Below, piece by piece: positions 1-64,000 of a stretch of DNA of 64,000 bases (positions within the stretch are counted from its first letter, which is position 1; each line of letters opens with the position of its first letter). The DNA is from Crossiella equi. Its GTDB lineage: Bacteria; Actinomycetota; Actinomycetes; Mycobacteriales; Pseudonocardiaceae. Under the pieces are notes generated by a model, which was not told where the DNA came from, did not search any database, and was given only the letters and a program-made list of their open reading frames with translations. Position numbers and translations under genes: made by a program. The stretch covers positions 3,643,786 through 3,707,785 of the forward strand of contig NZ_JAGIOO010000001.1 in the NCBI RefSeq assembly GCF_017876755.1, in the 5' to 3' direction.

Positions 1-225
1 GGCGACCCGGAACCCGTGCACCTGCTTGTCCCGCCAGCTCCGCCACCAGGCCAGATCGTCAGTGGACACCGTCCGCACCACCGTCCCGTGGTGCGAGCAC
101 TGGGCACACGCCTTGCTCCCCTCCGACACAACCGTCTGATCGGAGGGGTCCGACCACGCGGTTGTCCCCGGTAACCTGCTTACCCATGGCAGTGGATCAA
201 CCACTGTCCGTTCCACGTTAGGCAC
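1..225 (-). CDS. small protein of unknown function, 3' end cut by window edge
   Basis: A 75-codon frame runs off the left edge without a stop, starting at a GTG (223-225) that is divergent from the XRE gene on the plus strand. After the first 20 codons nearly every codon ends in G or C, as expected for a coding frame in this genome. The peptide has a CAQC (CxxC) pair near residues 40-43 followed by histidines, then a tryptophan-rich stretch (residues 60-64). I do not recognise the family; a small metal-binding or DNA-associated protein is possible but unproven. A start further in (GTG at codon 4 or 8) is equally possible because no clear ribosome binding site is seen. Confidence 0.5.
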   Translation of the reverse strand, partial: MPNVERTVVDPLPWVSRLPGTTAWSDPSDQTVVSEGSKACAQCSHHGTVVRTVSTDDLAWWRSWRDKQVHGFRVA

Positions 226-302
226 AGCGGCACTGGAAGGGGACTGACCGGAAGTACGGGTTGGCTCTCCTGATGTCGTGGTCGAGCAAAGGGGCGGACA
301 CC

Positions 303-1433
303 GTGGCGGGCAGGACGGGAAGACTGCGAACGGGTCAACGTTCACCGCGATGCGTGGGAATCGTCTCCGGCTACGTGCTCAAGCTGGCCAGGGAGTCCGT
401 GCCGTTGAGCCAATCGGCGCTGGCCGAGCTGCTCGGGGTTGACCTGACCACCGTGCAGGGATGGGAGAGCGGCAGGCGCCCGCTCACCGCGATCCGCACC
501 GCGGACCTGATCCGCCTGCGCGCCAAGCTGATCCGTTTGGGTGTACCGACGAAAGTGCTGGCCGCGCTGGACGACGCGCTGGAGGCGGACCTGCTGATCG
601 GCCACGCGGTCGAGGCCGGGGACCACTCGGATGGCGGCGAGGACCACCCGCTGGCGCAGTCCGTGCACCGCCGCGACCTGACCAACATGATCACCTGGCC
701 GTTCACCGGTCTGGCCCCGCCGAGCCTGCGCGCCCTGGACCGCCAGGCCCACCACCGCCGGGGACCGGTGCCGGACCGGCCGGTGCTCTCGGCCGAGGAG
801 TCGGGCCGCTTCTTCGACCACCTGCTGGTCACCGCGGACGCCGAGGCCGGGGTCGAGGACAACGCGCTGCAACGGCGCCAGGCGGTGTACCTGCTGGGCT
901 TCGACGAGCGCCCGGACACCGCCGAGTGGCTGGGCACCGAGCAGCGGCGGGCGTTGCGCCGCGCGGGCCGGACCGACCACGTGCCCTCGTGGGTGGAGGT
1001 GCGCTCCTCGGCGATCGCCCTGACCCGCTACGGCGACCGGGACCCGCTGCGGGCCTTCGTGCGCACCGCGCTGACCAACGAGGCCCAGGAGATCGCCAAC
1101 CTCAACTACTGGGCCTACTGGGTCGGCGAGGTCAGCGACGTGCAGACCGACGACGGCTTCATGACCGAGCTGGGCATGCGGGCCTGGGACGGCGAGGAGC
1201 TGCTCCGCCACCTGTTGCTGCGACTGCAGCCGGGCAGCGACCACGCGGAGCTGAACATCCACAGCCTCTGGTCCCTGGTCCTGGCCCGCCCGGCTCTCCT
1301 GGAGGGGAACCCGGCCCTGCGCGCACTGGCCCGCGAGCGGGTCGACCGGATGGCCGAGGACGCGGAGCTGGCCAAGCAGGCCCACCGCGAGCTGACCGGA
1401 CTGGACTACGCCATCCGGCTCGCCGCCCGCTAG
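303..1433 (+). CDS. XRE-family helix-turn-helix regulator with long C-terminal domain
   Basis: The 376-aa protein opens with a helix-turn-helix of the XRE/Cro type (roughly residues 20-65: SQSALAELLGV, then WESGRRPL in the recognition region). The remaining 300 residues match no domain I can name; they look globular, without membrane segments. The start is set at GTG 303 because a purine-rich AAGGGG lies about 8 nt upstream; an in-frame TTG at 261 and ATG at 273 would add N-terminal residues. It lies 48 nt upstream of an HD-domain hydrolase on the same strand, so the two may form an operon and be functionally linked. The regulator identity is secure, the target unknown. Confidence 0.75.
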   Translation: MAGRTGRLRTGQRSPRCVGIVSGYVLKLARESVPLSQSALAELLGVDLTTVQGWESGRRPLTAIRTADLIRLRAKLIRLGVPTKVLAALDDALEADLLIGHAVEAGDHSDGGEDHPLAQSVHRRDLTNMITWPFTGLAPPSLRALDRQAHHRRGPVPDRPVLSAEESGRFFDHLLVTADAEAGVEDNALQRRQAVYLLGFDERPDTAEWLGTEQRRALRRAGRTDHVPSWVEVRSSAIALTRYGDRDPLRAFVRTALTNEAQEIANLNYWAYWVGEVSDVQTDDGFMTELGMRAWDGEELLRHLLLRLQPGSDHAELNIHSLWSLVLARPALLEGNPALRALARERVDRMAEDAELAKQAHRELTGLDYAIRLAAR

Positions 1434-1481
1434 CGGCGAACACCGGCCCACGGTTCCCCAGCCGAGTAGAGAGGTCTGTCA

Positions 1482-2057
1482 GTGGTTGACGAGACGCACG
1501 ACCGGGACGCGGCCGCGGTCGCCGAGTTCGGCTTCGAGCTGGGGGTGCTCAAGCGCACCCGCCGGGCCGGGTGGTGGCACGTCGGCGTGCGCGACCCGGA
1601 GTCGGTTGCCGAACACAGCCTGCGGGTCGCGCAGCTGGCCACCCTGCTGGCGGCGATGGAGGGCGCGGACCCCGCCCGGGCGGCCCTGCTCGCGCTCTGG
1701 CACGACTCGCAGGAGACCCGGATCGGGGACCTCACCCACACCGCTCGGACCTACGTGCGGGCCGCGTCGAATGAGGAGATCACGGCGGACCAGACCGCCG
1801 GACTGCCGGACACCGCACGGAAGACCGTGCAGGAGGTGGTCCGGGAGTACGAGGCCGCCGCCACGGCTGAAGCGCGTTGCGCGAAGGACGCGGACAAGCT
1901 GGAGTGCCTGATGCAGGCCGTGGAGTACCGGGCCAGCGGGTACCAGGGCGTGGACGGGTGGATCGAGTCCTCACGGCGGTCGTTGCGCACCGACGCGGCT
2001 CGGCGGGTCGCGGACGCAGCCCTGTCGGTGTCGGTACTGGCTTGGCGGGGCCGGTAG
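1482..2057 (+). CDS. HD-domain hydrolase, YfbR/HDDC2-like 5'-deoxynucleotidase family
   Basis: The 191-aa protein carries the HD superfamily metal site: His33, AEHS with His45, the His74-Asp75 pair in LWHDSQE, and Asp136 in CAKDADKLE. These residues, and the spacing and length, match the YfbR/HDDC2 group, which removes phosphate from deoxyribonucleoside 5'-monophosphates using a divalent metal. Cytosolic; no signal or membrane segment. It starts with GTG and follows the XRE regulator by 48 nt. The exact substrate cannot be read from sequence; phosphohydrolase activity is inferred from the family. Confidence 0.8.
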   Translation: MVDETHDRDAAAVAEFGFELGVLKRTRRAGWWHVGVRDPESVAEHSLRVAQLATLLAAMEGADPARAALLALWHDSQETRIGDLTHTARTYVRAASNEEITADQTAGLPDTARKTVQEVVREYEAAATAEARCAKDADKLECLMQAVEYRASGYQGVDGWIESSRRSLRTDAARRVADAALSVSVLAWRGR

Positions 2058-2060
2058 TCC

Positions 2061-2197
2061 AGGGGTTGGTTTTTGGCTGCGCGGCAGCAGAAAGGATGAG
2101 AGTGGAGGCGTGCGGTGGGGTGCGCTGGCCCCAGAACACCCCGGCAACCCCGTCCACCGGGGTCTTCTCGCCTGCCGCGCAGCCAACCAAACCCCGG
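2061..2197. repeat. large imperfect inverted repeat between convergent genes
   Basis: A perfect 15-bp inverted repeat (TTGGCTGCGCGGCAG at 2073-2087 and its complement at 2172-2186) is flanked by further GGGGTTGG-type partial complementarity and encloses weaker complementary tracts, so most of the 137 nt can fold into one long hairpin. It lies exactly between the convergent HD hydrolase and ABC permease genes, so it may serve as a bidirectional terminator. It is far larger than the simple 13-15 bp terminators elsewhere in the window. Confidence 0.6.
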
Positions 2198-2200
2198 TGG

Positions 2201-3334
2201 TCAGGTTCGCGCCAAGGCCTCGCCCAGTTTGGTCCTTCCGCCGATGCGCAGGACCGAGTTCGCGTAGATCCGCCCGCCCAGCCACACCATCACGGCGATC
2301 GTCGGCACCATCAGCCCCGCGGCCGTCAGCTGCTGCCAGGCCGGGGCCGCGCCCAGTGCCGCTCGGATGGGCATCAGGATCGGCGCGAAGGGCGGGAACA
2401 TCGACGCCCAGCCCACCAGCTCGTTCGCCGGGTTGCGCAGCAGGAGGGGCATGCCGCCCGCGAAGGGGAGGATCAGCAGCATCATCACCGGGCCCGTGAC
2501 CTGTTGCATGTCCTCCTGCCTCGACACCAGGGCGCCCGCGGCGGCGAAGACCGTGGCGTAGAGGGTGAAGCCCAGGAGGTACCAGGAGATCAGGGTCGCC
2601 GCTGTGCCAAGGGTGCCGCCGGGAAGGCTCACCACGCCGGTGGCCGAGGCCAGGCCCAGGCCCACGACCGCGGTCAGGGAGATCTGGAGCAGACCCACCA
2701 GGCCGATGCCGATCACCTTGCCCGCCAACAGCTGCCAGGGGCGGACCGCCGCCAGGAGAAGCTCTACCACCCGGCTGCTCTTCTCCTCGACCACACCCTG
2801 CGCGACCGTGATGCCGTAGCCCGTCAGGGAGATGTAGAGCAGCATCGCCGTGGCGAAGGCCAGGAGGAGTCTTGCCGGTTGGTCCGGGTCCGCCGGGGTC
2901 AGGGCCCTGACCTCCGCCCGCACCGGTGTGTCCACAATAGACTTCAAGGCCAGGGTATCCAGGGCGGCCCGGAGCTCGCCGTCCGTGGCTTTGTCGACCA
3001 CCGCGTGGATGCCCGGCCCGGGGGCCAGGAAGAGGTCCGCGTCGCCTTCCCGCACCAGGCGCTCGCCCTCGGCCGCGTCCTGGACCGTGCGGAGGTCCAG
3101 CCGTTGGCCTGTCGTGGCCAGTTGGGCACGCAGCGCCTCGCCCACCTGGGCGCTCGTCGTGGTGACCGCCGCCGCGCGGGTGCCCTTGGCGTTCAGGGCC
3201 GTCAGGGCCACCATGCCGCCCACGATGGCCAGCATCACCAGGGTGCCCAGGAGGAAGGACTTGCCTCGGGTGCGGGTGGTGATCTCGCGGGTGGCGACCA
3301 GCCAGACGCCGCCCATCGGTCCCAGCGGGGTCAT
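2201..3334 (-). CDS. ABC-2 type exporter permease (NatB-like)
   Basis: The 377-aa membrane protein has one N-terminal membrane segment after a basic leader (about residues 25-45), a soluble extracytoplasmic domain to about residue 155, then a cluster of about five hydrophobic helices. This is the arrangement of NatB/YhaP-type ABC-2 permeases. Its ATG overlaps the stop of the ATPase gene by four bases (ATGA at 3331-3334), so the two are translationally coupled and form one exporter. The substrate is unknown; relatives export sodium, peptides or drugs. Confidence 0.85.
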   Translation of the reverse strand: MTPLGPMGGVWLVATREITTRTRGKSFLLGTLVMLAIVGGMVALTALNAKGTRAAAVTTTSAQVGEALRAQLATTGQRLDLRTVQDAAEGERLVREGDADLFLAPGPGIHAVVDKATDGELRAALDTLALKSIVDTPVRAEVRALTPADPDQPARLLLAFATAMLLYISLTGYGITVAQGVVEEKSSRVVELLLAAVRPWQLLAGKVIGIGLVGLLQISLTAVVGLGLASATGVVSLPGGTLGTAATLISWYLLGFTLYATVFAAAGALVSRQEDMQQVTGPVMMLLILPFAGGMPLLLRNPANELVGWASMFPPFAPILMPIRAALGAAPAWQQLTAAGLMVPTIAVMVWLGGRIYANSVLRIGGRTKLGEALART

Positions 3335-4245
3335 GCGGGTGCCTCCTCGGCGACGACGTCGCGGTAGGTCTCGGTCAGGGTGGGGCGGCGGCGGCCGAAG
3401 CCTCGGACCGGTCCCGTGCGCAGCGCCGCGCGCAGGATCTCCTGGTCGTCCACGCCCTCGGACAGTTCCAGCTCCGTTTTCCCATCCACTGTGGACAGTT
3501 CTCGGACCCCTCGGATGCCCTGGGCCCAGCCTTCGGGGGCGGCCGGGGCGTCGACCACCAGGCGGGTGGTGCCCGCCCGTTGGAGCTCGCTGACCGTGCC
3601 GCAGGCCACCATGCGGCCCTGGCGGACGATGCCCACCCGGTCGCACAGGCGTTCCACCAGGTCCAGCTGGTGGCTGGAGAACAGGACCGGGACGCCCTGG
3701 GCGCACTGCTCGCGCAGAACCTCGCTCAGCACGTCCACCGCCACCGGGTCCAGGCCCGAGAAGGGCTCGTCCAGGACCAGCAGCAGCGGGTCGTAGACCA
3801 GGGCCGCCGCCAGCTGGACGCGCTGCTGGTTGCCCAGGCTCAGCTTGTCGACCTCGTCGTCGCGGCGTTCGGCCACGCCCAGGCGCTCCAGCCAGGTCTC
3901 GGCCGCCCGGCGCGCCGCCTTCGGCGTGAAGCCCCGCAGGCGCGCCAGGTAGGCGAGCTGGTCGCCCACCTTCATCTTCGGGTACAGGCCGCGCTCCTCC
4001 GGCATGTACCCGATGCGGCGGCGGGTGCCGAAGTCCAGCGCGGCGCCGTCCCAGCGGACCTGGCCCTCGTCCGCGGCCAGCACGCCCAGGACGATGCGCA
4101 TGGTCGTGGTCTTGCCCGCGCCGTTGCCCCCCACGAACCCGAACAGCTCGCCGGGGCGCACGCGGAAGGTCATCCCGTCCAGCGCGCGCCGCTCGCCGTA
4201 CCGCTTCCCCAATCGGTCGACTTCCAGACTTGCCGATGTGTTCAT
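3331..4245 (-). CDS. ABC transporter ATP-binding protein (NatA-like)
   Basis: The 304-aa ATPase energises the adjacent ABC-2 permease. Visible motifs are Walker A GGNGAGKTT (39-47), the signature LSLGNQQR (135-142, the LSLGNQ variant common in NatA-type exporters), Walker B LLLVLDEP (154-161) and an H-loop in SSHQ. The C-terminal 80 residues form the usual non-catalytic extension. The start ATG 4245 directly follows a region containing TTGACA (complement of 4276-4281) and an AT-rich stretch, so the transcript is nearly leaderless. A divergent XRE regulator begins 66 bp away and is the likely local controller. Confidence 0.9.
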   Translation of the reverse strand: MNTSASLEVDRLGKRYGERRALDGMTFRVRPGELFGFVGGNGAGKTTTMRIVLGVLAADEGQVRWDGAALDFGTRRRIGYMPEERGLYPKMKVGDQLAYLARLRGFTPKAARRAAETWLERLGVAERRDDEVDKLSLGNQQRVQLAAALVYDPLLLVLDEPFSGLDPVAVDVLSEVLREQCAQGVPVLFSSHQLDLVERLCDRVGIVRQGRMVACGTVSELQRAGTTRLVVDAPAAPEGWAQGIRGVRELSTVDGKTELELSEGVDDQEILRAALRTGPVRGFGRRRPTLTETYRDVVAEEAPA

Positions 4246-4253
4246 GGACCGAA

Positions 4254-4268
4254 GTGTTGTAAAAACAC
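4254..4268. promoter_or_regulatory. candidate operator in the ABC exporter/XRE divergent promoter
   Basis: An inverted repeat GTGTT-N5-AACAC lies 9 bp upstream of the ATPase start and within the divergent promoter region. It sits where a -10 region for the minus-strand operon would be, so binding there could block transcription. That the small XRE protein binds it is inference from position only. Confidence 0.35.
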
Positions 4269-4311
4269 AACGGTCTGTCAAGTTGTCCAACCACTGCGTT
4301 GTGGGAGACTT

Positions 4312-4587
4312 GTGCAGGTGAGCCCAGTGCGCCGGGGCAAGGACCTGCCGATCCACAACCGCCTCCCGGTGCTGCGCGCCGAGCGCGGGCTCTCCCGCGC
4401 GGCGCTGGCCGAGGCGGTCGAGGTGAACCCGCAGACGATCGGGGCGCTGGAGCGCGGCGACCACTACCCGAGCCTGGACCTGGCCTTCCGCATCTGCGAG
4501 GTCTTCGGGCTGCCGGTGGAGGCGGTGTTCAGCCGGGAACCGTTCACCCCTCTGTCCGAACAGGTCTACCGAGGGGGCTCCGCGTGA
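4312..4587 (+). CDS. small XRE-family transcriptional regulator
   Basis: A 91-aa protein that is almost entirely a helix-turn-helix domain: LPVLRAERGLSRAALAEAV, NPQTIGALERGDHYPSLDLA and a tail ending VFSREPFTPL. This is the YozG/Xre short-regulator group that usually controls a neighbouring ABC exporter or integral membrane protein. GTG 4312 is preceded by GGGAG with 5-nt spacing; GTG 4318 is an alternative. The stop overlaps the GTG of the next membrane protein gene by four bases, indicating coupling, and it is divergent from the ABC-2 exporter. Confidence 0.85.
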   Translation: MQVSPVRRGKDLPIHNRLPVLRAERGLSRAALAEAVEVNPQTIGALERGDHYPSLDLAFRICEVFGLPVEAVFSREPFTPLSEQVYRGGSA

Positions 4588-5087
4588 GCTCGCGGGAGTG
4601 GTTCAGCAGGTACGAGCAGCGCCGCGCGGAGAAGTTCAGCCGCAGGCTGCCCGCCTGGCGCACGCGGCGGCACCGCCGTCCGCTGGCCGTGGCCTTCGCC
4701 GCGATCCCGGTCGTGCTGGTGGTCCTGGTGCTCGCCGCCCGGAAGGACAGCCTGTGGTTCGTCCTGGCCTGGACGACGTGCTACCTGTCGTGGGTCGTGG
4801 TGTGGTGGCTGGTGCGCGTGCTCACCAACACGCTCGCCGAGACCATGACCGGCCCGCTGGATGAGCGCCAGCGGGAACTGCGCGACACCGCCACCTTCGG
4901 CGGTTTCCACTTCGGCGTGACGTGCCTGATCCCGGTGATGGCCTACCTGTTCCTCGCCCAGCACGACCCGGACGCCGCGTTCAACGGGGGGCTGCTGGTG
5001 GGCATCGCGATCGTGCTGGTCGGCGGGTCGCCGTCCGCGCTGCTGGCCTGGACGCTGCCGGACGACGACCCGCAAGACCTCGTCTAG
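4584..5087 (+). CDS. four-helix integral membrane protein of unknown function
   Basis: The 167-aa protein has a basic cytoplasmic N-terminus (to about residue 33) and about four hydrophobic segments (near 35-55, 58-85, 110-128 and 135-155). Its GTG start overlaps the stop of the small XRE gene by four bases, a gene order repeatedly seen with YozG-type regulators, so it is probably regulated with, and may modulate, the divergent ABC exporter. There is no catalytic motif. It ends in a convergent 4-bp overlap with the next gene. Confidence 0.7.
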   Translation: MSSREWFSRYEQRRAEKFSRRLPAWRTRRHRRPLAVAFAAIPVVLVVLVLAARKDSLWFVLAWTTCYLSWVVVWWLVRVLTNTLAETMTGPLDERQRELRDTATFGGFHFGVTCLIPVMAYLFLAQHDPDAAFNGGLLVGIAIVLVGGSPSALLAWTLPDDDPQDLV

Positions 5088-5680
5088 GGCCAGTAGGGCT
5101 GGGCCCGCTCCCCCGCCGCGCGCAGCACCTCGCCGGGCAGCGTGGTCTCCACGTGCACCCCGGCGCCGCCCCACTCCACCCGCAGCCCGATGTCCCGCCG
5201 CGGCAACGGGTGCAGCCACAGCTGGAAGTGCGAGTCCACCACGGTGCTGTCCGCGGTGCCGCCGTCCGGGCTGCACACCAGCAGCGGTCCGGCGGGCTCC
5301 GCCTCCGGCGCCGAGCCCACCGCGGGCACCACGGTTGCGTCCAGCACCAGGCTGAAGTGCGGTGCCGACTCGGTGGACGGGTCGCGCTTCCAGCGCCGCC
5401 GGTGCGCGCCGAACAGGCCGTCGTGGATCTCCCACCAGGCGTCGTCGGCCAGACCCTCGCGGCGCGCGGCCACGCGGGCCTCGACCAGGCAGCCGTTGGG
5501 GTAGGCGCGGGCCCCGACCACGAGCACCACGGCGTTCTCCCCGCGCGCCAGGACCTGGTCCAGCGGGACGAACACACCCGGCACGTCCTCCGGCGGGCCG
5601 AGCCACACCGCGCGGGTGGCCTTGGCCGGTTCGGCGGCGGGCGGAGGGGCGAGGTCCGGTTCGTCGTCGAAGAAACCCAT
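5084..5680 (-). CDS. hypothetical protein, Pro/Ala-rich N-terminus
   Basis: A 198-aa soluble protein without signal peptide or membrane segment. After a short acidic, proline/alanine-rich N-terminus (residues 1-20) comes a compact domain rich in beta-type alternation, with tryptophans at WWEIHDGLFG and FQLWLHPLP. It is not recognised. Codon use fits the genome and the stop shares four bases with the convergent membrane protein gene, so the frame is believable. The ATG 5680 start follows no strong ribosome binding site. Confidence 0.6.
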   Translation of the reverse strand: MGFFDDEPDLAPPPAAEPAKATRAVWLGPPEDVPGVFVPLDQVLARGENAVVLVVGARAYPNGCLVEARVAARREGLADDAWWEIHDGLFGAHRRRWKRDPSTESAPHFSLVLDATVVPAVGSAPEAEPAGPLLVCSPDGGTADSTVVDSHFQLWLHPLPRRDIGLRVEWGGAGVHVETTLPGEVLRAAGERAQPYWP

Positions 5681-5746
5681 GGCCTCGAACCTAGCCGAGC
5701 GCGGCGATCCGGTTGGCGGCCACTCGGGCCCCTCCGCGCCACCCTG

Positions 5747-7567
5747 TCACCCGGTCGGGAAGACCACCTTCGCACTGCCGCCACCCCGGCGCACCGGCTC
5801 GGCCACGGCCTGCATCCGGCCCCAGCCCAGGAACTCGATCCCGGTGGCGGAGCCGATCTCCGGGTTCGGCGTGAACGTCGTGGACGGCAACTCGAACGCC
5901 TGTCCGTACGCCTCCAGGGCCGCCTTCCGGGGCGAGTCCATGAACGCGGGCTCGGCCTCGGTCTTGGCGCGGTTGCGCTGGCTCAGCCGGGGCGCGGCGA
6001 TCGCGTCCTTGAGGTTCATGCCCAGGTCCAGGCGGTTCACCAGGGTCTGCAGCACGGTGGTGATGATCGTGGCGCCGCCCGGGGAGCCGACCGCGAGCAG
6101 CGGCCGCCCGTCCTTGAGCACGATCGTCGGCGACATGCTGCTGCGCGGCCGCTTGCCCGCCGCCGGGGCGTTCGCGGGCCACGGCTGGCCCGCCGCGGGC
6201 GGGGCGAAGTCGAAGTCGGTCAGCTCGTTGTTGAGCAGGAAACCCCGGTGCGGCACGGTGATCGCGCTGCCGCCGGTCTGCTCGATGGTCAGCGTGTAGG
6301 CCACCACGTTGCCCCAGGCGTCGGCCGTGGTCAGGTGCGTGGTGCTGGTGCCCTCGTACCGGTCCGGGCCCGGCGCGGTGGTCTTGCAGCCGCCCGGCTT
6401 GAGCGGGTCACCGGCGGGCACCGGCGGGGTCAGGGCCTTCCTCGCGTCGATCAGGCAGGCGCGGTCGGCGGCGAAGCGGTCCGAGACCAGCGGCCGCAGC
6501 GGCACGTCCACGAACGCCGGGTCGCCGATCCACTTGTTCCGGTCGGCGTAGGCGAGCTTGCTGGCCTCCAGGTACAGGTGGGTGGCCGCGTCCGGGTCGT
6601 TCTTGGACAGCGTGAAGCGCTCCAGGATGTTCAGCGCCTCGCCGACCGTGCTGCCGCCCGAGGACGGCGGGGCCATGCTGTAGACGTCCAGGCCCCGGTA
6701 GCCGACGCGGGTGGGCGCGCGGTCCACGGTGCGGTAGGCGCCCAGGTCGGCCTTGTCCATCAGGCCCGGCCGCACCTTGCGCGTGGTCCCGGGCGCCAGC
6801 GGCGGGTTCTGCACCGTCTCGACGACCTCCTCGCCCAGCTGCCCCCGGTACAGCCAGTCCAGGTCGCGGCCGAGGCGCTCGTAGGTCTTGGCCAGGTCCG
6901 GGTTGCGGAAGCGGCTGCCCACCTCGGGCAGCTTGCCGCCGGGCAGGAACAGCTCGGCGGTCGGCGCGATCGCGCGGAACCGCTCCTCGTTCTGCCGGGT
7001 GTGGTCGCGGTACTCCTCGTCCACGGTGAACCCGTCCCGCGCCAGTGCCACGGCCGGGCGCAGGTTGTCCGCGAGGCTCTTGCGGCCCCACTTGCGCAGC
7101 GCCTGCTGCCAGGTCAGCGGGGTGCCGGGCACGCCGACGGACAGGCCGGAGGTGACCGCCTCGTCGAACGGGATGGCCTTGCCGTTCTCCACGAAGGAGT
7201 CCTGGCGCATCGCCTTCGGCGCGGTCTCCCGGCCGTCGATGGTGTGCACGCGACCGGTGCGGGCCTCGTAGTAGACGAAGAACCCGCCGCCGCCGATGCC
7301 CGCGGAGAACGGCTCGGTCACCCCGAGCGCCGCCGCGGCGGCCACAGCCGCGTCCACCGCGTTGCCGCCCCGGCGCAGCACCTGGATGCCCGCCTGGGTG
7401 GCGTCCTCGTCCACAGTGCTGACCGCACCGCCGTAACCGGTGGCCACCGGGCGTTTGCCGCCGTGGCCGAGCTCAGCCGCCTGGGCCGTGGCGGGCAGGC
7501 CGGACAGGGTCACCGCGGTGGTCGCGCACAGGGCGAGGGCCACGCGGGCAGGTTTGCGAGAACGCAC
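5747..7567 (-). CDS. ggt: gamma-glutamyltransferase, secreted proenzyme
   Basis: The 606-aa protein has an N-terminal signal peptide (basic leader, hydrophobic core, cleavage near ATAQA, residue 30). It is the N-terminal-nucleophile enzyme that transfers or hydrolyses gamma-glutamyl groups of glutathione and related peptides outside the membrane. The autoprocessing site is the Thr at about 409 (TSTTHLTTAD), which becomes the nucleophile of the small subunit. Substrate-binding signatures include GGNAVDAA (68-75), GIGGGGFFVYY (90-100) and GSPGGATIITTVLQT late in the small subunit. GTG 7567 is chosen with GGGAAAGGCGG upstream. The next gene downstream of it on the same strand is the hypothetical at 5680. 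Confidence 0.92.
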   Translation of the reverse strand: MRSRKPARVALALCATTAVTLSGLPATAQAAELGHGGKRPVATGYGGAVSTVDEDATQAGIQVLRRGGNAVDAAVAAAAALGVTEPFSAGIGGGGFFVYYEARTGRVHTIDGRETAPKAMRQDSFVENGKAIPFDEAVTSGLSVGVPGTPLTWQQALRKWGRKSLADNLRPAVALARDGFTVDEEYRDHTRQNEERFRAIAPTAELFLPGGKLPEVGSRFRNPDLAKTYERLGRDLDWLYRGQLGEEVVETVQNPPLAPGTTRKVRPGLMDKADLGAYRTVDRAPTRVGYRGLDVYSMAPPSSGGSTVGEALNILERFTLSKNDPDAATHLYLEASKLAYADRNKWIGDPAFVDVPLRPLVSDRFAADRACLIDARKALTPPVPAGDPLKPGGCKTTAPGPDRYEGTSTTHLTTADAWGNVVAYTLTIEQTGGSAITVPHRGFLLNNELTDFDFAPPAAGQPWPANAPAAGKRPRSSMSPTIVLKDGRPLLAVGSPGGATIITTVLQTLVNRLDLGMNLKDAIAAPRLSQRNRAKTEAEPAFMDSPRKAALEAYGQAFELPSTTFTPNPEIGSATGIEFLGWGRMQAVAEPVRRGGGSAKVVFPTG

Positions 7568-7602
7568 AACGCCGCCTTTCCCGAGTTCGTCTGCCCGGGA
7601 AA

Positions 7603-10161
7603 CTAACGGCTGAGCACCCGCCGCACCAGGCGTAGCCCCTGCTTTGCCCCCATGTCCGGCAGGTACGCCCGGCCGATCGCGTTGGCGATGCGGGGCAGCG
7701 CGGCCGGGTCCGGGTAGGCCATGTACAGCGGCTGGTAGGTCGGCTGGAACTTCGCCTTGAACGCGAACAGCGACCGGAACCCGTACACCGGCTCCAGGGC
7801 CCGCCCGGCGAAGTCGAGCAGCCGTTGCAGCGTGCCGGGCGTGGTGCCCCGGTCCAGCCGGGCCAGCGGTGCCCCGGACAGGCTCAGGAACTCCGCGCCC
7901 TCCTCCTTGAAGCTGAGCGCGGCCGAGGCGATCAGGAACTCCATCACGCCCCGGAACCCGGTGGCGCGGCGGCGCATGAAGTCCAGCGTCCAGCCCACCA
8001 CCTCGCCGTCCCGGTGCACCGGCAGCCAGCTGGTGATGCCGTGCACGGTGCGGTCGGCGTCCAGCGCGACCAGGCAGCGCACCCCCGGGTCGTTGAGCTC
8101 GTCCAGGCCGCCGAGGGTGAAGCCCATCTCCGGCAGGCCCTTGTCCGCCACCCACTCCTCGGAGATCGAGCGCACCTGGTCGGTGATGGCCAGCGGGGCG
8201 TCCGGGTAGCGCCACCACTCGGCGGTGATGCCCGCCTTGCCCGCCTTGTTCAGCGCGGTGCGCACGTCCTGCCACTTCTTGCCGGTGAAGGCCAGTTCGG
8301 GCAGCGGCACCAGGGTGTCCTCGGCGACCTGCACCGCGCTCCAGCCGAACTCCCCGGTGCGCGCCACCACGTCCTGGGTGACGCTGTAGAAGCACGGGGT
8401 CCAGCCGTTGCGGGCGCAGAAGTCGGCGAACCCGCGCACCGCGTCCCCGCGCGCGTCCGGCTCGCCGACCGGGTCGCCGGTGGTGATCGCGATCGTGGCC
8501 ACCACCCGGTAGGCCACCGCGGCGCGGCCGTCGTCGGTGAACCAGTGGCTGTTGCCGCGCCAGGTGGTCATGTGCGCGAGCGTGGAGCCGCCGAACTTCT
8601 CGGTCAGCTCCCGCGCGCGGGCGGCCGCGGTCTCGTCCTCGGGCAGCGCGGCCCGCCAGAACGTGGCCAGCAGCGCGCCCAGCACGAGCAGCCAGAACGT
8701 CACGCCCAGGTACTCGCACAGCAGCTCGGCGGCGGTGCCGGTGGCGATGAAGTGCACCGGGAACAGGTCGAGGTAGCCCGGCGGCAGGAACCGGCCGGGC
8801 GCGTCCGCGAGCAGCTGCCCGAACGTGGGCACCGGGTCGAAGTCCTCGCGCAGCCCCCACCCGGCCAGCACGTACAGCGCGGCCAGGCCGAGGAAGGCGC
8901 CGGCCACGAAGCCGGCCAGCCGCCGCCGGGACCGCTTCGGCCCGGCCACGGTGAAGTGCCTGCGGGTCAGCACCAGCCCGGCCAGCATGGCCACGCAGAT
9001 CAGCACCGGCCCGGCGGAGTCGAAGACCAGCTGGCCCTTGGTGTAGGGCTGGTAGTCGACGAACCGCTCGGCCGGGGTCAGCGCCAGGTCGACGATGGAC
9101 TGCACGAACCACACGACCAGCGCCAGGTTGGCCCACAGCGCCACCCACCAGGCCAGCCTGCGCCCGCGCCGCAGGCCCTCGGCCAGCACCAGCAGGAACA
9201 GCGCGGGCAGCACGGACAGCACCGCGCTGGGCAGCCCGTCGAAACTGGCCCGGGCCTTGAGCTCGCGGCACCACTCGGCCTGGTCCGGGTCCGCGCAGAT
9301 CGCCTCGACCTGCTCCGCGCTCGGCGTGGGCGAGGTCAGCACGTCGGCCAGCGCGGTCAGCGGACCGGCGGTGTACGGCGTGAGCAGCATGAACACCGGC
9401 CCGAGCGCGCAGGCGGCGAGCAGCAGCGCGACCAGCACCCGGGTCTCGGAGCGGGAGGGCGCGCCGGTGACCTGGGCCGAGCGCCCGAACATCAGCCGCC
9501 CGGCGAGCAGGCCCACCAGACCGCCGGACAGGCGCGCCACGTCCAGCGCGTAGCCGGAGAACAGGGCCAGCGTGACCAGGGCGACCACCAGCACCAGGCG
9601 CAGCCGGCGCCGCCACAGCACCGGCAGCCGCGAGCTGAGCGCCAGGCCCACGCCCGCCGCGCCGATGGACGGGCTGAGCGCGAGCTCGTCCGGGTTGTCC
9701 AGGAAGTTCAGCCACACCCAGCCCGCCAGCGAGCCGAGCTTGATGACCGCCATGCCCACGAGCACGCCGCCGACCTGGCTGACCGCGAACACCAGCGCGG
9801 TGCGCCGGGCGCCCAGCCACCGCTCCCCGGCCGCACCGAAGCCCAGCACCAGCACCGTGGACAGCAGGTAACCGGCCAGGCCCAGGCACCAGAGCGCGCT
9901 GCTGAACGGCGTCCACCAGCGGCCCTCGCCCAGCCCCTGGGTGCTCACCCCGACCTGCGCCAGCAGGCTGTCCGGCGGGCCCTCGACCAGGCTGCCGGTC
10001 AGCGCGCCGACGGTCCACAGCGCGACCAGGAACACCAGGGTCAGCGGGGCGCGCAGCACCAGCTCCAGCACCCGGCGCAGCCCGTGCACGGCCTGCCCGG
10101 CCAGCCGGACCGGCACGGGGCGGTGCGGCCGCGCCTCGACGTCGACGTCCTCAGTGGACAT
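7603..10161 (-). CDS. MprF-like membrane protein with rhomboid-like N-terminus and DUF2156 aminoacyltransferase domain
   Basis: The 852-aa protein has an N-terminal half with about 11-12 hydrophobic segments and a cytosolic C-terminal third (from about residue 525) that matches the DUF2156 domain of lysylphosphatidylglycerol synthases: WRGNSHWF, TGDPVGEP, GFRGVMEFLI and FKAKFQPTYQP. Such enzymes load amino acids from aminoacyl-tRNA onto phosphatidylglycerol, lowering surface charge and resisting cationic peptides. The first six helices, with SPSIGAAGVGLA, resemble a rhomboid-like bundle rather than the usual MprF flippase. It is 30 bp downstream of a membrane esterase gene on the same strand, probably one operon. 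Which amino acid is transferred is unknown. Confidence 0.8.
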   Translation of the reverse strand: MSTEDVDVEARPHRPVPVRLAGQAVHGLRRVLELVLRAPLTLVFLVALWTVGALTGSLVEGPPDSLLAQVGVSTQGLGEGRWWTPFSSALWCLGLAGYLLSTVLVLGFGAAGERWLGARRTALVFAVSQVGGVLVGMAVIKLGSLAGWVWLNFLDNPDELALSPSIGAAGVGLALSSRLPVLWRRRLRLVLVVALVTLALFSGYALDVARLSGGLVGLLAGRLMFGRSAQVTGAPSRSETRVLVALLLAACALGPVFMLLTPYTAGPLTALADVLTSPTPSAEQVEAICADPDQAEWCRELKARASFDGLPSAVLSVLPALFLLVLAEGLRRGRRLAWWVALWANLALVVWFVQSIVDLALTPAERFVDYQPYTKGQLVFDSAGPVLICVAMLAGLVLTRRHFTVAGPKRSRRRLAGFVAGAFLGLAALYVLAGWGLREDFDPVPTFGQLLADAPGRFLPPGYLDLFPVHFIATGTAAELLCEYLGVTFWLLVLGALLATFWRAALPEDETAAARARELTEKFGGSTLAHMTTWRGNSHWFTDDGRAAVAYRVVATIAITTGDPVGEPDARGDAVRGFADFCARNGWTPCFYSVTQDVVARTGEFGWSAVQVAEDTLVPLPELAFTGKKWQDVRTALNKAGKAGITAEWWRYPDAPLAITDQVRSISEEWVADKGLPEMGFTLGGLDELNDPGVRCLVALDADRTVHGITSWLPVHRDGEVVGWTLDFMRRRATGFRGVMEFLIASAALSFKEEGAEFLSLSGAPLARLDRGTTPGTLQRLLDFAGRALEPVYGFRSLFAFKAKFQPTYQPLYMAYPDPAALPRIANAIGRAYLPDMGAKQGLRLVRRVLSR

Positions 10162-10191
10162 GCTGCGCTCCCGTCCTGGAGGGGCTCCTGG

Positions 10192-11499
10192 TCACCGCGG
10201 GGTCAGACCGGTGTGCTGGGCGAGCCACGGCATCGCCTCGGCCAGCGCGGGCCGCCACACCACCCAGTTGTGCGGCCCGGCCAGCTCCAGCCACTGCGCG
10301 GTCATGCCCGACTTCTGGCAGGCCTTGTAGACCTCCTGCTGCTGCGGGCGGAACTCGTTGTCCTTGTTGCCGGAGATGATCAGCGCCGAGGTCTTCGGGA
10401 ACTTCGTGGTGGCCATGATGTCCAGCGGGTTCACCCGCTTGAACGCCGCCTCGTCCCCGCCGAAGGCCGCGGCCACGGTGTCCTTGCGGGTGCCCAGCGA
10501 GGGCTCGCGCTGCCCGGCGATGTCGACGAAGCTCCGGTAGACCTCGGGCGCGCGCACGGCCAGCTGGAGCGAGCAGGTGCCGCCCTGGGACAGCCCGCCG
10601 ATCGCCCAGGCCTGCGGGTCGGTGTTGACCTGCAGCGTCTGCCGGATCCAGGCGGGCACGTCCTTGGCCAGGTAGGTCTCGGCCGCGCCGAGCTTGGAGT
10701 CCACGCACAGCGGGTTGGCCAGCTCGCTGCCCAGGTGGTCGGGCAGCACCACGACCGGCGCCAGTCCCTTGTTCTCGGCGGCGTAGCGGTCCATGGTCGC
10801 GGCCAGCTGCCCGGGGCCGAGCCAGTCGGTTGGGGAGCCCGGCTGACCGGCCAGCAGCACCAGCACCGGCAGTCTCGGGCGCGGGTTGGCCTGGTAGGCC
10901 GGGGGCAGGTAGAGCCGTCCGGTGCGGGTGGTGAACCCGGCCGAGGACGGGATGGTCACCTCGGAGACCGTGCCGGTGTCCGGCAGGTCCGGCGGCGGCT
11001 GCCACACCTCGCTGAGTGCCTTGCCCGGCGGCACCACCACGGTGGAGGCGGCGGGTCTGGCCGCCTCGCTCAGGTCCGCGGTGCGGCCCTGGCCGCTGCC
11101 CAGCAGCGCCGAGACCGTGGGGAACTGCCCGAAGAACCGGTTCACGTCGGCCAGCCCGCACACCACGAGCACCACGACGCACAGCAGCACCCCGAGCCGG
11201 GCGGGCCAGTGCAGCGGCTTGGCGCGGAACACGGCCAGCACCAGCACCCCGGCCAGCACGGCGATCCACAGCGAGACGTTGCTGGGCAGCCGGTCGGCGA
11301 AAGGCCGCCACACCTGGTTGACCACCAGGTCGACGGCCAGGCCGAGCACCACCACACAGAGCAGCACCAGCGGCACCACCCGGCGCCACCAGCTGCGGCG
11401 GCCGTCGTAGAGCAGCACCGCGAGGGCCGCGCCCCCGGCGAAGGTGAGCAGTGCCGGGACCGGCCCGTCGATCAGGGACCAGTCAAGGGGGGCCGCCAT
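10192..11499 (-). CDS. membrane-anchored alpha/beta hydrolase (esterase D/antigen 85-like)
   Basis: The 435-aa protein begins with four transmembrane segments in the first 120 residues and continues as an esterase domain facing outward. The nucleophile elbow is GGLSQGG (Ser near residue 293) and the catalytic His is probably in the late GPHNWVVW. An oxyanion/substrate region LLAGQPGSPTDW precedes it. Domain and gene order (upstream of the DUF2156 gene on the same strand, 30-bp gap) point to a shared cell-envelope role, for example acting on lipid or cell-wall esters. The ATG start is unambiguous. Close relatives are annotated only as alpha/beta hydrolase-fold proteins. Confidence 0.8.
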   Translation of the reverse strand: MAAPLDWSLIDGPVPALLTFAGGAALAVLLYDGRRSWWRRVVPLVLLCVVVLGLAVDLVVNQVWRPFADRLPSNVSLWIAVLAGVLVLAVFRAKPLHWPARLGVLLCVVVLVVCGLADVNRFFGQFPTVSALLGSGQGRTADLSEAARPAASTVVVPPGKALSEVWQPPPDLPDTGTVSEVTIPSSAGFTTRTGRLYLPPAYQANPRPRLPVLVLLAGQPGSPTDWLGPGQLAATMDRYAAENKGLAPVVVLPDHLGSELANPLCVDSKLGAAETYLAKDVPAWIRQTLQVNTDPQAWAIGGLSQGGTCSLQLAVRAPEVYRSFVDIAGQREPSLGTRKDTVAAAFGGDEAAFKRVNPLDIMATTKFPKTSALIISGNKDNEFRPQQQEVYKACQKSGMTAQWLELAGPHNWVVWRPALAEAMPWLAQHTGLTPR

Positions 11500-11603
11500 G
11501 GCGCCTACCCTGGGACCGCCCCCACGAGCCGCACAACGCGACTACCTGTCGGTTCACCGTTAGGGGCGTTTCTTGTCCCCCCAATTGGTGAAGTATGTGA
11601 CCT

Positions 11604-13274
11604 GTGACCGATCGACTCGCCACCCTGCTGCCCCGGCCACGGAGCGCGCGACCGCTCGCTGGCACGTTCACCTTCACCGAGCGCACCACGATCGTCGCCG
11701 GTCCCGGCGCCGACGGCACCACCGAACTGGTCCGGCGGGCCCTGGGCTTCCTGCGCCTGCCGCTGCCCCAGCGCGGCACGCCGGACCCGGGCGCGGTGGT
11801 GGTCACCCTGGACACCGCCGCGCACGGCCCCGAGGGCTACCAGCTGCTGGTGCGCCCGGAGCGCCTGGACATCGTCGCCGGGTCGACCGCGGGCGCGGTG
11901 TACGCGGTGCAGACGCTGCGCCAGCTGCTGCCGGACGCCGCGTGGCGGGCCGCCGCGCCCCGGGGCACCCGGTGGGCGCTGGGCTGCTGCGAGGTCACCG
12001 ACGCGCCCGCGCTGTCCTGGCGCGGGGTCATGCTCGACGTGAGCAGGCACTTCCTGCCCAAGCACGCGGTGCTGCGGATGGTCGACCTGCTCGCCATGCA
12101 CAAGCTCAACCGGCTGCACCTGCACTTGGCCGACGACCAGGGCTGGCGGGTGGAGAGCGCGCGGTACCCGCGGCTCACCGAGCTGGCCAGCCACCGGCCG
12201 CACACCGCGGTCGGGCACGGCCTGGACCCGCGCGGGGACGACGGCACCCCGCACGGCGGCTTCTACACCCGTGACGACCTGGCCGAGATCGACGCCTACG
12301 CCCGCGAGCGCGCGATCACCGTGGTGCCCGAGCTGGACGTGCCCGGCCACGCCTCCGCGCTGCTGACCGCGCTGCCCGAGCTGGGCTCGGTGCCCGGCGG
12401 CAACTACGAGGTGCAGACCTCCTGGGGCATATTCCCCAATCTGATCTCCCCGCTCCCGGCGGGCGTGGCCGCGGTCGGCGACCTGCTGGAGGAGCTCCTG
12501 GAGGTGCTGCCCGGCCCGTACGTGCACCTCGGCGGCGATGAGTGCCCGCTCGGCCAGTGGGAGGCCAACCCGGAGATCCAGGCCCACCGCGAGTCCCTCG
12601 GCCTGCCCACCACGGCCGCGCTGCACGGCGACTTCCTGCGCCGCCTGGCCGACCGGGTGGCCCAGCGCGGGGTGCGCTCGGTGTTCTGGGACGAGGCGTT
12701 CGGCAGCGGCGGGCTGCGCGAGGACTCGGTGGTGATGGCCTGGCGCGGCAACGAGGTGGCCCGCAAGGCCGCCGCCGCCGGGTTCCAGGTGGTGCGCAAC
12801 CCGGTCTTCCCCACCTACCTCGACTACTACAGCGAGGCCTCGCCCGAGGAGCCGCTGGCCATCGGCGGCCCGGTGCGGCTGGCCGACGTGGCCGCGTTCG
12901 CACCCCGGCCGGACGAGTTCTCCTCCGAGGAGAACAACAACGTCATCGGCACCCAGGCACAGCTGTGGAGCGAGTACCTGCCGGACGCGCGGATGCTCGA
13001 CTACCGCGCCTTCCCGCGCGTGTGCGCGCTCGCCGACGTGGCCTGGGGCGGCGCGCCCTCGCTGTGGCTGGCCGAACAGGGCCAGGTCACCGCGCATCTG
13101 TCCAGGTTGGACGCCGCGGGCGTGGAGTACCGGCCGCTGGAGGGGCCGAAACCGTGGCAGCGCGGTGGTTCCGGCCCTCGCGCCTTCCGCGAGGGGCACT
13201 CGATGGCGGCCATGACCGAGCACCTGGACAGCCTCGCCGCCGAAGACAACCCGGAAGGCTCAGTTCCTTCGTAG
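11604..13274 (+). CDS. beta-N-acetylhexosaminidase, glycoside hydrolase family 20
   Basis: A 556-aa GH20 enzyme that removes terminal N-acetylglucosamine or N-acetylgalactosamine from chitin- or glycan-derived oligosaccharides by substrate-assisted catalysis. The N-terminal GH20b domain spans about residues 1-130. The catalytic barrel shows MLDVSRHFLP, LHLADDQGWR and the HLGGDECP motif with the catalytic Asp-Glu pair at about 312-313, plus a tryptophan-lined subsite (FWDEAFG, MAWRGNE). There is no obvious signal peptide from the GTG start, so it may be cytosolic and act on imported sugars. It is divergent from the esterase gene by about 100 bp. Confidence 0.93.
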   Translation: MTDRLATLLPRPRSARPLAGTFTFTERTTIVAGPGADGTTELVRRALGFLRLPLPQRGTPDPGAVVVTLDTAAHGPEGYQLLVRPERLDIVAGSTAGAVYAVQTLRQLLPDAAWRAAAPRGTRWALGCCEVTDAPALSWRGVMLDVSRHFLPKHAVLRMVDLLAMHKLNRLHLHLADDQGWRVESARYPRLTELASHRPHTAVGHGLDPRGDDGTPHGGFYTRDDLAEIDAYARERAITVVPELDVPGHASALLTALPELGSVPGGNYEVQTSWGIFPNLISPLPAGVAAVGDLLEELLEVLPGPYVHLGGDECPLGQWEANPEIQAHRESLGLPTTAALHGDFLRRLADRVAQRGVRSVFWDEAFGSGGLREDSVVMAWRGNEVARKAAAAGFQVVRNPVFPTYLDYYSEASPEEPLAIGGPVRLADVAAFAPRPDEFSSEENNNVIGTQAQLWSEYLPDARMLDYRAFPRVCALADVAWGGAPSLWLAEQGQVTAHLSRLDAAGVEYRPLEGPKPWQRGGSGPRAFREGHSMAAMTEHLDSLAAEDNPEGSVPS

Positions 13275-13318
13275 GAAGGTCATCCGTTCGGGTCCGCACG
13301 ATCCGGTACGTTGGTGGT

Positions 13319-13675
13319 GTGCGTCTGATGCGTCCCGCCGTGGCGCTGCTGCTCGGGGTGCTGTACCTGGCACTGCACCTCGGTGGCGAGTGCTTCGTGA
13401 CGCACACCCCCAGCGTGGCCCACGCGGCCGCGCACGACTGCCACCACGACACTGGTGGCCACCACGACCTCCCCCACGACAGCGCCGACCAGCTGTGCCT
13501 GGCCGTGCCCCGGGGCGAGGACCACTCCCCCCTGCTCGACGGGCCGCCGCCGCTGGTGCCGCCCGCACCCGTCGACGTCACTCCGGCGGTTTTCCCGCCC
13601 ACACCGGGCGAGCCGCCCGCACACGTCCTCTGTGGACAGTCGATCCAATTGGTGAACTGCGTCTTCCGGACCTGA
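13319..13675 (+). CDS. LpqS-like His-rich small exported protein, putative copper-associated
   Basis: A 118-aa protein with an N-terminal hydrophobic segment (residues 4-20) followed by a Cys/His-rich region ([20 protein letters not shown], residues 22-60) and a proline-rich tail with C-terminal cysteines. Order and neighbours (then a CysK2-like PLP enzyme, then MFS) match lpqS-cysK2-Rv0849 of Mycobacterium tuberculosis, a RicR copper-responsive operon, so metal binding outside the membrane is the best guess. GTG 13319 is used; ATG 13328 is an alternative. There is no lipobox, unlike LpqS, which weakens the assignment. Confidence 0.6.
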
Positions 13676-13730
13676 GCAGCAGCCGGAACCCGACTTCACC
13701 CGTACCTCCTCCCGAGGAAGAACCACCACC

Positions 13731-14801
13731 ATGGATCTGCTGCTCTCGCCTGCGCGCACCACGCGCAGCACGCCCGCTGTCGGCAACACCCCGGTGCTCT
13801 GGATCGACGAGCCGTTCACCAGTCCCGGCAAGGGTTTCTGGGCCAAGCTCGAAGGCGCCAACCCCGGTGGCATGAAGGACCGCCCGGCCCTGCACATGGT
13901 CGACTGCGCCCGGGGCCGCGGCGAGCTCGAGCCCGGCGCGATGATCGTGGAGTCCACCAGCGGCACGCTCGGCCTCGGCCTGGCGCTGGCGGGCATCGCC
14001 TACGGGCACCCGGTCACCCTGGTCACCGACCCCGGCATGGAACCGATCATGCACCGGCTGCTGGCCGCGCACGGCGCGCGCATCGAGCTGGTGCGCGAAC
14101 CCCACCCCACCGGCGGCTGGCAGGAGGCGCGCAGGCAGCGCGTGGCGCAGGTGCTGGCCGCCAACCCCGGCGCGTACTGCCCGGACCAGTACCACAACCC
14201 GGACAACGTGGGCGCCTACTCCGCGCTCGCCCTGGAGCTGTTGGCCCAGCTCGGCCGGGTGGACGTGCTGGTGTGCTCGGTCGGCACCGGCGGGCACTCC
14301 GCGGGCGTGTCCCGGGTGCTGCGCGAGTTCTGCCCGGACATGCGGCTGGTCGGCGTGGACACCGTCGGGTCCACGATCTTCGGCCAGCCCGCCCGGCCCC
14401 GGCTCATGCGCGGCCTGGGCTCCAGCATCTACCCGCGCAACGTGGCCTACCCCTCCTTCGACGAGGTGCACTGGGTGGCGCCCGCCGAGTCGGTGTGGGC
14501 GGCCCGCGCGCTGGCCTCGACCAGCTTCGCCACCGGCGGCTGGAGCGTGGGCGCGGTGTCCCTGGTCGCGGGCTGGGTGGCCCGCACCAGCGAGCCGGGC
14601 ACGCGCATCGCGGCGATCTTCCCGGACGGCCCGCAGCGGTACTACACGACCGTGTTCAGCGACGAGTACTGCCTGGCCAACGACCTGCTGACCGGCCCGC
14701 CGTCCAGCTCGCCGCTGGAGATCGACGACCCGACGGGCACCGAGGTCACGTCGTGGACGCGCTGCGCGAAGGTGCTCGACCCGGCCGGGGGCGCCCGGTG
14801 A
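13731..14801 (+). CDS. PLP-dependent cysteine synthase-like enzyme (CysK2-like)
   Basis: The 356-aa protein belongs to the fold-type II PLP family. The PLP lysine is in GGMKDRPAL (about residue 48) and the phosphate-binding loop is VGTGGHSAG (about 182-190). The usual asparagine loop STSGNTG reads STSGTLG, so the Asn that contacts the cofactor is replaced, which suggests a substrate other than O-acetylserine/sulfide. Mycobacterial CysK2 makes S-sulfocysteine from O-phosphoserine and thiosulfate and has the same lpqS/MFS neighbours; assignment to it is inference from synteny and family. The MFS gene start overlaps its stop by four bases. Confidence 0.75.
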
Positions 14802-16066
14802 ACGCGCTCGCCCAGTTCCGCTCCTTCCCTCGCCCGGTGCGGCTGCTGATGGTCAACCAGCTGACCATCAACCTGGGCTTCTACATGCTCATGCCGTACC
14901 TGGCCGCACACCTGTCGGTCGGGCTCGGCCTGGCCGCCTGGCTGGTCGGGCTCGTGCTCGGCGTGCGCAACCTGTCCCAGCAGGGCATGTTCCTCTTCGG
15001 CGGCGCGCTGGCCGACCGGTTCGGGTACAAGCCGATGATCATCGCCGGGCTGGCGCTGCGCACGGTCGGCTTCGGCCTGCTCGGCTTCGTCGACTCGCTG
15101 CCCGCGCTGATCGTGGCCTCGGCGGCCACGGGCCTGGCGGGCGCGCTGTTCAACCCGGCCTCGCGGGCCTACCTCACCGCGGAGTCCGGGGAGCGGCGGG
15201 TGGAGGCCTTCGCGCTGTTCAACGTCTTCTACCAGGTGGGCATCCTGGTCGGACCGCTGATCGGGCTGCTGCTCACCGGGGTGGCGTTCTCGCTGACCTG
15301 CCTGGTGGCCGCGGTGGTCTTCGCCGGGCTGACCGTGCTCCAGGTGCGGGCGCTGCCCGCGCGGAGCGCGCCCGGGGGCGGCGGCAGCGTGCTCGGCGGG
15401 GTCGGCGAAGCCGTGCGCAACCGGCCGTTCCTGCTGTTCAGCGTGGCCATGATCGGCTCGTACGTGCTGTCCTTCCAGATCTACCTCACGCTGCCGTTGC
15501 AGGTACGCGCGGTGGCCGGGTCGGAGTTCGCGGGCACGGCCGGGGTCGGCGCGCTGTTCGCGGTGTCCGGGCTGGTCGCGGTGCTGGGCCAGCTGCGGGT
15601 GACCGCGTGGTGCCGGACGCGCTTCGGGCCCGCGCGCTGCGTGGTGCTCGGGCTGGTGCTGATGACCGGCTCGTTCCTGCCGCCCCTGCTCACCGGTCTG
15701 CTGGACCCCCAGCAGCAGGCCGGGCTCGGGGTGTGGCTGCCCGCGCTACTGCTGACCACGCTGCTGCTCACGCTGGGCACCGTGGTGACCTACCCGTTCG
15801 AGATGGACACCATCGCCGCGCTGTCCGGCGGACGGCTGGTGGCCACCCACTACGGGCTGTACAGCACGCTGTCCGGCATCGGGATCACGGTCGGCAACCT
15901 CGTGGCGGGCCGGGCGCTGGACCTGGCGCGGGAGTCCGCGATGCCCGCGATCCCCTGGTTCACGCTGTTCGTCGTGGGCCTGCTGGGCGCCTGCGCCGTA
16001 CACCGGCTGGACCAATCCGGCCGCCTCACCCCGGTCGGGGGTGTAACCGCGGAGCGCGCCGGGTAG
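14798..16066 (+). CDS. major facilitator superfamily transporter
   Basis: The 422-aa protein has about 12 hydrophobic helices and the MFS loop 2-3 signature [13 protein letters not shown] (about residues 66-78). It begins at GTG 14798, overlapping the stop of the PLP enzyme gene (GTGA), so it is co-translated with it. In the mycobacterial lpqS operon the equivalent gene (Rv0849) is a copper-induced MFS pump; here it may export the product of the PLP enzyme, such as a sulfur compound. The substrate is not predictable from sequence. A strong hairpin follows the gene. Confidence 0.85.
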
Positions 16067-16073
16067 TGATCTT

Positions 16074-16114
16074 GCGGGTGGCTCCCGTTCCCGCGTCGAC
16101 CGGGAGCCACCCGC
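16074..16114. terminator. GC-rich hairpin terminator after the MFS gene
   Basis: A perfect 14-bp inverted repeat (GCGGGTGGCTCCCG, 16074-16087, with its complement 16101-16114) has a 13-nt loop and no T tract. It closes the LpqS/CysK2/MFS transcription unit. The rest of the gap up to 16384 holds no convincing gene. Confidence 0.75.
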
Positions 16115-16384
16115 CCTTCCCGCATGCCCCTTCGACGCGGGAAGCCGCCCGGCGCGCGGCGAGGAGGCCCGCCCTGGTCGCGCTGCCCCTGCTCGACCGG
16201 GCGGGACCTCAACCGGACCGCGCCGTTGACCGGGATATCTGTCCGGGCCCCCGCCGGGTTACACAGGTTTCCGGACGCCACTCGGACGAGTGAGTACGGC
16301 CGACTGGGCGACATCCACGCGTCTCCCGTCATGCGGCATCCGGCGGTCTCTCCCACCATGGGACGAGGCCGAGCGGGAGGCGTC

Positions 16385-16735
16385 ATGGACCACACACCGA
16401 TCACCGTCGACTACTTGCCCGACGGGGACGACTGGACCGTCACGGTCCGGTACAGGCAGCAGGAGCAGACCGCGACGGCCCCGGGGCTCATCGCGGCGCG
16501 GGACCAGGCCGACCAGATCGTGGAGCGGCTGGCCCCCGGCGTCCCGCACCGCACCGTGGTGCACCTGCTGGACGGGGACGCCTTCGCCTTCACCACCGCC
16601 TACCTGCACGCCCGGCACGGCCTGGCCCCGCTGGGCGGGGTGCCCGCCCCGCCGCCGGAGTCCCAGCCGGCGCCGGAAGAGCCCGCGGCACCGCAGCCCT
16701 CGGCCACCGACCTGCCGGTGGGGACGACCGGCTGA
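16385..16735 (+). CDS. small hypothetical protein with proline-rich tail
   Basis: A 116-aa soluble protein starting at ATG 16385, with a GAGCGGGAGG purine stretch upstream. Residues 1-75 look like a small alpha/beta fold with alternating hydrophobics (ITVDYLPDGDDWTVTVRY, HRTVVHLLDG), and residues 85-110 are Pro/Ala/Glu-rich and probably disordered. It resembles the short type II toxin-antitoxin-like or HicB-like strand patterns only superficially; no family is recognised. It is flanked upstream by a terminator and downstream by a 161-bp palindrome, so it is an isolated unit. Confidence 0.55.
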   Translation: MDHTPITVDYLPDGDDWTVTVRYRQQEQTATAPGLIAARDQADQIVERLAPGVPHRTVVHLLDGDAFAFTTAYLHARHGLAPLGGVPAPPPESQPAPEEPAAPQPSATDLPVGTTG

Positions 16736-16760
16736 CATCCGGCCCTTCCTCCTCCGCCCC

Positions 16761-16921
16761 AGGGCGTGCCCGACGAGGACGGCACACGATCTTCGGACCC
16801 AGGTCGTCCCTGGCGGCGTTGCCGCAGGACCCACAGACGCCCGGTATGCGGGCCCCGCGGCGCCTTGCCAGGAACAACCTGGGCCTGGAAGCTCGCGCAC
16901 CGTCCTCGTCGGGCACGCCCT
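16761..16921. repeat. 161-bp near-perfect palindromic element (candidate MITE-like or structural RNA element)
   Basis: The ends are a perfect 22-bp inverted repeat (AGGGCGTGCCCGACGAGGAC then GG at 16761-16782; complement 16900-16921). The interior continues to pair with a few mismatches and one gap for about 50 bp more per arm, so nearly the whole element folds into a single hairpin about 70 bp long with a short apical loop near 16838-16850. There is no coding frame of its own and no obvious target-site duplication. It lies between a small hypothetical gene and a TetR gene. It could be a non-autonomous mobile palindrome or a very large terminator. Confidence 0.75.
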
Positions 16922-16992
16922 AGGATGAACCCCTAATCACGGGCGGTCACGCATTCGACACAGACGTCGCGTGCGGAAATGAGGGGGCAGGT

Positions 16993-17616
16993 TTGTCGTC
17001 TGCGCCAGGCACGGACGAGGTGCGCACCAGGGAGCCGGGCGGGGCGCCCCGGGGCAGGCCCCGCGACGCCAGCCGGGACGAGGCCCTGCGCCGGGCCACC
17101 CTGGAGGTCATGGCCGAGGTCGGGTACCGCGCGCTGACCATGGACGCCGTCGCGGCGCGGGCCAAGGCGGGCAAGGCCACGATCTACCGCCGCTGGGAGT
17201 CCAAGCTCGAGCTGGTCATCGACACCTGCAACGAGCTGGTCAGCCGCAGCGTGCCGGAACCGGACACCGGGGCGGTGCGCAGCGACCTGCGCGAGTTCCT
17301 GCTGGGCTACGTCGACTTCCTGACCGGCCCCTCCGGCAAGGCGGCCCAGGCCCTGGTCGGCGAGCTCCCGCACGAGCCGGAACTGGCCGCGGCCTTCCGC
17401 GACAGCTTCCTGAGCGGCCAGCGCGGCATGCTCCGCCGCATCCTGGAACGCGGCGCGGAGCGCGGCGAGATCAACCGCGCGGCTCCGCTGGGCATGGTGA
17501 ACGAGCTGGCGGGCGCCACGCTGACCTACCGCCTCATGCTCACCGGCGAGCCCTTGGACGAGGCCTTCGTCGACAAGCTGCTGGAACAGGCCCTGCTGCC
17601 GTTGCTGCTGGTCTAG
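16993..17616 (+). CDS. TetR/AcrR-family transcriptional regulator
   Basis: The 207-aa protein has an N-terminal TetR helix-turn-helix (about residues 30-75: ATLEVMAEVGYRALTMDAVA, KAGKATIYRRWESK) after an Arg/Gly/Pro-rich leader, and an all-helical ligand-binding C-terminal domain of the TetR_C type (ELPHEPELAAAFRDSFL). The TTG start at 16993 is supported by GAGGGGG five bases upstream. Its target is not evident because no divergent partner gene is adjacent; the palindrome lies directly upstream. The ligand is unknown. Confidence 0.85.
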   Translation: MSSAPGTDEVRTREPGGAPRGRPRDASRDEALRRATLEVMAEVGYRALTMDAVAARAKAGKATIYRRWESKLELVIDTCNELVSRSVPEPDTGAVRSDLREFLLGYVDFLTGPSGKAAQALVGELPHEPELAAAFRDSFLSGQRGMLRRILERGAERGEINRAAPLGMVNELAGATLTYRLMLTGEPLDEAFVDKLLEQALLPLLLV

Positions 17617-17641
17617 CGCCCGTCAGCTGGTCTGGCGCCGG

Positions 17642-17863
17642 TCAGCGGAAGATGCTGCGGACGAGCGCGAGCCCAACCAGGGCACCCACGGCGATCAGCC
17701 CGTACTTGACGCGCGGGTCGGCCAGCTTGGACTGCACCGCCGCCTTGGACTCGTCGACGAACTTCTTCGGGTTCGCGCGCACCGCCAGCTCGTCCAGGGT
17801 CGCGGCCAGCGAGTCCCGGGCCTGCTCGATGTCGCGCTGGATGGCTTCCGGATCCCGAGCCAC
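17642..17863 (-). CDS. DUF3618 small membrane-anchored protein
   Basis: A 73-aa protein starting ARDPEAIQRDIEQAR after GTG 17863, preceded by a strong GAGGAGG at 5-nt spacing, which decides the start over an earlier in-frame GTG. The pattern (an IQRDIExxRxxLAxTLDELA helix, an NPKKFVDESK segment, then one C-terminal transmembrane helix at about residues 54-71) is that of DUF3618, a small actinobacterial family often encoded with phage-shock or cell-envelope stress proteins. The role is unknown. It is convergent with TetR and adjacent to the tRNA gene. Confidence 0.85.
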   Translation of the reverse strand: MARDPEAIQRDIEQARDSLAATLDELAVRANPKKFVDESKAAVQSKLADPRVKYGLIAVGALVGLALVRSIFR

Positions 17864-17982
17864 AGGCTCCTCCTCACACGGCGGCGGTTGACGCGGCACA
17901 CACGGTATCCGGCCACCCGCCACGCCGCGCCACGGACTCCGCCTCCACCGCCCAGGTGTCGCCGGTTAGGCTGTACGCCAAC

Positions 17983-18056
17983 GGGGCCGTAGCCCAATTG
18001 GCAGAGGCACACGGTTTAGGTCCGTGCCAGTGTGGGTTCGACTCCCACCGGCCCCA
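17983..18056 (+). tRNA. tRNA with UAG anticodon (tRNA-Leu-like), short variable arm
   Basis: A complete cloverleaf: acceptor GGGGCCG/CGGCCCC, D-arm around CCCAATTGGCAGAGG, anticodon stem CACGG/CCGTG (18010-18014/18022-18026) with loop TTTAGGT (anticodon TAG, 18017-18019), a 5-nt variable loop CCAGT and T-arm GTGGG-TTCGACT-CCCAC. Discriminator A at 18056; CCA is not encoded. A UAG anticodon reads CUA leucine codons, but bacterial tRNA-Leu normally has a long class II variable arm. This one is class I in shape, so its charging identity is uncertain. Confidence 0.85.
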
Positions 18057-18215
18057 CCGATGAGGGGTGGAGTGTGCTCGTGGAGCGCACTCGCCGGTCA
18101 TCGGTGTCAGTCACACCGGGGGTGCAACCCCCGGACCCCGCCCGGTGGGCGCTGCCCCCGGACCCCCGTTCGCGGGTGGCTGGGTCCCGGCCCTGAGCTC
18201 AGCTTTTGGTGCTGG

Positions 18216-18533
18216 TCAGAGGCCCAGGTAGCGGGTGACGGCGTGCTCCAGCTCTTCCAGCTCGTCGCGGTTCAGGTAGTCGACCGGGTCGCCGTGGACG
18301 TAGCTGATGTCGACCGTGCGAATCTGGTCGACCAAGAACCGTGTCCTGGCCCCCAAGATCTCCAGCTCGGGACGGAAGACCGCCGGCTGTGCGCTGGTCG
18401 AGGTGGGGACCACGGTGACGACGTTCCACTCCATCGAGCTGGGGCTCAGCACTGCTCCGTAACGTTTTCCCCGCTGTTCGTGGCCGCGTTTCGCGTCACC
18501 GAAATCGACCTTGTAGACCGCGCCTCGGATCAC
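18216..18533 (-). CDS. MazF/PemK-type endoribonuclease toxin
   Basis: The 105-aa protein has the MazF/PemK SH3-like barrel pattern: [19 protein letters not shown] (residues 4-22), RYGAVLS with the usual arginine, and [11 protein letters not shown] carrying the catalytic Thr/Ser segment. Such toxins cleave mRNA at short sequences and are held inactive by a cognate antitoxin. GTG 18533 overlaps the antitoxin stop by four bases (GTGA), so antitoxin is translated first, the classical order. Cytosolic. The cleavage sequence cannot be predicted. Confidence 0.88.
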
Positions 18534-18730
18534 CAAGCGTCCTGCTCATCGGAGAGGTCCTCGTCGCTGAGCCGGGCGGCATCGGTGCGAGCCTGCTGGA
18601 GCCAGACTTCCTTCTCCAGCAGGCGCAGCGCCCGCCGGATCACGTCACTCTTCCGCTCACCGCTGCGCATCGCGGCCTTGATGATCTGCTCGTCCTCGTC
18701 GGTGGGCCGGAAGCCGATGGTCACCGTCAT
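18530..18730 (-). CDS. ribbon-helix-helix antitoxin
   Basis: The 66-aa protein begins [10 protein letters not shown] (beta strand of a ribbon-helix-helix domain), followed by [20 protein letters not shown] and an acidic C-terminal tail ([13 protein letters not shown]) that would wrap the toxin. This is the DNA-binding antitoxin of the adjacent MazF-type toxin. ATG 18730 or ATG 18736 can serve as start. Immediately upstream are three direct GTACA repeats spaced exactly 10 bp, the expected operator for cooperative ribbon-helix-helix binding and autorepression. Confidence 0.85.
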
Positions 18731-18755
18731 GTACATCAGAGTACAAACACGTACA
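18731..18755. promoter_or_regulatory. toxin-antitoxin operator: three GTACA repeats at 10-bp period
   Basis: GTACA occurs at 18731, 18741 and 18751, exactly one helical turn apart, directly upstream of and overlapping the antitoxin start region. Read on the transcribed strand the repeats are TGTAC. The phasing places all half-sites on one DNA face, as in ribbon-helix-helix operators such as those of MetJ, Arc and CopG relatives. Binding by the antitoxin is inferred. Confidence 0.6.
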
Positions 18756-18985
18756 ACATCTGTCGAGCAATTGTTGCACAAGCTGACGTCGTAGCCACCC
18801 GGATGGCCGGTTCACACCCGCCATTGGTCTGGTGCCGGTGCGACCAAGCATGTCGGCCGATAGGTGTGTTTTGCGGGCATAACCCCAGGATTGGGGGGCA
18901 TTGGTATATGCGGAACCGTTGATGTGTCACGGCGTGCGCCCTAGCGTGCGGGAGAGGATTTCCCCTGCACCTCCTAGGAGAAGAC

Positions 18986-19543
18986 GTGCTCCAGCACAAG
19001 ATCAGGCGGCTGGTGGTCGGTGTGGCCGCGGTCGCGGCCTCGTTCGCCACCGTGACCGCCCCGGCCATGGCCGACGCCAGCGCGGCCCGCATCGTCCGGT
19101 ACGACACCAGCCAGGCCCAGGAGTTCAAGGCCAACTGGGACGAGGGCGCGAAGATCTGGAACGCCTCGGTCAAGAACGTGCGCCTGGAGCCCGCCGCGCC
19201 CGGGCAGGCCGCGCAGATCCGCATCCTCGCCGACGACGGCTGGCCCCGGGCGCAGGTCGCCGGGCTCGGCCGCGGCACGGTGTGGATGGGCCGCCAGGCC
19301 GTGCGGGACGGGCACTTCGTCAACCGCATCACCGCGCACGAGCTCGGCCACATCCTCGGCCTGCCGGACCGGCGGACCGGGCTGTGCACCGACCTGATGT
19401 CCGGCGCCAGCGCGGGCACCACCTGCAAGAACCCCAACCCGAACGCCGCGGAGAAGGCCCAGGTCGAACGGTCCTTCGCCGGTGGCTTCGCCTCGGTCGA
19501 GCCGTTCAGCACGGACGGCCGGGAGTGGGCCCAGGCGGGCTGA
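18986..19543 (+). CDS. snapalysin-type secreted zinc metalloprotease (family M7)
   Basis: A 185-aa preprotein with a signal peptide (residues 1-29, ending TAPAMA) and no long propeptide. The zinc site is AHELGHILGLPD (about 117-128): HExxHxxGxxD with two His and the distal Asp as ligands, characteristic of snapalysins from Streptomyces. Downstream are the conserved LCTDLMSG turn and a Cys pair (about 132 and 147) likely forming a disulfide. It degrades extracellular protein. GTG 18986 has AGGAG five bases upstream. A perfect hairpin terminator follows. Confidence 0.9.
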   Translation: MLQHKIRRLVVGVAAVAASFATVTAPAMADASAARIVRYDTSQAQEFKANWDEGAKIWNASVKNVRLEPAAPGQAAQIRILADDGWPRAQVAGLGRGTVWMGRQAVRDGHFVNRITAHELGHILGLPDRRTGLCTDLMSGASAGTTCKNPNPNAAEKAQVERSFAGGFASVEPFSTDGREWAQAG

Positions 19544-19561
19544 CCCGGCAACGCCAGCACG

Positions 19562-19596
19562 CGGCCCCGCCCACGATCCTGACGTGGGCGGGGCCG
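19562..19596. terminator. hairpin terminator after snapalysin gene
   Basis: A perfect 14-bp stem (CGGCCCCGCCCACG, 19562-19575, with complement 19583-19596) has a 7-nt loop and no T tract. It lies between the convergent snapalysin and TPR-protein genes and can act in both directions. Confidence 0.75.
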
Positions 19597-19615
19597 TGTC
19601 GTGTTCCCGCCGGGG

Positions 19616-19951
19616 TCAGCTGACCCGGGCCAGCGCCTCCGCGTAGTCCTCGTTCGGCGACAGCGCCGCCGCCAGCCGGAAGTGCCGCACCGACTCGTCG
19701 CGGCGACCGGCGCGCTCCAGCGTGCGGGCGAGCAGGAACCGGGCGTAGTGGTCGGTCGGGTCCTCCTCGACCAGCACCACCAGCAGGTCCTCGGCCCGGC
19801 GCAGCTGGGCGGAGTGGTAGTAGGCCCGGGCGGCCAGCAGGCGCACCGCGTAGGTCGGCTGCCCGGCCAGCAGCGGGGTCAGCTCCCGCACCGCGCCCAG
19901 CGGGTCGCCCCAGGACAGCATCGCGTCCGCCATGCGGTAGTTCTCGAACAC
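19616..19951 (-). CDS. small tetratricopeptide-repeat protein
   Basis: A 111-aa protein made of about three TPR helical hairpins: AVRLLAARAYYHSAQLRRAE, DHYARFLLARTLERAGRRDE and SVRHFRLAAALSPNEDYAEA. TPRs bind partner proteins; this has no other domain. GTG 19951 begins the frame. In many actinobacteria a TPR protein of this size stands alone, and the partner cannot be inferred here. It is convergent with snapalysin and downstream of the ROK gene in the same direction, with a 287-bp gap containing hairpins. Confidence 0.75.
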   Translation of the reverse strand: MFENYRMADAMLSWGDPLGAVRELTPLLAGQPTYAVRLLAARAYYHSAQLRRAEDLLVVLVEEDPTDHYARFLLARTLERAGRRDESVRHFRLAAALSPNEDYAEALARVS

Positions 19952-20048
19952 TTCTCAACCCTCCACAGTGGACCTCGTAGCTGCGTTGGCACCGGGTCAA
20001 CACGGAAGGGGGACGGGGCATTCCCCGCCCCGGGGAACGTAAAAGGGC

Positions 20049-20091
20049 CCTGCCCGTACCAATGCCCTGGGGAAGCTCTGGTGCGGGCAGG
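20049..20091. terminator. hairpin after the ROK gene
   Basis: CCTGCCCGTACCA (20049-20061) pairs with TGGTGCGGGCAGG (20079-20091) with one G-T wobble and a 17-nt loop. A second smaller inverted repeat (CCTGCC / GGCAGG) lies nearer the ROK stop, around 20180-20206. They fall between the ROK gene end and the TPR gene start and probably end the ROK transcript. Nothing else is seen in this gap. Confidence 0.5.
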
Positions 20092-20238
20092 ACCCACGCG
20101 TCACGGCCGGGTGGGACGGGGTGCGGACACCCCGAACAGCCTGACGCTCACGTTCGAGGGCGGCAGCAGCGCAGCGGGCCTGCCCTCGACGTACCCAACA
20201 GTAGGCAGGCGCGCTGACGTTTCGCTGACGCGTGGTGT

Positions 20239-21450
20239 TCAGCCCGTGTGGACGTGCCGGTCGAAGACCGTGTCCTCGGCCACCCGCAGTCCGATGGTGA
20301 GCGCACCGGCCAGGACCGCGCCGTCGCCGAGCTCGCCCGCGACCACCGTCGGCACCAGCGGGCTGAAGTAGGCCAGGGCCCGGTTCATCGGCTCGATCAG
20401 CAGCTCGCCGTTGCGCCCGATGCCGCCGCTGAGCACCACCAGCTCCGGGTCGATCACCGCGGTGACCGAGGCCACGCCGTAGGCCAGCCGGACCGCGATG
20501 CGCTCGACCACCTTCGCGGCCACCTCGTCGCCTTCCCGGGCGGCGTCGAAGACGTCCTTGGCGGTGCGCACGTCGGCCAGGCCCAGCTCGTGCGCCAGCG
20601 CCACCACCGGCTCGGCCGCGGCCACCTGCTCCAGCAGGCCGCGCGCGGGCCGCTCCAGCTGGCCGGCGAGCAGCGCCTGTTCGTCGAAGGGGCCGAACGG
20701 CAGGTAGCCGATCTCGCCCGCGGTGCCGTGCGCGCCGCGGAAGAGCTGGCCGTCCATCACGATGCCCATGCCGACCCCGGTACCGACCGTGACCAGCACG
20801 AACACCCGGGCGTCGCGGGCCGCGCCGAGCCGCTGCTCACCGAGCGCGGCCAGGTTGGCGTCGTTCTCCACGATCAGGCCGGGCCCGAGCGAGGCCTCCA
20901 GCTCGTCCAGCAGGCCCTTGCGGCCCCAGCCGGGCAGGTTCGGCGCCAGTTGCAGCGCCCGGTTGTTGCGGTCGGCCACGCCGGGGCTGCCGACGACCTT
21001 GGCCACCACCTCGTCGAAGCGGATGCCCACCGAGGACACCGTGCGGTCGGCCAGCTCGCGGACCAGGCGCACCAGCGCGCTGGCCGAGCGGCAGCGGTTG
21101 CGCTCGTCGCAGCGCGCCACCTCGAAGCCACCCAGGTCGGTGAGCGCGATGCGGATGCGCTCGCGGCCGATGTCCACCCCGAGCACGTAGCCCGCCGCCG
21201 GGTTGGCCTCGTAGACCACGGCCGAGCGGCCCGGTCCGGCCGAGGTGCGCCCGGCGGGCCGCACCAGCCCGGCCTGCTCCAGGCCGAGCAGCGCCTGGCC
21301 GACGGTGGGTTTGGACAGCCCGGTGCCCTTGGCCACCTGCGGCCGGGTGGCGGGACCGGCGCGGCGCAGGAGCTCGAGCACCGCACGCTGGTTGAGCACC
21401 CGCATGCTGGCCGGTGTCCCGACCGGATGGCTCGACTGCTGTCCCGTCAC
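20239..21450 (-). CDS. ROK-family transcriptional regulator / sugar kinase-like protein
   Basis: The 403-aa protein has an N-terminal winged helix-turn-helix (about residues 15-75: LNQRAVLELLRRAGPATRPQ, LSKPTVGQALLGLEQAGLV) and a C-terminal ROK domain. That domain shows the DIGRERIRIALTD phosphate-1 loop, ENDANLAALGE, GTGVGMGIVMDG and the HGTAGEIGYLPFG region where ROK kinases carry a Cys-rich zinc site; here the cysteines are absent, as in regulators that do not phosphorylate. It probably senses a sugar or sugar phosphate and represses uptake genes. No sugar-transport genes are adjacent. GTG start. Confidence 0.85.
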   Translation of the reverse strand: MTGQQSSHPVGTPASMRVLNQRAVLELLRRAGPATRPQVAKGTGLSKPTVGQALLGLEQAGLVRPAGRTSAGPGRSAVVYEANPAAGYVLGVDIGRERIRIALTDLGGFEVARCDERNRCRSASALVRLVRELADRTVSSVGIRFDEVVAKVVGSPGVADRNNRALQLAPNLPGWGRKGLLDELEASLGPGLIVENDANLAALGEQRLGAARDARVFVLVTVGTGVGMGIVMDGQLFRGAHGTAGEIGYLPFGPFDEQALLAGQLERPARGLLEQVAAAEPVVALAHELGLADVRTAKDVFDAAREGDEVAAKVVERIAVRLAYGVASVTAVIDPELVVLSGGIGRNGELLIEPMNRALAYFSPLVPTVVAGELGDGAVLAGALTIGLRVAEDTVFDRHVHTG

Positions 21451-21542
21451 GCGCCGCCGCCTTCCTGCCCTGAACGTCCGAGTGTGGGAAGTCTAGGGGG
21501 AGGGGATTCGGTGCCAGAACGTTGTCGCCTCGGACCCCGGGT

Positions 21543-23858
21543 ATGCACCACGATTACCCCGTGCGGGGTGCGAGGGGGCGGGTGGTCGTGGTGGCGTCCT
21601 TCGCCGCCCTGTCGGTCGTGCTCGCGATCATGTGCCTGTTCACCCGCGCCGGGGCCGCCTCGGACGGCTCGCAGGTCAACCACAACGACTTCGCGGTGCC
21701 CAGCGGCCGGGTCGAGGTGCTCCGCGCCGCGCCGAACAGCACGCTGCGCGCCCAGGACGTGGTGCTGGCCATCGGCGGCCGGGACGTCCAGGACGCCGCC
21801 GCGCTGCCCGGCGGGGCGCGCTACGAGGCCGGGCAGACCGTCTACTACGTGGTCGTGCGCGACGGCGCGACCATGCCGCTGTACGTGACGCTGCACGACT
21901 ACCCGGTCCAGGACGGCCTGCTGCTCAGCTGGCCCTCGCTGGTGGTGCTGTTCACCCTGTTCGGCACCGCGATGTACCTCTTCTACCGCCGCCCGCACGA
22001 CCCGGCGGCGCGCGCGGGCGCGGTGGCCGGGTCGCTGGCGATGATCACCCTGGCCGGTTCCGGCTACTTCGGCCTGGAGGCCCTGGACCTGGTCTCGGGC
22101 GGGCAGTTCTGGCGCTGGTGGGTCGGCGAGCTGTTCTGGGTGCTGCTGTGGGGCGGCATGGTGCACTTCGCGCTGGCCTACCCCGAGGTCACCAACCGCT
22201 CCCGGCACCGCGCGCAGGTGCTGCTCGGCTACGGCGGCGGCCTGGCCCTGTACGGCGTGACCACGGCCATCGGCCTGCCGCTGGCCGACACCCCGGTGGA
22301 GGCGCTGGCGGTGTGGGGCTCGCCGATCCGCACCGTGCTCTACGTCTACCCGCTGGTGGTCTTCGGCGTGCTCGTGCACAAGTACCGCACCAGCAAGAAC
22401 CACCTGACCCGCATGCGGCTGCGCTGGCTGGCCGCCTCCCTCGGCCTGGCCGCGCTGCTGTACGGCCTGCTCTGGGGCCTGCCGAACGACCTGCTGCGCA
22501 CCGAGCTGCTCTCCTACAGCTACCACTCGCTGGTGTTCCTGCCGATCCCGGTGACGGTCGCGGTGGCGGTGCTGCGCTACCAGGCCCTGGACATCGAGAT
22601 CGTGCTCAGCCGCTCGCTGACCTACGGCATCCTGACCGTGCTGATGACCATCGGCTACCTCGCCATGGTCGGCCTGCTGCGGCTGCTGGTGCTGCCCTCG
22701 GTGGACGACCTGGCCGACCAGGCGGTGGCCGCCGCGGCCGCCGCCGCGCTCGTGCTGCCGCTGCGGGACCGGCTGGCCAAGCTGGTCAACCAGCGCCTGT
22801 TCGGCCACCGCGACGACCCGTACCGCGTGGTCACCGCCCTGTCCGCGCGGCTGGAGCAGACCCAGACGCCGGAGGCCATGCTGCCCGCGCTGGTGGAGAC
22901 GGTCGGGCACGCGCTGCGGCTGCCGTACGCGGCCATCGAGCTGGAGCGCGGTGACGGCCTGGAGGTGGCCGCGGCCTACGGCGAGGCGGACGGCGAGCAG
23001 GTCCGGCTGCCCCTGGTCTACCAGGGCGAGCGGATCGGCGACCTGGTCGTGGCCGTGCGCGGGGTGGGCGAGGACTTCAACGAGTCCGACCTGCGCGTGC
23101 TCACCGACGTGGCCCGGCACGCGGGCGCGGTGGCCTACACGGCCCGGCTGACCACCGACCTGGCCCGCAGCCGCAGCCGCCTGGTGCGCACGCGCGAGGA
23201 GGAGCGCCGCAGGCTGCTGCACGACCTGCACGACGGCGTGGGCCCGACGCTGGCCGCGACCGCGCTGGGCCTGCAGGTGGTGCGCAACGTGATGGGCACC
23301 AACCAGAGCGCGGCCCAGGAGATGCTGTCCCGGCTGGAGGACGAGCTGCAGGGCGCGATCGGCGAGATCCGCCGGGTCGCGCACGGCCTGCGGCCCCCGG
23401 TGCTGGACCAGCTGGGCCTGCGCACCGCGGTCCGCGAGCACGCGGCCACCCTGGCCGGGCGCATCGGCGCCAACGGCCAGCCGCCCCTGACCATCGCGGT
23501 GGACATCGCCGAGGACCTGCCGGTCCTGCCCGCCGCGGTCGAGGTCGCCGCCTACCGGATCGTGTGCGAGGCGCTGACCAACGTGGCCCGGCACTCCGGG
23601 GCGGGCCACTGCGCGGTGCGGGTGTGGATCGAGAAGGACCTGCACGTGGAGGTCGTCGACGACGGCGAGGGGCTGGCCGGGGGCAGGCGCAACGGCGTCG
23701 GGCTGCGCTCGATGCGCGAACGGGCGGCCGAGCTCGGCGGCGATTGTGTAGTCGAATCCCGGAACCGGGACAACCGGGACACCCGGGCTGCGGCACCATC
23801 GGGCAGGAGAGGTACCCGGGTCGCGGCACGGCTGCCCGTGCCGAGGGAGGAAGCCTGA
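21543..23858 (+). CDS. membrane sensor histidine kinase (HisKA_3 type, NarL partner)
   Basis: The 771-aa sensor has an N-terminal membrane anchor, an extracytoplasmic PDZ-like segment (about 45-120), a block of about eight transmembrane helices (130-410), a GAF-like domain (about 440-545), a HisKA_3 dimerisation helix with EEERRRLLHDLHDGVGP (phospho-His in the HDLHD motif) and a HATPase domain (NVARHSGAGHCAVR, VVDDGEGLAGG, GLRSMRERAAELGG). It phosphorylates the response regulator encoded immediately downstream. ATG 21543 is used; TTG 21522 and GTG 21561 are alternatives. The signal is unknown. Confidence 0.9.
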   Translation: MHHDYPVRGARGRVVVVASFAALSVVLAIMCLFTRAGAASDGSQVNHNDFAVPSGRVEVLRAAPNSTLRAQDVVLAIGGRDVQDAAALPGGARYEAGQTVYYVVVRDGATMPLYVTLHDYPVQDGLLLSWPSLVVLFTLFGTAMYLFYRRPHDPAARAGAVAGSLAMITLAGSGYFGLEALDLVSGGQFWRWWVGELFWVLLWGGMVHFALAYPEVTNRSRHRAQVLLGYGGGLALYGVTTAIGLPLADTPVEALAVWGSPIRTVLYVYPLVVFGVLVHKYRTSKNHLTRMRLRWLAASLGLAALLYGLLWGLPNDLLRTELLSYSYHSLVFLPIPVTVAVAVLRYQALDIEIVLSRSLTYGILTVLMTIGYLAMVGLLRLLVLPSVDDLADQAVAAAAAAALVLPLRDRLAKLVNQRLFGHRDDPYRVVTALSARLEQTQTPEAMLPALVETVGHALRLPYAAIELERGDGLEVAAAYGEADGEQVRLPLVYQGERIGDLVVAVRGVGEDFNESDLRVLTDVARHAGAVAYTARLTTDLARSRSRLVRTREEERRRLLHDLHDGVGPTLAATALGLQVVRNVMGTNQSAAQEMLSRLEDELQGAIGEIRRVAHGLRPPVLDQLGLRTAVREHAATLAGRIGANGQPPLTIAVDIAEDLPVLPAAVEVAAYRIVCEALTNVARHSGAGHCAVRVWIEKDLHVEVVDDGEGLAGGRRNGVGLRSMRERAAELGGDCVVESRNRDNRDTRAAAPSGRRGTRVAARLPVPREEA

Positions 23859-24506
23859 GTGGAGTCGCTGCGCATCCTGGTGGTCGACGACCACCCGCTG
23901 TTCCGCTTCGGCCTGTGCCAGACGTTGCAGCAGGTCCCGGAGATGCAGGTGGCCGGGGAGGCCGCGACCGGGACCGCCGCGGTGGCCATGGCCGACTCGC
24001 TGCAGCCCGACGTCGTGGTGATGGACCTGAACATGCCCGACTTCAACGGCGTGGAGGCCACCCGCCGCATCGTGCGCACCAGCCCGCACGTGGGTGTCCT
24101 GGTCCTGACCATGTTCGACGACAACGAGTCCGTCTTCGCCGCCATGCGGGCCGGGGCCAGGGGCTACCTGCTCAAGGGCGCGAGCCCGGAGGAGATCGTG
24201 CGGGCCATCAAGGCGGTCGCGGAGGGACAGGCCATCTTCGGCCCGGCCATCGCGTCCCGGCTGCTGGGCTTCTTCGGCAACAGCGCCCGCACCCAGGTCG
24301 AGGCCTTCCCGGACCTGACCTCCCGGGAGCACGAGGTGCTGGAGCTCATCGCCCAGGGCGAGAACAACGCCGGTATCGCTCGCAAGCTCGTGATCAGCGG
24401 GAAGACCGTCCGCAACCACGTGTCCAACATCTTCGCCAAGCTGCACGTGGCCGACCGGGCGGAGGCGATCATGCGGGCGAGGGAAGCCGGTTTGGGCGAA
24501 AACTAG
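23859..24506 (+). CDS. NarL/FixJ-family response regulator
   Basis: The 215-aa protein has a receiver domain (residues 1-120: VVDDHPLFR with the acidic pair, VVMDLNMPDFNGVE with the phospho-acceptor Asp near 53, LTMFDDNE and a conserved Lys in LLKGASPEE) and a C-terminal LuxR helix-turn-helix (LTSREHEVLELIAQGENNAG, VRNHVSNIFAKL). The GTG start follows the kinase stop directly, so the pair is one operon. It is a canonical, phosphorylatable activator, unlike the degenerate LuxR protein encoded 160 bp downstream. Confidence 0.92.
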   Translation: MESLRILVVDDHPLFRFGLCQTLQQVPEMQVAGEAATGTAAVAMADSLQPDVVVMDLNMPDFNGVEATRRIVRTSPHVGVLVLTMFDDNESVFAAMRAGARGYLLKGASPEEIVRAIKAVAEGQAIFGPAIASRLLGFFGNSARTQVEAFPDLTSREHEVLELIAQGENNAGIARKLVISGKTVRNHVSNIFAKLHVADRAEAIMRAREAGLGEN

Positions 24507-24524
24507 CGGCCATAGGTACCTTGC

Positions 24525-24553
24525 TTGTCAACGATTTTCCGCCCTTGTATAAC
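24525..24553 (+). promoter_or_regulatory. sigma-70-type promoter for the LuxR/DUF4255 pair
   Basis: TTGTCA (24525-24530) and TATAAC (24548-24553) are separated by 17 bp, the best consensus-like promoter visible in the window. Transcription would start near 24560, giving a leader of about 105 nt before ATG 24666. It sits in an unusually AT-rich patch. Confidence 0.6.
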
Positions 24554-24665
24554 GATTCGTGAAATCGGAGCACAACGGGACAGCTAGTCCCATGTCCCCG
24601 GGACACCAGGTAGGCCAGGCTCTGTTCGTCAGCGCAGCACACTTGGCTTGAGGGGGCCAACCACC

Positions 24666-25298
24666 ATGACGAACACGGAACGTGTTCCGGTAGTTCTGCA
24701 CGCCACGGACGCGATCTCCCGCGCGGGGGTCGCGGCCGCGCTCCGTTCCCGTCCCGAGGTGCTCCTCGTGGACTCGCTCGAGGTCCGCCCGGACGCGGTG
24801 GTCCTCGTGGTCACCGACCGGACGGACACCCGGACCCAGCAGCTGCTGAGGGGCCTGCAGGTCCGGGGCAACACGAAGGTCGTCCTCATCGCCGGGGAGA
24901 TGGACGACACCGACCTGCTGACCGCGGTGGAGACCGGGGTCAGCGCGGTGGTGCGCCGCTCCGAGGCCACCCCGGAGACGCTGGTGCGGCTGGTACGGGC
25001 CGCGGCGGCGGGCGAGGGCGCACTCCCCCCGGACCTGCTGGGCAGGCTGCTCAACCGGGTGTCCCGGCTGCAGCGCAACGTCCTGCGGCCGAACGGGATG
25101 AGCCTGGCTGGCATGTCGGAGAGGGAGACCGACGTGCTCAGGCTGGTCGCGGACGGACTGGACACCCGGGAGATCGCCGAGCAGCTGTGCTACTCGCAGC
25201 GCACGGTGAAGAGCATCCTGCACGACATCACCAACCGCTTCCAGCTGCGCAACCGCTCGCACGCGGTGGCGTTCGCGCTCCGGGAGGGTTTGATCTGA
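24666..25298 (+). CDS. LuxR-type regulator with degenerate receiver domain
   Basis: The 210-aa protein keeps the receiver-like alternation of strands and helices (residues 1-125) but lacks the phospho-acceptor site: the strand that should end in Asp reads DAVVLVVTD, and the acidic pair is reduced to HATD. The C-terminal LuxR helix-turn-helix is intact (MSERETDVLRLVADGLDTRE, QRTVKSILHDIT). ATG 24666 is preceded by GAGGGGG. It is followed 40 bp later by a DUF4255 gene. In actinobacterial contractile injection clusters a LuxR regulator is often next to the DUF4255 gene, so they probably belong together. Confidence 0.85.
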   Translation: MTNTERVPVVLHATDAISRAGVAAALRSRPEVLLVDSLEVRPDAVVLVVTDRTDTRTQQLLRGLQVRGNTKVVLIAGEMDDTDLLTAVETGVSAVVRRSEATPETLVRLVRAAAAGEGALPPDLLGRLLNRVSRLQRNVLRPNGMSLAGMSERETDVLRLVADGLDTREIAEQLCYSQRTVKSILHDITNRFQLRNRSHAVAFALREGLI

Positions 25299-25338
25299 TC
25301 CGCGCGTTCGGGCCGTGACGAGTACGACGGGGAGCATC

Positions 25339-25824
25339 ATGGAGGACTCGTCACGGCCCGAACGGTCGGGTGGGCCACGCGGCGGGGTGATCCGCGCGGT
25401 GGACGACACGCTGCGCCGGGTGCTCCGCACGAGGCTGCCGGACGGGGTCGAGGTCCGCCTGGAACCCCCGACCCCGACCTGGCTCAACGACACCGCGGCC
25501 TTGCCCGCGGTGCACGTCTTCCTGTTCGAGCTGCGCGCGGGCCGCACCCTGCGGCCCCAGCGCGACGTCGAGCTGTCCTACCTGGTGGCCGCCCGCGCGA
25601 CCGACGTCGCGGGCGAGCACGAGCTGCTGGACGAGGCCTTGGACGCGCTCACCGCGGCCGAGGCGCAGCCGCCGGTGGCGGTGCGCCTGGCCGACCACGG
25701 CGTCGGTGGCCTGTGGTCGGCACTGGGCATGCCCGCGCGCGCGGCGTTCGTCATCTCGGTGACGGCCTCGCTGCCCGCCTCCGGCACCGCGCCGGACGTG
25801 CCCGCGCAGGCGGAATGCCGTTAG
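25339..25824 (+). CDS. DUF4255 (Pvc16-like) protein, contractile injection system cap adaptor family
   Basis: The 161-aa protein fits DUF4255: an initial VIRAVDDTLRRVLRTRLP helix, a VRLEPPTPTW strand, PAVHVFLFELRAGRTLRPQRD, the VELSYLVAARATD strand and GEHELLDEALDALTA. In phage-tail-like contractile injection systems (Afp16/Pvc16) this domain forms the tail-terminator or cap that ends sheath and tube growth. No sheath, tube, baseplate or ATPase gene is present in the window, so it is an orphan here. ATG 25339 has GGGGAG at 4-nt spacing. Its stop abuts the convergent CDF gene. Confidence 0.8.
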   Translation: MEDSSRPERSGGPRGGVIRAVDDTLRRVLRTRLPDGVEVRLEPPTPTWLNDTAALPAVHVFLFELRAGRTLRPQRDVELSYLVAARATDVAGEHELLDEALDALTAAEAQPPVAVRLADHGVGGLWSALGMPARAAFVISVTASLPASGTAPDVPAQAECR

Positions 25825-26760
25825 CTACCAAGCCAGTTCGCGGCACTTGGCCTGGTGGCCCGCCGGTTCGACCTGGAGCGTGGCGTGCTCGATGTGATAG
25901 CGCTCGGCCAGCATCTTCTGCGCCTGGGCCAGCACGTCGGCCAGGTCCACGTCGGCCTTCGCGGTCAGGTGCGCGGAGGCGACCTCCATGCCCGAGGTCA
26001 GCGTCCACACGTGCAGGTCGTGCACCTCGATCACGCCGGGCAGCTCCTGCAGCGCGGCCGACATCTCGTCCACGTCCAGCCGCTCCGGGGCGTGCTGGAA
26101 CAGGATGCGCAGCGCCTTGCGGCCGAGCACCCAGGCCCGCGGCAGCACGAACAGGCCGATGGCCACGCCGATCACCGGGTCCGCGTAGCGCCAGCCGAAG
26201 AGCATGGTGACCAGGCCGGAGATGAGCACGCCCACCGAGCCGATGGCGTCGGCCACCACCTCCAGGTAGGCGCCCTTGACGTTGATGCTCTCCTCGGCGC
26301 CGCCGCGCAGCATGAGCAGCGCGATGAGGTTGTTCACCAGGCCGACGACCGCCACGATCGTGACCGGCAGGCCCGGGACCTCCGGCGGGGCGCCGAAGCG
26401 GTCGAGGGCCTCGATGAGCACGCCGATGGCCACCGCGAACAGCAGCAGCGTGTTGGCCAGCGCGGCGAGCACCTCGGCCCGGTAGAGCCCGAAGGTGCGC
26501 CCCGCGCTCTGCCCGGCGCGCTTGGCCACGATGATCGCGGCCAGCGCCATGCCCACGCCGAGGACGTCGGTGAACACGTGCGCGGAGTCGGAGAGCAGGG
26601 CCAGCGAGGACGTGTAGAGCCCAACGGTCACCTGCATGACCAGGGTGACCAGCCCGAGGCCGACCGCCCACCACAGCCGGTTCACGTACTTCGCCGAGGC
26701 GCTGGCGGCTTGCGCCGCGGGCAGCCCGTGACCATGTCCGTGCCCGTGTCCCTGACCCAT
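25825..26760 (-). CDS. cation diffusion facilitator (CzcD-type metal/proton antiporter)
   Basis: The 311-aa protein has a His-rich N-terminus (GQGHGHGHGHG), six transmembrane helices and a cytosolic C-terminal domain. The metal site is visible in TM2 (SDSAHVFTD) and TM5 (VADAIGSVG), matching zinc/cobalt/cadmium exporters of the CzcD group. The C-terminal domain shows VHDLHVWTLTSG and a late HIEHATLQVE. ATG 26760 follows GGAAGGGAG by 6 nt. A perfect AACATAT-N12-ATATGTT inverted repeat sits about 25 bp upstream and is the probable metal-responsive operator. Confidence 0.92.
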   Translation of the reverse strand: MGQGHGHGHGHGLPAAQAASASAKYVNRLWWAVGLGLVTLVMQVTVGLYTSSLALLSDSAHVFTDVLGVGMALAAIIVAKRAGQSAGRTFGLYRAEVLAALANTLLLFAVAIGVLIEALDRFGAPPEVPGLPVTIVAVVGLVNNLIALLMLRGGAEESINVKGAYLEVVADAIGSVGVLISGLVTMLFGWRYADPVIGVAIGLFVLPRAWVLGRKALRILFQHAPERLDVDEMSAALQELPGVIEVHDLHVWTLTSGMEVASAHLTAKADVDLADVLAQAQKMLAERYHIEHATLQVEPAGHQAKCRELAW

Positions 26761-26781
26761 CCCACGCTCCCTTCCGTCCCC

Positions 26782-26807
26782 AACATATAGTGACATGCGC
26801 ATATGTT
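26782..26807. promoter_or_regulatory. candidate ArsR-type operator upstream of CDF gene
   Basis: A perfect 7-bp inverted repeat AACATAT (26782-26788) and ATATGTT (26801-26807) with a 12-bp spacer lies 22 bp upstream of the exporter ATG and 16 bp from the end of the convergent neighbour. ATAT-rich half-sites of this kind are bound by ArsR/SmtB metal sensors. No such sensor gene is in the window, so it would act in trans. Confidence 0.5.
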
Positions 26808-26822
26808 CAACGGTGACCGAAC

Positions 26823-28481
26823 TCACTCCCGAGGATTGAGATCCAACCGGGCGCCCCAGCGCAGAAGCGCAGGTGAGAGCCTCCCGAGCAGGGCGGTGGC
26901 ATGCGCCTCGGCGGTCACCGGGCGCACCGGCACGTCCCTCTCCACGGCGTCCAGGACGGCCGAGGCGACCTTCTCCGGCGGGAAGCCGCGGCGCAGGTAC
27001 CTCCGGGTCGTCTCGGCCCGCAGCCGCGCCTCGGTGGCCGCGTCGGCCCCGGCGAACCGCGCGGCCCGGGTGATGTTGGTGTGCACGAACCCGGGGCAGA
27101 TCGCGGTCACGCCGATGCCGTGCCCGGCCAGCTCCCCGCGCAGGCACTGGGCGAGCATGAGCACGGCGGCCTTTGTGGTGGCGTAGGCGGGCAGGGTCCG
27201 CGAGGGCGTGTACCCGGCCATGGACGCGGTGACCACGAGCGACCCGCCCTCCCCGCGCTCGACCAGCTGGGGCGCGAAGGCGCGCAGGGTGTGGACCACG
27301 CCCCACAGGTTGACGTCGACCACGCGCTGCCAGTCGGCCACCGAGGTCTCCAGGAACGGCCCGGCCACGGCCACCCCGGCGTTGGCCACCACGACGTCGG
27401 GCACGCCGACCTGCTCACGCACGCGTGCGGCCAGGGCGGTGACGGCCTCGCCGTCGGTGACGTCCACGGCGAAGGCGGTGCCCCCGGCCTCCCGGGCCAC
27501 GGCGCGTGCCCCGTCGCCGTCCCGGTCGACGACGACCACGTCGGCCCCGGCGGCGGCGAAGGCCCGGGCGGTGGCCCGCCCGATCCCGCTGGCCCCACCG
27601 GTCACCAGCACCACCTTCTCCCCGAACCGCCGCGTGCTCCGCGCGGCCCGCAGCCCCCGCGCCGGCGCGGCACCCTCGACGTGGGCCACGAACTCCCCGA
27701 CCATCCGCGCGAGCACGGCCGGGTGCGTCCGGGGTGCCCAGTGCCCGGCCGGAACCTCCCGCCGCCACAGCCGCTCCGCCCACCTGGCGGTCCCGGCCAG
27801 GTGCGCGGGCCGGACGAAGGCGTCCCGGGTGGGCACCACGAGCTGCACGGGCACCGCGCAGGGCCGCGCCCGGGGCGCCCGCACGGGCAGGTTGGCCCGG
27901 TAGAGCTGGAACCCGCGCAGGACGTCCCGCACCCGCGCCCCGGACTTCCGGGCGATGACCGGGGCGAGCACACCAGCTGCCCGGGACCGGAACAGGCGGG
28001 TGTAGGCCGACCGCAGGGCCACGGTGAGCAGCGCGGGCACGTCCCGGACGCCAGCCGACCGGACCCAGGTGCCGAGGTGGTCGAGCGAGGGCCCCGACAC
28101 GGACGTGAACGAGGCGAACAACCCGGAATGTGTGGGCTCGGTCACAGCTTCCCAGCCGGTGACCGACCCCCAGTCGTGCCCCACCAGATGCACGGCCCGC
28201 CCGGGCGCCACGGCCCGCACCACCGCCACCAGGTCCTCGGCCAGCCGCCCGACCCGGTACCCCTCGACCCCCGCCGGCGCCCCCGATCTCCCACAACCGC
28301 GCACGTCATACCGCACGACGTGGAACCGCCGGGCCAGCTCCGCCACCACCCCGTCCCACAGCCGCGAGGTGTCCGGGAACCCGTGCACGAGCACCACGGT
28401 CGGGGCCGCCGGATCCCCGTGCCGCCACACGGCCAGCCGCAGGTCACCGACATCTACTGAGGAGTAGCCAGGCTCACCCAT
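26823..28481 (-). CDS. EphD-like fusion: alpha/beta hydrolase plus short-chain dehydrogenase
   Basis: The 552-aa protein has two enzymes in one chain. Residues 1-280 are an epoxide-hydrolase-type alpha/beta hydrolase (HGFPD oxyanion motif, nucleophile elbow GHDWG with Asp, PAGHWAP with the catalytic His). Residues 290-550 are an SDR (TGGASGIGRATA nucleotide loop, NAGVAVAGP, TASMAGYTPS and YATTK with Tyr-Lys). Length and order match Mycobacterium tuberculosis EphD (Rv2214c), linked to epoxy-lipid metabolism. The start ATG 28481 is preferred over ATG 28520 because the intervening codons are atypical. It ends just past the CDF operator. Confidence 0.88.
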   Translation of the reverse strand: MGEPGYSSVDVGDLRLAVWRHGDPAAPTVVLVHGFPDTSRLWDGVVAELARRFHVVRYDVRGCGRSGAPAGVEGYRVGRLAEDLVAVVRAVAPGRAVHLVGHDWGSVTGWEAVTEPTHSGLFASFTSVSGPSLDHLGTWVRSAGVRDVPALLTVALRSAYTRLFRSRAAGVLAPVIARKSGARVRDVLRGFQLYRANLPVRAPRARPCAVPVQLVVPTRDAFVRPAHLAGTARWAERLWRREVPAGHWAPRTHPAVLARMVGEFVAHVEGAAPARGLRAARSTRRFGEKVVLVTGGASGIGRATARAFAAAGADVVVVDRDGDGARAVAREAGGTAFAVDVTDGEAVTALAARVREQVGVPDVVVANAGVAVAGPFLETSVADWQRVVDVNLWGVVHTLRAFAPQLVERGEGGSLVVTASMAGYTPSRTLPAYATTKAAVLMLAQCLRGELAGHGIGVTAICPGFVHTNITRAARFAGADAATEARLRAETTRRYLRRGFPPEKVASAVLDAVERDVPVRPVTAEAHATALLGRLSPALLRWGARLDLNPRE

Positions 28482-28558
28482 GCCTGAAGACGGTAGGGCG
28501 TGAAACCCCATCGCGCCCATGCGCTAAGCTTCTCCACGTCGCCACGGCGACCGGGTTG

Positions 28559-28633
28559 GCCCCCGTAGCTCAGGGGATAGAGCACCGCCCTCCGGAGGCG
28601 GGTGCGCAGGTTCGAATCCTGCCGGGGGCACCA
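28559..28633 (+). tRNA. tRNA-Arg (anticodon CCG)
   Basis: Cloverleaf with acceptor GCCCCCG/CGGGGGC, D-arm GCTCAGGGGATAGAGC, anticodon stem CCGCC/GGCGG around the loop CTCCGGA (anticodon CCG, reads CGG), T-arm GCAGG-TTCGAAT-CCTGC, discriminator A and an encoded CCA end (28631-28633). It is followed 10 bp later by a strong terminator. Confidence 0.95.
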
Positions 28634-28642
28634 CTCAGAAGG

Positions 28643-28683
28643 TCCCGTTGTGAAGGCTTCAAGTCTTCACAACGGGATTTTTT
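28643..28683 (+). terminator. intrinsic terminator after tRNA-Arg
   Basis: The stem TCCCGTTGTGAAG (28643-28655) pairs perfectly with 28665-28677 across a 9-nt loop, followed by a run of six T (28678-28683). This is a textbook intrinsic terminator, and the only one in the window with a clear T tract. Confidence 0.92.
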
Positions 28684-29029
28684 CGTTTCGAAAGCGGACT
28701 GGCTGCCACCCCGCAACCCGGGCAAGCCGTTTCCCTCCCCCGCAATGGAAACTGAACGCCACTGGTGATTTAACCGAGTTGTCAGTCCCGTCCTCAGTGT
28801 TCTGTCCACCCACGACGGCACCTGAACTGCGGTTATCAGTCTCCGTCACACAACAAGCGCAACAGATTCTCCACACTTGGCCCTGTTTCCCTTGTGCCCC
28901 AACGCTGTTGCCCGTTCCGTCGGCAGGTGACCGCCCGCACACTCCCTCCACCACGACGCCGCGCCACCCCTGCCGGGGGAGTCCGAGCTCCTCCGTCGGC
29001 GCGGTCGCCGTGTTGATCGAGGAGGAAAC
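28684..29029. other. 346-bp gap upstream of the S1 protease gene
   Basis: No gene is seen. The stretch is lower in GC than its surroundings and should hold the protease promoter. The last bases form GAGGAGGAAAC, the ribosome binding site for ATG 29030. Confidence 0.5.
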
Positions 29030-30229
29030 ATGGTCAACTCCCTGCGCGCGGGTGTCGCCGTTAGCGCCGCGCTGGCCGCCGTGCTCGCCGGTGGCGGGGT
29101 CGCCGCCTCGGCGCCCCCGCTCAGTGGGGCCGAGCTCGCCGCCGTGGACCACCTGGTCGCCGGTGGGCTGGACCGCGCGGACGCGGTGCGCCGGCTCCAG
29201 GAACAGGACGGGCTGTCCCGGACCGCTCAGCGCCTGACCGCCGAGCTGGGGGCGCGCACCGGTGGTGCGTACCTCTCCGGCGGGCGGCTGGTCGTCGCGG
29301 TCACCGACGAGGCGGCCGCGCGGGTCGCCGAGCAGGCCGGGGCCCAGGCGCGGCGCGTGGCCCTGGGCGCGGACCGCCTGGCCCGGGCCAAGGCCGAGGT
29401 GGACCGCGTGCTCGCGGGCAACGGCGGTACCAGCAGCCGCACCGACACCAAGGGCAACGCCGTGGTCGCCTCCATTCCGGGCGGGACCGCCGGGGACGCC
29501 CTGGCCGCCCGGGTCGAGCGGATCGAGGGCGCGAAGGTGCGCCGCACCGAGGGTTCGGTGCGCACCCAGGCCGACCTGCTCGGCGGTCAGCAGATCGAGT
29601 TCTCGGTGGGCGACAAGAACTACGTCTGCTCGGTCGGGTTCAACGCCACCGACCGCAACGGCGGCTCGGTCATGATCACCGCGGGGCACTGCGCGGACGG
29701 CATCAACGACGGCGAGTTCCGCCGCAACGGCTCCTACCTGGGCACCGTGCGGCGGCACAGCTTCCCGACCAACGACTACGCGTACGCCAGCGTGGCCGCG
29801 GGCTGGACGCCGAAGGGCACCGTGTCGCAGTACAACGGCAGCGCGGTGCGGGTCACCGGCTCCAGCGTCGCCGCGGTGGGCAGCGCCATCTGCAAGTCCG
29901 GCCGCACCACCGGCTGGACCTGCGGTGAGGTCGAGGCGCTGGACGTCACGGTGAACTACGACGACGGCACCTCGGTGCAGGAGATGACCGAGGCCAGCGT
30001 GTGCACCGAGGGCGGCGACAGCGGCGGCTCCTGGCTGGCGGGCACCCAGGCGCAGGGCGTCACCAGCGGCGGGATCGGCTACTTCATCAAGGACACCAAC
30101 GGCGACGGCCGCATCGACAACAAGGACAAGGCCTTCTGCGGGGAGAAGGCGGGCAAGCCGAACGTGGCCTGGTTCCAGCCGATCGGCGAGGTCCTGACCG
30201 CGTACAGCCTGAAGCTGCGCACCAGCTGA
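29030..30229 (+). CDS. streptogrisin-like secreted serine protease (family S1)
   Basis: The 399-aa preproprotein has a signal peptide (about residues 1-27), an alpha-lytic-type propeptide to about residue 185 (an inhibitory and folding domain) and a chymotrypsin-like protease. The triad is His in TAGHC (about 220), Asp in TNDYAYA (about 248) and Ser in GDSGGS (about 331). Cysteine pairs CSVGF/HC, CKSG/CG and CTEGG match streptogrisin disulfides. A late insert [12 protein letters not shown] resembles a calcium-binding EF-type loop, unusual for this family. GAGGAGG supports ATG 29030. A perfect 15-bp terminator follows. Confidence 0.92.
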
Positions 30230-30234
30230 GCCGA

Positions 30235-30270
30235 ACCGGGCCCGCGGGCGGCAGTGCCCGCGGGCCCGGT
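30235..30270. terminator. hairpin terminator after S1 protease gene
   Basis: A perfect 15-bp stem (ACCGGGCCCGCGGGC, 30235-30249, with complement 30256-30270) has a 6-nt loop and no T tract. Confidence 0.8.
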
Positions 30271-30333
30271 CTCCGGGCAGGCCGTCGAGGACTGGGCGCG
30301 GCGCTGGCGGAGCGGCCCGCTACGGTCGGCGGC

Positions 30334-31113
30334 ATGGTGACTGTGCTCGACGGCATCCTGGACGGCGTCCGCGAGGACCTGGCCCAGCGGGAACGCGAAG
30401 TCCCCCTGGCCGAGCTGCGCGCACGGGTCGCCGACGCGCCCCCGGCGCTGGACCCCCTGCCCGGGTTCCGGGCCGAGGGCGTGTCGGTGATCGCCGAGGT
30501 GAAGCGCCGCAGCCCCAGCAAGGGCGCGCTGGCCGACATCCCGGACCCGGCCAAGCTGGCCGCCGAGTACGCCGGGGGCGGGGCGGCCGCGATCAGCGTG
30601 CTCACCGAGCAGCGACGCTTCGGCGGTTCGCTCGCCGACCTGGACGCGGTGCGCGCGCGGGTATCGGTCCCGTTGCTGCGCAAGGACTTCATCGTCACGC
30701 CGTACCAGCTGTGGGAGGCGCGGGCGCACGGCGCGGACCTCGCCCTGCTGATGGTGGTCTCCCTGGACGGCGGCCTGCTCGACGAGCTGCACGGCCTGGC
30801 CCGCGAGCTCGGCCTGACCCCGCTGGTCGAGGCGCACACCGAGGACGAGGTCGGCCGGGCGGCCGGGATCGGGGCCGAGGTCATCGGCATCAACGCCCGC
30901 GACCTGACCACGCTCCAGGTCGACCGCGCGGTGTTCGGCAGGCTGGCGCCGCTCATCCCGGACGGCGCGGTGCGGGTGGCCGAGTCCGGCGTGGCCGGCC
31001 CAGAGGACGTCGCGGAGTACCACCGGCACGGCGCCGACGTGGTGCTCGTCGGCGAGGCACTGGTGAAGTCCGGCGACCCGCGCGAGGCGATCGCCAGGTT
31101 CCGCGCGGTCTAG
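30334..31113 (+). CDS. trpC: indole-3-glycerol phosphate synthase
   Basis: A 259-aa TIM-barrel enzyme that closes the indole ring from carboxyphenylaminodeoxyribulose phosphate in tryptophan synthesis. Clear motifs: [13 protein letters not shown] (catalytic Glu and Lys, about residues 52-64), [12 protein letters not shown] (catalytic Lys), [17 protein letters not shown] and VAESGV. ATG 30334 or GTG 30337 can be the start. No other trp gene is adjacent, so trpC is separated from the rest of the pathway here, at least on the left; the next gene is convergent. Confidence 0.95.
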
Positions 31114-31123
31114 CCGGCGCTGC

Positions 31124-33418
31124 TCAGGTCCCTGCCGGTGCCACCGACTCGATGTTGGCGATGGTGAACTCGCGCTCGTCGTCGCGGAGGTAGCACCAGG
31201 CGGCGAGCCACTTGCCGTAGATCTCCACCGGCTGGATCTCCCGGACGGTCCGGCGCCCCCGCTTGTCGCAGTAGGTGATGAGGAGGTCGTGCTGGTTGGT
31301 CACCGCGTCGGTGAGGATCGCCAGCTCGGCCTCGGACAGGTGGGAGTTCAGCCTCGCCAGCTGTGCCAGCGTGGTGTCGTCCACGACGGGACCGCCCTGG
31401 CTGCCCGCGGGGTCGGCCAGCAGGCGCTTGGCCAGCTCCCCGGCGGTGAGCGCGGTTCGGGCGAGGGGTACGGGTCCGCAGGCCTCGACCTGGTGGCCGG
31501 TCCGGGGCTCGACGACCACCGTGCCCTGTGCGTCCTCGGCCACCGGGGACAGCCCTGCCGCGCGCAGGGCGGTCAGCACCTCGGCGGGTGGCCGCGGGCT
31601 GGACAGCACAGTGGGCGCGAGACGGCTGAGCTTGAGCGGCCGCAGCGAACGGGTGTGCAGGATCTCCGTGACGGTCGGCTCATCGGCGACCAGGCAGCAG
31701 GACACGTGCCGGACACGCACCTGGCCGTGGCGCCTGGCCGCGTCGTGCACCAGGTACGCCAGCGGCTGGGGCAGCTCCCGGCCGGACACCCCGGCCAGAT
31801 CGGCGGTCAGCTCCTCGGCGGTCCAGCCCGCGTCCAGCGCGGCGCGGACGCTGTCCGGGCTGAAGCGCCACACGGTGGCCGCGCCCCGGGCCTCGCGGAC
31901 CGCGCTGGCGGCCAGCAGCTGGGCGGTCGCGGCGTCGGGCTGACCGGAGACGACAGCGGTGAGATCGGACTGCAGGACCACCGTGCACCGCTCCTCCGGC
32001 AGCGGCACCGGCGAGGCGTCTTCGGCCAGCAGGTGCTCACCCAGCTCGGAGAGCACGTCCTCCGCGACGATCCCCAGCGCCTCGGCCTCCCGGAGCGCGG
32101 CGTCGACCTTGGCCTGCCGCAGCGGTGGCGGATAGTCGTGCAGTGGGCAGTACCAGTCGATCTCCGTGCCCGCCGCGCGGACCGACGCCCCATCCCGGGC
32201 GGCGGTCAACAGCGCCCGCCGCAGCGCTCCAGCCCGCGACTCGATCAACAGGGGTGGTGGCTCCTCCTTCACCCCCTCGTCCTCCTCCCGGCTGGTCGGT
32301 GCGTGCTCCAGCTCGAACCAGGCCACGGCCAGCGCGGCCCAGCGCTCGCCCGCGGTGGCCGAGCGCCAGGCCGGGTACCCGGTGGTCGGCACGTAACCGG
32401 GATCCGCCTGGTCCAGCAGGCCGGCGGCGTGGGCCAAGTCCAGCCACAGCGCCAACAACTCACCCGGCACCGACAGCTCGGCGGCCAGCCGCGCGCGTTC
32501 CCGCTGGCCGACCCCACCCTTCTTCAACGCCGCGACCGGCCGCAGGCTCGCCGCGTCCAGCAGCGCCGCGACCCCGCGCAGGGTGTCCTGCGCGGCGGCT
32601 TGGGCGAGGGCACGCGCCCGGGCCCGGTCCGGCCCGGGCCGGGCGAGGACGGGCGGGCCGGTCAGCGACAGCCCCGCCCCGGCGAGCCACGCGACGACGG
32701 CCACCTCCTTGGCCAAGGCCGGCTGACCGTGCACGCGCAGCAGCAGGCCTGCCCGGACCAGCTGCTCGGTCAGCTCGTTGGCCTTGCCCTGGGCCGGCGA
32801 GCCGAAGTGGATACCCCCGCCGAAGTACCCGTGCCACCTGCTCTGGAGGTGTGCCCGGACCGGGTGGGGCAGAGCCGCCACCACGGCTGTCAGGCGGCGC
32901 ACATCGGCCAGCACGGCGTCCAGCGCGTCGATCAGCTCCGGCTTGCGCAGCCCGTCCACGGTGATGCCGAGTGCGGCGGCCATGACGCGCAGGTCTCCGG
33001 CGAGCGCGGTCTTGGCGATGGTGCGGAACGGTCGTTGCACCCCGAACTCACCGGCCCACTGCTCGGTCAGCACCGGAGTGAGGTGCAGCGCCCCCTCGCC
33101 TTCCCACAGCAGGCCCAGTCCGCGCAGCCGAGCCAGGGCGGCGGCGGTGAGCTCGGCCGGGGCAGCCAGCACCTCAGTCAGCTTCGGCTCAGTCGCCGAC
33201 GGCCCGAGAACAGCGACCAGCTGGCTGACGACGAGCTCGTCGCGGTGCAGCGCCTCCAGCGCGGCGGTGACCGACTCCGCGCTGTCCAGCCGCTGGGCGA
33301 GCTGCCGGAACCCCCGGGGCGCCGGCTCCACCAGCACGTCAGGCCGTGCCGCCAGCAGGCCCGTCAGCTCCGCTTCGTCCAGTGTGCTCAGGTGTGTGGC
33401 AAAGGCTTCGATGGTCAT
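31124..33418 (-). CDS. helicase-associated-domain protein (XPB/Ssl2 C-terminal-like, WYL-like tail)
   Basis: The 764-aa protein has no P-loop helicase core. It consists of winged-helix-like repeats in the N-terminal 250 residues (for example ALEALHRDELVVSQLVAVLG), an acidic linker (SREEDEGVKEE), a Helicase_C_3/XPB-Ssl2-associated region (about 480-650: VVLQSDLTAVVSG, VWRFSPDSVRAALDAGWTAE) and a WYL-type C-terminus (LITYCDKRGRRTVREIQPVE). Such proteins are encoded in nearly all actinobacteria beside a separate XPB helicase. The role is presumed in DNA repair or transcription. ATG 33418 is chosen because GGGAG lies 9 nt upstream. Confidence 0.8.
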   Translation of the reverse strand: MTIEAFATHLSTLDEAELTGLLAARPDVLVEPAPRGFRQLAQRLDSAESVTAALEALHRDELVVSQLVAVLGPSATEPKLTEVLAAPAELTAAALARLRGLGLLWEGEGALHLTPVLTEQWAGEFGVQRPFRTIAKTALAGDLRVMAAALGITVDGLRKPELIDALDAVLADVRRLTAVVAALPHPVRAHLQSRWHGYFGGGIHFGSPAQGKANELTEQLVRAGLLLRVHGQPALAKEVAVVAWLAGAGLSLTGPPVLARPGPDRARARALAQAAAQDTLRGVAALLDAASLRPVAALKKGGVGQRERARLAAELSVPGELLALWLDLAHAAGLLDQADPGYVPTTGYPAWRSATAGERWAALAVAWFELEHAPTSREEDEGVKEEPPPLLIESRAGALRRALLTAARDGASVRAAGTEIDWYCPLHDYPPPLRQAKVDAALREAEALGIVAEDVLSELGEHLLAEDASPVPLPEERCTVVLQSDLTAVVSGQPDAATAQLLAASAVREARGAATVWRFSPDSVRAALDAGWTAEELTADLAGVSGRELPQPLAYLVHDAARRHGQVRVRHVSCCLVADEPTVTEILHTRSLRPLKLSRLAPTVLSSPRPPAEVLTALRAAGLSPVAEDAQGTVVVEPRTGHQVEACGPVPLARTALTAGELAKRLLADPAGSQGGPVVDDTTLAQLARLNSHLSEAELAILTDAVTNQHDLLITYCDKRGRRTVREIQPVEIYGKWLAAWCYLRDDEREFTIANIESVAPAGT

Positions 33419-33473
33419 CGGCGGCATACTCCCAGAACGTCCCGGGCAGCCGGTAACCCCATCGAGTGCCAGA

Positions 33474-33488
33474 CTTGACTGATTCAAG
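33474..33488 (+). promoter_or_regulatory. FurA box upstream of furA-katG
   Basis: CTTGACTGATTCAAG is a near-symmetrical dyad (CTTGA/TCAAG) closely like the FurA autoregulatory sites upstream of mycobacterial and streptomycete furA-katG operons. It lies 21 bp upstream of the furA start and would let FurA repress itself and katG until oxidised. Confidence 0.8.
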
Positions 33489-33509
33489 AAAATGCGAGAG
33501 GGTGCGGCT

Positions 33510-33938
33510 GTGCCCACCACCTCGGACTTCGAGCGCATGTTGCGCGGGGCGGCACTGCGTGTGACTCGGCCCAGGCTCGCGGTGCTGGGCGCCGTGCACG
33601 CCCAGCCGCATGCCGACACCGACACGATCCTCGGTGCGGTGCGCGAGGACCTCGGCGAGGTCTCACACCAGGCCGTCTACGACGTGCTGCGGGTACTGAC
33701 CACCGCCGGGCTGGTGCGCCGCATCCAGCCCGCGGGTCTCGTGGCCCGCTACGAGGCCAGGGTCGGGGACAACCACCACCACGTCGTGTGCCGGTCGTGC
33801 GGTGTCATCGAGGACGCCGACTGCGCCGTCGGTGCCGCACCGTGCCTGACCACCTCACACGACCACGGCTTCACCATCGACGAGGCCGAGGTCATCTACT
33901 GGGGCCTGTGCCCCGCCTGCTCCGCCGCCGCCGCCTGA
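33510..33938 (+). CDS. furA: Fur-family peroxide/iron-responsive repressor FurA
   Basis: The 142-aa Fur protein has a winged-helix DNA-binding domain ([37 protein letters not shown]) and a dimerisation domain with the metal ligands in [10 protein letters not shown], a further Cys pair in CPAC and a His/Glu-rich segment [12 protein letters not shown]. Its position 33 bp ahead of katG identifies it as the FurA/CatR subgroup that derepresses catalase-peroxidase under peroxide. GTG 33510 has GAGAGGG at 7-nt spacing; ATG 33492 is an alternative start. Confidence 0.92.
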
Positions 33939-33941
33939 TGA

Positions 33942-36206
<2,265 letters not shown>

Positions 36207-36219
36207 TCTCTGCTGGAAA

Positions 36220-36251
36220 GCCCGGGCCCGCCCTTCGTGGCGGGCCCGGGC
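36220..36251. terminator. hairpin terminator after katG
   Basis: A perfect 13-bp stem (GCCCGGGCCCGCC, 36220-36232, with complement 36239-36251) and CTTCGT loop, without a T tract. Confidence 0.85.
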
Positions 36252-36636
36252 CATTCCCGGCCAATCCTTTGCGCAATCCTTGCCAAGCCACTTTTGAATA
36301 ATTCACAAGTGCACGAGCGGCGCGTCCCGGCCCACTGCGGACACATGCTTGACGAATCAAGCTTTTCGGCGCTCCGTGACTACATCCGGAGCAGTGTTCG
36401 ACCCCGCGCCACACTTCAGAGTGAAGGTCGGGCGCCTTTACTACTGTCGGCTGAACTCCTTGTCGCCGTTCCGGAGTTCGGTCCCGCTTTCTTCTGGGCT
36501 ACCACTCAACGATCCGGCCGCACCGTTGAACGCGGTTAGTTGAGCCTCACTGGCACCCCCGCCTGATTGAGGGGCATACTCGCCACAACGACATGGGCGT
36601 GACTCGCAGTCACCAAAGCTCACTGTCCGCAAAAAA
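36252..36636. other. 385-bp gap, lower GC, upstream of small membrane protein gene
   Basis: No convincing gene. A 64-codon frame (36345-36539) has weak codon bias and no ribosome binding site. The stretch is AT-richer than average (for example TTTTGAATAATTCACAAG near 36292) and ends in the leader of the small membrane protein gene. Part of it (36605-36636) is weakly similar to the region before the second leader hairpin near 39220-39247. Confidence 0.4.
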
Positions 36637-36666
36637 CACGGTCCCCTGCTGGCACAGAGGACCGTG
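36637..36666 (+). promoter_or_regulatory. leader hairpin, copy 1
   Basis: CACGGTCCCCTG (36637-36648) pairs with CAGAGGACCGTG (36655-36666), 11 of 12 pairs, around a 6-nt loop, about 30 nt before the start codon of the small membrane protein gene. The inner nine pairs correspond position by position to the hairpin at 39248-39271, with one compensatory change (T-A for C-G). Likely a 5'-UTR element acting on translation or transcription of the downstream gene. Confidence 0.6.
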
Positions 36667-36696
36667 AATGGCATTTGTTCACACACGAAGGAAACA

Positions 36697-36996
36697 ATGC
36701 TCATGGGCATTATAGGTGCGCCCTGCCCAGGAAGTCAGACTCCGGTCGGGTCAGTCCGGCACCACTCCGCACCGCGGGCCACCACCTGGCGGGGTGTGCT
36801 CGGCCGCGTGGTCGCCGGACGGGGCGCCACGCTCCGCACCGGCGCGCTGGTGGTCGTGCTCATGTGCGGCCTGGCGCTGGCCGGGTACGCCGCGGGCGGG
36901 CTCACCGGGCTGCTGGGCATGGCCGGGCTGCTCGCCGTCATCTCGCTCGTCGGCCGCGGTTCCTGGGGCAAGGACCCGGGCGGGGCCATGCCGTAA
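36697..36996 (+). CDS. small membrane protein, copy 1 of a duplicated pair
   Basis: A 99-aa protein: a short polar N-terminus (residues 1-40), then LRTGALVVVLMCGLALAGYA and GGLTGLLGMAGLLAVISLVG, two hydrophobic segments with a Gly-rich turn, ending in a short basic/Gly tail. The second half aligns without gaps to the protein at 39308 (ATLRxxxLVxVxxxGxALxxxxxGLTGLL), so they are paralogues. ATG 36697 has GAAGGA just upstream. Unknown family; two-helix holin-like, toxin-like or channel-like roles are possible. It is convergent with the three-HTH gene and upstream of a DUF397/Scr1 pair. Confidence 0.6.
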   Translation: MLMGIIGAPCPGSQTPVGSVRHHSAPRATTWRGVLGRVVAGRGATLRTGALVVVLMCGLALAGYAAGGLTGLLGMAGLLAVISLVGRGSWGKDPGGAMP

Positions 36997-37013
36997 CAGA
37001 CGACCCCGGGGGG

Positions 37014-37541
37014 TCAGCGGACCCGGTCCCGCACCACCGGAGTGCGGGACCGGAGTCCGACCCCGGCCTGCACCAGCAGTGTGCGCACCGCGGTGTAGGA
37101 GGAGCCGAACCGGTCCGCGAGCTCGCGGATGCTGGCACCCGCGCGGTAACCGGCCACCACGGCGTCGGTATCACCGGGCGGCAGCGCCCGGGGCGGTTTC
37201 GGCACCCCGGCAGCGGACAGGTAGCGGCGCACCACGCGCCGGTCGATGCCGGTGGTCCAGCTGAGCTGGGCCACGGTCTCGCCGCGTTGGTGCCGGGCCA
37301 CCAGCTCAGCGGCCAGCTCGGCGTTGCCGGTGCGGATGCAGGACTCATCGTCGGTGCGCACCCCTGCCTCGATGAGCAGGCGGCGCACCAGGGCCGGGCC
37401 GCGCCCCACCCGGGCGGCCAGTTCGGGGATCGACGTGGTTCCGGCGGCGTACCGGCGGGCCAGCTCGGCGGCGAGCCGCTTGCGCTCGGTGCCCCGGAGC
37501 GGGGCGCACTTGTCAGGTCCGGACTGCGGTTGGCTGATCAC
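37014..37541 (-). CDS. protein of three tandem helix-turn-helix repeats
   Basis: The 175-aa protein consists of three copies of a unit of about 45 residues, each ending in a recognition helix and the phrase (L/A)xxAGV: ELAARVGRGPALVRRLLIEA, QLSWTTGIDRRVVRRYLSAA and ELADRFGSSYTAVRTLLVQA. They resemble resolvase/sigma-4-type helix-turn-helix units. There is no catalytic domain, so it probably binds an extended repeated DNA site or structures DNA. ATG 37541. It lies between the small membrane protein (convergent) and the DUF397/Scr1 pair (divergent). No named family is recognised. Confidence 0.7.
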   Translation of the reverse strand: MISQPQSGPDKCAPLRGTERKRLAAELARRYAAGTTSIPELAARVGRGPALVRRLLIEAGVRTDDESCIRTGNAELAAELVARHQRGETVAQLSWTTGIDRRVVRRYLSAAGVPKPPRALPPGDTDAVVAGYRAGASIRELADRFGSSYTAVRTLLVQAGVGLRSRTPVVRDRVR

Positions 37542-37706
37542 GGGCTACCTCGTGGTGCGTGCGTCTGAGCCTTCCGCTCGTGACGAACCCGGCCGCGGAT
37601 CATGACGGCGCACCAGCCCATCGGTGACACTGTCGGGTGAAGAATCGCGGCGTACCGCCACCAGAGAACTACACACGGTTGCACCTGAAATACGCAGCGT
37701 ACATGC

Positions 37707-37721
37707 TGACACCGAGTGTCA
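37707..37721. promoter_or_regulatory. candidate operator TGACAC-N3-GTGTCA of the DUF397/Scr1 pair
   Basis: A perfect 6-3-6 inverted repeat located 30 bp upstream of the DUF397 start. The second DUF397/Scr1 locus in this window has a perfect inverted repeat of the same 6-3-6 geometry (GTGGCA-ctt-TGCCAC at 59675-59689), suggesting both are autoregulatory sites of the Scr1-type protein. Confidence 0.5.
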
Positions 37722-37750
37722 CGACAGGGGTCTTGGCTCAGGGGGTTCGC

Positions 37751-37981
37751 ATGGACGACTACGACCCGCTCTCGATGTCCGCCGCGTTCGACGCGGGACG
37801 CTGGGAACGCCCGGCCCGGTGCGGCCCGAACGGCGGGAACTGCGTCGAGGTCAACCTCGACAACCCGAGCTACGTCGGGTTACGGGACAGCAAGCTGGCC
37901 CACAGCCCGGTACTCGTCTTCGACAACCAGGAGTGGGGCTCGTTCCTGGCCGCGGCGCGATCGGGCCAATACGATCGCTGA
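37751..37981 (+). CDS. DUF397-domain protein (partner of Scr1-type regulator)
   Basis: The 76-aa protein contains the DUF397 core: GRWERPARCGPNGGNCVEV, a variable strand (SKLAHSPVLVFD) and NQEWGSFLAAARSG. DUF397 proteins are small partners of XRE/DUF5753 regulators in actinobacteria (bldB, whiJ and scr families) and behave like antitoxin- or effector-type modulators. ATG 37751 has AGGGGG at 5-nt spacing. It is followed 47 bp later by the XRE gene in the same direction. The N-terminal 15 residues (MDDYDPLSMSAAFDA) are an extension not typical of the family. Confidence 0.85.
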   Translation: MDDYDPLSMSAAFDAGRWERPARCGPNGGNCVEVNLDNPSYVGLRDSKLAHSPVLVFDNQEWGSFLAAARSGQYDR

Positions 37982-38028
37982 GCGGCGCGGCGGGGAGGAG
38001 CCCCGGTCCCACGCAGATAGTGAGACCA

Positions 38029-38886
38029 GTGAAACTCTCACCCACCACGAGCCGTCGCCACCTCGGCCACATGATCACCGACCTGCGCGAGCGCCAGGGC
38101 ATGACCCAGGCCACCGTGGCCCGCCGGACGGGCCTGACCCAGGTCAAGATCACCCGGATCGAGAAGCAGGTCAGCCCTGTGGACCTGGCCGAGATCCGCC
38201 GCGTCGTCTCGGTCCTCGGCCTGCCCGAGCCCGAGGCGAAACTGGTGCTGTCCCTGGCCTCCGCCTGCCAGAAGACGGAGAAGAAGGAACCGTGGGCGGG
38301 CGTCAGGGCCGCGGTGGCCCCGTGGTTCCGGCAGGTCTTCGAGACCGAGGGCGACGCGACCCGCATCCGCAACTGGAACAGCGAAACCCTCCCGGGCCCC
38401 CTCCAGTCCGACGCCTTCGTCCGCTCCCTGCACAGCCTGGACGGCGCGACCGACACCACCTCGGCCCCGGTGAACATGCGCAAGCGCCGCAAGGACCTCT
38501 TCACGAGCCCCCACCTCACGGCCTACGAATGCATCCTGGGCGAGGGCTTCTTCACCCGCCTCCCCCACATGCACAACCGCGAGGTGGCCCACGACCAGCT
38601 CATCCACCTGGCCCACCTGCTCGACACCCACCCGGCCCTCTCGCTGCGCCTGCTCCCCTTCGACGCCCCCCTCCGCCACCTGGACGCCAACTTCCTGGTG
38701 ATGAACTTCCACTACTCCCCGATTGACTACGTCTACGTCGAACACCTGACCGGCGGCACGTACCTCGACCCGGGCAAGGACATGGACGTCTACCTCGACG
38801 AGTGGGACAAGCTCACCAAGGCCGCCCTGGACGAACCCAGCACGCTGGAGTGGCTGACAGCGAAGGCCGAATCGCTGGCACCCTGA
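38029..38886 (+). CDS. Scr1/WhiJ-type XRE regulator with DUF5753 domain, copy 1
   Basis: The 285-aa protein has an N-terminal helix-turn-helix (residues 10-65: GMTQATVARRTGLTQVKITR, IEKQ) and a C-terminal DUF5753 domain with the typical LPGPLQSDAFVRSL signature (about residue 125), YECILGEGFFTRLP, LSLRLLPFDAP and the YVEHLTGG segment. GTG 38029 is supported because the paralogue at 39738 aligns from its own GTG and both are preceded by CAGATAGYGAGA. It likely autoregulates the DUF397 operon and binds the DUF397 protein. The ligand is unknown. Confidence 0.85.
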   Translation: MKLSPTTSRRHLGHMITDLRERQGMTQATVARRTGLTQVKITRIEKQVSPVDLAEIRRVVSVLGLPEPEAKLVLSLASACQKTEKKEPWAGVRAAVAPWFRQVFETEGDATRIRNWNSETLPGPLQSDAFVRSLHSLDGATDTTSAPVNMRKRRKDLFTSPHLTAYECILGEGFFTRLPHMHNREVAHDQLIHLAHLLDTHPALSLRLLPFDAPLRHLDANFLVMNFHYSPIDYVYVEHLTGGTYLDPGKDMDVYLDEWDKLTKAALDEPSTLEWLTAKAESLAP

Positions 38887-38897
38887 CCAGTGCGGCT

Positions 38898-39107
38898 ATG
38901 CCCAGAGTTCGGGTGAAATTTTCAACCAGCCCGCTCGACGAAGTTCGTGACCTTAGGCCAACCGGAACATGCTCAGACAATCTCCTGCACGCCCAGTGCC
39001 GAAGTCGCCGGGAGCCACACAGCTCCATCACTCACCCGAGTGAAGATCAATTCTCGCCAGCCGAAATAATTAGACAGATAGTCACGATCCTCGACCAAAT
39101 CGACTGA
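38898..39107 (+). CDS. possible small protein of atypical codon use (doubtful)
   Basis: A 69-codon frame from ATG 38898 that lies in the 420-bp gap between the first Scr1-type gene and the second leader. Only about half of its codons end in G or C, unlike the neighbours, which argues either for recent acquisition or against coding. The C-terminus PAEIIRQIVTILDQID is a plausible amphipathic helix. There is no clear ribosome binding site and no recognised family. The remainder of the gap (39108-39247) shows no gene. Confidence 0.25.
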   Translation: MPRVRVKFSTSPLDEVRDLRPTGTCSDNLLHAQCRSRREPHSSITHPSEDQFSPAEIIRQIVTILDQID

Positions 39108-39247
39108 CGCCACAAATACCGCTGGACGTACACCTCAAGCCGCTGGGCGAGTGAGCCGCCGACAGGGTGGAAAATTGCGGCGATTGGGCGGCAATATGAC
39201 ACCAGACGACGGGGAGTCACCCGCCGTCAAAGTCCATTGCACAACGC

Positions 39248-39271
39248 GGCCCCCTGCGCCAACAGGGGGCC
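39248..39271 (+). promoter_or_regulatory. leader hairpin, copy 2
   Basis: GGCCCCCTG (39248-39256) pairs perfectly with CAGGGGGCC (39263-39271) around a 6-nt loop, 36 nt before the start of the second small membrane protein gene. Loop length, the GGNCCCCTG left arm and the distance to an AAGGAA ribosome binding site all match copy 1 at 36637-36666. Confidence 0.6.
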
Positions 39272-39307
39272 CGCGCCGCTGTAGTTGAACTACAAAGGAA
39301 TAGCCAG

Positions 39308-39667
39308 ATGAAGACTGTAGGCGCTGCCGACCCGAATAATCCAGGCCAGGAGCGACGTTCAGCCACATCTCACCCAGTCGGGAAGAGAAAGGGCAGGTCC
39401 GCGCGCCGTCGCCGCGGCGGCGCGGCGATGCACCGGCGGCAGGCGGCCCACACCGGCTGGCGCTGCACGTTCGGCGACATCGTCACCGGCTGGGCCACCA
39501 CGCTGCGTGCCAGCTTCCTGGTGGCGGTGTTCACCAGTGGGGTCGCGCTGATCTGCCACTACGCGGACGGCCTCACCGGCCTGCTCAGCGGTGCCGGCCT
39601 GCTCGGCACCGTCTCCCTGGCGAACCGCCGCCCGTGGGGCAGCGCCCTGAGCCCGGCGCGCTCGTAG
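39308..39667 (+). CDS. small membrane protein, copy 2 of a duplicated pair
   Basis: The 119-aa protein has a strongly basic N-terminus (GKRKGRSARRRRGG, about residues 25-38) followed by ATTLRASFLVAVFTSGVALI and GLTGLLSGAGLLGTVSLANR, two hydrophobic segments aligned gap-free with the protein at 36697. The N-terminal halves differ, so selection appears to act on the membrane part. ATG 39308 follows AAAGGAA by 7-8 nt. A terminator hairpin follows its stop, and 35 bp later the second Scr1-type regulator begins. Function unknown. Confidence 0.6.
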   Translation: MKTVGAADPNNPGQERRSATSHPVGKRKGRSARRRRGGAAMHRRQAAHTGWRCTFGDIVTGWATTLRASFLVAVFTSGVALICHYADGLTGLLSGAGLLGTVSLANRRPWGSALSPARS

Positions 39668-39673
39668 CCACCA

Positions 39674-39703
39674 GCCCCGCCGTGCGGTCGCGCACGGCGG
39701 GGC
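39674..39703 (+). terminator. hairpin terminator after second small membrane protein gene
   Basis: A perfect 12-bp stem (GCCCCGCCGTGC, 39674-39685, with complement 39692-39703) and 6-nt loop, 10 bp after the stop. It separates the membrane protein transcript from the Scr1-type gene that starts at 39738. Confidence 0.8.
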
Positions 39704-39737
39704 TTCCCGGCAGTCCCCATGTCAGATAGCGAGATCC

Positions 39738-40583
39738 GTGGACTATTCGCCGACAACCTGCCGCCGACGGCTGAGCTGGGAGATCAAGGAGCTCATGGCG
39801 AGCCGGAAGCTGAACAAGACGCGGTTCGCCGCCAGGGCCGACCTGACTCCGGTGAAACTGAGCCGGTTGCTCAAGGGCGAGCAGAAGGCGTGCGCGCAGG
39901 ACATCCAAAAACTGATCATCAACTTGGACCTGCCGAAAAAAGATGCCTGTCTGCTCACCCAGCTCTCCATCGGCACCAGGAAGAACGACGGCTGGCGCGG
40001 CGACCGCGCGACGGTGCCGAAGTGGTTCCGCATCGTGCACGAGACCGAGCTGGACGCCACCGAGATCCGGAACTGGACCCCGCACAGCCTGCCCGGACCG
40101 CTCCAGTCGGAACTGCTGGTGCTGTCCCTGTACCAGCTGGACGGAGCCGTGGACATGACCCCACAGGTCCGAATGCGGGAGGCGAGGAAGAAGCTGTTCG
40201 GCAGCCGCCACCTGAAGCGGTACGACTGCGTCGTGGGTGAGAGCTTCTTCAACCACCTACCCCTCCAGCACAGCCGAGAGGTGGCTTACGACCAGATCTG
40301 CCACCTCCGCGACGCGATCCCCCGCGAGCGCGCATTGTCCTTCCGGGTGCTGCCCATCAGCGCGGAAGTCCGTTTCCTCTACCCCGAGTACCTGGTCCTG
40401 CACTTCGAGCACGATCCGCTCGACTTCGTCTTCATCGAGCACCTGACCAGAGGGATCACCATTCCCCCCGGCAAGGAAATGGACCAGTACCTGACGCTGT
40501 GGCGGGAGATCAGCGACGCGGCGCTCAGCCCGCGCCAGACCGCCGAGTTCCTCACCGCGCGGGCCGAACTGCTCCGCCCCTGA
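39738..40583 (+). CDS. Scr1/WhiJ-type XRE regulator with DUF5753 domain, copy 2
   Basis: A 281-aa paralogue of the protein at 38029, similar along its whole length (SPTT-RR start, AxIRNW/TEIRNW, SLPGPLQSE, YDCVVGESFFNHLP, LSFRVLPIS, FIEHLTRGITIPPGKEMD). The helix-turn-helix is more divergent (NKTRFAARADLTPVKLSRLL). GTG 39738 is preceded by CAGATAGCGAGATCC, nearly the same as before copy 1. No DUF397 gene accompanies this copy; instead the upstream gene is the small membrane protein, and downstream is a decayed methyltransferase. Confidence 0.85.
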   Translation: MDYSPTTCRRRLSWEIKELMASRKLNKTRFAARADLTPVKLSRLLKGEQKACAQDIQKLIINLDLPKKDACLLTQLSIGTRKNDGWRGDRATVPKWFRIVHETELDATEIRNWTPHSLPGPLQSELLVLSLYQLDGAVDMTPQVRMREARKKLFGSRHLKRYDCVVGESFFNHLPLQHSREVAYDQICHLRDAIPRERALSFRVLPISAEVRFLYPEYLVLHFEHDPLDFVFIEHLTRGITIPPGKEMDQYLTLWREISDAALSPRQTAEFLTARAELLRP

Positions 40584-40615
40584 CCGCACCGCGCCCCCGA
40601 CGATCGGAGGCGACC

Positions 40616-41148
40616 GTGCAGGACCCTTTCCCGCGCCCGGAGTCAGCCTGACCAAGCCGAGCAACGCACGGGTGTCCGACTACCTGCTCGGCGGCACGGC
40701 CCACTGGGCGCGGGACCAGGAGCTCGACGACCGGCTGCTCGGGCTCGTTCCCACGCTCCGGGCCATCTCCCTGGCCGCCCGGGAGTTCAGCCACCGCGTG
40801 GTCCGGCAGCTGGCCGCGCTGGGGGCCGAGCAGTTCCTGGACGTCGGCTGCGGGCTGCCCACCCTCGGGCCGGTGCACGAGGTCGCCGAGGCGGCGCGGC
40901 CCGGGCTGGTCCGGGCCGAGGGCGTGCTCGACCTCGACCAGCCGGTGGTGATCCTGCTCGTCGGTGTGCCGGACCTGCACCCCGGCGACCTCCTCGCCCG
41001 GTACCGGGAACTGCTGGCACCGGGCTCCTTCCTCGCCCTGTCCCCTGTGGCGGCCGGAGCACCGGGAGCCGGGGTTCGGGGTGGCCCGGGAGTCCGCGGT
41101 GCGGGCCGGGGTGGGGCGCAAACCCGGCTGAGTAGCATGCTCGGTTAG
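40616..41148 (+). pseudogene. degenerate SAM-dependent methyltransferase (DUF574/Methyltransf_19)
   Basis: A GTG at 40616 with GGAGG five bases upstream opens a frame that stops after 11 codons. A different frame (from about 40650) then encodes TKPSNARVSDYLLGGTAHWA and EQFLDVGCGLPTLGPVHEVA, the N-terminal part of the DUF574 methyltransferase family. About 50 residues that should carry the SAM-binding acidic motif (normally VVYVDNDPVV) are missing before LDLDQPVVILLVGV, and the C-terminus is Gly/Ala/Arg-rich nonsense ending at 41148. So there is one frameshift and one internal deletion; the gene is probably dead. Confidence 0.7.
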
Positions 41149-41308
41149 GAAAGTTCCCCTACGAATGGCCGTTATTCCGCGGCCAGCTGGTCGCTTACCG
41201 TTGACCTTGAAACGTGGACGGCATCCTTCCCTCTGCCGCAGCCGGCCACGGACTCGTCGCCATGGGTCTGTTTCCTCACACCGCCCTGGACCGAAAGAGG
41301 GAATCGGT

Positions 41309-42145
41309 ATGTCCGGCAATGGTTGGCGTGCGCGCGCGGTGCAAGCGTTGGCGCTGCTCGTCGCGCTGGTGGCCCTGGTGCTGGTGCCCACGCAAGGGGG
41401 CAGTGCCGCACCGGCCGCGCCTCGGTACAAGGTCCTGGGCCTCTACCAGGGGACCTGGGACGCGGCGCACATCTCGTTCGTCAAGGAGGCCAACCCCTGG
41501 TTCCAGCGGATGGCCACGCAGCACAACTTCTCGTACACGCCCAGCAACGACTGGAACATCCTCACCAACGACTCGGCGCTGAACCAGTACCAGGTGGTGC
41601 TGTTCCTGGACGCCCTGCCCGGCAGTGCCGCGCAGCGGAGCGGGTTCCAGCGCTACGTCGAGCGCGGGGGCGGCTGGCTCGGGTTCCACGTGTCCGCCTT
41701 CAACACCAACCCCGGCGGCTGGAACTGGTACCACAACACGCTTCTCGGCACCGGGGCCTTCCGGAACAACACCTGGGGACCGACCACGGCCAAGCTGAAG
41801 GTCGAGAACCGCGCGCACCCCGCCACCGCCGGGCTGCCGAACGTGTTCACCTCCGCGGTGAGCGAGTGGTACAGCTGGAACAACGACCTGCGCCAGAACC
41901 CGAACATCCAGATCCTGGCCTCGGTCGACCCGTCCAGCTTCCCGCTCGGCACCGACCCGAACCAGACCTGGCGCAGCGGCTACTACCCGATCATCTGGAC
42001 CAACAAGAACTACCGGATGCTCTACGCCAACTTCGGGCACAACGCGATGAACTACGAGACCAACACCGCGCTCTCCTCGACCTTCCAGAGCGAGACGCAG
42101 AACAAGTTCATCATCGACGGCCTGAACTGGCTGGGCAGCCGCTGA
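41309..42145 (+). CDS. secreted ThuA-domain protein
   Basis: The 278-aa protein has a signal peptide (residues 1-33, cleavage near GSAAPA) and a single ThuA/glutamine-amidotransferase-like domain. Visible features are YKVLGLYQGTWDAAHISFVK, DWNILTNDSALNQYQVVLFLD, VERGGGWLGFHVSAF and WTNKNYRMLYANFGHN. ThuA domains occur in trehalose/sugar utilisation and in large secreted glycan-binding proteins; the classic Cys nucleophile is absent, as usual. ATG 41309 has AAAGAGGGA upstream. It stands alone; a role in extracellular carbohydrate handling is only suggested. Confidence 0.85.
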   Translation: MSGNGWRARAVQALALLVALVALVLVPTQGGSAAPAAPRYKVLGLYQGTWDAAHISFVKEANPWFQRMATQHNFSYTPSNDWNILTNDSALNQYQVVLFLDALPGSAAQRSGFQRYVERGGGWLGFHVSAFNTNPGGWNWYHNTLLGTGAFRNNTWGPTTAKLKVENRAHPATAGLPNVFTSAVSEWYSWNNDLRQNPNIQILASVDPSSFPLGTDPNQTWRSGYYPIIWTNKNYRMLYANFGHNAMNYETNTALSSTFQSETQNKFIIDGLNWLGSR

Positions 42146-42149
42146 GCGC

Positions 42150-42566
42150 TCAGCCCGTCTCGCCGTAACCCGCGCTGAGCCAGGACTCCGGACGCATCCG
42201 CACCAGGACCGCGTCCGGAGTCCTGGTGCTGTCGACGTACTCCTGCGCCTGCGCCTGCGGCAGGTACCGGGTGACGATGGCCAGCAGCGCCTCGCGGGAG
42301 GGGTCCGGCTCGCAGTGCGCCGGGCCCTCCGCGGTGACGTAGCGGTACGGCAGCTCCGGCTGCTGCACCGACAGCGTGCACCGCCCGGCCGCACGGATCA
42401 GTGCCGCCTTGCGGCTGCCCGCCCGGGTCCAGACCAGCAGCTCGCCGTCCCGGAAGTCGAACCAGACCGGCACCGCCAGCGGGCCCCGGCCGCCCCTGGC
42501 CACCGCCAGGATCGCCACCCTCGGCTCGGCTAGGAAGTCGGCACGTTCCTGGTCCGTCATGGGCAC
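42150..42566 (-). CDS. pyridoxamine 5'-phosphate oxidase-like flavin/F420-binding protein
   Basis: A 138-aa split-barrel protein of the PPOX/PNPOx-like family. It shows the typical ADFLAEPRVAILAVARGGRGP start, VPVWFDFRDGELLVWT, RKAALIRAAGRCTLSVQ and YRYVTAEG. In actinobacteria such proteins bind FMN or F420 and reduce or sequester various small molecules. GTG 42566 follows GAGGAGG at 5 nt, which decides the start over ATG 42560. Convergent with the ThuA gene (4-bp gap). Cytosolic; substrate unknown. Confidence 0.85.
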   Translation of the reverse strand: MPMTDQERADFLAEPRVAILAVARGGRGPLAVPVWFDFRDGELLVWTRAGSRKAALIRAAGRCTLSVQQPELPYRYVTAEGPAHCEPDPSREALLAIVTRYLPQAQAQEYVDSTRTPDAVLVRMRPESWLSAGYGETG

Positions 42567-42673
42567 GGCGACCTCCTCGCGTCAGGATGTTCCTGGTCAT
42601 CTGTCCAGGAAACGGGCTGCCCGATCGTAAAAGCGATCATCAACCGCCGGTGGTCTGCCGCAGAATTGCCGAT

Positions 42674-43234
42674 ATGAGCAGTTCTGTTGGTTACGACATG
42701 GTCCGGACCTCGAAACGCCTGTCGCGGCACCTGCGGCACGCGCCGGGCGAGATCGGGCTGGTGCTGGGCGAGGGCGGCTGGGTGGCGGTGGCCGACCTGC
42801 TGGCCGCGCTGGCCGCGCACGGCCGGGCGGTGAGCCGCGAGGAGCTGGCGCACGTCGTGGCGCACAACGACAAGCGGCGCTTCGCCTTCGACGAGACGGG
42901 CGAGCGCATCCGGGCCAGCCAGGGCCACTCCGTGCCCGTGGACCTGGGCCTGCCGGAGAGCACCCCGCCGCCGGTGCTCTACCACGGCACGGTGGCCGCG
43001 GCGCTGGCGGCGATCCGCCGGGAGGGGCTGCGGCCCATGCGGCGCCACCACGTGCACCTGTCCGCGGACGTGGCCACCGCGGCCCGGGTGGGCTCGCGGC
43101 GCGGCAGGCCGGTGGTGCTGCGGGTGGACGCGGCCGCGATGGCCGAAGCGGGGCACCGCTTCCTGGTCAGCGCCAACGGGGTGTGGCTGACCGACGCGGT
43201 GCCCCCGGGGTTCCTCGGGCCGGACGCGGCCTAG
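42674..43234 (+). CDS. kptA: RNA 2'-phosphotransferase (KptA/Tpt1 family)
   Basis: The 186-aa enzyme of the Tpt1/KptA family transfers an internal RNA 2'-phosphate to NAD, the last step of fungal tRNA splicing. Motifs: SKRLSRHLRHAPGEIGL (about 11-27), a GGWVAVADLLAAL region, NDKRRFAFDETGERIRASQGHS with the RNA-binding arginine, YHGTVAAALAAI and the VHLSADVATA/GRPVVLRVD NAD site. Bacteria have no known 2'-phosphate tRNA splicing, so its substrate here is uncertain; NAD-linked RNA repair is discussed for the family. Its stop overlaps the convergent hydrolase stop. Confidence 0.9.
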   Translation: MSSSVGYDMVRTSKRLSRHLRHAPGEIGLVLGEGGWVAVADLLAALAAHGRAVSREELAHVVAHNDKRRFAFDETGERIRASQGHSVPVDLGLPESTPPPVLYHGTVAAALAAIRREGLRPMRRHHVHLSADVATAARVGSRRGRPVVLRVDAAAMAEAGHRFLVSANGVWLTDAVPPGFLGPDAA

Positions 43235-44103
43235 CTGGCCCGGCGGGCGTTCTTGGTGATCGCGTCCACGATCACCGGCCAGGCCGGTTCGGGCAGGTCG
43301 TGGGCCATGTCCGGGATGACCACGAGCTCCGCGTCCGGGATCGCGGCGGCGGTGGCCCTGGCCCCGCTGACGTTGATCAGCGGGTCGAGCTCGCCGTGGA
43401 TGACCACGGTCGGCACGGTGACCCCGCGCAGCGCCTCGGTGCGGTCACCCGCCACGTAGATCGCGGCCAGCTGCCGGTCGCCGCCCTCGGGGCGGTAGGA
43501 CCGGTCGTACCCGGCGGCCGACTTGAGCCGCATCTTCTCGATCGTGACCCCGAGCTTCCGCGAGGCGATGGCCAGGCCACCCTGCGCACCCTGCTCGACG
43601 ATCTCCTCGCGGGTGCTGCCCGGTGGGCGCTGGAGCACCGCGAGCACGGCCGGGTCGCTGTGCCCGACGGAGGGGTCGCCGTTGGTGGACATGATCGAGC
43701 ACAGGCTGAGCAGCCGGTCCGCGTGCTTGATCGCCATGATCTGCGCGATCATGCCGCCCATGGAGGTGCCCACGACGTGCGCGCGCCCGATGCCCAGGTG
43801 GTCGAGCAGGCCGATGCCGTCCTGGGCCATGTCGTCCAGGGTGTAGCTGACCGTGGCCGGGTCGCCGCCCAGGATCGCCGCGAAGTCCGGCGCCGGGCCG
43901 TCGACGCTGGTGGACAGGCCCGCGTCGCGGTTGTCGTAGGTGATGACGAAGAAGCCCTGCTCGACCAGCCGACCGAGGAACCGGGGGTCGAACCCGGTGC
44001 GCTGCGCGCGCAGCCCCGGCACCAGCAGCAGGGGCGCGTCCGACGGGTCACCGAAGGTCTCGTGGTCGATGGCGATGCCCGAGGGCAGCGTGACGAGAGG
44101 CAT
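43231..44103 (-). CDS. alpha/beta hydrolase
   Basis: A 290-aa single-domain alpha/beta hydrolase. The oxyanion strand is LLLVPGLRAQ, the nucleophile elbow GTSMGGM (Ser about residue 113), the acid probably in HGELDPL and the catalytic His in DMAHDLP. The pattern DNRDAGLST is common in actinomycete esterases and in daunorubicin methylesterase-like (RdmC) enzymes. It follows the XRE/MmyB-type regulator gene on the same strand by 25 bp, so it is likely regulated by it. No secretion signal. The substrate cannot be inferred. Confidence 0.85.
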   Translation of the reverse strand: MPLVTLPSGIAIDHETFGDPSDAPLLLVPGLRAQRTGFDPRFLGRLVEQGFFVITYDNRDAGLSTSVDGPAPDFAAILGGDPATVSYTLDDMAQDGIGLLDHLGIGRAHVVGTSMGGMIAQIMAIKHADRLLSLCSIMSTNGDPSVGHSDPAVLAVLQRPPGSTREEIVEQGAQGGLAIASRKLGVTIEKMRLKSAAGYDRSYRPEGGDRQLAAIYVAGDRTEALRGVTVPTVVIHGELDPLINVSGARATAAAIPDAELVVIPDMAHDLPEPAWPVIVDAITKNARRAS

Positions 44104-44128
44104 GAGCCGATGTAACCACGGCCGGGGC

Positions 44129-45016
44129 TCAGCCCGTCGCGTCCACGCCCTCGGTTTCGCCAGGGGTGAGTTCCTCTGCCCAGTTGGCCAGGAAGCGGAG
44201 CGCCTCCTCGGACCGCGAGGACGGTTCGGCGGTGTAGACCACGAGCATCTGGTCGGCCTCGCGCAGGTCCATGGTCTGGTAGTCCAGGGTCAGCGGGCCC
44301 GCGACGGGGTGCAGCAGCGTCTTGCGGCCCGCGCCCTGCGCGCGCACGCGGTGGTCGGCCCACCAGCGGCGGAAGTCCTCGTCCTTGACCGACAGCTCGC
44401 CGACCAGCGCGGCCAGCTTCGGGTCACCGGGGTAGCGCACGGCGTCCATGCGCAGGTAGGCCACGCAGTCGCGGACGACCTCGTCCCAGTTCTGGAACAT
44501 CGCGCGCACGCCCGGGTCGAGGAAGCTGATCCAGGTGAGGCTGCGGTGCGCGGCGGGCAGGCGGCTGAAGTCGGTGTAGAGCGCGGCGGCCAGCGGGTTC
44601 CACGCCAGCACCTCCATGCGCCTGCCCAGCACCATCGCGGGCAGGCCGGTGACCGCGTCGAGCAGCTGCCGGGTCTGCCTGCTCACCACCTGCGCGGCCG
44701 AGGACGGGCGCTGGCCGGGTCGGCTGAGCGGTTCGGCGACCTCAAGCAGGTAGGCGTGCTCGTCCGGGCGCAGGTCCAGCGCGCGGGCCAGGGCGTCCAG
44801 CACCGAACGGGAGACGTTCTGCGCGCGGCCCTGTTCCAGGCGCACCAGGTAGTCCACGCTCACGCCGGACAGCACCGCCAGCTCCTCGCGGCGCAGGCCG
44901 GGCACGCGGCGGCGCCGCCCGTCGTCGGGCAGGCCGCGGGAGCCCGGATCGACCCGGGAGCGGCAGGCGCGGAGGTACTCGCCGAGCGCGTGGCCGGTGG
45001 CCTGGGTGCGGTCCAT
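44129..45016 (-). CDS. XRE-family regulator with MmyB-like ligand-binding domain
   Basis: The 295-aa protein has an N-terminal helix-turn-helix (residues 10-80: RRRRVPGLRREELAVLSGVS, VDYLVRLEQGR) and a C-terminal MmyB-like PAS-type domain that in relatives binds a fatty acid (ALDLRPDEHAYLLEVAEP, LAWNPLAAALYTDFSRLP, RHRS-like TWISF). This is the large actinobacterial group that often represses a neighbouring oxidoreductase gene. It is divergent from the SDR at 45146, with a 129-bp shared promoter, and upstream of the alpha/beta hydrolase; both are candidate targets. Confidence 0.88.
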   Translation of the reverse strand: MDRTQATGHALGEYLRACRSRVDPGSRGLPDDGRRRRVPGLRREELAVLSGVSVDYLVRLEQGRAQNVSRSVLDALARALDLRPDEHAYLLEVAEPLSRPGQRPSSAAQVVSRQTRQLLDAVTGLPAMVLGRRMEVLAWNPLAAALYTDFSRLPAAHRSLTWISFLDPGVRAMFQNWDEVVRDCVAYLRMDAVRYPGDPKLAALVGELSVKDEDFRRWWADHRVRAQGAGRKTLLHPVAGPLTLDYQTMDLREADQMLVVYTAEPSSRSEEALRFLANWAEELTPGETEGVDATG

Positions 45017-45145
45017 GCCCCCATTGTCGGCGTCCTCGCCAGACCGTGCCTGGTACTGCTGGTCCCAGGTTTGCCCTGATCTGGCTCACCCCTGTTGACC
45101 TGGCCAGAGTTGTCGGCAACAGGCAACCGGACCAGGGAGCGAACA

Positions 45146-46006
45146 ATGACCACGTGGTTCATCACCGGCGCGTCGCGGGGCTTCGGCCTGGAGCTCGCCC
45201 GCCAGGCCCTGCGGCGCGGCGACTCGGTGGTCGCCACCGCCCGCAACCCCGAGTCGATCACCCGGGCGCTGCCCGAGGCGGGCGAGCGGCTGCTCGCGGT
45301 GGTGCTGGACGTCACCGACGAGGGCCAGGCCCACCGCGCGGTGACCGACGCGGTGGCCCGGTTCGGCGGGATCGACGTGCTGGTCAACAACGCGGGCCGA
45401 GGACTGGTCGGCGCGGTCGAGGAGACCACCGACGCCGAGCACCGCGCGGTGTTCGACACCAACGTCTTCGGCCTGCTCAACGTCACCCGCGCGGTGCTGC
45501 CGGTGATGCGGCGGCAGGGCCACGGCCGCATCCTCAACCTCAGCTCGGTCGGCGGTGTCGTGAGCTGGGCGGGCTGGGGCGCCTACTGCGCCACCAAGTT
45601 CGCGGTGGAGGGCTACTCGGAGTCGCTGCGCCTGGAGCTGGCGCCGCTGGGCATCCAGGTGACCTCGGTGCAGCCGGGCCCGTTCCGCACCGACTTCCTG
45701 GACGGCACCTCGCTGCACCGCGCCGAGCAGGTGCTGCCGGACTACTCGGCCAGCTCGGGCGCGATGCGCTCCTGGGCCAGTGACACCAACCAGAACCAGG
45801 AGGGCGACCCGGTGAAGGCGGCCGAGGTCATGCTCGCCGTCGCGGGCTGGGACACCATGCCCGCCCGACTGCCGCTGGGCAGCACGTGCGTGCGGGACGT
45901 GGAGCTGCACATCGCCGAAGTGACCGAGGAGCTGGCGCGGCTGCGCGAGCTGGCGCTGTCCACGGACTTCGCCGGGGGCGGGGCGGAGATGCCGATGCGG
46001 GCCTGA
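45146..46006 (+). CDS. short-chain dehydrogenase/reductase
   Basis: A 286-aa classical SDR: nucleotide-binding TGASRGFGLELA (residues 7-18), NNAGRG, NLSSVGG (catalytic Ser) and YCATKFAVEGYSESL (Tyr-Lys). The ARNP after strand 2 suggests NADP(H). The length and the long C-terminal segment match the oxidoreductases usually paired with MmyB-type regulators in actinobacteria. ATG 45146 follows AGGGAG. Divergent from that regulator. The substrate is unknown. Confidence 0.9.
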   Translation: MTTWFITGASRGFGLELARQALRRGDSVVATARNPESITRALPEAGERLLAVVLDVTDEGQAHRAVTDAVARFGGIDVLVNNAGRGLVGAVEETTDAEHRAVFDTNVFGLLNVTRAVLPVMRRQGHGRILNLSSVGGVVSWAGWGAYCATKFAVEGYSESLRLELAPLGIQVTSVQPGPFRTDFLDGTSLHRAEQVLPDYSASSGAMRSWASDTNQNQEGDPVKAAEVMLAVAGWDTMPARLPLGSTCVRDVELHIAEVTEELARLRELALSTDFAGGGAEMPMRA

Positions 46007-46011
46007 GCGGT

Positions 46012-46039
46012 GGGCCCGGGCGGGACCCCGCCCGGGCCC
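46012..46039. terminator. bidirectional hairpin terminator between SDR and ABC transporter genes
   Basis: GGGCCCGGGCGG (46012-46023) pairs with CCGCCCGGGCCC (46028-46039) around a 4-nt loop. It sits between convergent genes only 37 bp apart and has no T tract. Confidence 0.8.
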
Positions 46040-46043
46040 GCGC

Positions 46044-47780
46044 CTACGCCGCCGCGATCTGCGGTCCGATCCGCAGGGCCGCCACCAGGTCCCGGTACAG
46101 CCCGTCGGTGGCCAGCAGCTCCTCGTGCCGACCCAGCGCGCGGGTCTTCCCCTTCTCCAGCACCAGGATCTGGTCCGCGTCGAGCACTGTGGACAGCCGG
46201 TGCGCGATGGTGACCACCGCGCCGGTGGTGGCGATGCGGGCGATGGTCTCCTGCACCGCCGCCTCGGTGAGGCCGTCCAGCTGGGCGGTGGCCTCGTCCA
46301 GCAGCAGGATCTCCGGGTTGCTGACGAGCGCGCGGGCCAGGGCGATGCGCTGGCGTTCGCCGCCGGAGACGACCGCGCCGGTGAGCGGGGAGTCCAAGCC
46401 GTCGGGCAGGGCGCGCACGCGGTCGGCCAGGCGCACCGCCTCCAGCGCCTGCCACAGCGCCGCCTCGTCGGCCTCCGGGTGCGTGTAGGCCAGGTTCTCC
46501 CGGAGCGTGCCGGGCAGCAGCGGGGTGTCCTGTTCCACGTAGACGATCCGGCGGCGCACCTCGGCCAGCGACCACCGCTCGTACGGCACGCCGTCCAGGG
46601 CCAGGGTGCCGTGCTCCGGGGTGAGGAAGCGCAGCATCAGCGAGAACATCGTGGTCTTGCCCGAGCCGGACGGGCCCACGATCGCGGTGTGCCCGGTGCG
46701 CGGGATGGCCAGGCTGACGCCGTCCAGCGCGGGGCCGCCGCCCGGGCCGTAGCGCGCGGTGACGTCGTGGAAGGCCAGCACCGGCGCGGCGGGCGCGGGC
46801 ACGGGCTCGGCGGCGACGGGCTCGGCGGGCTCGACCGCGAGGTTCTGGATCTCCCGGATGCGCCCGGCCGCGACCAGGCCGCTCTGCAGCTGGGTGAACG
46901 TGCGGGTCAGTGTCATCACCGGGTCCATGACCTGGAAGGCGTAGAGCAGGAAGGCGACCAGGCTGGACACCGGCAGCACGCCCTCGCTGACCCGCCAGGC
47001 GCCCAGCGCCAGAATCAGCAGGATGGCCAGCTGGATGCCCCAGCCCGCCGCGGTCCAGGCCACCGACTCGATGCGCACCGCGCGCACGCTCTGCCGCCGC
47101 GACTCCGTGGCCTCAGCCAGGATCCGGTTGCTCTCGCGCGCCTCCGCGCGGCTGGCCTTGACCGTGCGGATGGCCCGCAGCGCACCCTCCAGCACCCCGC
47201 CGAGCCGCCCGACCGCCGCCTGCGCCTCGTTGCGCGCCTGCGCCAGCGGGGCCATCAGGACCGCGACCAGGCCGCCGACCACGACCAGCACACCGAGTGT
47301 GGCGACCAGCAGCACCCAGTCCAGCACGCCCATCAGCACCAGCGCACCGGCCAGCGCGACCACGCCGTTGACGAAGTTGACCACCGAGTCGGTGGCCGCC
47401 TCGCGCAGCAGCACGGTGTCCGAGGTGACCCGGGTGACCAGCTCACCGCTGGAGCGTGTGCTCAGCTCCCCCACCCGCACGCGGAACAGCCTGCGCACCA
47501 TGGCCGACCGCGCGTCCAGCACGATCCGCTCGGCCAGGCTGCCCAGCAGGATCCACTGCGCCAGCCCGAGCCCGGCACCCACCAGCAGCAACAGCACCAG
47601 CAGGCCGACCGTGGGCAGGATCGGCTCGGCCGCGGCCAGTCCGTCCAGCACCGACTTGGTGACCATCGGCGTGGCCAGCGTGGCGCCGGTGGTGCCCAGG
47701 CCGAGCACCAGGCCCAGTAACAGCGTGGCCCGGTGCGGTCGCACGAACGACCAGAAAACCCCCACATTGGACATGAACAT
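46044..47780 (-). CDS. ABC transporter, fused permease-ATPase half transporter
   Basis: The 578-aa exporter half-transporter has six transmembrane helices (to about residue 310) and an ATPase domain with Walker A GPSGSGKTT (about 378-386), signature VSGGERQR, Walker B ILLLDEA and the H-loop IAHRLST. It belongs to the homodimeric MsbA/LmrA multidrug-type class. Start codons ATG 47780 or 47774 are both close. It is divergent from a TetR gene across a 48-bp promoter containing a perfect TGGGACA/TGTCCCA palindrome, so it is probably an inducible drug or metabolite exporter. Confidence 0.9.
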   Translation of the reverse strand: MFMSNVGVFWSFVRPHRATLLLGLVLGLGTTGATLATPMVTKSVLDGLAAAEPILPTVGLLVLLLLVGAGLGLAQWILLGSLAERIVLDARSAMVRRLFRVRVGELSTRSSGELVTRVTSDTVLLREAATDSVVNFVNGVVALAGALVLMGVLDWVLLVATLGVLVVVGGLVAVLMAPLAQARNEAQAAVGRLGGVLEGALRAIRTVKASRAEARESNRILAEATESRRQSVRAVRIESVAWTAAGWGIQLAILLILALGAWRVSEGVLPVSSLVAFLLYAFQVMDPVMTLTRTFTQLQSGLVAAGRIREIQNLAVEPAEPVAAEPVPAPAAPVLAFHDVTARYGPGGGPALDGVSLAIPRTGHTAIVGPSGSGKTTMFSLMLRFLTPEHGTLALDGVPYERWSLAEVRRRIVYVEQDTPLLPGTLRENLAYTHPEADEAALWQALEAVRLADRVRALPDGLDSPLTGAVVSGGERQRIALARALVSNPEILLLDEATAQLDGLTEAAVQETIARIATTGAVVTIAHRLSTVLDADQILVLEKGKTRALGRHEELLATDGLYRDLVAALRIGPQIAAA

Positions 47781-47793
47781 GAGGCTACCATCG

Positions 47794-47811
47794 TGGGACA
47801 GTGGTGTCCCA
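47794..47811. promoter_or_regulatory. TetR operator between ABC exporter and tetR genes
   Basis: A perfect 18-bp palindrome with a 4-bp centre, TGGGACA-gtgg-TGTCCCA, lies midway between the divergent exporter (14 bp from its start) and TetR gene (17 bp from its start). Binding here would repress both. A TAAGAT-like -10 element for the TetR gene begins a few bases further on. Confidence 0.7.
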
Positions 47812-47828
47812 TAATAAGATACCGGGCT

Positions 47829-48398
47829 ATGACCAGCGCAGCTCGGGAGAAGGGCGTCCGCGGCCGCACGCGGCGGGCGATCCTGGACGCCGCGATCACG
47901 GTGCTCGCCACCCGGCCGACCGCCTCGATGGCCGACATCGCGGACGCGGCCGAGGTCGGGCGCAGCACGCTGCACCGGTACTTCCCGGAGCGCTCCGAGC
48001 TGCTGACGGCGATCCTGCGGGACACCGTGGCCCGGCTCGGCGAGGCGGTCGAGGAGGCCCGGCTGTACGAGGGCGGCACCGCGCAGGCACTGCGCCGGGC
48101 GGTGCACGCCTACTTCGAGCTCACCCCGGCGATGCTCCAGGTCTGCGGTGAGGGCCTGTCCGGCGAGGCCGACTGGTTCACCCAGGCCATGGAGGAGGCC
48201 GAGCAGCCGCTGCGCGCGCTGCTGCGGCGCGGCCAGGAGGAGGGCTACCTGGACGGCGAGGCGCGGCCGGAGTGGCTGGACAAGGTGTTCTGGTACACGG
48301 TGCTGGCGGGCATCGACGCCATCGGCAACGAGGTGTTCACCAAGCAGCAGGCAGCCGAGGCCGTCATCCGCCGGCTGGAGAAGGGCTTGCTGGCCTGA
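47829..48398 (+). CDS. TetR-family repressor of the divergent ABC exporter
   Basis: The 189-aa protein has the TetR helix-turn-helix (RRAILDAAITVLATRPTASM, IADAAEVGRSTLHRYFPER) and a helical ligand domain (LTPAMLQVCGEGLSGEADWF, WYTVLAGIDAIGNEV). Close spacing to the divergent ABC half-transporter and the palindrome between them indicate that it represses that exporter and itself, released by an exported ligand. ATG 47829. A GC-rich hairpin terminator follows. The inducer is unknown. Confidence 0.88.
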   Translation: MTSAAREKGVRGRTRRAILDAAITVLATRPTASMADIADAAEVGRSTLHRYFPERSELLTAILRDTVARLGEAVEEARLYEGGTAQALRRAVHAYFELTPAMLQVCGEGLSGEADWFTQAMEEAEQPLRALLRRGQEEGYLDGEARPEWLDKVFWYTVLAGIDAIGNEVFTKQQAAEAVIRRLEKGLLA

Positions 48399-48402
48399 GC
48401 GC

Positions 48403-48436
48403 GGGCCCGGCGGGCGAGGTGGCGCCTGCCGGGCCC
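48403..48436. terminator. hairpin terminator between tetR and SDR genes
   Basis: GGGCCCGGCGGGCG (48403-48416) pairs with CGCCTGCCGGGCCC (48423-48436), one G-T wobble, 6-nt loop. It lies between convergent genes. Confidence 0.75.
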
Positions 48437-48464
48437 GGATGACCTTGCGGGGTCAGCTCAAGCG

Positions 48465-49247
48465 TCAGATGTTGCGGAGCGTGCCGCCGTCGATCACGTG
48501 GTCGGAACCGGTGATCCACTTGGCCTTGTCCGAGACCAGGAAGCCGACCAGCTCGGCCACGTCCTCGGCGGTGCCGACCTTGCGCAGCGGGTTGGCGAGC
48601 AGGTCCTCCTCCAGCGCGGCGCGGGCGCCGTCCAGGTCGGTGCCCATGGCCGCCGCGATGCCCTCGAGGTCGGCGGAGATGCCCGGGGTGCGCACGGTGC
48701 CGGGGGAGATGCGGTTGACCCGCACGCCCGCCGGGGCGACCTCGACGGACAGGCCCTTGCTGTAGGCGTGCAGGGCGGCCTTGGTGGCGCCGTAGGGCAG
48801 CAGGATCGAGCTGGGCGCGTGACCGGCCACCGAGGAGATGTGGATGATCACACCGTGCCCGCGCTCGATCATGCCGGGCAGCACCGCGCGGTCCATGCGG
48901 ACGGCGCTGAACAGGTTGATGTCGACGGCGGACTGCCAGTCCTCGTCGGAGATGGTCGGCGCGCCCTCGAAGAACAGGTCGCCGCGACCGGCGTTGTTGA
49001 TCAGGATGTCCACGCCGCCGAGCTGCTCGGTGGCCGCGGCCACCAGGGCGTGCACGCCCGCGGCGTTGCTGACGTCGGCCTCGACGAAGGTGACGCCCTT
49101 GGGCAGTTCCTCGTCGGGCGCCTTGCGCGCGGACACGACGACGGTGGCGCCCGCCGCGGCGAGCCTGGCCGCGATGGCGGCGCCGATACCCCGGGTGCCC
49201 CCGGTCACCACTGCCCGCTGGCCGGACAGTTCCTCGGAGAAGGTCAT
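48465..49247 (-). CDS. short-chain dehydrogenase/reductase with TetR partner
   Basis: A 260-aa SDR with TGGTRGIGAAIA (cofactor loop), NNAGRG, HISSVAG (catalytic Ser), YGATKAALHAYSKG (Tyr-Lys) and the C-terminal SDHVIDGGT typical of FabG-like oxidoreductases. The start ATG 49247 gives the standard length. It is divergent from a TetR-family gene with an AGAAC/GTTCT palindrome in the 95-bp gap, so it is probably induced by the substrate or a product. The substrate is unknown. Confidence 0.9.
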   Translation of the reverse strand: MTFSEELSGQRAVVTGGTRGIGAAIAARLAAAGATVVVSARKAPDEELPKGVTFVEADVSNAAGVHALVAAATEQLGGVDILINNAGRGDLFFEGAPTISDEDWQSAVDINLFSAVRMDRAVLPGMIERGHGVIIHISSVAGHAPSSILLPYGATKAALHAYSKGLSVEVAPAGVRVNRISPGTVRTPGISADLEGIAAAMGTDLDGARAALEEDLLANPLRKVGTAEDVAELVGFLVSDKAKWITGSDHVIDGGTLRNI

Positions 49248-49315
49248 GGCCCGCAGTCTGTTGCCTGCACGCGGCGGGAACCGGTCTGCATTCAAGAATC
49301 CAGGACACCCCAGAA

Positions 49316-49336
49316 AGAACGAACGTTCTGTACAAT
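49316..49336 (+). promoter_or_regulatory. TetR operator and leaderless promoter
   Basis: The palindrome AGAAC-gaac-GTTCT (49316-49329) directly abuts a TACAAT -10 hexamer (49331-49336). With a start point about 7 bp on, the transcript would begin at or next to ATG 49343, so the tetR mRNA is probably leaderless. TetR binding would block RNA polymerase. Confidence 0.65.
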
Positions 49337-49342
49337 GAGGCC

Positions 49343-49912
49343 ATGAGCACCGACACCACGACCTCGGCCCCCCGCGAGCGGCTGCTCGCCACCGCGTCCG
49401 CGCTGTTCTACGCCGAGGGCATCCAGGCCATCGGGGTGGACCGGCTGGTCAAGGAGGCGTCGGTGACCCGCGCCACCTTCTACCGCCACTTCCCGACCAA
49501 AGAGGACTTGGTGGTGGCCTACCTGCGCGGCAAGGACGAGGAGATCCGCGCGGGCATCGACGCCCTGGCCGAGCGGCGGGGCCCCGCCGAGGGTGTGCAC
49601 CTGTACCTGGGTGCGCACGCGGAGTTCAGCTGCGGCGCGGGCTTCCGGGGCTGCGCCTTCCTCAACGCCGCCGCCGAGTACCCGGACCCGGACTCCCCCG
49701 TCCGGCAGGCCGTGCGCGCGCACCGGAACTGGTTCCACGAGGGCCTGCGCTCGCGGCTGGCCGAGCTGGGCCACCCCGACCCCGAGCACGCGGCCAGCAC
49801 CCTGGTCCTGCTGCGGGACGGCATCATGTCCGGTGGCTACCTCGACCAGCCGGACGGCATCCAGTCCACAGTGGACCGCCTGGTGGACGGCGTGCTGGCC
49901 GGGCGGGTCTGA
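49343..49912 (+). CDS. TetR-family transcriptional regulator
   Basis: The 189-aa protein has a TetR helix-turn-helix (LLATASALFYAEGIQAIGVD, RLVKEASVTRATFYRHFPTK) and a ligand-binding domain with a cysteine-containing SCGAGFRGCAF motif (two Cys about residues 94 and 100) that could sense electrophiles. It is divergent from an SDR gene and probably represses it through the AGAAC/GTTCT palindrome overlapping its own promoter. A start at ATG 49343 fits a leaderless mRNA. The inducer is unknown. Confidence 0.88.
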   Translation: MSTDTTTSAPRERLLATASALFYAEGIQAIGVDRLVKEASVTRATFYRHFPTKEDLVVAYLRGKDEEIRAGIDALAERRGPAEGVHLYLGAHAEFSCGAGFRGCAFLNAAAEYPDPDSPVRQAVRAHRNWFHEGLRSRLAELGHPDPEHAASTLVLLRDGIMSGGYLDQPDGIQSTVDRLVDGVLAGRV

Positions 49913-50095
49913 GGCGGGAACCTACTTTCGCAGGGGTTCACGGCGGTTTCGCGCCACACGCGGCCGAATGAGTGATTTCCGCGCGTGCACCTGGGATTTC
50001 CCCTTTCGGCAAGTCCCCTGCCTGTTTCCGGACGCGCCCGGGTGATCTAGCGTCGGTACCTCCGGATAGCGCACAACGAGATCGAGGACGCGCGC

Positions 50096-50431
50096 GTGTT
50101 CGAGTCCGCCCCTCCCGCCCCCGCCGGCACGCTGTTCGTGGACCCGTCGGCGATCGAGGCCACCAAGGCCGCGTTCGTCGAGGCCATCAACGAGCTGGCC
50201 CCCCTGCTGCGCAAGGCCCAGCACAGCCTGGTCGCCCTGCCCGCCGCCTCGGACGCGGTGAGCGCGGACGCCGCCGGGGAGCAGACCCGGCGCGGCGTGC
50301 GGTCGGAGGACTCGGCGGTGGCGGTGCTCACGGTGTACCTGGCCGAGCTGTTCCACGCGGTGGAGCAGCTCGACGCGGCGGCGGCCTCCTACCGCACCGC
50401 CGAGGACACCGCGGTCTCCGCGCTGCGTTGA
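50096..50431 (+). CDS. PE-like / WXG100-like secretion substrate partner
   Basis: A 111-aa mostly helical protein (DPSAIEATKAAFVEAINELA, a helical hairpin, then YLAELFHAVEQLDAAAASYR). It is the first of three tightly spaced genes followed by a PPE-like and an EspG-like protein. Size, helical hairpin form and position match the PE-type partner that dimerises with PPE for type VII secretion. The PE signature is weak, so the assignment leans on context. GTG 50096. No ESX core gene is in the window. Confidence 0.55.
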   Translation: MFESAPPAPAGTLFVDPSAIEATKAAFVEAINELAPLLRKAQHSLVALPAASDAVSADAAGEQTRRGVRSEDSAVAVLTVYLAELFHAVEQLDAAAASYRTAEDTAVSALR

Positions 50432-50450
50432 AAGGGCGAAAGGACTTCCC

Positions 50451-51422
50451 GTGCCTCGCTGCTGGCTCGCCGTGCCACACCTGAAGATCTACTTGGACAT
50501 CCACCTCGGCCTCGGCGTGGAGGCCGCCCAGCCCTCGGTGAGCACCTACCGGGAGCTCGCGCAGGCCCTGCACCGGGTGGACGAGACGCTGCACACCAAG
50601 CTCGCCGCCCTGCGCGCCGGCTGGCACGGCCCCGCCGCCGAGGACGCCGCGCGGGCCCTGGCCCCGTTCGCCACCTGGGCCGCGGACACCGAGGCGGGCA
50701 TCACCGCCGAGGCCGACGCCGCGCAGGAGTGCGCCGACGCCTACGCCGACGCGCGCAACCACGTGCCGCCGCCGAACTTCCTGCCCACCAAGCCGGTCAC
50801 CACGACCGCCTGGCTGCCCGCGCTGGTCGGCAACCGCGTGGACTACGAGCCGGTCGAGGTGCAGGTGGACGCGGCGCACGCGGAAGCCGCGCGGGCCATG
50901 GAGGTCTACGAGGAGCGGGTGGCCACCGCGCTGGCCGCCCTGCCGCCGCTGCTCACCCCGCCGCGCCTGGACGTCACCCTGCTCACCGGCGGCCTGCTGC
51001 CCGGGGTCGCGGTGAGCGCCTCGGTCGGCGGGCACGGCAGCACCGCCCCGGCCGCCCACGGGCACCACGCGCCGCCACCACCGCACCCCGTCCCCGATCC
51101 CGTTCCGGCGCCGGTGCCCGACGACGACCGCCCGGTCCTGCGCACGTCCACTGTGGACCGCTCCCAGGTGTGGTCCACGGCCGCGCCGGACAGTCCGCAC
51201 GAGGAGCAGCGGCAGCAGAACCCGCCGCGCCCGCAGGCAGTCAAGGTGGTGCCGGAGCCTCGCACGGAACGGCCCGCGAGCGAGCGCAAGTACGGCGAGG
51301 CGGAGTCCGAGGAGGCCGGGCTGGGCGTGCGCGACGGGGTGCTGGGCTTCCACCCGGCCACCCCGCTGGGCCCGCCCGCGCCCGTCCCGGAGGCCGTCGC
51401 GCCGGCCGTGCTCGGGCAATGA
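50451..51422 (+). CDS. PPE-like type VII secretion substrate
   Basis: The 323-aa protein starts with a helical PPE/WXG-like region (residues 25-180: LAALRAGWHGPAAEDAARAL includes a WxG-type turn; then AEADAAQECADAYADARNHV) and continues with a Pro/His/Gly-rich low-complexity tail (HGHHAPPPPHPVPDPVPAPV). It probably pairs with the PE-like protein upstream (19-bp gap) and is recognised by the EspG-like protein whose ATG overlaps its stop by four bases. Its target membrane or surface role is unknown; the secretion apparatus is not in the window. Confidence 0.65.
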   Translation: MPRCWLAVPHLKIYLDIHLGLGVEAAQPSVSTYRELAQALHRVDETLHTKLAALRAGWHGPAAEDAARALAPFATWAADTEAGITAEADAAQECADAYADARNHVPPPNFLPTKPVTTTAWLPALVGNRVDYEPVEVQVDAAHAEAARAMEVYEERVATALAALPPLLTPPRLDVTLLTGGLLPGVAVSASVGGHGSTAPAAHGHHAPPPPHPVPDPVPAPVPDDDRPVLRTSTVDRSQVWSTAAPDSPHEEQRQQNPPRPQAVKVVPEPRTERPASERKYGEAESEEAGLGVRDGVLGFHPATPLGPPAPVPEAVAPAVLGQ

Positions 51423-52237
51423 CCGAGTTCACGCTCACCGCCGCCGCGGTGGACCTGCTGTGGCGCCGCCTGGACCTCGGCCCGATGCCGCTGGCGGTCC
51501 GGGTGCCCCCGCAGGCGCACACCGAGGAGGACCTGGCCGCGCAGTCCCCGGAGGTGGACGCGGAGCTGTGCGGCAAGGGCCTGCTGCTGCGCGGCGGGGT
51601 GCACCCGGAGCTGGTGTCGCTGCTGCGCATGCTGGCCCGGCCCGAGCACGAGGTGGACGCTCGGCTGTTCCTGGAGCAGCCGGTGCGCGCGCTGGCCGCC
51701 AGCGCCGGGGACGAGGCCGCGCTGGTGGTGCTGGCCGAGGACAGCTGGCGGGTGCGCCTGCTGGAGCCGACCGGGCTGGTGCACGCCGTGCTGGGCCTGC
51801 TACCGGACCGCCCGCCGGGCACCGGGGAGAGCGTGTCACTGCCCTCGGCACTGCTGACCGAGGCCGCGGCCAGCGGGGACCCGGAGGCCTTCGAGGCCTT
51901 CCTGGCCGGGGCCGGGGTCGCGCGGGCGGCCGTGGTGGGCCTGATGCTGCGGGACCCCGTCGACTTCGGGCAGTTCGGCGTGGCCGCGGTCGACCCGGCC
52001 GGACGGCGGCGGCGCGCCGAGCGCGTGGTGGCCTTCCACGACACCGCGTACGGGCGCTACCTGGTGGAGGAACACAAGGCGGCCGACGGCACCGCGTGGA
52101 CCACGATCAGCCCGGCGGACACGCGCAGGCTGCACGGGCAGCTCACCACATTGTCTGCTGAGCTGGACCAGTCCCCGCGCCCCGCTCGAAGTCCAGCAGC
52201 CGCCGTTTCGTCGCCAGGCCTCCCCCGTACCCCGTGA
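51419..52237 (+). CDS. EspG-family ESX secretion-associated chaperone
   Basis: The 272-aa protein matches the EspG family: FTLTAAAVDLLWRRLDLGPM, HPELVSLLRMLARPEHEVDA, VRALAASAGDEAALVVL, VSLPSALLTEAA and YGRYLVEEH. EspG binds the exposed tip of a PE/PPE dimer in the cytosol and keeps it soluble for a cognate type VII system. ATG 51419 overlaps the PPE-like stop. The last about 25 codons lie over the convergent ogt gene (95-bp antisense overlap) and are Ser/Pro-rich, so the true end may be frayed by recent change. Confidence 0.8.
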   Translation: MTEFTLTAAAVDLLWRRLDLGPMPLAVRVPPQAHTEEDLAAQSPEVDAELCGKGLLLRGGVHPELVSLLRMLARPEHEVDARLFLEQPVRALAASAGDEAALVVLAEDSWRVRLLEPTGLVHAVLGLLPDRPPGTGESVSLPSALLTEAAASGDPEAFEAFLAGAGVARAAVVGLMLRDPVDFGQFGVAAVDPAGRRRRAERVVAFHDTAYGRYLVEEHKAADGTAWTTISPADTRRLHGQLTTLSAELDQSPRPARSPAAAVSSPGLPRTP

Positions 52238-52649
52238 GGTCGCCGGTCGAGCCGATCACCCGGTGGCAGGGCACGATGATGCTGACCGGGTTCTTGCCGT
52301 TGGCCAGCCCGACCGCGCGGGCCGCGTTCGGCTTGCCCAGCCGCTGCGCCAGCTCGCCGTAGGTCGCGGTCTCGCCGTAGGGGATCTCCAGCAGCAGCTG
52401 CCACACCGAGCGCTGGAACTCGGTGCCGTGCAAGGACATCGGCAGGTCGAACCCGGTGCGCTCACGGGCGAAGTACTGCTCCAGCTGCTCGATCGCCTCG
52501 CCGAAGGCGGCCGGGTCGGTCTCGCCGAAGCTCTCCTCGGCCGGGCGGTGGCGCTGCTCGTGCATGTAGACCGCGCTGAGCACACCGTCGGTGGCCACCA
52601 GGGTCAGTGGCCCGTACGGGCTCTCCAGCACGGTTTTGGTGCGGTACAA
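52143..52649 (-). CDS. ogt: methylated-DNA-protein-cysteine methyltransferase
   Basis: A 168-aa DNA repair protein that removes alkyl groups from O6-alkylguanine onto its own cysteine. Active-site motif SIIVPCHRVIG (Cys about residue 134), helix-turn-helix YGELAQRLGKPNAARAVG, the conserved Asn hinge LANGKNP and the C-terminal GGLATKRRLLDFE. TTG 52649 is the start, supported by GAGAGGAAAA upstream. It lies 11 bp downstream of the Ada-AlkA gene in the same direction, an adaptive-response operon. Its 3' end overlaps the convergent espG-like gene. Confidence 0.93.
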   Translation of the reverse strand: MYRTKTVLESPYGPLTLVATDGVLSAVYMHEQRHRPAEESFGETDPAAFGEAIEQLEQYFARERTGFDLPMSLHGTEFQRSVWQLLLEIPYGETATYGELAQRLGKPNAARAVGLANGKNPVSIIVPCHRVIGSTGDLTGYGGGLATKRRLLDFERGAGTGPAQQTMW

Positions 52650-52660
52650 GGGTTTTCCTC

Positions 52661-54130
52661 TCAGGAGGGCAGCAGGTTGATCGGGTGGTCGCCGGTGGCC
52701 CACAGGTGCTGCACCGCGTAGGCCCGCCAGGGGCGCCACGCGGCGGCGTGCCGGGTGAGGGCGGCCGGAGTGCCGGGCAGGCCCAGGTGCACCGCGGCCA
52801 GCCGCACGCCCAGGTCGCCGGGGAGGAAGGCGTCCGGGTCGCCGAGCGCGCGCATGGCGATGCTCTCCACCGTCCACGGCCCGAACCCGGGCAGCGCGCG
52901 CAGTTTCCCGCGGGCCTCCGCCCAGTCGCTGCCGGGGCCCAGCTCCAGCTCGCCGTCGGCGAGCGCGGTGACCAGCGCGCGCAGCGTGCGCCTGCGGGCC
53001 TCGGGCATGGCCAGTGCGGCCGGGTCCAGCCCGGCCAGCGCCTCCGGGGTGGGGAACAGGTGGGTGAGGCCGCCATCGGGGTCCTCGACCGGCTCACCGT
53101 GCGCGCGGACCAGCCGGGCGGCGTGCGTGCGGGCGGCCGCGGTGGACACCTGCTGGCCGAGCACCGCGCGCACCGCGAACTCGACCGGGTCCACCGTGTG
53201 CGGCACCCGGCGGCCGGGGGCCTTGTGCACCAACGGGGCCAGCACCGGGTCGGCGGCCAGGTGCTCGTCCACCGCGGCCGGGTCGGCGTCCAGGTCCAGC
53301 AGCGCGCGGCAGCGGCTGATGGCCACCGGCAGGTCGCGCATGTCGGTGAGCGAGAGGCGGCAGCCGATGTGTGCCGGGTGCGGGCGCAGCTCGACGATGC
53401 CGTGCCCGTGCGGCAGCCTCAGCGTGCGCCGGTACGCCCCGTCCCGCCACTCCTCCACCCCGGGCACGGCGGTGGCGGCCAGGTGCCCGAACAGGTTGTC
53501 CGGGCACAGCGGCGCGCGGAAGGGCAGGCGCAGCAGCAGCGCCCCGGTGGTGGCGGCGGGCCGCCCGCGCCCGGACCGCGCCCGCAGCTCGCTGGGCGAG
53601 AGCGCGAAGACCTCGCGGATGGTGTCGTTGAAGGTGCGCACGCTGCCGAACCCCGAGGCCATGGCGATGTCGGTCATGCTGAGCGCACTGGTCTCGATGA
53701 GCAGCCGCGCGGTCTGCGCCCGCTGCGCGCGGGCCAGGGCGAGCGGCCCGGCCCCGAGCTCGGCGCTGAGCTGCCGCTCCACCTGGCGCGTGCTGTACCC
53801 CAGGCGCGCGGCCAGGCCGGGCACCCCCTCGCGGTCCACCACGCCCTCCCCGATCAGGCGCATGGCGCGGGCCACGGCGTCCGCGCGGTGGTTCCACTCC
53901 GGCGACCCGGGCGTGACGTCCGGACGGCACCGCTTGCACGCCCGGTACCCGGCCTGCTGCGCGGCGGCCGCACTCGGGTAGAAGACCATGTTGACGGCCT
54001 TGGGCGGACGCACCGGGCAGCTCGGGCGGCAGTAGATGCGCGTGGTGCGTACCGCGGTGAAGAACCAGCCGTCGAATCGCTCGTCCTTGGCCCGCACCGC
54101 GCGCAGGCACCGCTCCGTGTCCTCATGCAC
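52661..54130 (-). CDS. Ada regulatory domain fused to AlkA 3-methyladenine DNA glycosylase
   Basis: The 489-aa protein has an N-terminal Ada zinc domain (Cys ligands in IYCRPSCPV and ACKRCRP; Cys38-type methyl acceptor), an AraC helix-turn-helix (LGYSTRQVERQLSAELG), then AlkA: N-terminal beta domain, the HhH-GPD fold (LRALPGFGPWTVESIAMRAL with the helix-hairpin-helix) and the catalytic Asp in FLPGDLGVRLAAV. It excises alkylated bases and activates its own operon when methylated. GTG 54130. With ogt directly downstream (11 bp), it forms an adaptive-response pair. Such fusions are common in actinobacteria. Confidence 0.93.
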   Translation of the reverse strand: MHEDTERCLRAVRAKDERFDGWFFTAVRTTRIYCRPSCPVRPPKAVNMVFYPSAAAAQQAGYRACKRCRPDVTPGSPEWNHRADAVARAMRLIGEGVVDREGVPGLAARLGYSTRQVERQLSAELGAGPLALARAQRAQTARLLIETSALSMTDIAMASGFGSVRTFNDTIREVFALSPSELRARSGRGRPAATTGALLLRLPFRAPLCPDNLFGHLAATAVPGVEEWRDGAYRRTLRLPHGHGIVELRPHPAHIGCRLSLTDMRDLPVAISRCRALLDLDADPAAVDEHLAADPVLAPLVHKAPGRRVPHTVDPVEFAVRAVLGQQVSTAAARTHAARLVRAHGEPVEDPDGGLTHLFPTPEALAGLDPAALAMPEARRRTLRALVTALADGELELGPGSDWAEARGKLRALPGFGPWTVESIAMRALGDPDAFLPGDLGVRLAAVHLGLPGTPAALTRHAAAWRPWRAYAVQHLWATGDHPINLLPS

Positions 54131-54250
54131 CCCACAAGCTTCACCCGGGAAAACCCACGAAGCTAGCGGAAACCCGACATGGTGCTCCAAAACCGAACCG
54201 CGCTGAAACGTGCGGCCAAGGGCCGACCGGCGAAGCCGGATGCCCGACGC

Positions 54251-55657
54251 TCACAGGGGCTTGCCGTTGACGGTGGACCGCTCGAACCTCGCCCCCTCGA
54301 CGTGCCGCAGGACGTTCTCGTTGTTGGCCACGCCCTCGAATCGGCAGTCCCGCAGCAGCAGGCCGCGCACCTTCGCCTGCGCCAGCCCGCTCACGTCCAG
54401 GACCCGCGCGGCCTTCGTCGAGGAACAGCGGGTGAGGCGGAGGTCGGCGAAGCTCGGCGGCCGGTCGCCGGTCTGGTTGTTGTAGGTGGAGTTCACGAAC
54501 ACCACCGAGCGCGTGAAGGTGCCCGACACCGAGTCCAGGTTGATGTTGTGCGTGAAGCCGCCGCGCTTGGTGTTGGACTTGACGTACAGCGCGAACTTGG
54601 TCTCCCCCACCACCTCCAGCCGGTAGGCGTAGACGTTGCGGATGCCGCCGGTCTGCTCGCTGCCGCAGGTGATCGCGCCCCAGTTGCCGTTCATCCGGCA
54701 GTCCGCGACCACGATGTTCTGGCAGGGCACGCCGACCCGGCGCCCGTCCTCGTCCCGGCCGGACTTGATGGCGATGTTGTCGTCGTGCGCGCCCAGGTCG
54801 CAGTTGACGACCACCACGTGGTCGCAGGACTCCGGGTCCACGCCGTCGGTGTTGCTGGGAGTGGTGCTGGGATCGGTGCGCACGCCGTCCACGGTCACGT
54901 TGCGGCACAGCGTCGGGTGGATCTGCCAGAACTTCGGGTTCCGCAGCGTGATGCCCCGGATGAGCACGTTCTCGCACCGGTACGGCTCGACGAAGGTGGA
55001 CCGCATGGTGTGCCCGGAGCCCGGCACCACCCGCTGCTCCGGCGGGATTCCCTTGGCCACCAGGGATTCCAGGTACGCGCGGTCGTTGCCCTTGTTCCAG
55101 GAGGAGGTGTCGCCCGCGTCCAGCACCGCGTTGCCGGTGATCGCGATGTTCTTCTCGCCGTGGGCGTAGACCATGGGCGAGCGGTTCACGCACTCGATGC
55201 CCTCGTAGCGGGTGAGCACGTTGGGGAACTTGGTGGCGTCGCCGGAGAACCTCAGCACCACGCCGTCGGCCAGGCTCAGGTGCACGTTGCCGCGCAAGCG
55301 GATCGCGCCCGTGACGTAGGTGCCCGCGGCCACCAGCACGTGCCCACCGCCCGCCCTGGCGCAGGCGTCGATGGCCTTGGCGAAGGCCGCCGTGTTGTCG
55401 GTCCTGCCGTCGGCCTTCGCGCCGTAGGCCTCGGCGCGGAACACGCGGTCCGGGAACGTGGGCAGCGTGGTCTCGCGGACGATCTGGTTGGCCTCCGGCC
55501 AGGGCAGCTCCGGTACCGCCGGGGCCGGGACGAGCGGGGTGACGGGCACCGGGCGGCCGTCCGGGGCGCCCAGCGCGGGTGTCGCCAGCCCACCTCCTGC
55601 CAGCGGGGTGGCGGCCAGTGCGGCCAGGAGTGTCCGCCGGGTGATCCTGCCGTGCAT
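54251..55657 (-). CDS. secreted glycoside hydrolase family 28 (polygalacturonase-like)
   Basis: The 468-aa protein has a Tat-type signal (RRTLLAALAATPL, residues 6-18) and a right-handed beta-helix GH28 domain. Motifs seen are NTDGVDPESC (NTD), AHDDNIAIKSGRD (DD) and YVKSNTKRGG in place of RIK. The usual GHG motif is replaced: GNWGAITCGSE has Trp where catalytic-site His is expected (GHGGxxxGSE). Specificity may therefore differ from standard pectin hydrolases. An AAACGTTT-centred palindrome lies about 60 bp upstream. The gene stands alone. Confidence 0.88.
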   Translation of the reverse strand: MHGRITRRTLLAALAATPLAGGGLATPALGAPDGRPVPVTPLVPAPAVPELPWPEANQIVRETTLPTFPDRVFRAEAYGAKADGRTDNTAAFAKAIDACARAGGGHVLVAAGTYVTGAIRLRGNVHLSLADGVVLRFSGDATKFPNVLTRYEGIECVNRSPMVYAHGEKNIAITGNAVLDAGDTSSWNKGNDRAYLESLVAKGIPPEQRVVPGSGHTMRSTFVEPYRCENVLIRGITLRNPKFWQIHPTLCRNVTVDGVRTDPSTTPSNTDGVDPESCDHVVVVNCDLGAHDDNIAIKSGRDEDGRRVGVPCQNIVVADCRMNGNWGAITCGSEQTGGIRNVYAYRLEVVGETKFALYVKSNTKRGGFTHNINLDSVSGTFTRSVVFVNSTYNNQTGDRPPSFADLRLTRCSSTKAARVLDVSGLAQAKVRGLLLRDCRFEGVANNENVLRHVEGARFERSTVNGKPL

Positions 55658-55716
55658 CGAGGGCCTCCTCCTCGAACGGGCCGTTCGGACGGCGGTGGCG
55701 GCCGCGCTCGAACCGT

Positions 55717-55724
55717 AAACGTTT
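55717..55724. promoter_or_regulatory. candidate LacI-family operator upstream of GH28 gene
   Basis: AAACGTTT is a perfect palindrome with a central CG, the core form of LacI/GalR-family sites, flanked by partial symmetry (TCGAACCGT and TTTTCGACC). It lies 60 bp upstream of the GH28 start. No LacI-type gene is in the window. Confidence 0.4.
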
Positions 55725-55766
55725 TCGACCCGGGGCAGAAGAGCCGTTCGGCGGAGGCCGTGCGGG

Positions 55767-57998
55767 TCAGTTCGCGGCGGGTTCCCCGACCGGGTCCGGG
55801 TCCGCGTCGAAGAGCGTGCCCACGGCGTACTCGGCGCCGACCGCGCGCCACCAGTCGGCCTGGGCGTCGGTGTGCACGCCCTCGACCAGCACGGCGGCCC
55901 CGGCCATCCGGGCGGTGCCGACCAGGTCGGTGAGCGCCTTGCCGACCAGCGACTCGGGCTGCTCGGCCTGCCGGGTGACCAGCGCCGGGTGCACGCGCAC
56001 CACGCCGACCGGCAGGTCGGTGAGCAGCAGCAGGTCGGCCGCGGCCGAACCGTAGCCGTCGAGCAGGATGCGCACGCCGATATCGGCGAGGTCGGTCAGG
56101 TTGTCCACGGCCATGCGGTGCCGGAGCACCTCGACCGGGAAGCCCAGCCGCAGCTGGTCCGGGGCCAGCCCGCTCTCCTGGGTGACCTTGTGCACCATGC
56201 TGGTCAGGTCGGGGTCCACGCACTGGTTCGGCGTCAGGCTCAGCACCAGCGGCGCCTCGCTGCCCGCCTGCTGGGCGCGCTTGCGGTTGCGGGCGGCGGC
56301 GATGAGCAGCCACTCGCCGAGCTTGACCATCAGGCCGGTGGAGTCGGCCAGCGCCACGCAGCGCTCGTGCGGCAGGTCGCCGTGCTCCGGGCTGGGCCAG
56401 TGCAGCAGGCCCTCCAGCCCGGCCAGCTCCCGGGTGTCCAGCCGCACCACCGGGCGGTGCCGCACCTGGACCTCGCCGTTCTCCCAGGCACCCGCCATGG
56501 CCGCGGCCACGCGGTAGAAGTCGCGGTCGGCGCTGTCCTGGCGCACGTCGTGCAGGTCCCACTGGCGGCGGCCGGTGCGCTTGACGCGGCGCAGCGTGAG
56601 GTCGGCCGCGCGCATCAGCTCGGCGGGGCTGACGCTGAGCCGGGGCCGGTCCACCACGGCGATGGTGACCGAGACGGCGACGCCGGTGGTGTCGTCGAGG
56701 TAGATCGGCTCGGAGAGCTCGTCCTCGATGCGCCGGGTCATGGCGAGCACCGAGGGCGTGCTGGCGGAGTTGCGCACCAGGACGGCGAACTCGTCGCCCG
56801 CCAGGCGCGCGATGATCGTCTCCTCTTCCTCGAAGACCACGAACAGCCGGTCCGCGACGGTGCGCAGCAGGCGGTCGCCGACCTCGGGGCCGTAGCCGTT
56901 GTTCAACGAGGAGAACGCGTCCAGGTCGAGGTGGTACAGCGTCACGCCGCGCTCGGGGTCGGCGCGGCGGAGCATGGTCTCGATGGCGGTGCTGAAGTAC
57001 TGGCGGTTGGGCAGCCGGGTGACGCGGTCGTGCAGGGACTGGTGGTTGAGCATCTCCTGCAGCGAGGTGACCTGGGTGTCGTCGGCGATGACGGTGACCA
57101 GGCGGCCTGGTGCGCCGTCCTCGCCGGGCTGCAGCGAGATGCTCAGCAGCGCCCAGCACGGGTCCTCGTCCTTGGTGACCATGAGCTTGCGCTGCTGGCG
57201 CAGGCGGCTGACCTTGCCCTCGGCCAGGTCCTGGCAGGCCTTGCGCAGCCCGGCGCGGCCGTCCTCGCCGACCAGCTCGAACAGGGTGAGCCCGAGCAGC
57301 TCCTCGGGGGAGTAGCCGAGCATCTCGCTGACCGCGGCGTTGGTCTGGAGGAACCGGCCGTCGAGGTCGGTGATGGCGATCCCGCTGGCGGAGCAGCGGA
57401 AGACCTCCTCCAGCCGGGCGTCGCTGTCCTTGCGCTGGCGCTCGGCGTCGTTGGCCGCCTTGAACAGCGCGCGGTTGAGCGCTTCCTGCTGCTGGAAGAT
57501 GAAGGCGCGGAAGGCTTCCAGGTACCCGGCGGTCAGCGAGGCGATGACCATGACCACGCGGTCGGTCAGGCGGTCCACACGCCGCAGCACCGGCAGCCCG
57601 AGCAGCGAGCGCCCGAGCACGTCGATGGTGCGCTCCAGGCTCTCCGGCCCGACGCAGTTGAGCTTGACCAGCTCGGCGCCGACCTCCTCGACGGGCGCGG
57701 CCACGAACGGCTCGGCCCGGATGGTGTCCACGAGGATGTCGACCAGCCCGGTGAGCCGCTGCTCGACCTCGGCGTGCGCCAGCGGGATGTAGGCCGTGGT
57801 GCTGATCAGGTACGCCCACTTGCGGGCAAGCTTCATCCGCTCACGAGGGCTGTCCGGAGTGCTGGCGCCCTGATGAGCCGGAACCGGGCGCCGCGGCGCC
57901 GGGAGGTCTTCCGGAAGTGGCAGGCTCATGTGTTCGCTGACCTGGGTGACGCGGTGGGTCGGGGGTTCCACGGAGCACGTCGTGGTGTCGAGTGACAC
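55767..57998 (-). CDS. PAS-GGDEF-EAL protein with degenerate cyclic-di-GMP motifs
   Basis: The 743-aa protein has an N-terminal helical region, a PAS domain (about 210-330: FRCSASGIAITDLDGRFLQT), GGDEF (about 340-500) and EAL (about 510-735) domains. The GGDEF active loop reads RLAGDEF; the EAL signature reads LEGLLHW, the DDFG metal pair reads LDGYG, and KID reads RVH. Metal-binding residues of the phosphodiesterase are thus largely lost, so the EAL domain is probably a binding or regulatory module, and cyclase activity is doubtful. GTG 57998 is used; ATG 57929 is also possible. Cytosolic. Confidence 0.85.
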   Translation of the reverse strand: MSLDTTTCSVEPPTHRVTQVSEHMSLPLPEDLPAPRRPVPAHQGASTPDSPRERMKLARKWAYLISTTAYIPLAHAEVEQRLTGLVDILVDTIRAEPFVAAPVEEVGAELVKLNCVGPESLERTIDVLGRSLLGLPVLRRVDRLTDRVVMVIASLTAGYLEAFRAFIFQQQEALNRALFKAANDAERQRKDSDARLEEVFRCSASGIAITDLDGRFLQTNAAVSEMLGYSPEELLGLTLFELVGEDGRAGLRKACQDLAEGKVSRLRQQRKLMVTKDEDPCWALLSISLQPGEDGAPGRLVTVIADDTQVTSLQEMLNHQSLHDRVTRLPNRQYFSTAIETMLRRADPERGVTLYHLDLDAFSSLNNGYGPEVGDRLLRTVADRLFVVFEEEETIIARLAGDEFAVLVRNSASTPSVLAMTRRIEDELSEPIYLDDTTGVAVSVTIAVVDRPRLSVSPAELMRAADLTLRRVKRTGRRQWDLHDVRQDSADRDFYRVAAAMAGAWENGEVQVRHRPVVRLDTRELAGLEGLLHWPSPEHGDLPHERCVALADSTGLMVKLGEWLLIAAARNRKRAQQAGSEAPLVLSLTPNQCVDPDLTSMVHKVTQESGLAPDQLRLGFPVEVLRHRMAVDNLTDLADIGVRILLDGYGSAAADLLLLTDLPVGVVRVHPALVTRQAEQPESLVGKALTDLVGTARMAGAAVLVEGVHTDAQADWWRAVGAEYAVGTLFDADPDPVGEPAAN

Positions 57999-58375
57999 AA
58001 CGACAGGGAAGCCTACCGATTTCCCACCGAGGTCGGCTAGTTACGTTACGTGCCTGATTGAGCGGTAGTTGGCCCGGCAAAAGTCACACTGCGCTAGACA
58101 AAAGCAACCGAACGTCACCCGTTTGCCGGTACCCATCAGCCCGTAGCGCGCACCGGCAGGGCCCGAAGGGACCAACCCAGGCAACCGACCAGCCCAGGCA
58201 CAACGTGGCCAGTCCGGTCCTCCGACCACTTCCCGCCGCCCCCGGGGGGCGAGCCGGGAGAATCGCCGGACAACCAGCGAAGATATGACGCTGCGTGATG
58301 CCGGTCACGGTCCGCGCTCCGGGCGGCGCGCTCGCACAAGATCACCCGAAGGGACGCGTGCCGGGCCGGGCGGAC
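57999..58375. other. 377-bp gap before DUF397 gene
   Basis: No gene or recognised riboswitch is seen. The right part is GC-rich with several short hairpins; the left part (58030-58120) is AT-richer and should hold the promoter of the PAS-GGDEF-EAL gene. Confidence 0.4.
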
Positions 58376-58615
58376 TCAGCCCCGGGAAGGGATCCGCCCG
58401 GACACGACGTCGTGGAGGAAGGCCGACCAGCCGGCCGTGGAGAAGGCCAGGCGGTCACCGGCCCGGTCGCGCGAGGTGCGGACCACCACCCCGGCCGGTG
58501 CCGATGTGGTCACCTCGACGCAATTGCCACCGGTGTCGTTGCTCCGAGAACTTTTCCGCCAGACCAATCCCGACGAATCGACCTCGACGACGACTGCTGA
58601 TTTTCGTGGCTCCAC
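58376..58615 (-). CDS. DUF397-domain protein
   Basis: A 79-aa classical DUF397 protein: LVWRKSSRSNDTGGNCVEV, VVVRTSRDRAGDRLAFST and WSAFLHDVVSGRI. It is encoded 160 bp downstream of a Scr1/WhiJ-type XRE gene on the same strand, the typical DUF397/XRE order (the opposite of the locus at 37751, where DUF397 comes first). It is a small partner protein of the regulator, with toxin/antitoxin-like or anti-regulator behaviour reported for relatives. GTG 58615 follows a GGGGGCGGA stretch. Confidence 0.88.
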   Translation of the reverse strand: MEPRKSAVVVEVDSSGLVWRKSSRSNDTGGNCVEVTTSAPAGVVVRTSRDRAGDRLAFSTAGWSAFLHDVVSGRIPSRG

Positions 58616-58775
58616 TCCGCCCCCTCAGCCGATCGCGCACAGCAGGAACCGACCCGACCACCACGAGATGGTATCGACCGGCCACCACCTCCCCTACCGC
58701 CGACCGAGGGAGCAGTAGCCAGCTCATCCGCCATTCGGGATATTCCACCGGATGCGGACGGCCTATTCGCTTGGT

Positions 58776-59630
58776 TTACGAGAACGACTCCGAGATGACC
58801 CGCTCGACGATCTCCTCCAGCCTCTCCGCGGGCTCGGCCAACGCCTCGAGCTCGTAGAACCACTCCAGGTACTTGCTGGTCTCGTCCGGGCTGTTCTCCA
58901 GGATGCGGGTCTCGCTGCCGCTGGCCTCGATGTACACGGCGTTGTCCTGCTCGCCCTCGAAGTCGTAGACGACGTACGAGCCGTACATGCCGACGTGGGC
59001 CCCCTTGTCGAAACCGGCGATCTGGATGCTCACCTGGGGCAGCTTGTTCATTTCGACCAGCTTCTCCAGCTGCTTCCGCATGACCTCCTTCCCGCCGACC
59101 GCACGCCGGATTACCGCTTCGTCCAACACGAAGAAGATCCTCGTCCCACCGGCGAAGAACCGCGCCTGGCGTTCCTTGCGGATCTCGATCGTGCTGGCGA
59201 TGACATTGAGGTCGTTTTCGTACAGCTCCACGATCGCGCGCATGTAACCGTCGTCCTGGAGCAGACCGGGCACCAGCTGCGACTGGAACTGGCGGACGAG
59301 CGAGGCCGACGACTCCAAGGCGATCAGCTTGAGGAAGCTCGGCTTGGCGCTGCCCCGCAGCTTGTCCCACCAGACCTGTTGCCTGCTCGCCTTGGCGACC
59401 TCCACCAGCTCCTCGACGACCTCGCGCTCGGTGCCGTAGAACGCCAGCAGCGCCCGCAAGTCCGTCGTCGAGATGCCGACCGCGCCGGTCTCGATGCGGA
59501 TGACCTTGCTCGGGGACCAGTCCAGCGCCTCGGCCACTGCCTTCTGGGTCACGCCCGCCGCCTCCCGTGCTCGGCGCAGCTCGCCGCGGAGCCGTCGCTG
59601 GTAGGCGACCGGGTTACCGCCGGATGTCAT
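58776..59630 (-). CDS. Scr1/WhiJ-type XRE regulator with DUF5753 domain
   Basis: The 284-aa protein has an XRE helix-turn-helix (REAAGVTQKAVAEALDWSPS, KVIRIETGAVGIS) and a DUF5753 domain (QFQSQLVPGLLQDDGYMRAI, then RQARFFAGGTRIFFVLDEAV, RKQLEKLVEMNKLPQVSIQI and YVVYDFEGEQDNAVYIE). ATG 59630 fits the GGAGA nine bases upstream; GTG 59636 is an alternative. A perfect GTGGCA/TGCCAC palindrome lies 45 bp upstream, the likely autoregulatory site. Paired with the DUF397 gene downstream and divergent from the CDP-glycerol transferase-like gene. Confidence 0.88.
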   Translation of the reverse strand: MTSGGNPVAYQRRLRGELRRAREAAGVTQKAVAEALDWSPSKVIRIETGAVGISTTDLRALLAFYGTEREVVEELVEVAKASRQQVWWDKLRGSAKPSFLKLIALESSASLVRQFQSQLVPGLLQDDGYMRAIVELYENDLNVIASTIEIRKERQARFFAGGTRIFFVLDEAVIRRAVGGKEVMRKQLEKLVEMNKLPQVSIQIAGFDKGAHVGMYGSYVVYDFEGEQDNAVYIEASGSETRILENSPDETSKYLEWFYELEALAEPAERLEEIVERVISESFS

Positions 59631-59674
59631 CGTCACTCGTCTCCAACAGTCGGGGTGAGGTGTCCATCTGCTAT

Positions 59675-59689
59675 GTGGCACTTTGCCAC
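59675..59689. promoter_or_regulatory. candidate operator GTGGCA-N3-TGCCAC
   Basis: A perfect 6-3-6 inverted repeat in the 183-bp promoter region between the Scr1-type gene (45 bp away) and the divergent CDP-glycerol transferase-like gene (125 bp away). The same geometry occurs as TGACAC-N3-GTGTCA before the DUF397/Scr1 pair at 37.7 kb. Confidence 0.55.
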
Positions 59690-59813
59690 TGGCTGATGGT
59701 GTGTTTTCATAGAGCTTACAAGCAACCAGCCAGCGATCCTAACGCCATGCAGCCTTCTGACATGAGTCGCATCAAGATCTCCTCACAGCTTCTTCCGGTC
59801 CAGCGAGGGAACG

Positions 59814-61496
59814 ATGTCAACAGGGCGGGACAGTCACTCGAAAGGTGATGGCCGACCACCCGGCGCACCGCGGCCCGGGTGGAAGAAAGTCCTGTTCGTG
59901 GCACGCACCAACACCACCGTCGACCGGATCCGGGACGTGCTGCCCGCCCTGGCCAACGATCACCGGTTGCGGCTGTTCGCCGCCGTGGAGCCGGGGTCCC
60001 GGCGGACGCACAACCTGGTGGAGGCGTTGCGGCGGCTCGGTTTCCGGGTGCTGTCCTACCGCAAGGCCGTGCGGGAGTGGTTCGACCTGGTGCTGGCCGC
60101 GCACTGCGATGCCGGGCTGGCCGCGTTCCGGGGGCCCAAGGTGGTGCTCTCGCACGGCGCCGGGTACGCCCGCATCCTGCCCGAGCGCACCGGCAGCGAC
60201 GTCGAACCGGTCGGCCTGTCCCGCAAGGAGCTCCTCGCCCCGCACGGCCAGCCGATCCCGCACCACCTGGGCCTGTCCCACCCCGAGCAGGGCGACCGGC
60301 TCGCCGCGGCCTGCCCCGAGGTGGTGGAGCGCAGTGTGCTCATCGGGGACCCGACCTTCGACGCGTTGCTGCACAACGAGCCCATGCGCGACCGCTTCCG
60401 CCAGAGTCTCGGCGTCGGGGACCGCAAGCTGCTGCTGTTCAGCACCACCTGGGGCGAGCACGGGCTCGACTCGCTCGCCCCGGAGACCGTGCTGCGCTTC
60501 CTCGCCCAGCTGCCCTCGGATGAGTGGCTGTGCGCGATGGTGCTGCACCACAACACCTGGCACGAGCACGGCGAGCTCGGGGTCGAGCTGCGCTACCTGG
60601 ACGCGCTGGACGCCGGGCTGCGCCTCATCCCCGGGCACAAGGGCTGGCGGCAGGCGCTGGTCGCCTCCGACCTCATCGTCGGCGACCACGGCTCGCCCTC
60701 CTGCTACGCCGCCGCGCTGAAGATCCCGTTCCTGCGGGCCGCGGGCTCCCTCGCCGAGGTCGACCCCCGCTCCCCCAACGCCAGGCTGTTCGAGGCCCGG
60801 CTCGCGGTCGACCCGGACGGCGACCTGCTCGCCCAGGTCCGGGCCGCCAGCGAGCCGGAGACCGTGTTCGCCGCCTGGCAGGTGTCGGAGGACCTGGTGG
60901 ACAACCACGGCCGTTCCCTGCTCAGCCTGCGCGAGCTGCTCTACCGCGTGCTCCGCCTGGCCATCCCGGTGTCCCGGCTGCGCCAGCGGCCACTGCCCGA
61001 CCCGGAACCGTTGCCGGTCAAGGAGGTCCGGGCCTTCCGGCTGGCCACCGGGCTGGCCGCGCGGGAGGGCTGCGACGGCGACCTGCTCGTGCGGCGGTTC
61101 CCGGCCGTGGTGGCGCCCTACCGCTACCTCGGGCGGCCCGACGACTCCTTCCTGGCCATCAGCGACGAGGAGGTGGACCTGGCCTTCCGGCACAGCGCGG
61201 AGGTCGTGGTGCGGGAGCAGGTGCTGGCGCACGGGGCGGCCGTGGCCTGGACCGGGGACTGGCGGCAGTTCCCGCACGCGGCCGTGCTCGCGGTCGCGGT
61301 GCCCGGCGGCAGCGTGGTGCGCATGCGCAACGGCTGGCTGGTGGCCACCAACGGCGCGCCCCAGCTGGCCGCGGCGGCGGTCTACACCTGGTGGCGGGAG
61401 CGGCGGGTCGAGCCCGGGTACCGGCGGCTGCGGGTGCGGCAGGGGGCCGTGCGGGTGGAGCTGGAACTCACTCAGCTGCCCGGCGGCCCCGTGTGA
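59814..61496 (+). CDS. CDP-glycerol glycerophosphotransferase-like protein (GT-B fold)
   Basis: The 560-aa protein matches the actinomycete family related to CDP-glycerol:glycerophosphate transferases. The N-terminus VLFVARTNTTVDRIRDVLPA resembles the nucleotide-sugar/polyol GT-B start, followed by VVLSHGAGYARILPE (HG motif), LLFSTTWGEHGLDS, MVLHHNTWHEHG and LIVGDHGSPSCYAAALKIP. C-terminal residues 400-560 form an additional domain. There is no membrane segment. It could transfer glycerol phosphate or act on nucleotides. It overlaps the convergent STAND NTPase gene by 29 bp and is divergent from the Scr1-type regulator. Confidence 0.7.
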   Translation: MSTGRDSHSKGDGRPPGAPRPGWKKVLFVARTNTTVDRIRDVLPALANDHRLRLFAAVEPGSRRTHNLVEALRRLGFRVLSYRKAVREWFDLVLAAHCDAGLAAFRGPKVVLSHGAGYARILPERTGSDVEPVGLSRKELLAPHGQPIPHHLGLSHPEQGDRLAAACPEVVERSVLIGDPTFDALLHNEPMRDRFRQSLGVGDRKLLLFSTTWGEHGLDSLAPETVLRFLAQLPSDEWLCAMVLHHNTWHEHGELGVELRYLDALDAGLRLIPGHKGWRQALVASDLIVGDHGSPSCYAAALKIPFLRAAGSLAEVDPRSPNARLFEARLAVDPDGDLLAQVRAASEPETVFAAWQVSEDLVDNHGRSLLSLRELLYRVLRLAIPVSRLRQRPLPDPEPLPVKEVRAFRLATGLAAREGCDGDLLVRRFPAVVAPYRYLGRPDDSFLAISDEEVDLAFRHSAEVVVREQVLAHGAAVAWTGDWRQFPHAAVLAVAVPGGSVVRMRNGWLVATNGAPQLAAAAVYTWWRERRVEPGYRRLRVRQGAVRVELELTQLPGGPV

Positions 61497-63576
61497 GCCA
61501 GCCCTGCACGACCGGCAGGCGCGGGCTGCCGGTGCGCTGGTACAGCTCGGCCAAGCGGCTCGCGGAGCGGGTGAACAGGTCCGGGTCGGCGCCCTGTTCG
61601 GCCACCTCGACCAGGGTCTCCAGGGCCTGTGCCTCCTTGACCGGCTGCCCCCGTTCGCGGGTGGTCTCGGCCGCGGTGAGCAGTGCGGAGCGGGCCTCGG
61701 CGGTGCGGTGCAGCCTGCCGTAGGCGAAGCCCTGCACGATGCGGACCCGGGCCGCCAGCAGCTCATCGCCCAGGTCCAGGCTGTCCCGGAGGGCGTCGGC
61801 CAGCTGCGGCAGCGCGTCGGTGGGCCGGCCGCTGCGGGCCAGCACCTCGCCCAGGTGGTAGGACTGGAGCGCCACGCCCCGGCGGTCGCCCAGCTCCTCG
61901 TTCAGCGAGCGCGCCGCCCGGAACTCCTCGCCCGCGGCCTCGTAGCGGCTCTGGTCGCGCCACAGCACACCCCGGGACTCCAGCACGACCGCCAGCGCAC
62001 GCGGGTCGTCGGCCAGGTGCGCCACCGCCTCGGCCGCGGTCAGCTGCTCGGCCGCCTGCTCGAACCGGCCCAGGCCCAGGTAGGCCCTGGCCAGCTGGTT
62101 GCGCATGCGGACCTCGACCGTGTGGTCGCCCAGCCGCTCCGCCGCGACGATGCCCAGCTGGTGCGTCTCGATCCAGTCCGCGTAGTGCTGGTGGCTGTAG
62201 TACAGGGCGAACAGCGCCTCGCACAGCTGCCAGACCAGGTCGTGCCAGCCGTGCCGGGCCGCGGTGCGGCAGGCGCCCAGCAGGCTGGCCCGTTCGCGCT
62301 CGGCCCAGGCCATCGCGGTGTCCGGGGTGAACTCCACCGGCCAGGCGGACAGGTCGTGCGTGGCGCAGCGCCAGCGGCCCCGGCCCATGATCTGGTGGTC
62401 CGCGGCGGCGGCGCCCAGCAGGTACCAGCGCACCACCGCCTGCCGCACCCGCTCGACCTCGGCGACGGGCTCGGCCTCGGCCAGCCAGCGGCGCGCGTGC
62501 AGCAGCACCAGGTCGTGCAGGCGGTAGCGGTCCTCGCCCAGCTCCTCGACCAGGTTCGCCTCGCACAGCGCGGTGAGCAGCTCAGCGGCCACGTCCTCGG
62601 TGCTCTCGAAGGCGACCGCGACCGCGGGCAGGTCGAAGTCCAGCCCCGGCAGCAGGGCCAGCCGCCGGTACGCGCGGCGGACCGGCTCCGGCAGGTCGAG
62701 GTAGGCGGCGTCGAACACGGGTTCCACCTTGCTGTCATCGGCCATGGACAGGCGGGCGAGCCGGAACCGCTCGTCCTCGAGCTCGGAGACCAGCCGGGCC
62801 ACCGGCCAGCGCGGCCGCTGGACCAGCCGGGCCCCGGCGATGCGCAGCGCGAGCGGCAGCCCGGCGCACTGCCGCACCAGCTCGCGCAGGGCGGGCGACT
62901 CGGCGCGCGCCCTGGACTCCGGCAGCATGTGCCCAACCAGCGCGGAGGCGTCCTCGCTGCTCAGCGGGGGCAGCTCGAGCAGCACCGCACCGTCCAGCAG
63001 CAGGCCGCTGAGCCGGTTGCGGCTGGTCACGATGACCCCGCTGCCCGGCGAGCCCGGCAACAGCGCGCGCACCTGCGCGGCGTGGTCGACATTGTCGAGC
63101 AGCAGCAGGACCGGCGCGGACGCCGTGCGGGTGCGGAACAGCGCCGCCCGTTCGGCCTGTTCGGCGGGGATGAAGGCGTCGTAGACGCCGAGCGCGCGCA
63201 GGAAGGCGGCCAGCACGTCGCTGACCTCGACCGTGCCGCGCTGCCGGTACCCGGCCAGGTCGGCGTAGAACAGCCCGCCGGGGAACTGCGCGCGGTGGCG
63301 GTGGGCCCAGTGCAGGCCGAGCGCGGTCTTGCCCACCCCGCCCAGGCCGCTGAGCACCACCACGCCCGGTCGGTCCGGGTGCCGGTCCGGGTGCAGCGCG
63401 GCCAGCTGGTCCAGCTGCGCGTGCCGGTTGACGAAGCCCTGCGGGCCGGGCGGCAGCTGTTGCGGGACCGCGGTCTCGGGCAGCGCAGCGGTGATCACGA
63501 CCCCACCCACGGTGTTCGCCTGCACGACGGTGCCCTGCACCAGTCCGGAGACGCGGTTGTCCGCCGACGAGCTCAC
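61468..63576 (-). CDS. STAND NTPase (NB-ARC) with C-terminal TPR region
   Basis: The 702-aa signalling ATPase has a short N-terminal segment with two VxGxVVQA-like repeats (SGLVQGTVVQANTVGGVV, about residues 9-26), an NB-ARC core (P-loop LSGLGGVGKTAL, Walker B LLLLDNV, VIVTSRNRLSGL, GLPLALRIAG) and C-terminal TPR-type helices from about residue 430. It is like AfsR without its SARP DNA-binding domain. The architecture is that of a nucleotide-switch sensor. GTG 63576 is preferred; longer starts add an Arg/Gly/His-rich leader of doubtful coding. Tail-to-tail overlap with the CDP-glycerol transferase-like gene. Confidence 0.88.
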   Translation of the reverse strand: MSSSADNRVSGLVQGTVVQANTVGGVVITAALPETAVPQQLPPGPQGFVNRHAQLDQLAALHPDRHPDRPGVVVLSGLGGVGKTALGLHWAHRHRAQFPGGLFYADLAGYRQRGTVEVSDVLAAFLRALGVYDAFIPAEQAERAALFRTRTASAPVLLLLDNVDHAAQVRALLPGSPGSGVIVTSRNRLSGLLLDGAVLLELPPLSSEDASALVGHMLPESRARAESPALRELVRQCAGLPLALRIAGARLVQRPRWPVARLVSELEDERFRLARLSMADDSKVEPVFDAAYLDLPEPVRRAYRRLALLPGLDFDLPAVAVAFESTEDVAAELLTALCEANLVEELGEDRYRLHDLVLLHARRWLAEAEPVAEVERVRQAVVRWYLLGAAAADHQIMGRGRWRCATHDLSAWPVEFTPDTAMAWAERERASLLGACRTAARHGWHDLVWQLCEALFALYYSHQHYADWIETHQLGIVAAERLGDHTVEVRMRNQLARAYLGLGRFEQAAEQLTAAEAVAHLADDPRALAVVLESRGVLWRDQSRYEAAGEEFRAARSLNEELGDRRGVALQSYHLGEVLARSGRPTDALPQLADALRDSLDLGDELLAARVRIVQGFAYGRLHRTAEARSALLTAAETTRERGQPVKEAQALETLVEVAEQGADPDLFTRSASRLAELYQRTGSPRLPVVQGWLTRGRRAAE

Positions 63577-63836
63577 GGGACTGCCCCAGGGCTGCTGGGT
63601 TCGGTGCACAAAGTACGGCAAAACGCCGCCGACGTGCGGCAATCCGCCCACACGGGTGAGGCCCGGGTGGAGCCCCGCATGGCGCGCCCCCTCCCGTCCG
63701 GACCGGCCTGCCCCCGGCCGGTGCCCTCCCATCATTCGGGTCCGGGCAGATCGTTGTTAGCCGTACCGCGCGGCATCACCCGATCGCCCGGCAGCCTGGT
63801 CCGTTTGCCCCCACCGGGCTGACGTACCTTTGGTAA

Positions 63837-64000
63837 GTGAGCACAGCCCGACCGGCCGACAGCCCCACCGAGTGGGTGCGGGCGCACATCGACCGCTACG
63901 TGGCCACCGCGGGCGCGGACGGGCACGACTGGCAGGGCACCACGACCCTGCTGCTCACCACCACCGGCAGGCGCACCGGGGTGCCCCGGCGGACCGCGCT
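63837..64000 (+). CDS. nitroreductase/deazaflavin-dependent oxidoreductase (DDN-like), cut by window edge
   Basis: A GTG at 63837 opens an in-frame reading to the right edge (54 complete codons): an N-terminus with EWVRAHIDRYVATAGADG, then WQGTTTLLLTTTGRRTGVPR, the start of the F420H2/FMN-dependent nitroreductase family (DUF385, like M. tuberculosis Ddn). TTGGTAAGTG with TACCTT seven bases before suggests a near-leaderless mRNA. The active-site C-terminal half is outside the window. Divergent from the STAND NTPase gene. Confidence 0.75.
   Translation, partial: MSTARPADSPTEWVRAHIDRYVATAGADGHDWQGTTTLLLTTTGRRTGVPRRTA

Follow-up and report, generated by a model that had tools for sequence, protein, structure and literature searches.

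Among type I toxin-antitoxin systems, AapA3/IsoA3 of Helicobacter has, in the available part of its description, an 80-nt antisense RNA with a -10 box inside the toxin ORF, and the AapA/IsoA systems have a structured toxin mRNA and occur in several copies per genome (PMC6733600). According to the accessible text of a 2025 paper, type I systems were previously known only from Proteobacteria, Firmicutes and Tenericutes, to which it adds a cyanobacterium, whose MsoA1 RNA has a predicted promoter and terminator (PMC12390103). Among the titles and abstract openings listed by our searches of an open-access library, none reports an actinobacterial type I toxin-antitoxin system. One actinobacterial toxin-antitoxin, the Type IIb RelBE locus of Mycobacterium tuberculosis, is said to have been described with an antisense RNA; by title (PMC9325379), it is a type II protein pair, unlike a membrane toxin with an RNA antitoxin.

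The window analyzed here (the whole stretch of Crossiella equi DNA, 64,000 nt) contains two tandem units, each holding a small membrane protein, an upstream hairpin and an XRE-DUF5753 regulator. A preliminary description of this DNA had claimed this arrangement, and both the sequence and Pfam bear it out. The membrane proteins, M1 and M2, are related as had been proposed (44% identity over 75 residues, E 7.5e-11), and the regulators R1 and R2 share 45% identity. Pfam also recovers the additional members that had been assigned to unit 1, a DUF397 protein and a divergent three-HTH protein (HTH_58), the latter found in the same position in the G002 and G244 modules. Unit 2 indeed lacks DUF397, there being no such ORF between M2 and R2. 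The Methyltransf_19 gene downstream of R2 encodes 158 aa, compared with 280-348 aa for its homologues in five related modules. The M1 frame, which ends at 36996, had originally been begun at 36664; we prefer ATG 36703 for its Shine-Dalgarno spacing and an ANNNTA at +6, and ATG 36697 is also possible. The protein at 37014-37541 resembles the CRISPR repeat-binding protein Cbp1, matching NCBIfam HTH_Cbp1 with an E of 2.9e-12, but its score of 46.7 bits falls below the family cut-off of 140 bits, and it is not a member.

We propose, with a probability of roughly 0.6, that both units function as type I toxin-antitoxin-like loci, in which an antisense RNA would silence the toxin-like membrane protein M. 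The plus strand would encode M, a small protein of two predicted helices, and the minus strand a short antisense RNA with its -10 box, TANNNT, in the first codons of M. Starting at about the M start codon, this RNA would cross first the ribosome-binding site (RBS) and then the 5' leader, stopping at the hairpin P2. By pairing with the M mRNA it would block translation; were its level to drop, M would be made and would act on the membrane. Two such loci would lie in tandem, and each has its own XRE-DUF5753 regulator; in the fullest module DUF397, the three-HTH_58 protein and the Methyltransf_19 gene are further partners (Table 1).

Table 1. Features of the two-unit module, in window coordinates
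Feature	Position	Strand	Basis
P1, variable hairpin in M1 leader	36599..36613	+	fold, sequence
Antisense RNA 1, predicted, ~74 nt, complementary to M1 RBS region	36629..36702	-	inferred from promoter and terminator; fold
P2 of unit 1, hairpin predicted to terminate antisense RNA 1; tail TTTTTTGCGG	36637..36666	-	scan, fold, conservation, covariation
M1, small two-helix membrane protein, 97 aa, predicted toxin-like	36703..36996	+	M2 homologue
Antisense promoter 1, predicted, CTGACT-18-TATAAT	36709..36738	-	promoter scan
Divergent protein, three HTH_58 repeats	37014..37541	-	Pfam, 88.9 bits
DUF397 protein; best start, ATG 37751, chosen by eye	37751..37981	+	Pfam, 58.3 bits
R1 regulator, XRE-DUF5753	38029..38886	+	Pfam, 100.9 bits
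P1, variable hairpin in M2 leader	39205..39228	+	fold
Antisense RNA 2, predicted, ~68 nt	39240..39307	-	inferred; fold
P2 of unit 2, hairpin with a poor U tail, at which antisense RNA 2 is predicted to end	39245..39275	-	fold, pattern
M2, small membrane protein with two helices, 119 aa	39308..39667	+	homology to M1, M profile
Antisense promoter 2, predicted -10, TACAGT	39314..39319	-	motif position common to 44/46 loci
R2 regulator, XRE-DUF5753	39738..40583	+	Pfam, 77.6 bits
Methyltransf_19 gene, shortened, 158 aa	40672..41148	+	Pfam; related-module comparison

On the computational side there is support for three conserved elements, namely M, the hairpin and the antisense -10, and for a strand preference in the helix. 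With one mismatch allowed, the pattern GYCCYCTGYNNNNMCAGRGGRC finds only the two P2 sites in the 9.44 Mb genome. A wider collection yielded 46 deduplicated hairpin loci, mostly from Pseudonocardiaceae with some from Streptomyces. These derive from 276 regular-expression matches, in which one site was often counted in several loci; 127 had a transmembrane (TM)-bearing ORF of at least 55 aa beginning within 110 nt, and deduplication was at 80% identity. Eleven loci were excluded by hand: nine non-actinobacterial by title, one on a viral contig (L237) and one from the actinobacterium Flaviflexus (L213). Unit 1 of the window falls outside the locus rule and is not among the 46, and was added to alignment A6, which otherwise comprises 39 of the 43 loci kept by a six-base-loop filter; L070, L144, L051 and L053, with stems one or two bases short, were omitted by hand.

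The P2 sequence is conserved beyond what a terminator requires, a point against our reading. Its flaws fall unevenly between the strands. Within the 9 bp beside the loop, 27 are wobbles on the antisense strand and 3 on the sense strand; at the loop-closing pair the counts are 35 and 4. Nine of the 46 loci came from a DNA pattern that favors a C.A flaw at one pair, and the rule used to select the loci is biased at another two stem pairs. At the three pairs neutral to the selection rule, the bias is 26 to 1 toward the antisense strand, and at neutral pairs in the 37 loci outside the DNA pattern it is 22 to 1. When every one of the 14 pairs in the first alignment is counted, the outer ones too, little bias remains (23 to 13, p 0.13). 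The antisense alignment pairs in 96.0% of its cells, a value reached by 0/500 shuffles, and two of five covariation measures are unremarkable (32/500 and 290/500 shuffles as high). The loci are related, and their cells are therefore not independent. Rfam returned seven matches between 36000 and 41000 of the window, all below gathering; BjrC68 over the predicted unit 1 antisense RNA scored a sub-gathering 20.9 of 39 bits. Across 18 loci, Rfam found one tRNA and nothing else.

The second signal lies within the coding region. Of the 46 loci, 44 carry ANNNTA, which is TANNNT read on the opposite strand, at an offset of 0-15 relative to the start codon, compared with 2/164 control ORFs, whose starts are mechanical longest-ORF starts. 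Across the 140 nt surrounding the start it appears just four times outside offsets 0-12, and all 43 M matches with a strict hairpin carry it 20-85 nt downstream of the hairpin. The in-frame codon at ANNNTA ends in A in 39/39 cases, whereas 25 of 1208 V/L/I codons further on do so. Upstream of the -10 there is no normal -35; CCAG stands exactly 21 nt away in 26/44. In unit 1 the predicted antisense promoter agrees with the consensus at 10 of 12 bases (shuffled sequences gave a mean of 0.0 with sd 0.1) and the predicted antisense terminator is a hairpin followed by TTTTTT; a scan of unit 2 for a consensus antisense promoter or terminator gave neither. Tails with at least 4 T of 9 follow the hairpin on the antisense strand in 20/46 loci and on the sense strand in 10/46, which leaves 26/46 antisense tails below that level. 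If transcription starts 7 nt from the -10 and ends with a 6-nt tail, the predicted RNA measures 68-95 nt across loci, with a median of 76. Because of the helix wobble pattern and the -10 within the coding region, we read P2 as the end of a predicted opposite-strand RNA, which would be transcribed separately and repress M.

M itself occurs patchily. A permissive single-sequence search (E<=0.01) found homologues in 56/297 family genomes, many of them probably chance matches, and a profile search at E<=1e-3 found them in 88/390; within the genus, only 2/5 genomes carry M. A scan of the genome contigs with M2 alone gave no relatives, though the genome-set search did find some, and M2 had no match in plasmids. 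One Streptomyces protein from behind the hairpin had no match in phages; three viral contig matches to the hairpin pattern were found. Neither M1 nor M2 has a family above cut-off in Pfam or NCBIfam, nor in PADLOC (at E<=0.1), and ten other proteins encoded behind the hairpin have no Pfam family above cut-off. Hydropathy predicts TM segments in the M homologues and in other hairpin-linked proteins, and a low-confidence model of M2 (pLDDT 66, pTM 0.32) places helices at 52-87 and 91-106. Classical type I toxins are shorter than M, which counts against our reading. Some small TM proteins of Streptomyces without an M-profile match likewise lie behind the hairpin.

We examined 83 M matches from 79 loci, taken around the stronger homologue-search matches rather than around all of them. 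The preliminary description asked whether a hairpin precedes M, and in part it does: a strict hairpin is present at 43/83, and the strict rule fails at 40/83. Three of these failures (L045, L046 and L047) are misses of the rule with a visible hairpin; among the others are some diverged hairpins and many weaker M matches with none visible. DUF5753 genes, 14 of which are encoded in this genome, lie within 3 kb of 21/83 M matches against about 1% by chance. M thus has homologues, and they lie near DUF5753 genes above chance, which makes the local coincidence that the preliminary description had named as the alternative very unlikely. Of the strict-hairpin matches, 11/43 have DUF5753 in that range; because the hairpin accompanies M with or without it, we regard DUF5753 as a frequent, not a defining, partner. 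Both the pairing of M with an Scr1-type regulator and the hairpin conservation are genuine, and they turn up in several genera.

Several of these observations could be explained without an antisense RNA. P2, P1 and a pairing over the RBS, P3, might instead form a sense leader that controls M in cis, the -10-like motif being incidental. P3 pairs better with its own partners than with swapped ones (mean -11.46 vs -10.12 kcal/mol; 0/5000 permutations), P1 is present by eye despite its differing sequence, and a cluster of NTG codons lies 4-8 nt beyond P2. We consider a leader by itself improbable, since the C.A mismatches of the helix on the sense strand are wobbles on the antisense strand and the ANNNTA element is left unexplained, yet the two readings are compatible because the AapA/IsoA scheme includes a structured toxin mRNA. 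The NTG cluster also led us to consider a conserved leader peptide, which seems unlikely: by eye, frames and peptides look different among close Amycolatopsis loci. Were P2 a palindromic operator on the DNA, bound by the XRE-DUF5753 regulator, its symmetry, the coupled changes in both halves and the DUF5753 genes near M would be accounted for. We judge this very improbable: DUF5753 is absent from the 3 kb around 32/43 M matches with the strict hairpin, and a symmetric operator should not have strand-biased flaws. Least credible of all is an ordinary terminator hairpin or local coincidence. GC-rich terminators in other families do score with the first, sense-strand hairpin model, which we rejected as a specific detector: many of its Streptomyces matches are GGCCCCCGGC-type terminators, and its class-wide matches (36/296), only some loci of which were inspected, are probably terminators too. 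The antisense model matched 4/394 class genomes. Training sequences come from G000 and G048; the remaining pair are G417, with a plain terminator beside tRNA-like sequence, and G478, with ANNNTA and an ORF of 61 aa whose end looks hydrophobic by eye. Against an ordinary terminator, the specific CTG-N6-CAG core occurs together with ANNNTA, which lies 20-115 nt to either side in 5/6 Streptomyces matches with the core and 3/23 without it (29 examined), and the position of ANNNTA in the 46 loci, with the A-ending codon there, speaks the same way. One of the six Streptomyces CTG-N6-CAG-type cores has a seven-base loop.

A more serious rival, though still an unlikely one, accepts the antisense RNA and makes M a non-toxic, ordinary small membrane protein, for example of envelope or signaling function, kept low in cis. 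All of the antisense-RNA evidence applies to it in full, M1 and M2 match no family above cut-off in Pfam, NCBIfam or PADLOC, and the toxicity of M is a prediction. A selfish or conflict module would fit better with the patchy spread, the occurrence of M copies in pairs, the differing membrane proteins under one RNA element and the company of XRE-DUF397 pairs. Of the two readings first offered, a toxin- or channel-like membrane protein under a ligand-responsive regulator and an RNA leader, and an envelope stress sensor, the former is the better fit as regards the protein; as regards the leader, the wobbles and in-ORF -10 point to the antisense strand.

At even odds, we further suggest that a single conserved antisense-RNA cassette serves several small membrane-protein families, possibly DUF6119 genes as well, as an unseen type I class of Actinobacteria (Pseudonocardiaceae and Streptomyces). 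Its marks would be a -10 in the first toxin codons, a terminator core CCTGU-N4-GCAGG, frequent coupling to XRE-DUF397, and direct repeats of 21 bp lying upstream, from which one shared transcription factor would drive it. If the toxin-antitoxin reading is true, the type I class extends to the phylum of antibiotic producers, an RNA-level signature becomes available for finding more such loci, and the long-debated XRE-DUF397 pairs gain a concrete partner.

Unit 1 belongs with the XRE-DUF397 pairs of Scr1/Scr2 and WhiJ type in having XRE-DUF5753 beside DUF397, which unit 2 lacks; in the accessible accounts the Streptomyces pairs run XRE then DUF397, whereas unit 1 runs DUF397 then XRE (PMC10364602, PMC2701414). 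The words 'transmembrane' and 'methyltransferase' are absent from the main text of PMC10364602. With AapA/IsoA, as far as its available description goes, the units would share a layout only, that of an approximately 80-nt RNA opposite a small toxin ORF with an in-ORF -10: AapA3 has 30 aa compared with 84-176 aa and two predicted helices for M (alignment A1), and the RNA predicted here, unlike that of AapA/IsoA, would run through the RBS and leader up to a sequence-conserved hairpin. The proposed type I pair MsoT1/MsoA1 of Microcystis likewise combines a putative toxin of two predicted TM helices with an opposite-strand RNA, by the accessible text of its report; it is cyanobacterial, and its toxicity and promoter activity were assayed, whereas those of the M units are predicted (PMC12390103).

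Both units of the preliminary description stand. Each joins a small two-helix membrane protein (M1 in unit 1, M2 in unit 2) to an XRE-DUF5753 regulator (R1, R2), and unit 1 additionally carries a DUF397 gene and a divergent gene of three HTH_58 repeats, DUF397 being absent from unit 2. M1 and M2 are homologous (44% identity over 75 residues), as are their regulators (45% identity), and neither membrane protein has an over-cut-off family match in Pfam, NCBIfam or PADLOC. The three-HTH_58 protein resembles Cbp1, which binds CRISPR repeats, at a score below threshold. Downstream of unit 2 stands a Methyltransf_19 gene in shortened form, whose 158 aa product (relatives have 280-348 aa) was apparently reduced by internal loss. 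The window also contains a third DUF5753 gene (G000:C1:3702606-3703115 in genome coordinates).

The module is very unlikely to be a local coincidence. Homologues of the membrane proteins (family M) exist, a 16-row profile matching 88 of 390 genomes of the taxonomic family (E<=0.001); a search with a single sequence at the permissive E<=0.01 gave matches in 56 of 297, many of them probably due to chance. Within the genus, two of five genomes carry M. Neighborhoods were read with profiles built in this analysis. The proposed association with DUF5753 regulators was borne out: among 83 M matches in the 79 loci retrieved, 21 have such a gene no more than 3 kb away, against about 0.8 of 83 expected. 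That chance rate of ~1% follows from the 14 DUF5753 genes of the host genome, and the contrast is only approximate because other genomes may hold more of them and the loci are related. In its fullest form the module runs M, the HTH_58 protein (divergent), DUF397, XRE-DUF5753, Methyltransf_19 (L012, L046, L148); in a divergent form the regulator genes occupy the opposite strand (L109, L114, L119 and others). At six loci (L116, L130, L169, L173, L174, L051) two hairpin or M units lie close together, in tandem or divergently.

A hairpin before the membrane protein had also been noted as part of the module, and it recurs. The conserved hairpin, P2, has the core CCCTG-N6-CAGGG and is located 5' of M in several genera. 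By a strict rule it precedes 43 of the 83 M matches, most often the strongest (27/38, then 12/25 and 4/20 in the weaker classes); the other 40 fail, a few of them as misses of the rule and several with a diverged hairpin, judged by eye. Covariation in P2 is strong, with both sides changed in 66 cells across 36 sequences versus 23.4 in shuffles. Neither in the window nor in 18 loci did P2 score up to an Rfam gathering threshold. Allowing one mismatch, the pattern occurs across the 9.44 Mb genome only at the two unit sites. A strict pattern scan of genome contigs (84,980 species) returned 47 stretches, 38 of them actinobacterial by title (Amycolatopsis, Actinophytocola, Lentzea, Saccharothrix, Actinokineospora, Streptomyces and others). 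In 24 of these 38, an ORF of 60 aa or more that encodes a predicted TM segment begins no farther than 150 nt away. Inspection by eye adds six with a small ORF whose product ends hydrophobically (L193, L206, L212, L218, L223, L234), and the remainder are cut, masked, repeats, or have no such ORF visible. The Streptomyces proteins behind the hairpin form at least two groups by eye and do not match the M profile.

In actinobacteria, TANNNT is the usual -10 of housekeeping promoters, and read on the opposite strand it is ANNNTA. With start codons chosen without use of this motif, ANNNTA lies near the start in 44 of 46 deduplicated hairpin loci, at offset 3 (13 loci), 6 (24), 7 (5) or 12 (2), versus 2 of 164 control ORFs; the 140 nt inspected around the starts of the 46 loci hold four more copies, all at offsets other than 0-12. 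One of the two misses, L152, would fit by eye if a later in-frame GTG were the true start, and was kept as a miss. Where the motif is in frame, the codon in question is always one of GTA, ATA, CTA and TTA, with A as its last base in all 39 cases; among V/L/I codons farther downstream within those genes, 25 of 1208 end that way. The five offset-7 loci (L191, L200, L229, L231, L236) retain the motif in a different frame, so a protein constraint does not account for it. Exactly 21 nt beyond it, inside the coding region, 26 of the 44 loci have CCAG, also a rare-codon site (CCA 27 times, against a background of 26 in 292 Pro codons). Viewed antisense this is CTGG-N21-TANNNT, not a normal -35 element. 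At two loci the hairpin and ANNNTA are followed by an ORF of 10-11 codons and then a DUF6119 gene: L164 (P2 at 1501, reverse strand; 11 codons; DUF6119 by Pfam, 234 bits) and L232 (at 6053; DUF6119 by eye).

The P2 helix carries a strand signal of its own. Structured RNA tolerates G-U pairs. Where P2 departs from perfect pairing, the sense strand mostly shows C.A, and its antisense counterpart shows U.G at those positions. The nine loop-proximal pairs hold 27 antisense wobbles versus 3 sense, and the loop-closing pair 35 versus 4, cells not being independent. Wobbles were recounted because the search rules favor certain imperfections at some pairs; at the three neutral pairs the ratio is 26 to 1, so the bias is as strong without the biased pairs. 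In the 37 loci found otherwise than by the DNA pattern it is 22 to 1, and their loop-closing pair gives 26 to 4. In the first alignment (A3) the ratio was 18 to 6 for the 11 innermost pairs, falling to 23 to 13 (p 0.13) once outer pairs were included. In the antisense alignment (A6; 39 loci plus unit 1), 96.0% of cells pair, both sides change in 32 cells versus 10.2 in shuffles, and each of the 25 changes confined to one side gives U-G; two further measures were not clearly above shuffles. An antisense hairpin model matched four of 394 class genomes. Two (G000, G048) hold its training sequences, so that its support was marked down, with the overall odds left as they were. G478 has a 61-aa ORF with ANNNTA; this locus is present twice on contig C4, in copies that look identical and are separated by 37 kb (L274 at 10958, L275 at 48123). 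The match in G417 adjoins tRNA-like sequence and was read as false.

A consensus scan of 36500-36900 returned a single promoter and a single terminator, each of them on the minus strand. The RNA predicted from them would span the M1 ribosome-binding site, its edge one base short of the M1 start codon. For unit 2, which has the hairpin and an antisense -10, the consensus scan gave neither promoter nor terminator. Over the loci, predicted lengths are 68-95 nt (median 76, start assumed 7 nt from the -10), and the tail has four or more T among its 9 bases in 20 of 46 on the antisense strand and 10 of 46 on the sense strand.

Features of the two units and of other elements in the window (window coordinates)
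Feature	Position	Strand	Basis or remark
P2 hairpin, unit 1	36637-36666		
M1 start	36703		best start
Antisense promoter 1 (predicted)	36738-36709	minus	CTGACT-18-TATAAT; consensus scan, shuffle mean 0.0
Antisense terminator 1 (predicted)	36666-36637	minus	P2 stem, tail TTTTTTGCGG; consensus scan, shuffle mean 0.2
Predicted antisense RNA 1	about 36702 to 36629	minus	promoter and terminator signals
Three-HTH_58 gene	37014-37541		
Upstream repeat, unit 2	39140-39149		weak single copy
P2 hairpin, unit 2	39245-39275		
M2 start	39308		
Antisense -10, unit 2	39319-39314	minus	TACAGT
Methyltransf_19 gene	40672-41148		shortened
Third DUF5753 gene	about 58821-59330	minus	

Other leader parts recur as well. 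P1, a hairpin of varying sequence, stands before P2 in many loci by eye, and P3, a pairing over the ribosome-binding site, is stronger with its own partners than with swapped ones. Farther out, mostly 90-150 nt upstream of P2, 19 of 46 loci have CCGTTCGGC-like direct repeats with a spacing of exactly 21 bp, whichever of several membrane protein families follows; in 200 shuffles, no spacing was counted more than 2 times. Together, P1, P3 and the repeats point to structure in the mRNA and to a transcription factor common to the loci.

Judged by its sequence, each locus has the anatomy of a type I toxin-antitoxin system, and the support in this analysis comes from conservation, position and strand signals. 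A short RNA would be transcribed from the strand opposite M and would repress M, the putative toxin. R1, R2, DUF397 and the methyltransferase may control the M promoter, as one possibility. Among the published layouts compared, the nearest is AapA3/IsoA3 (PMC6733600).
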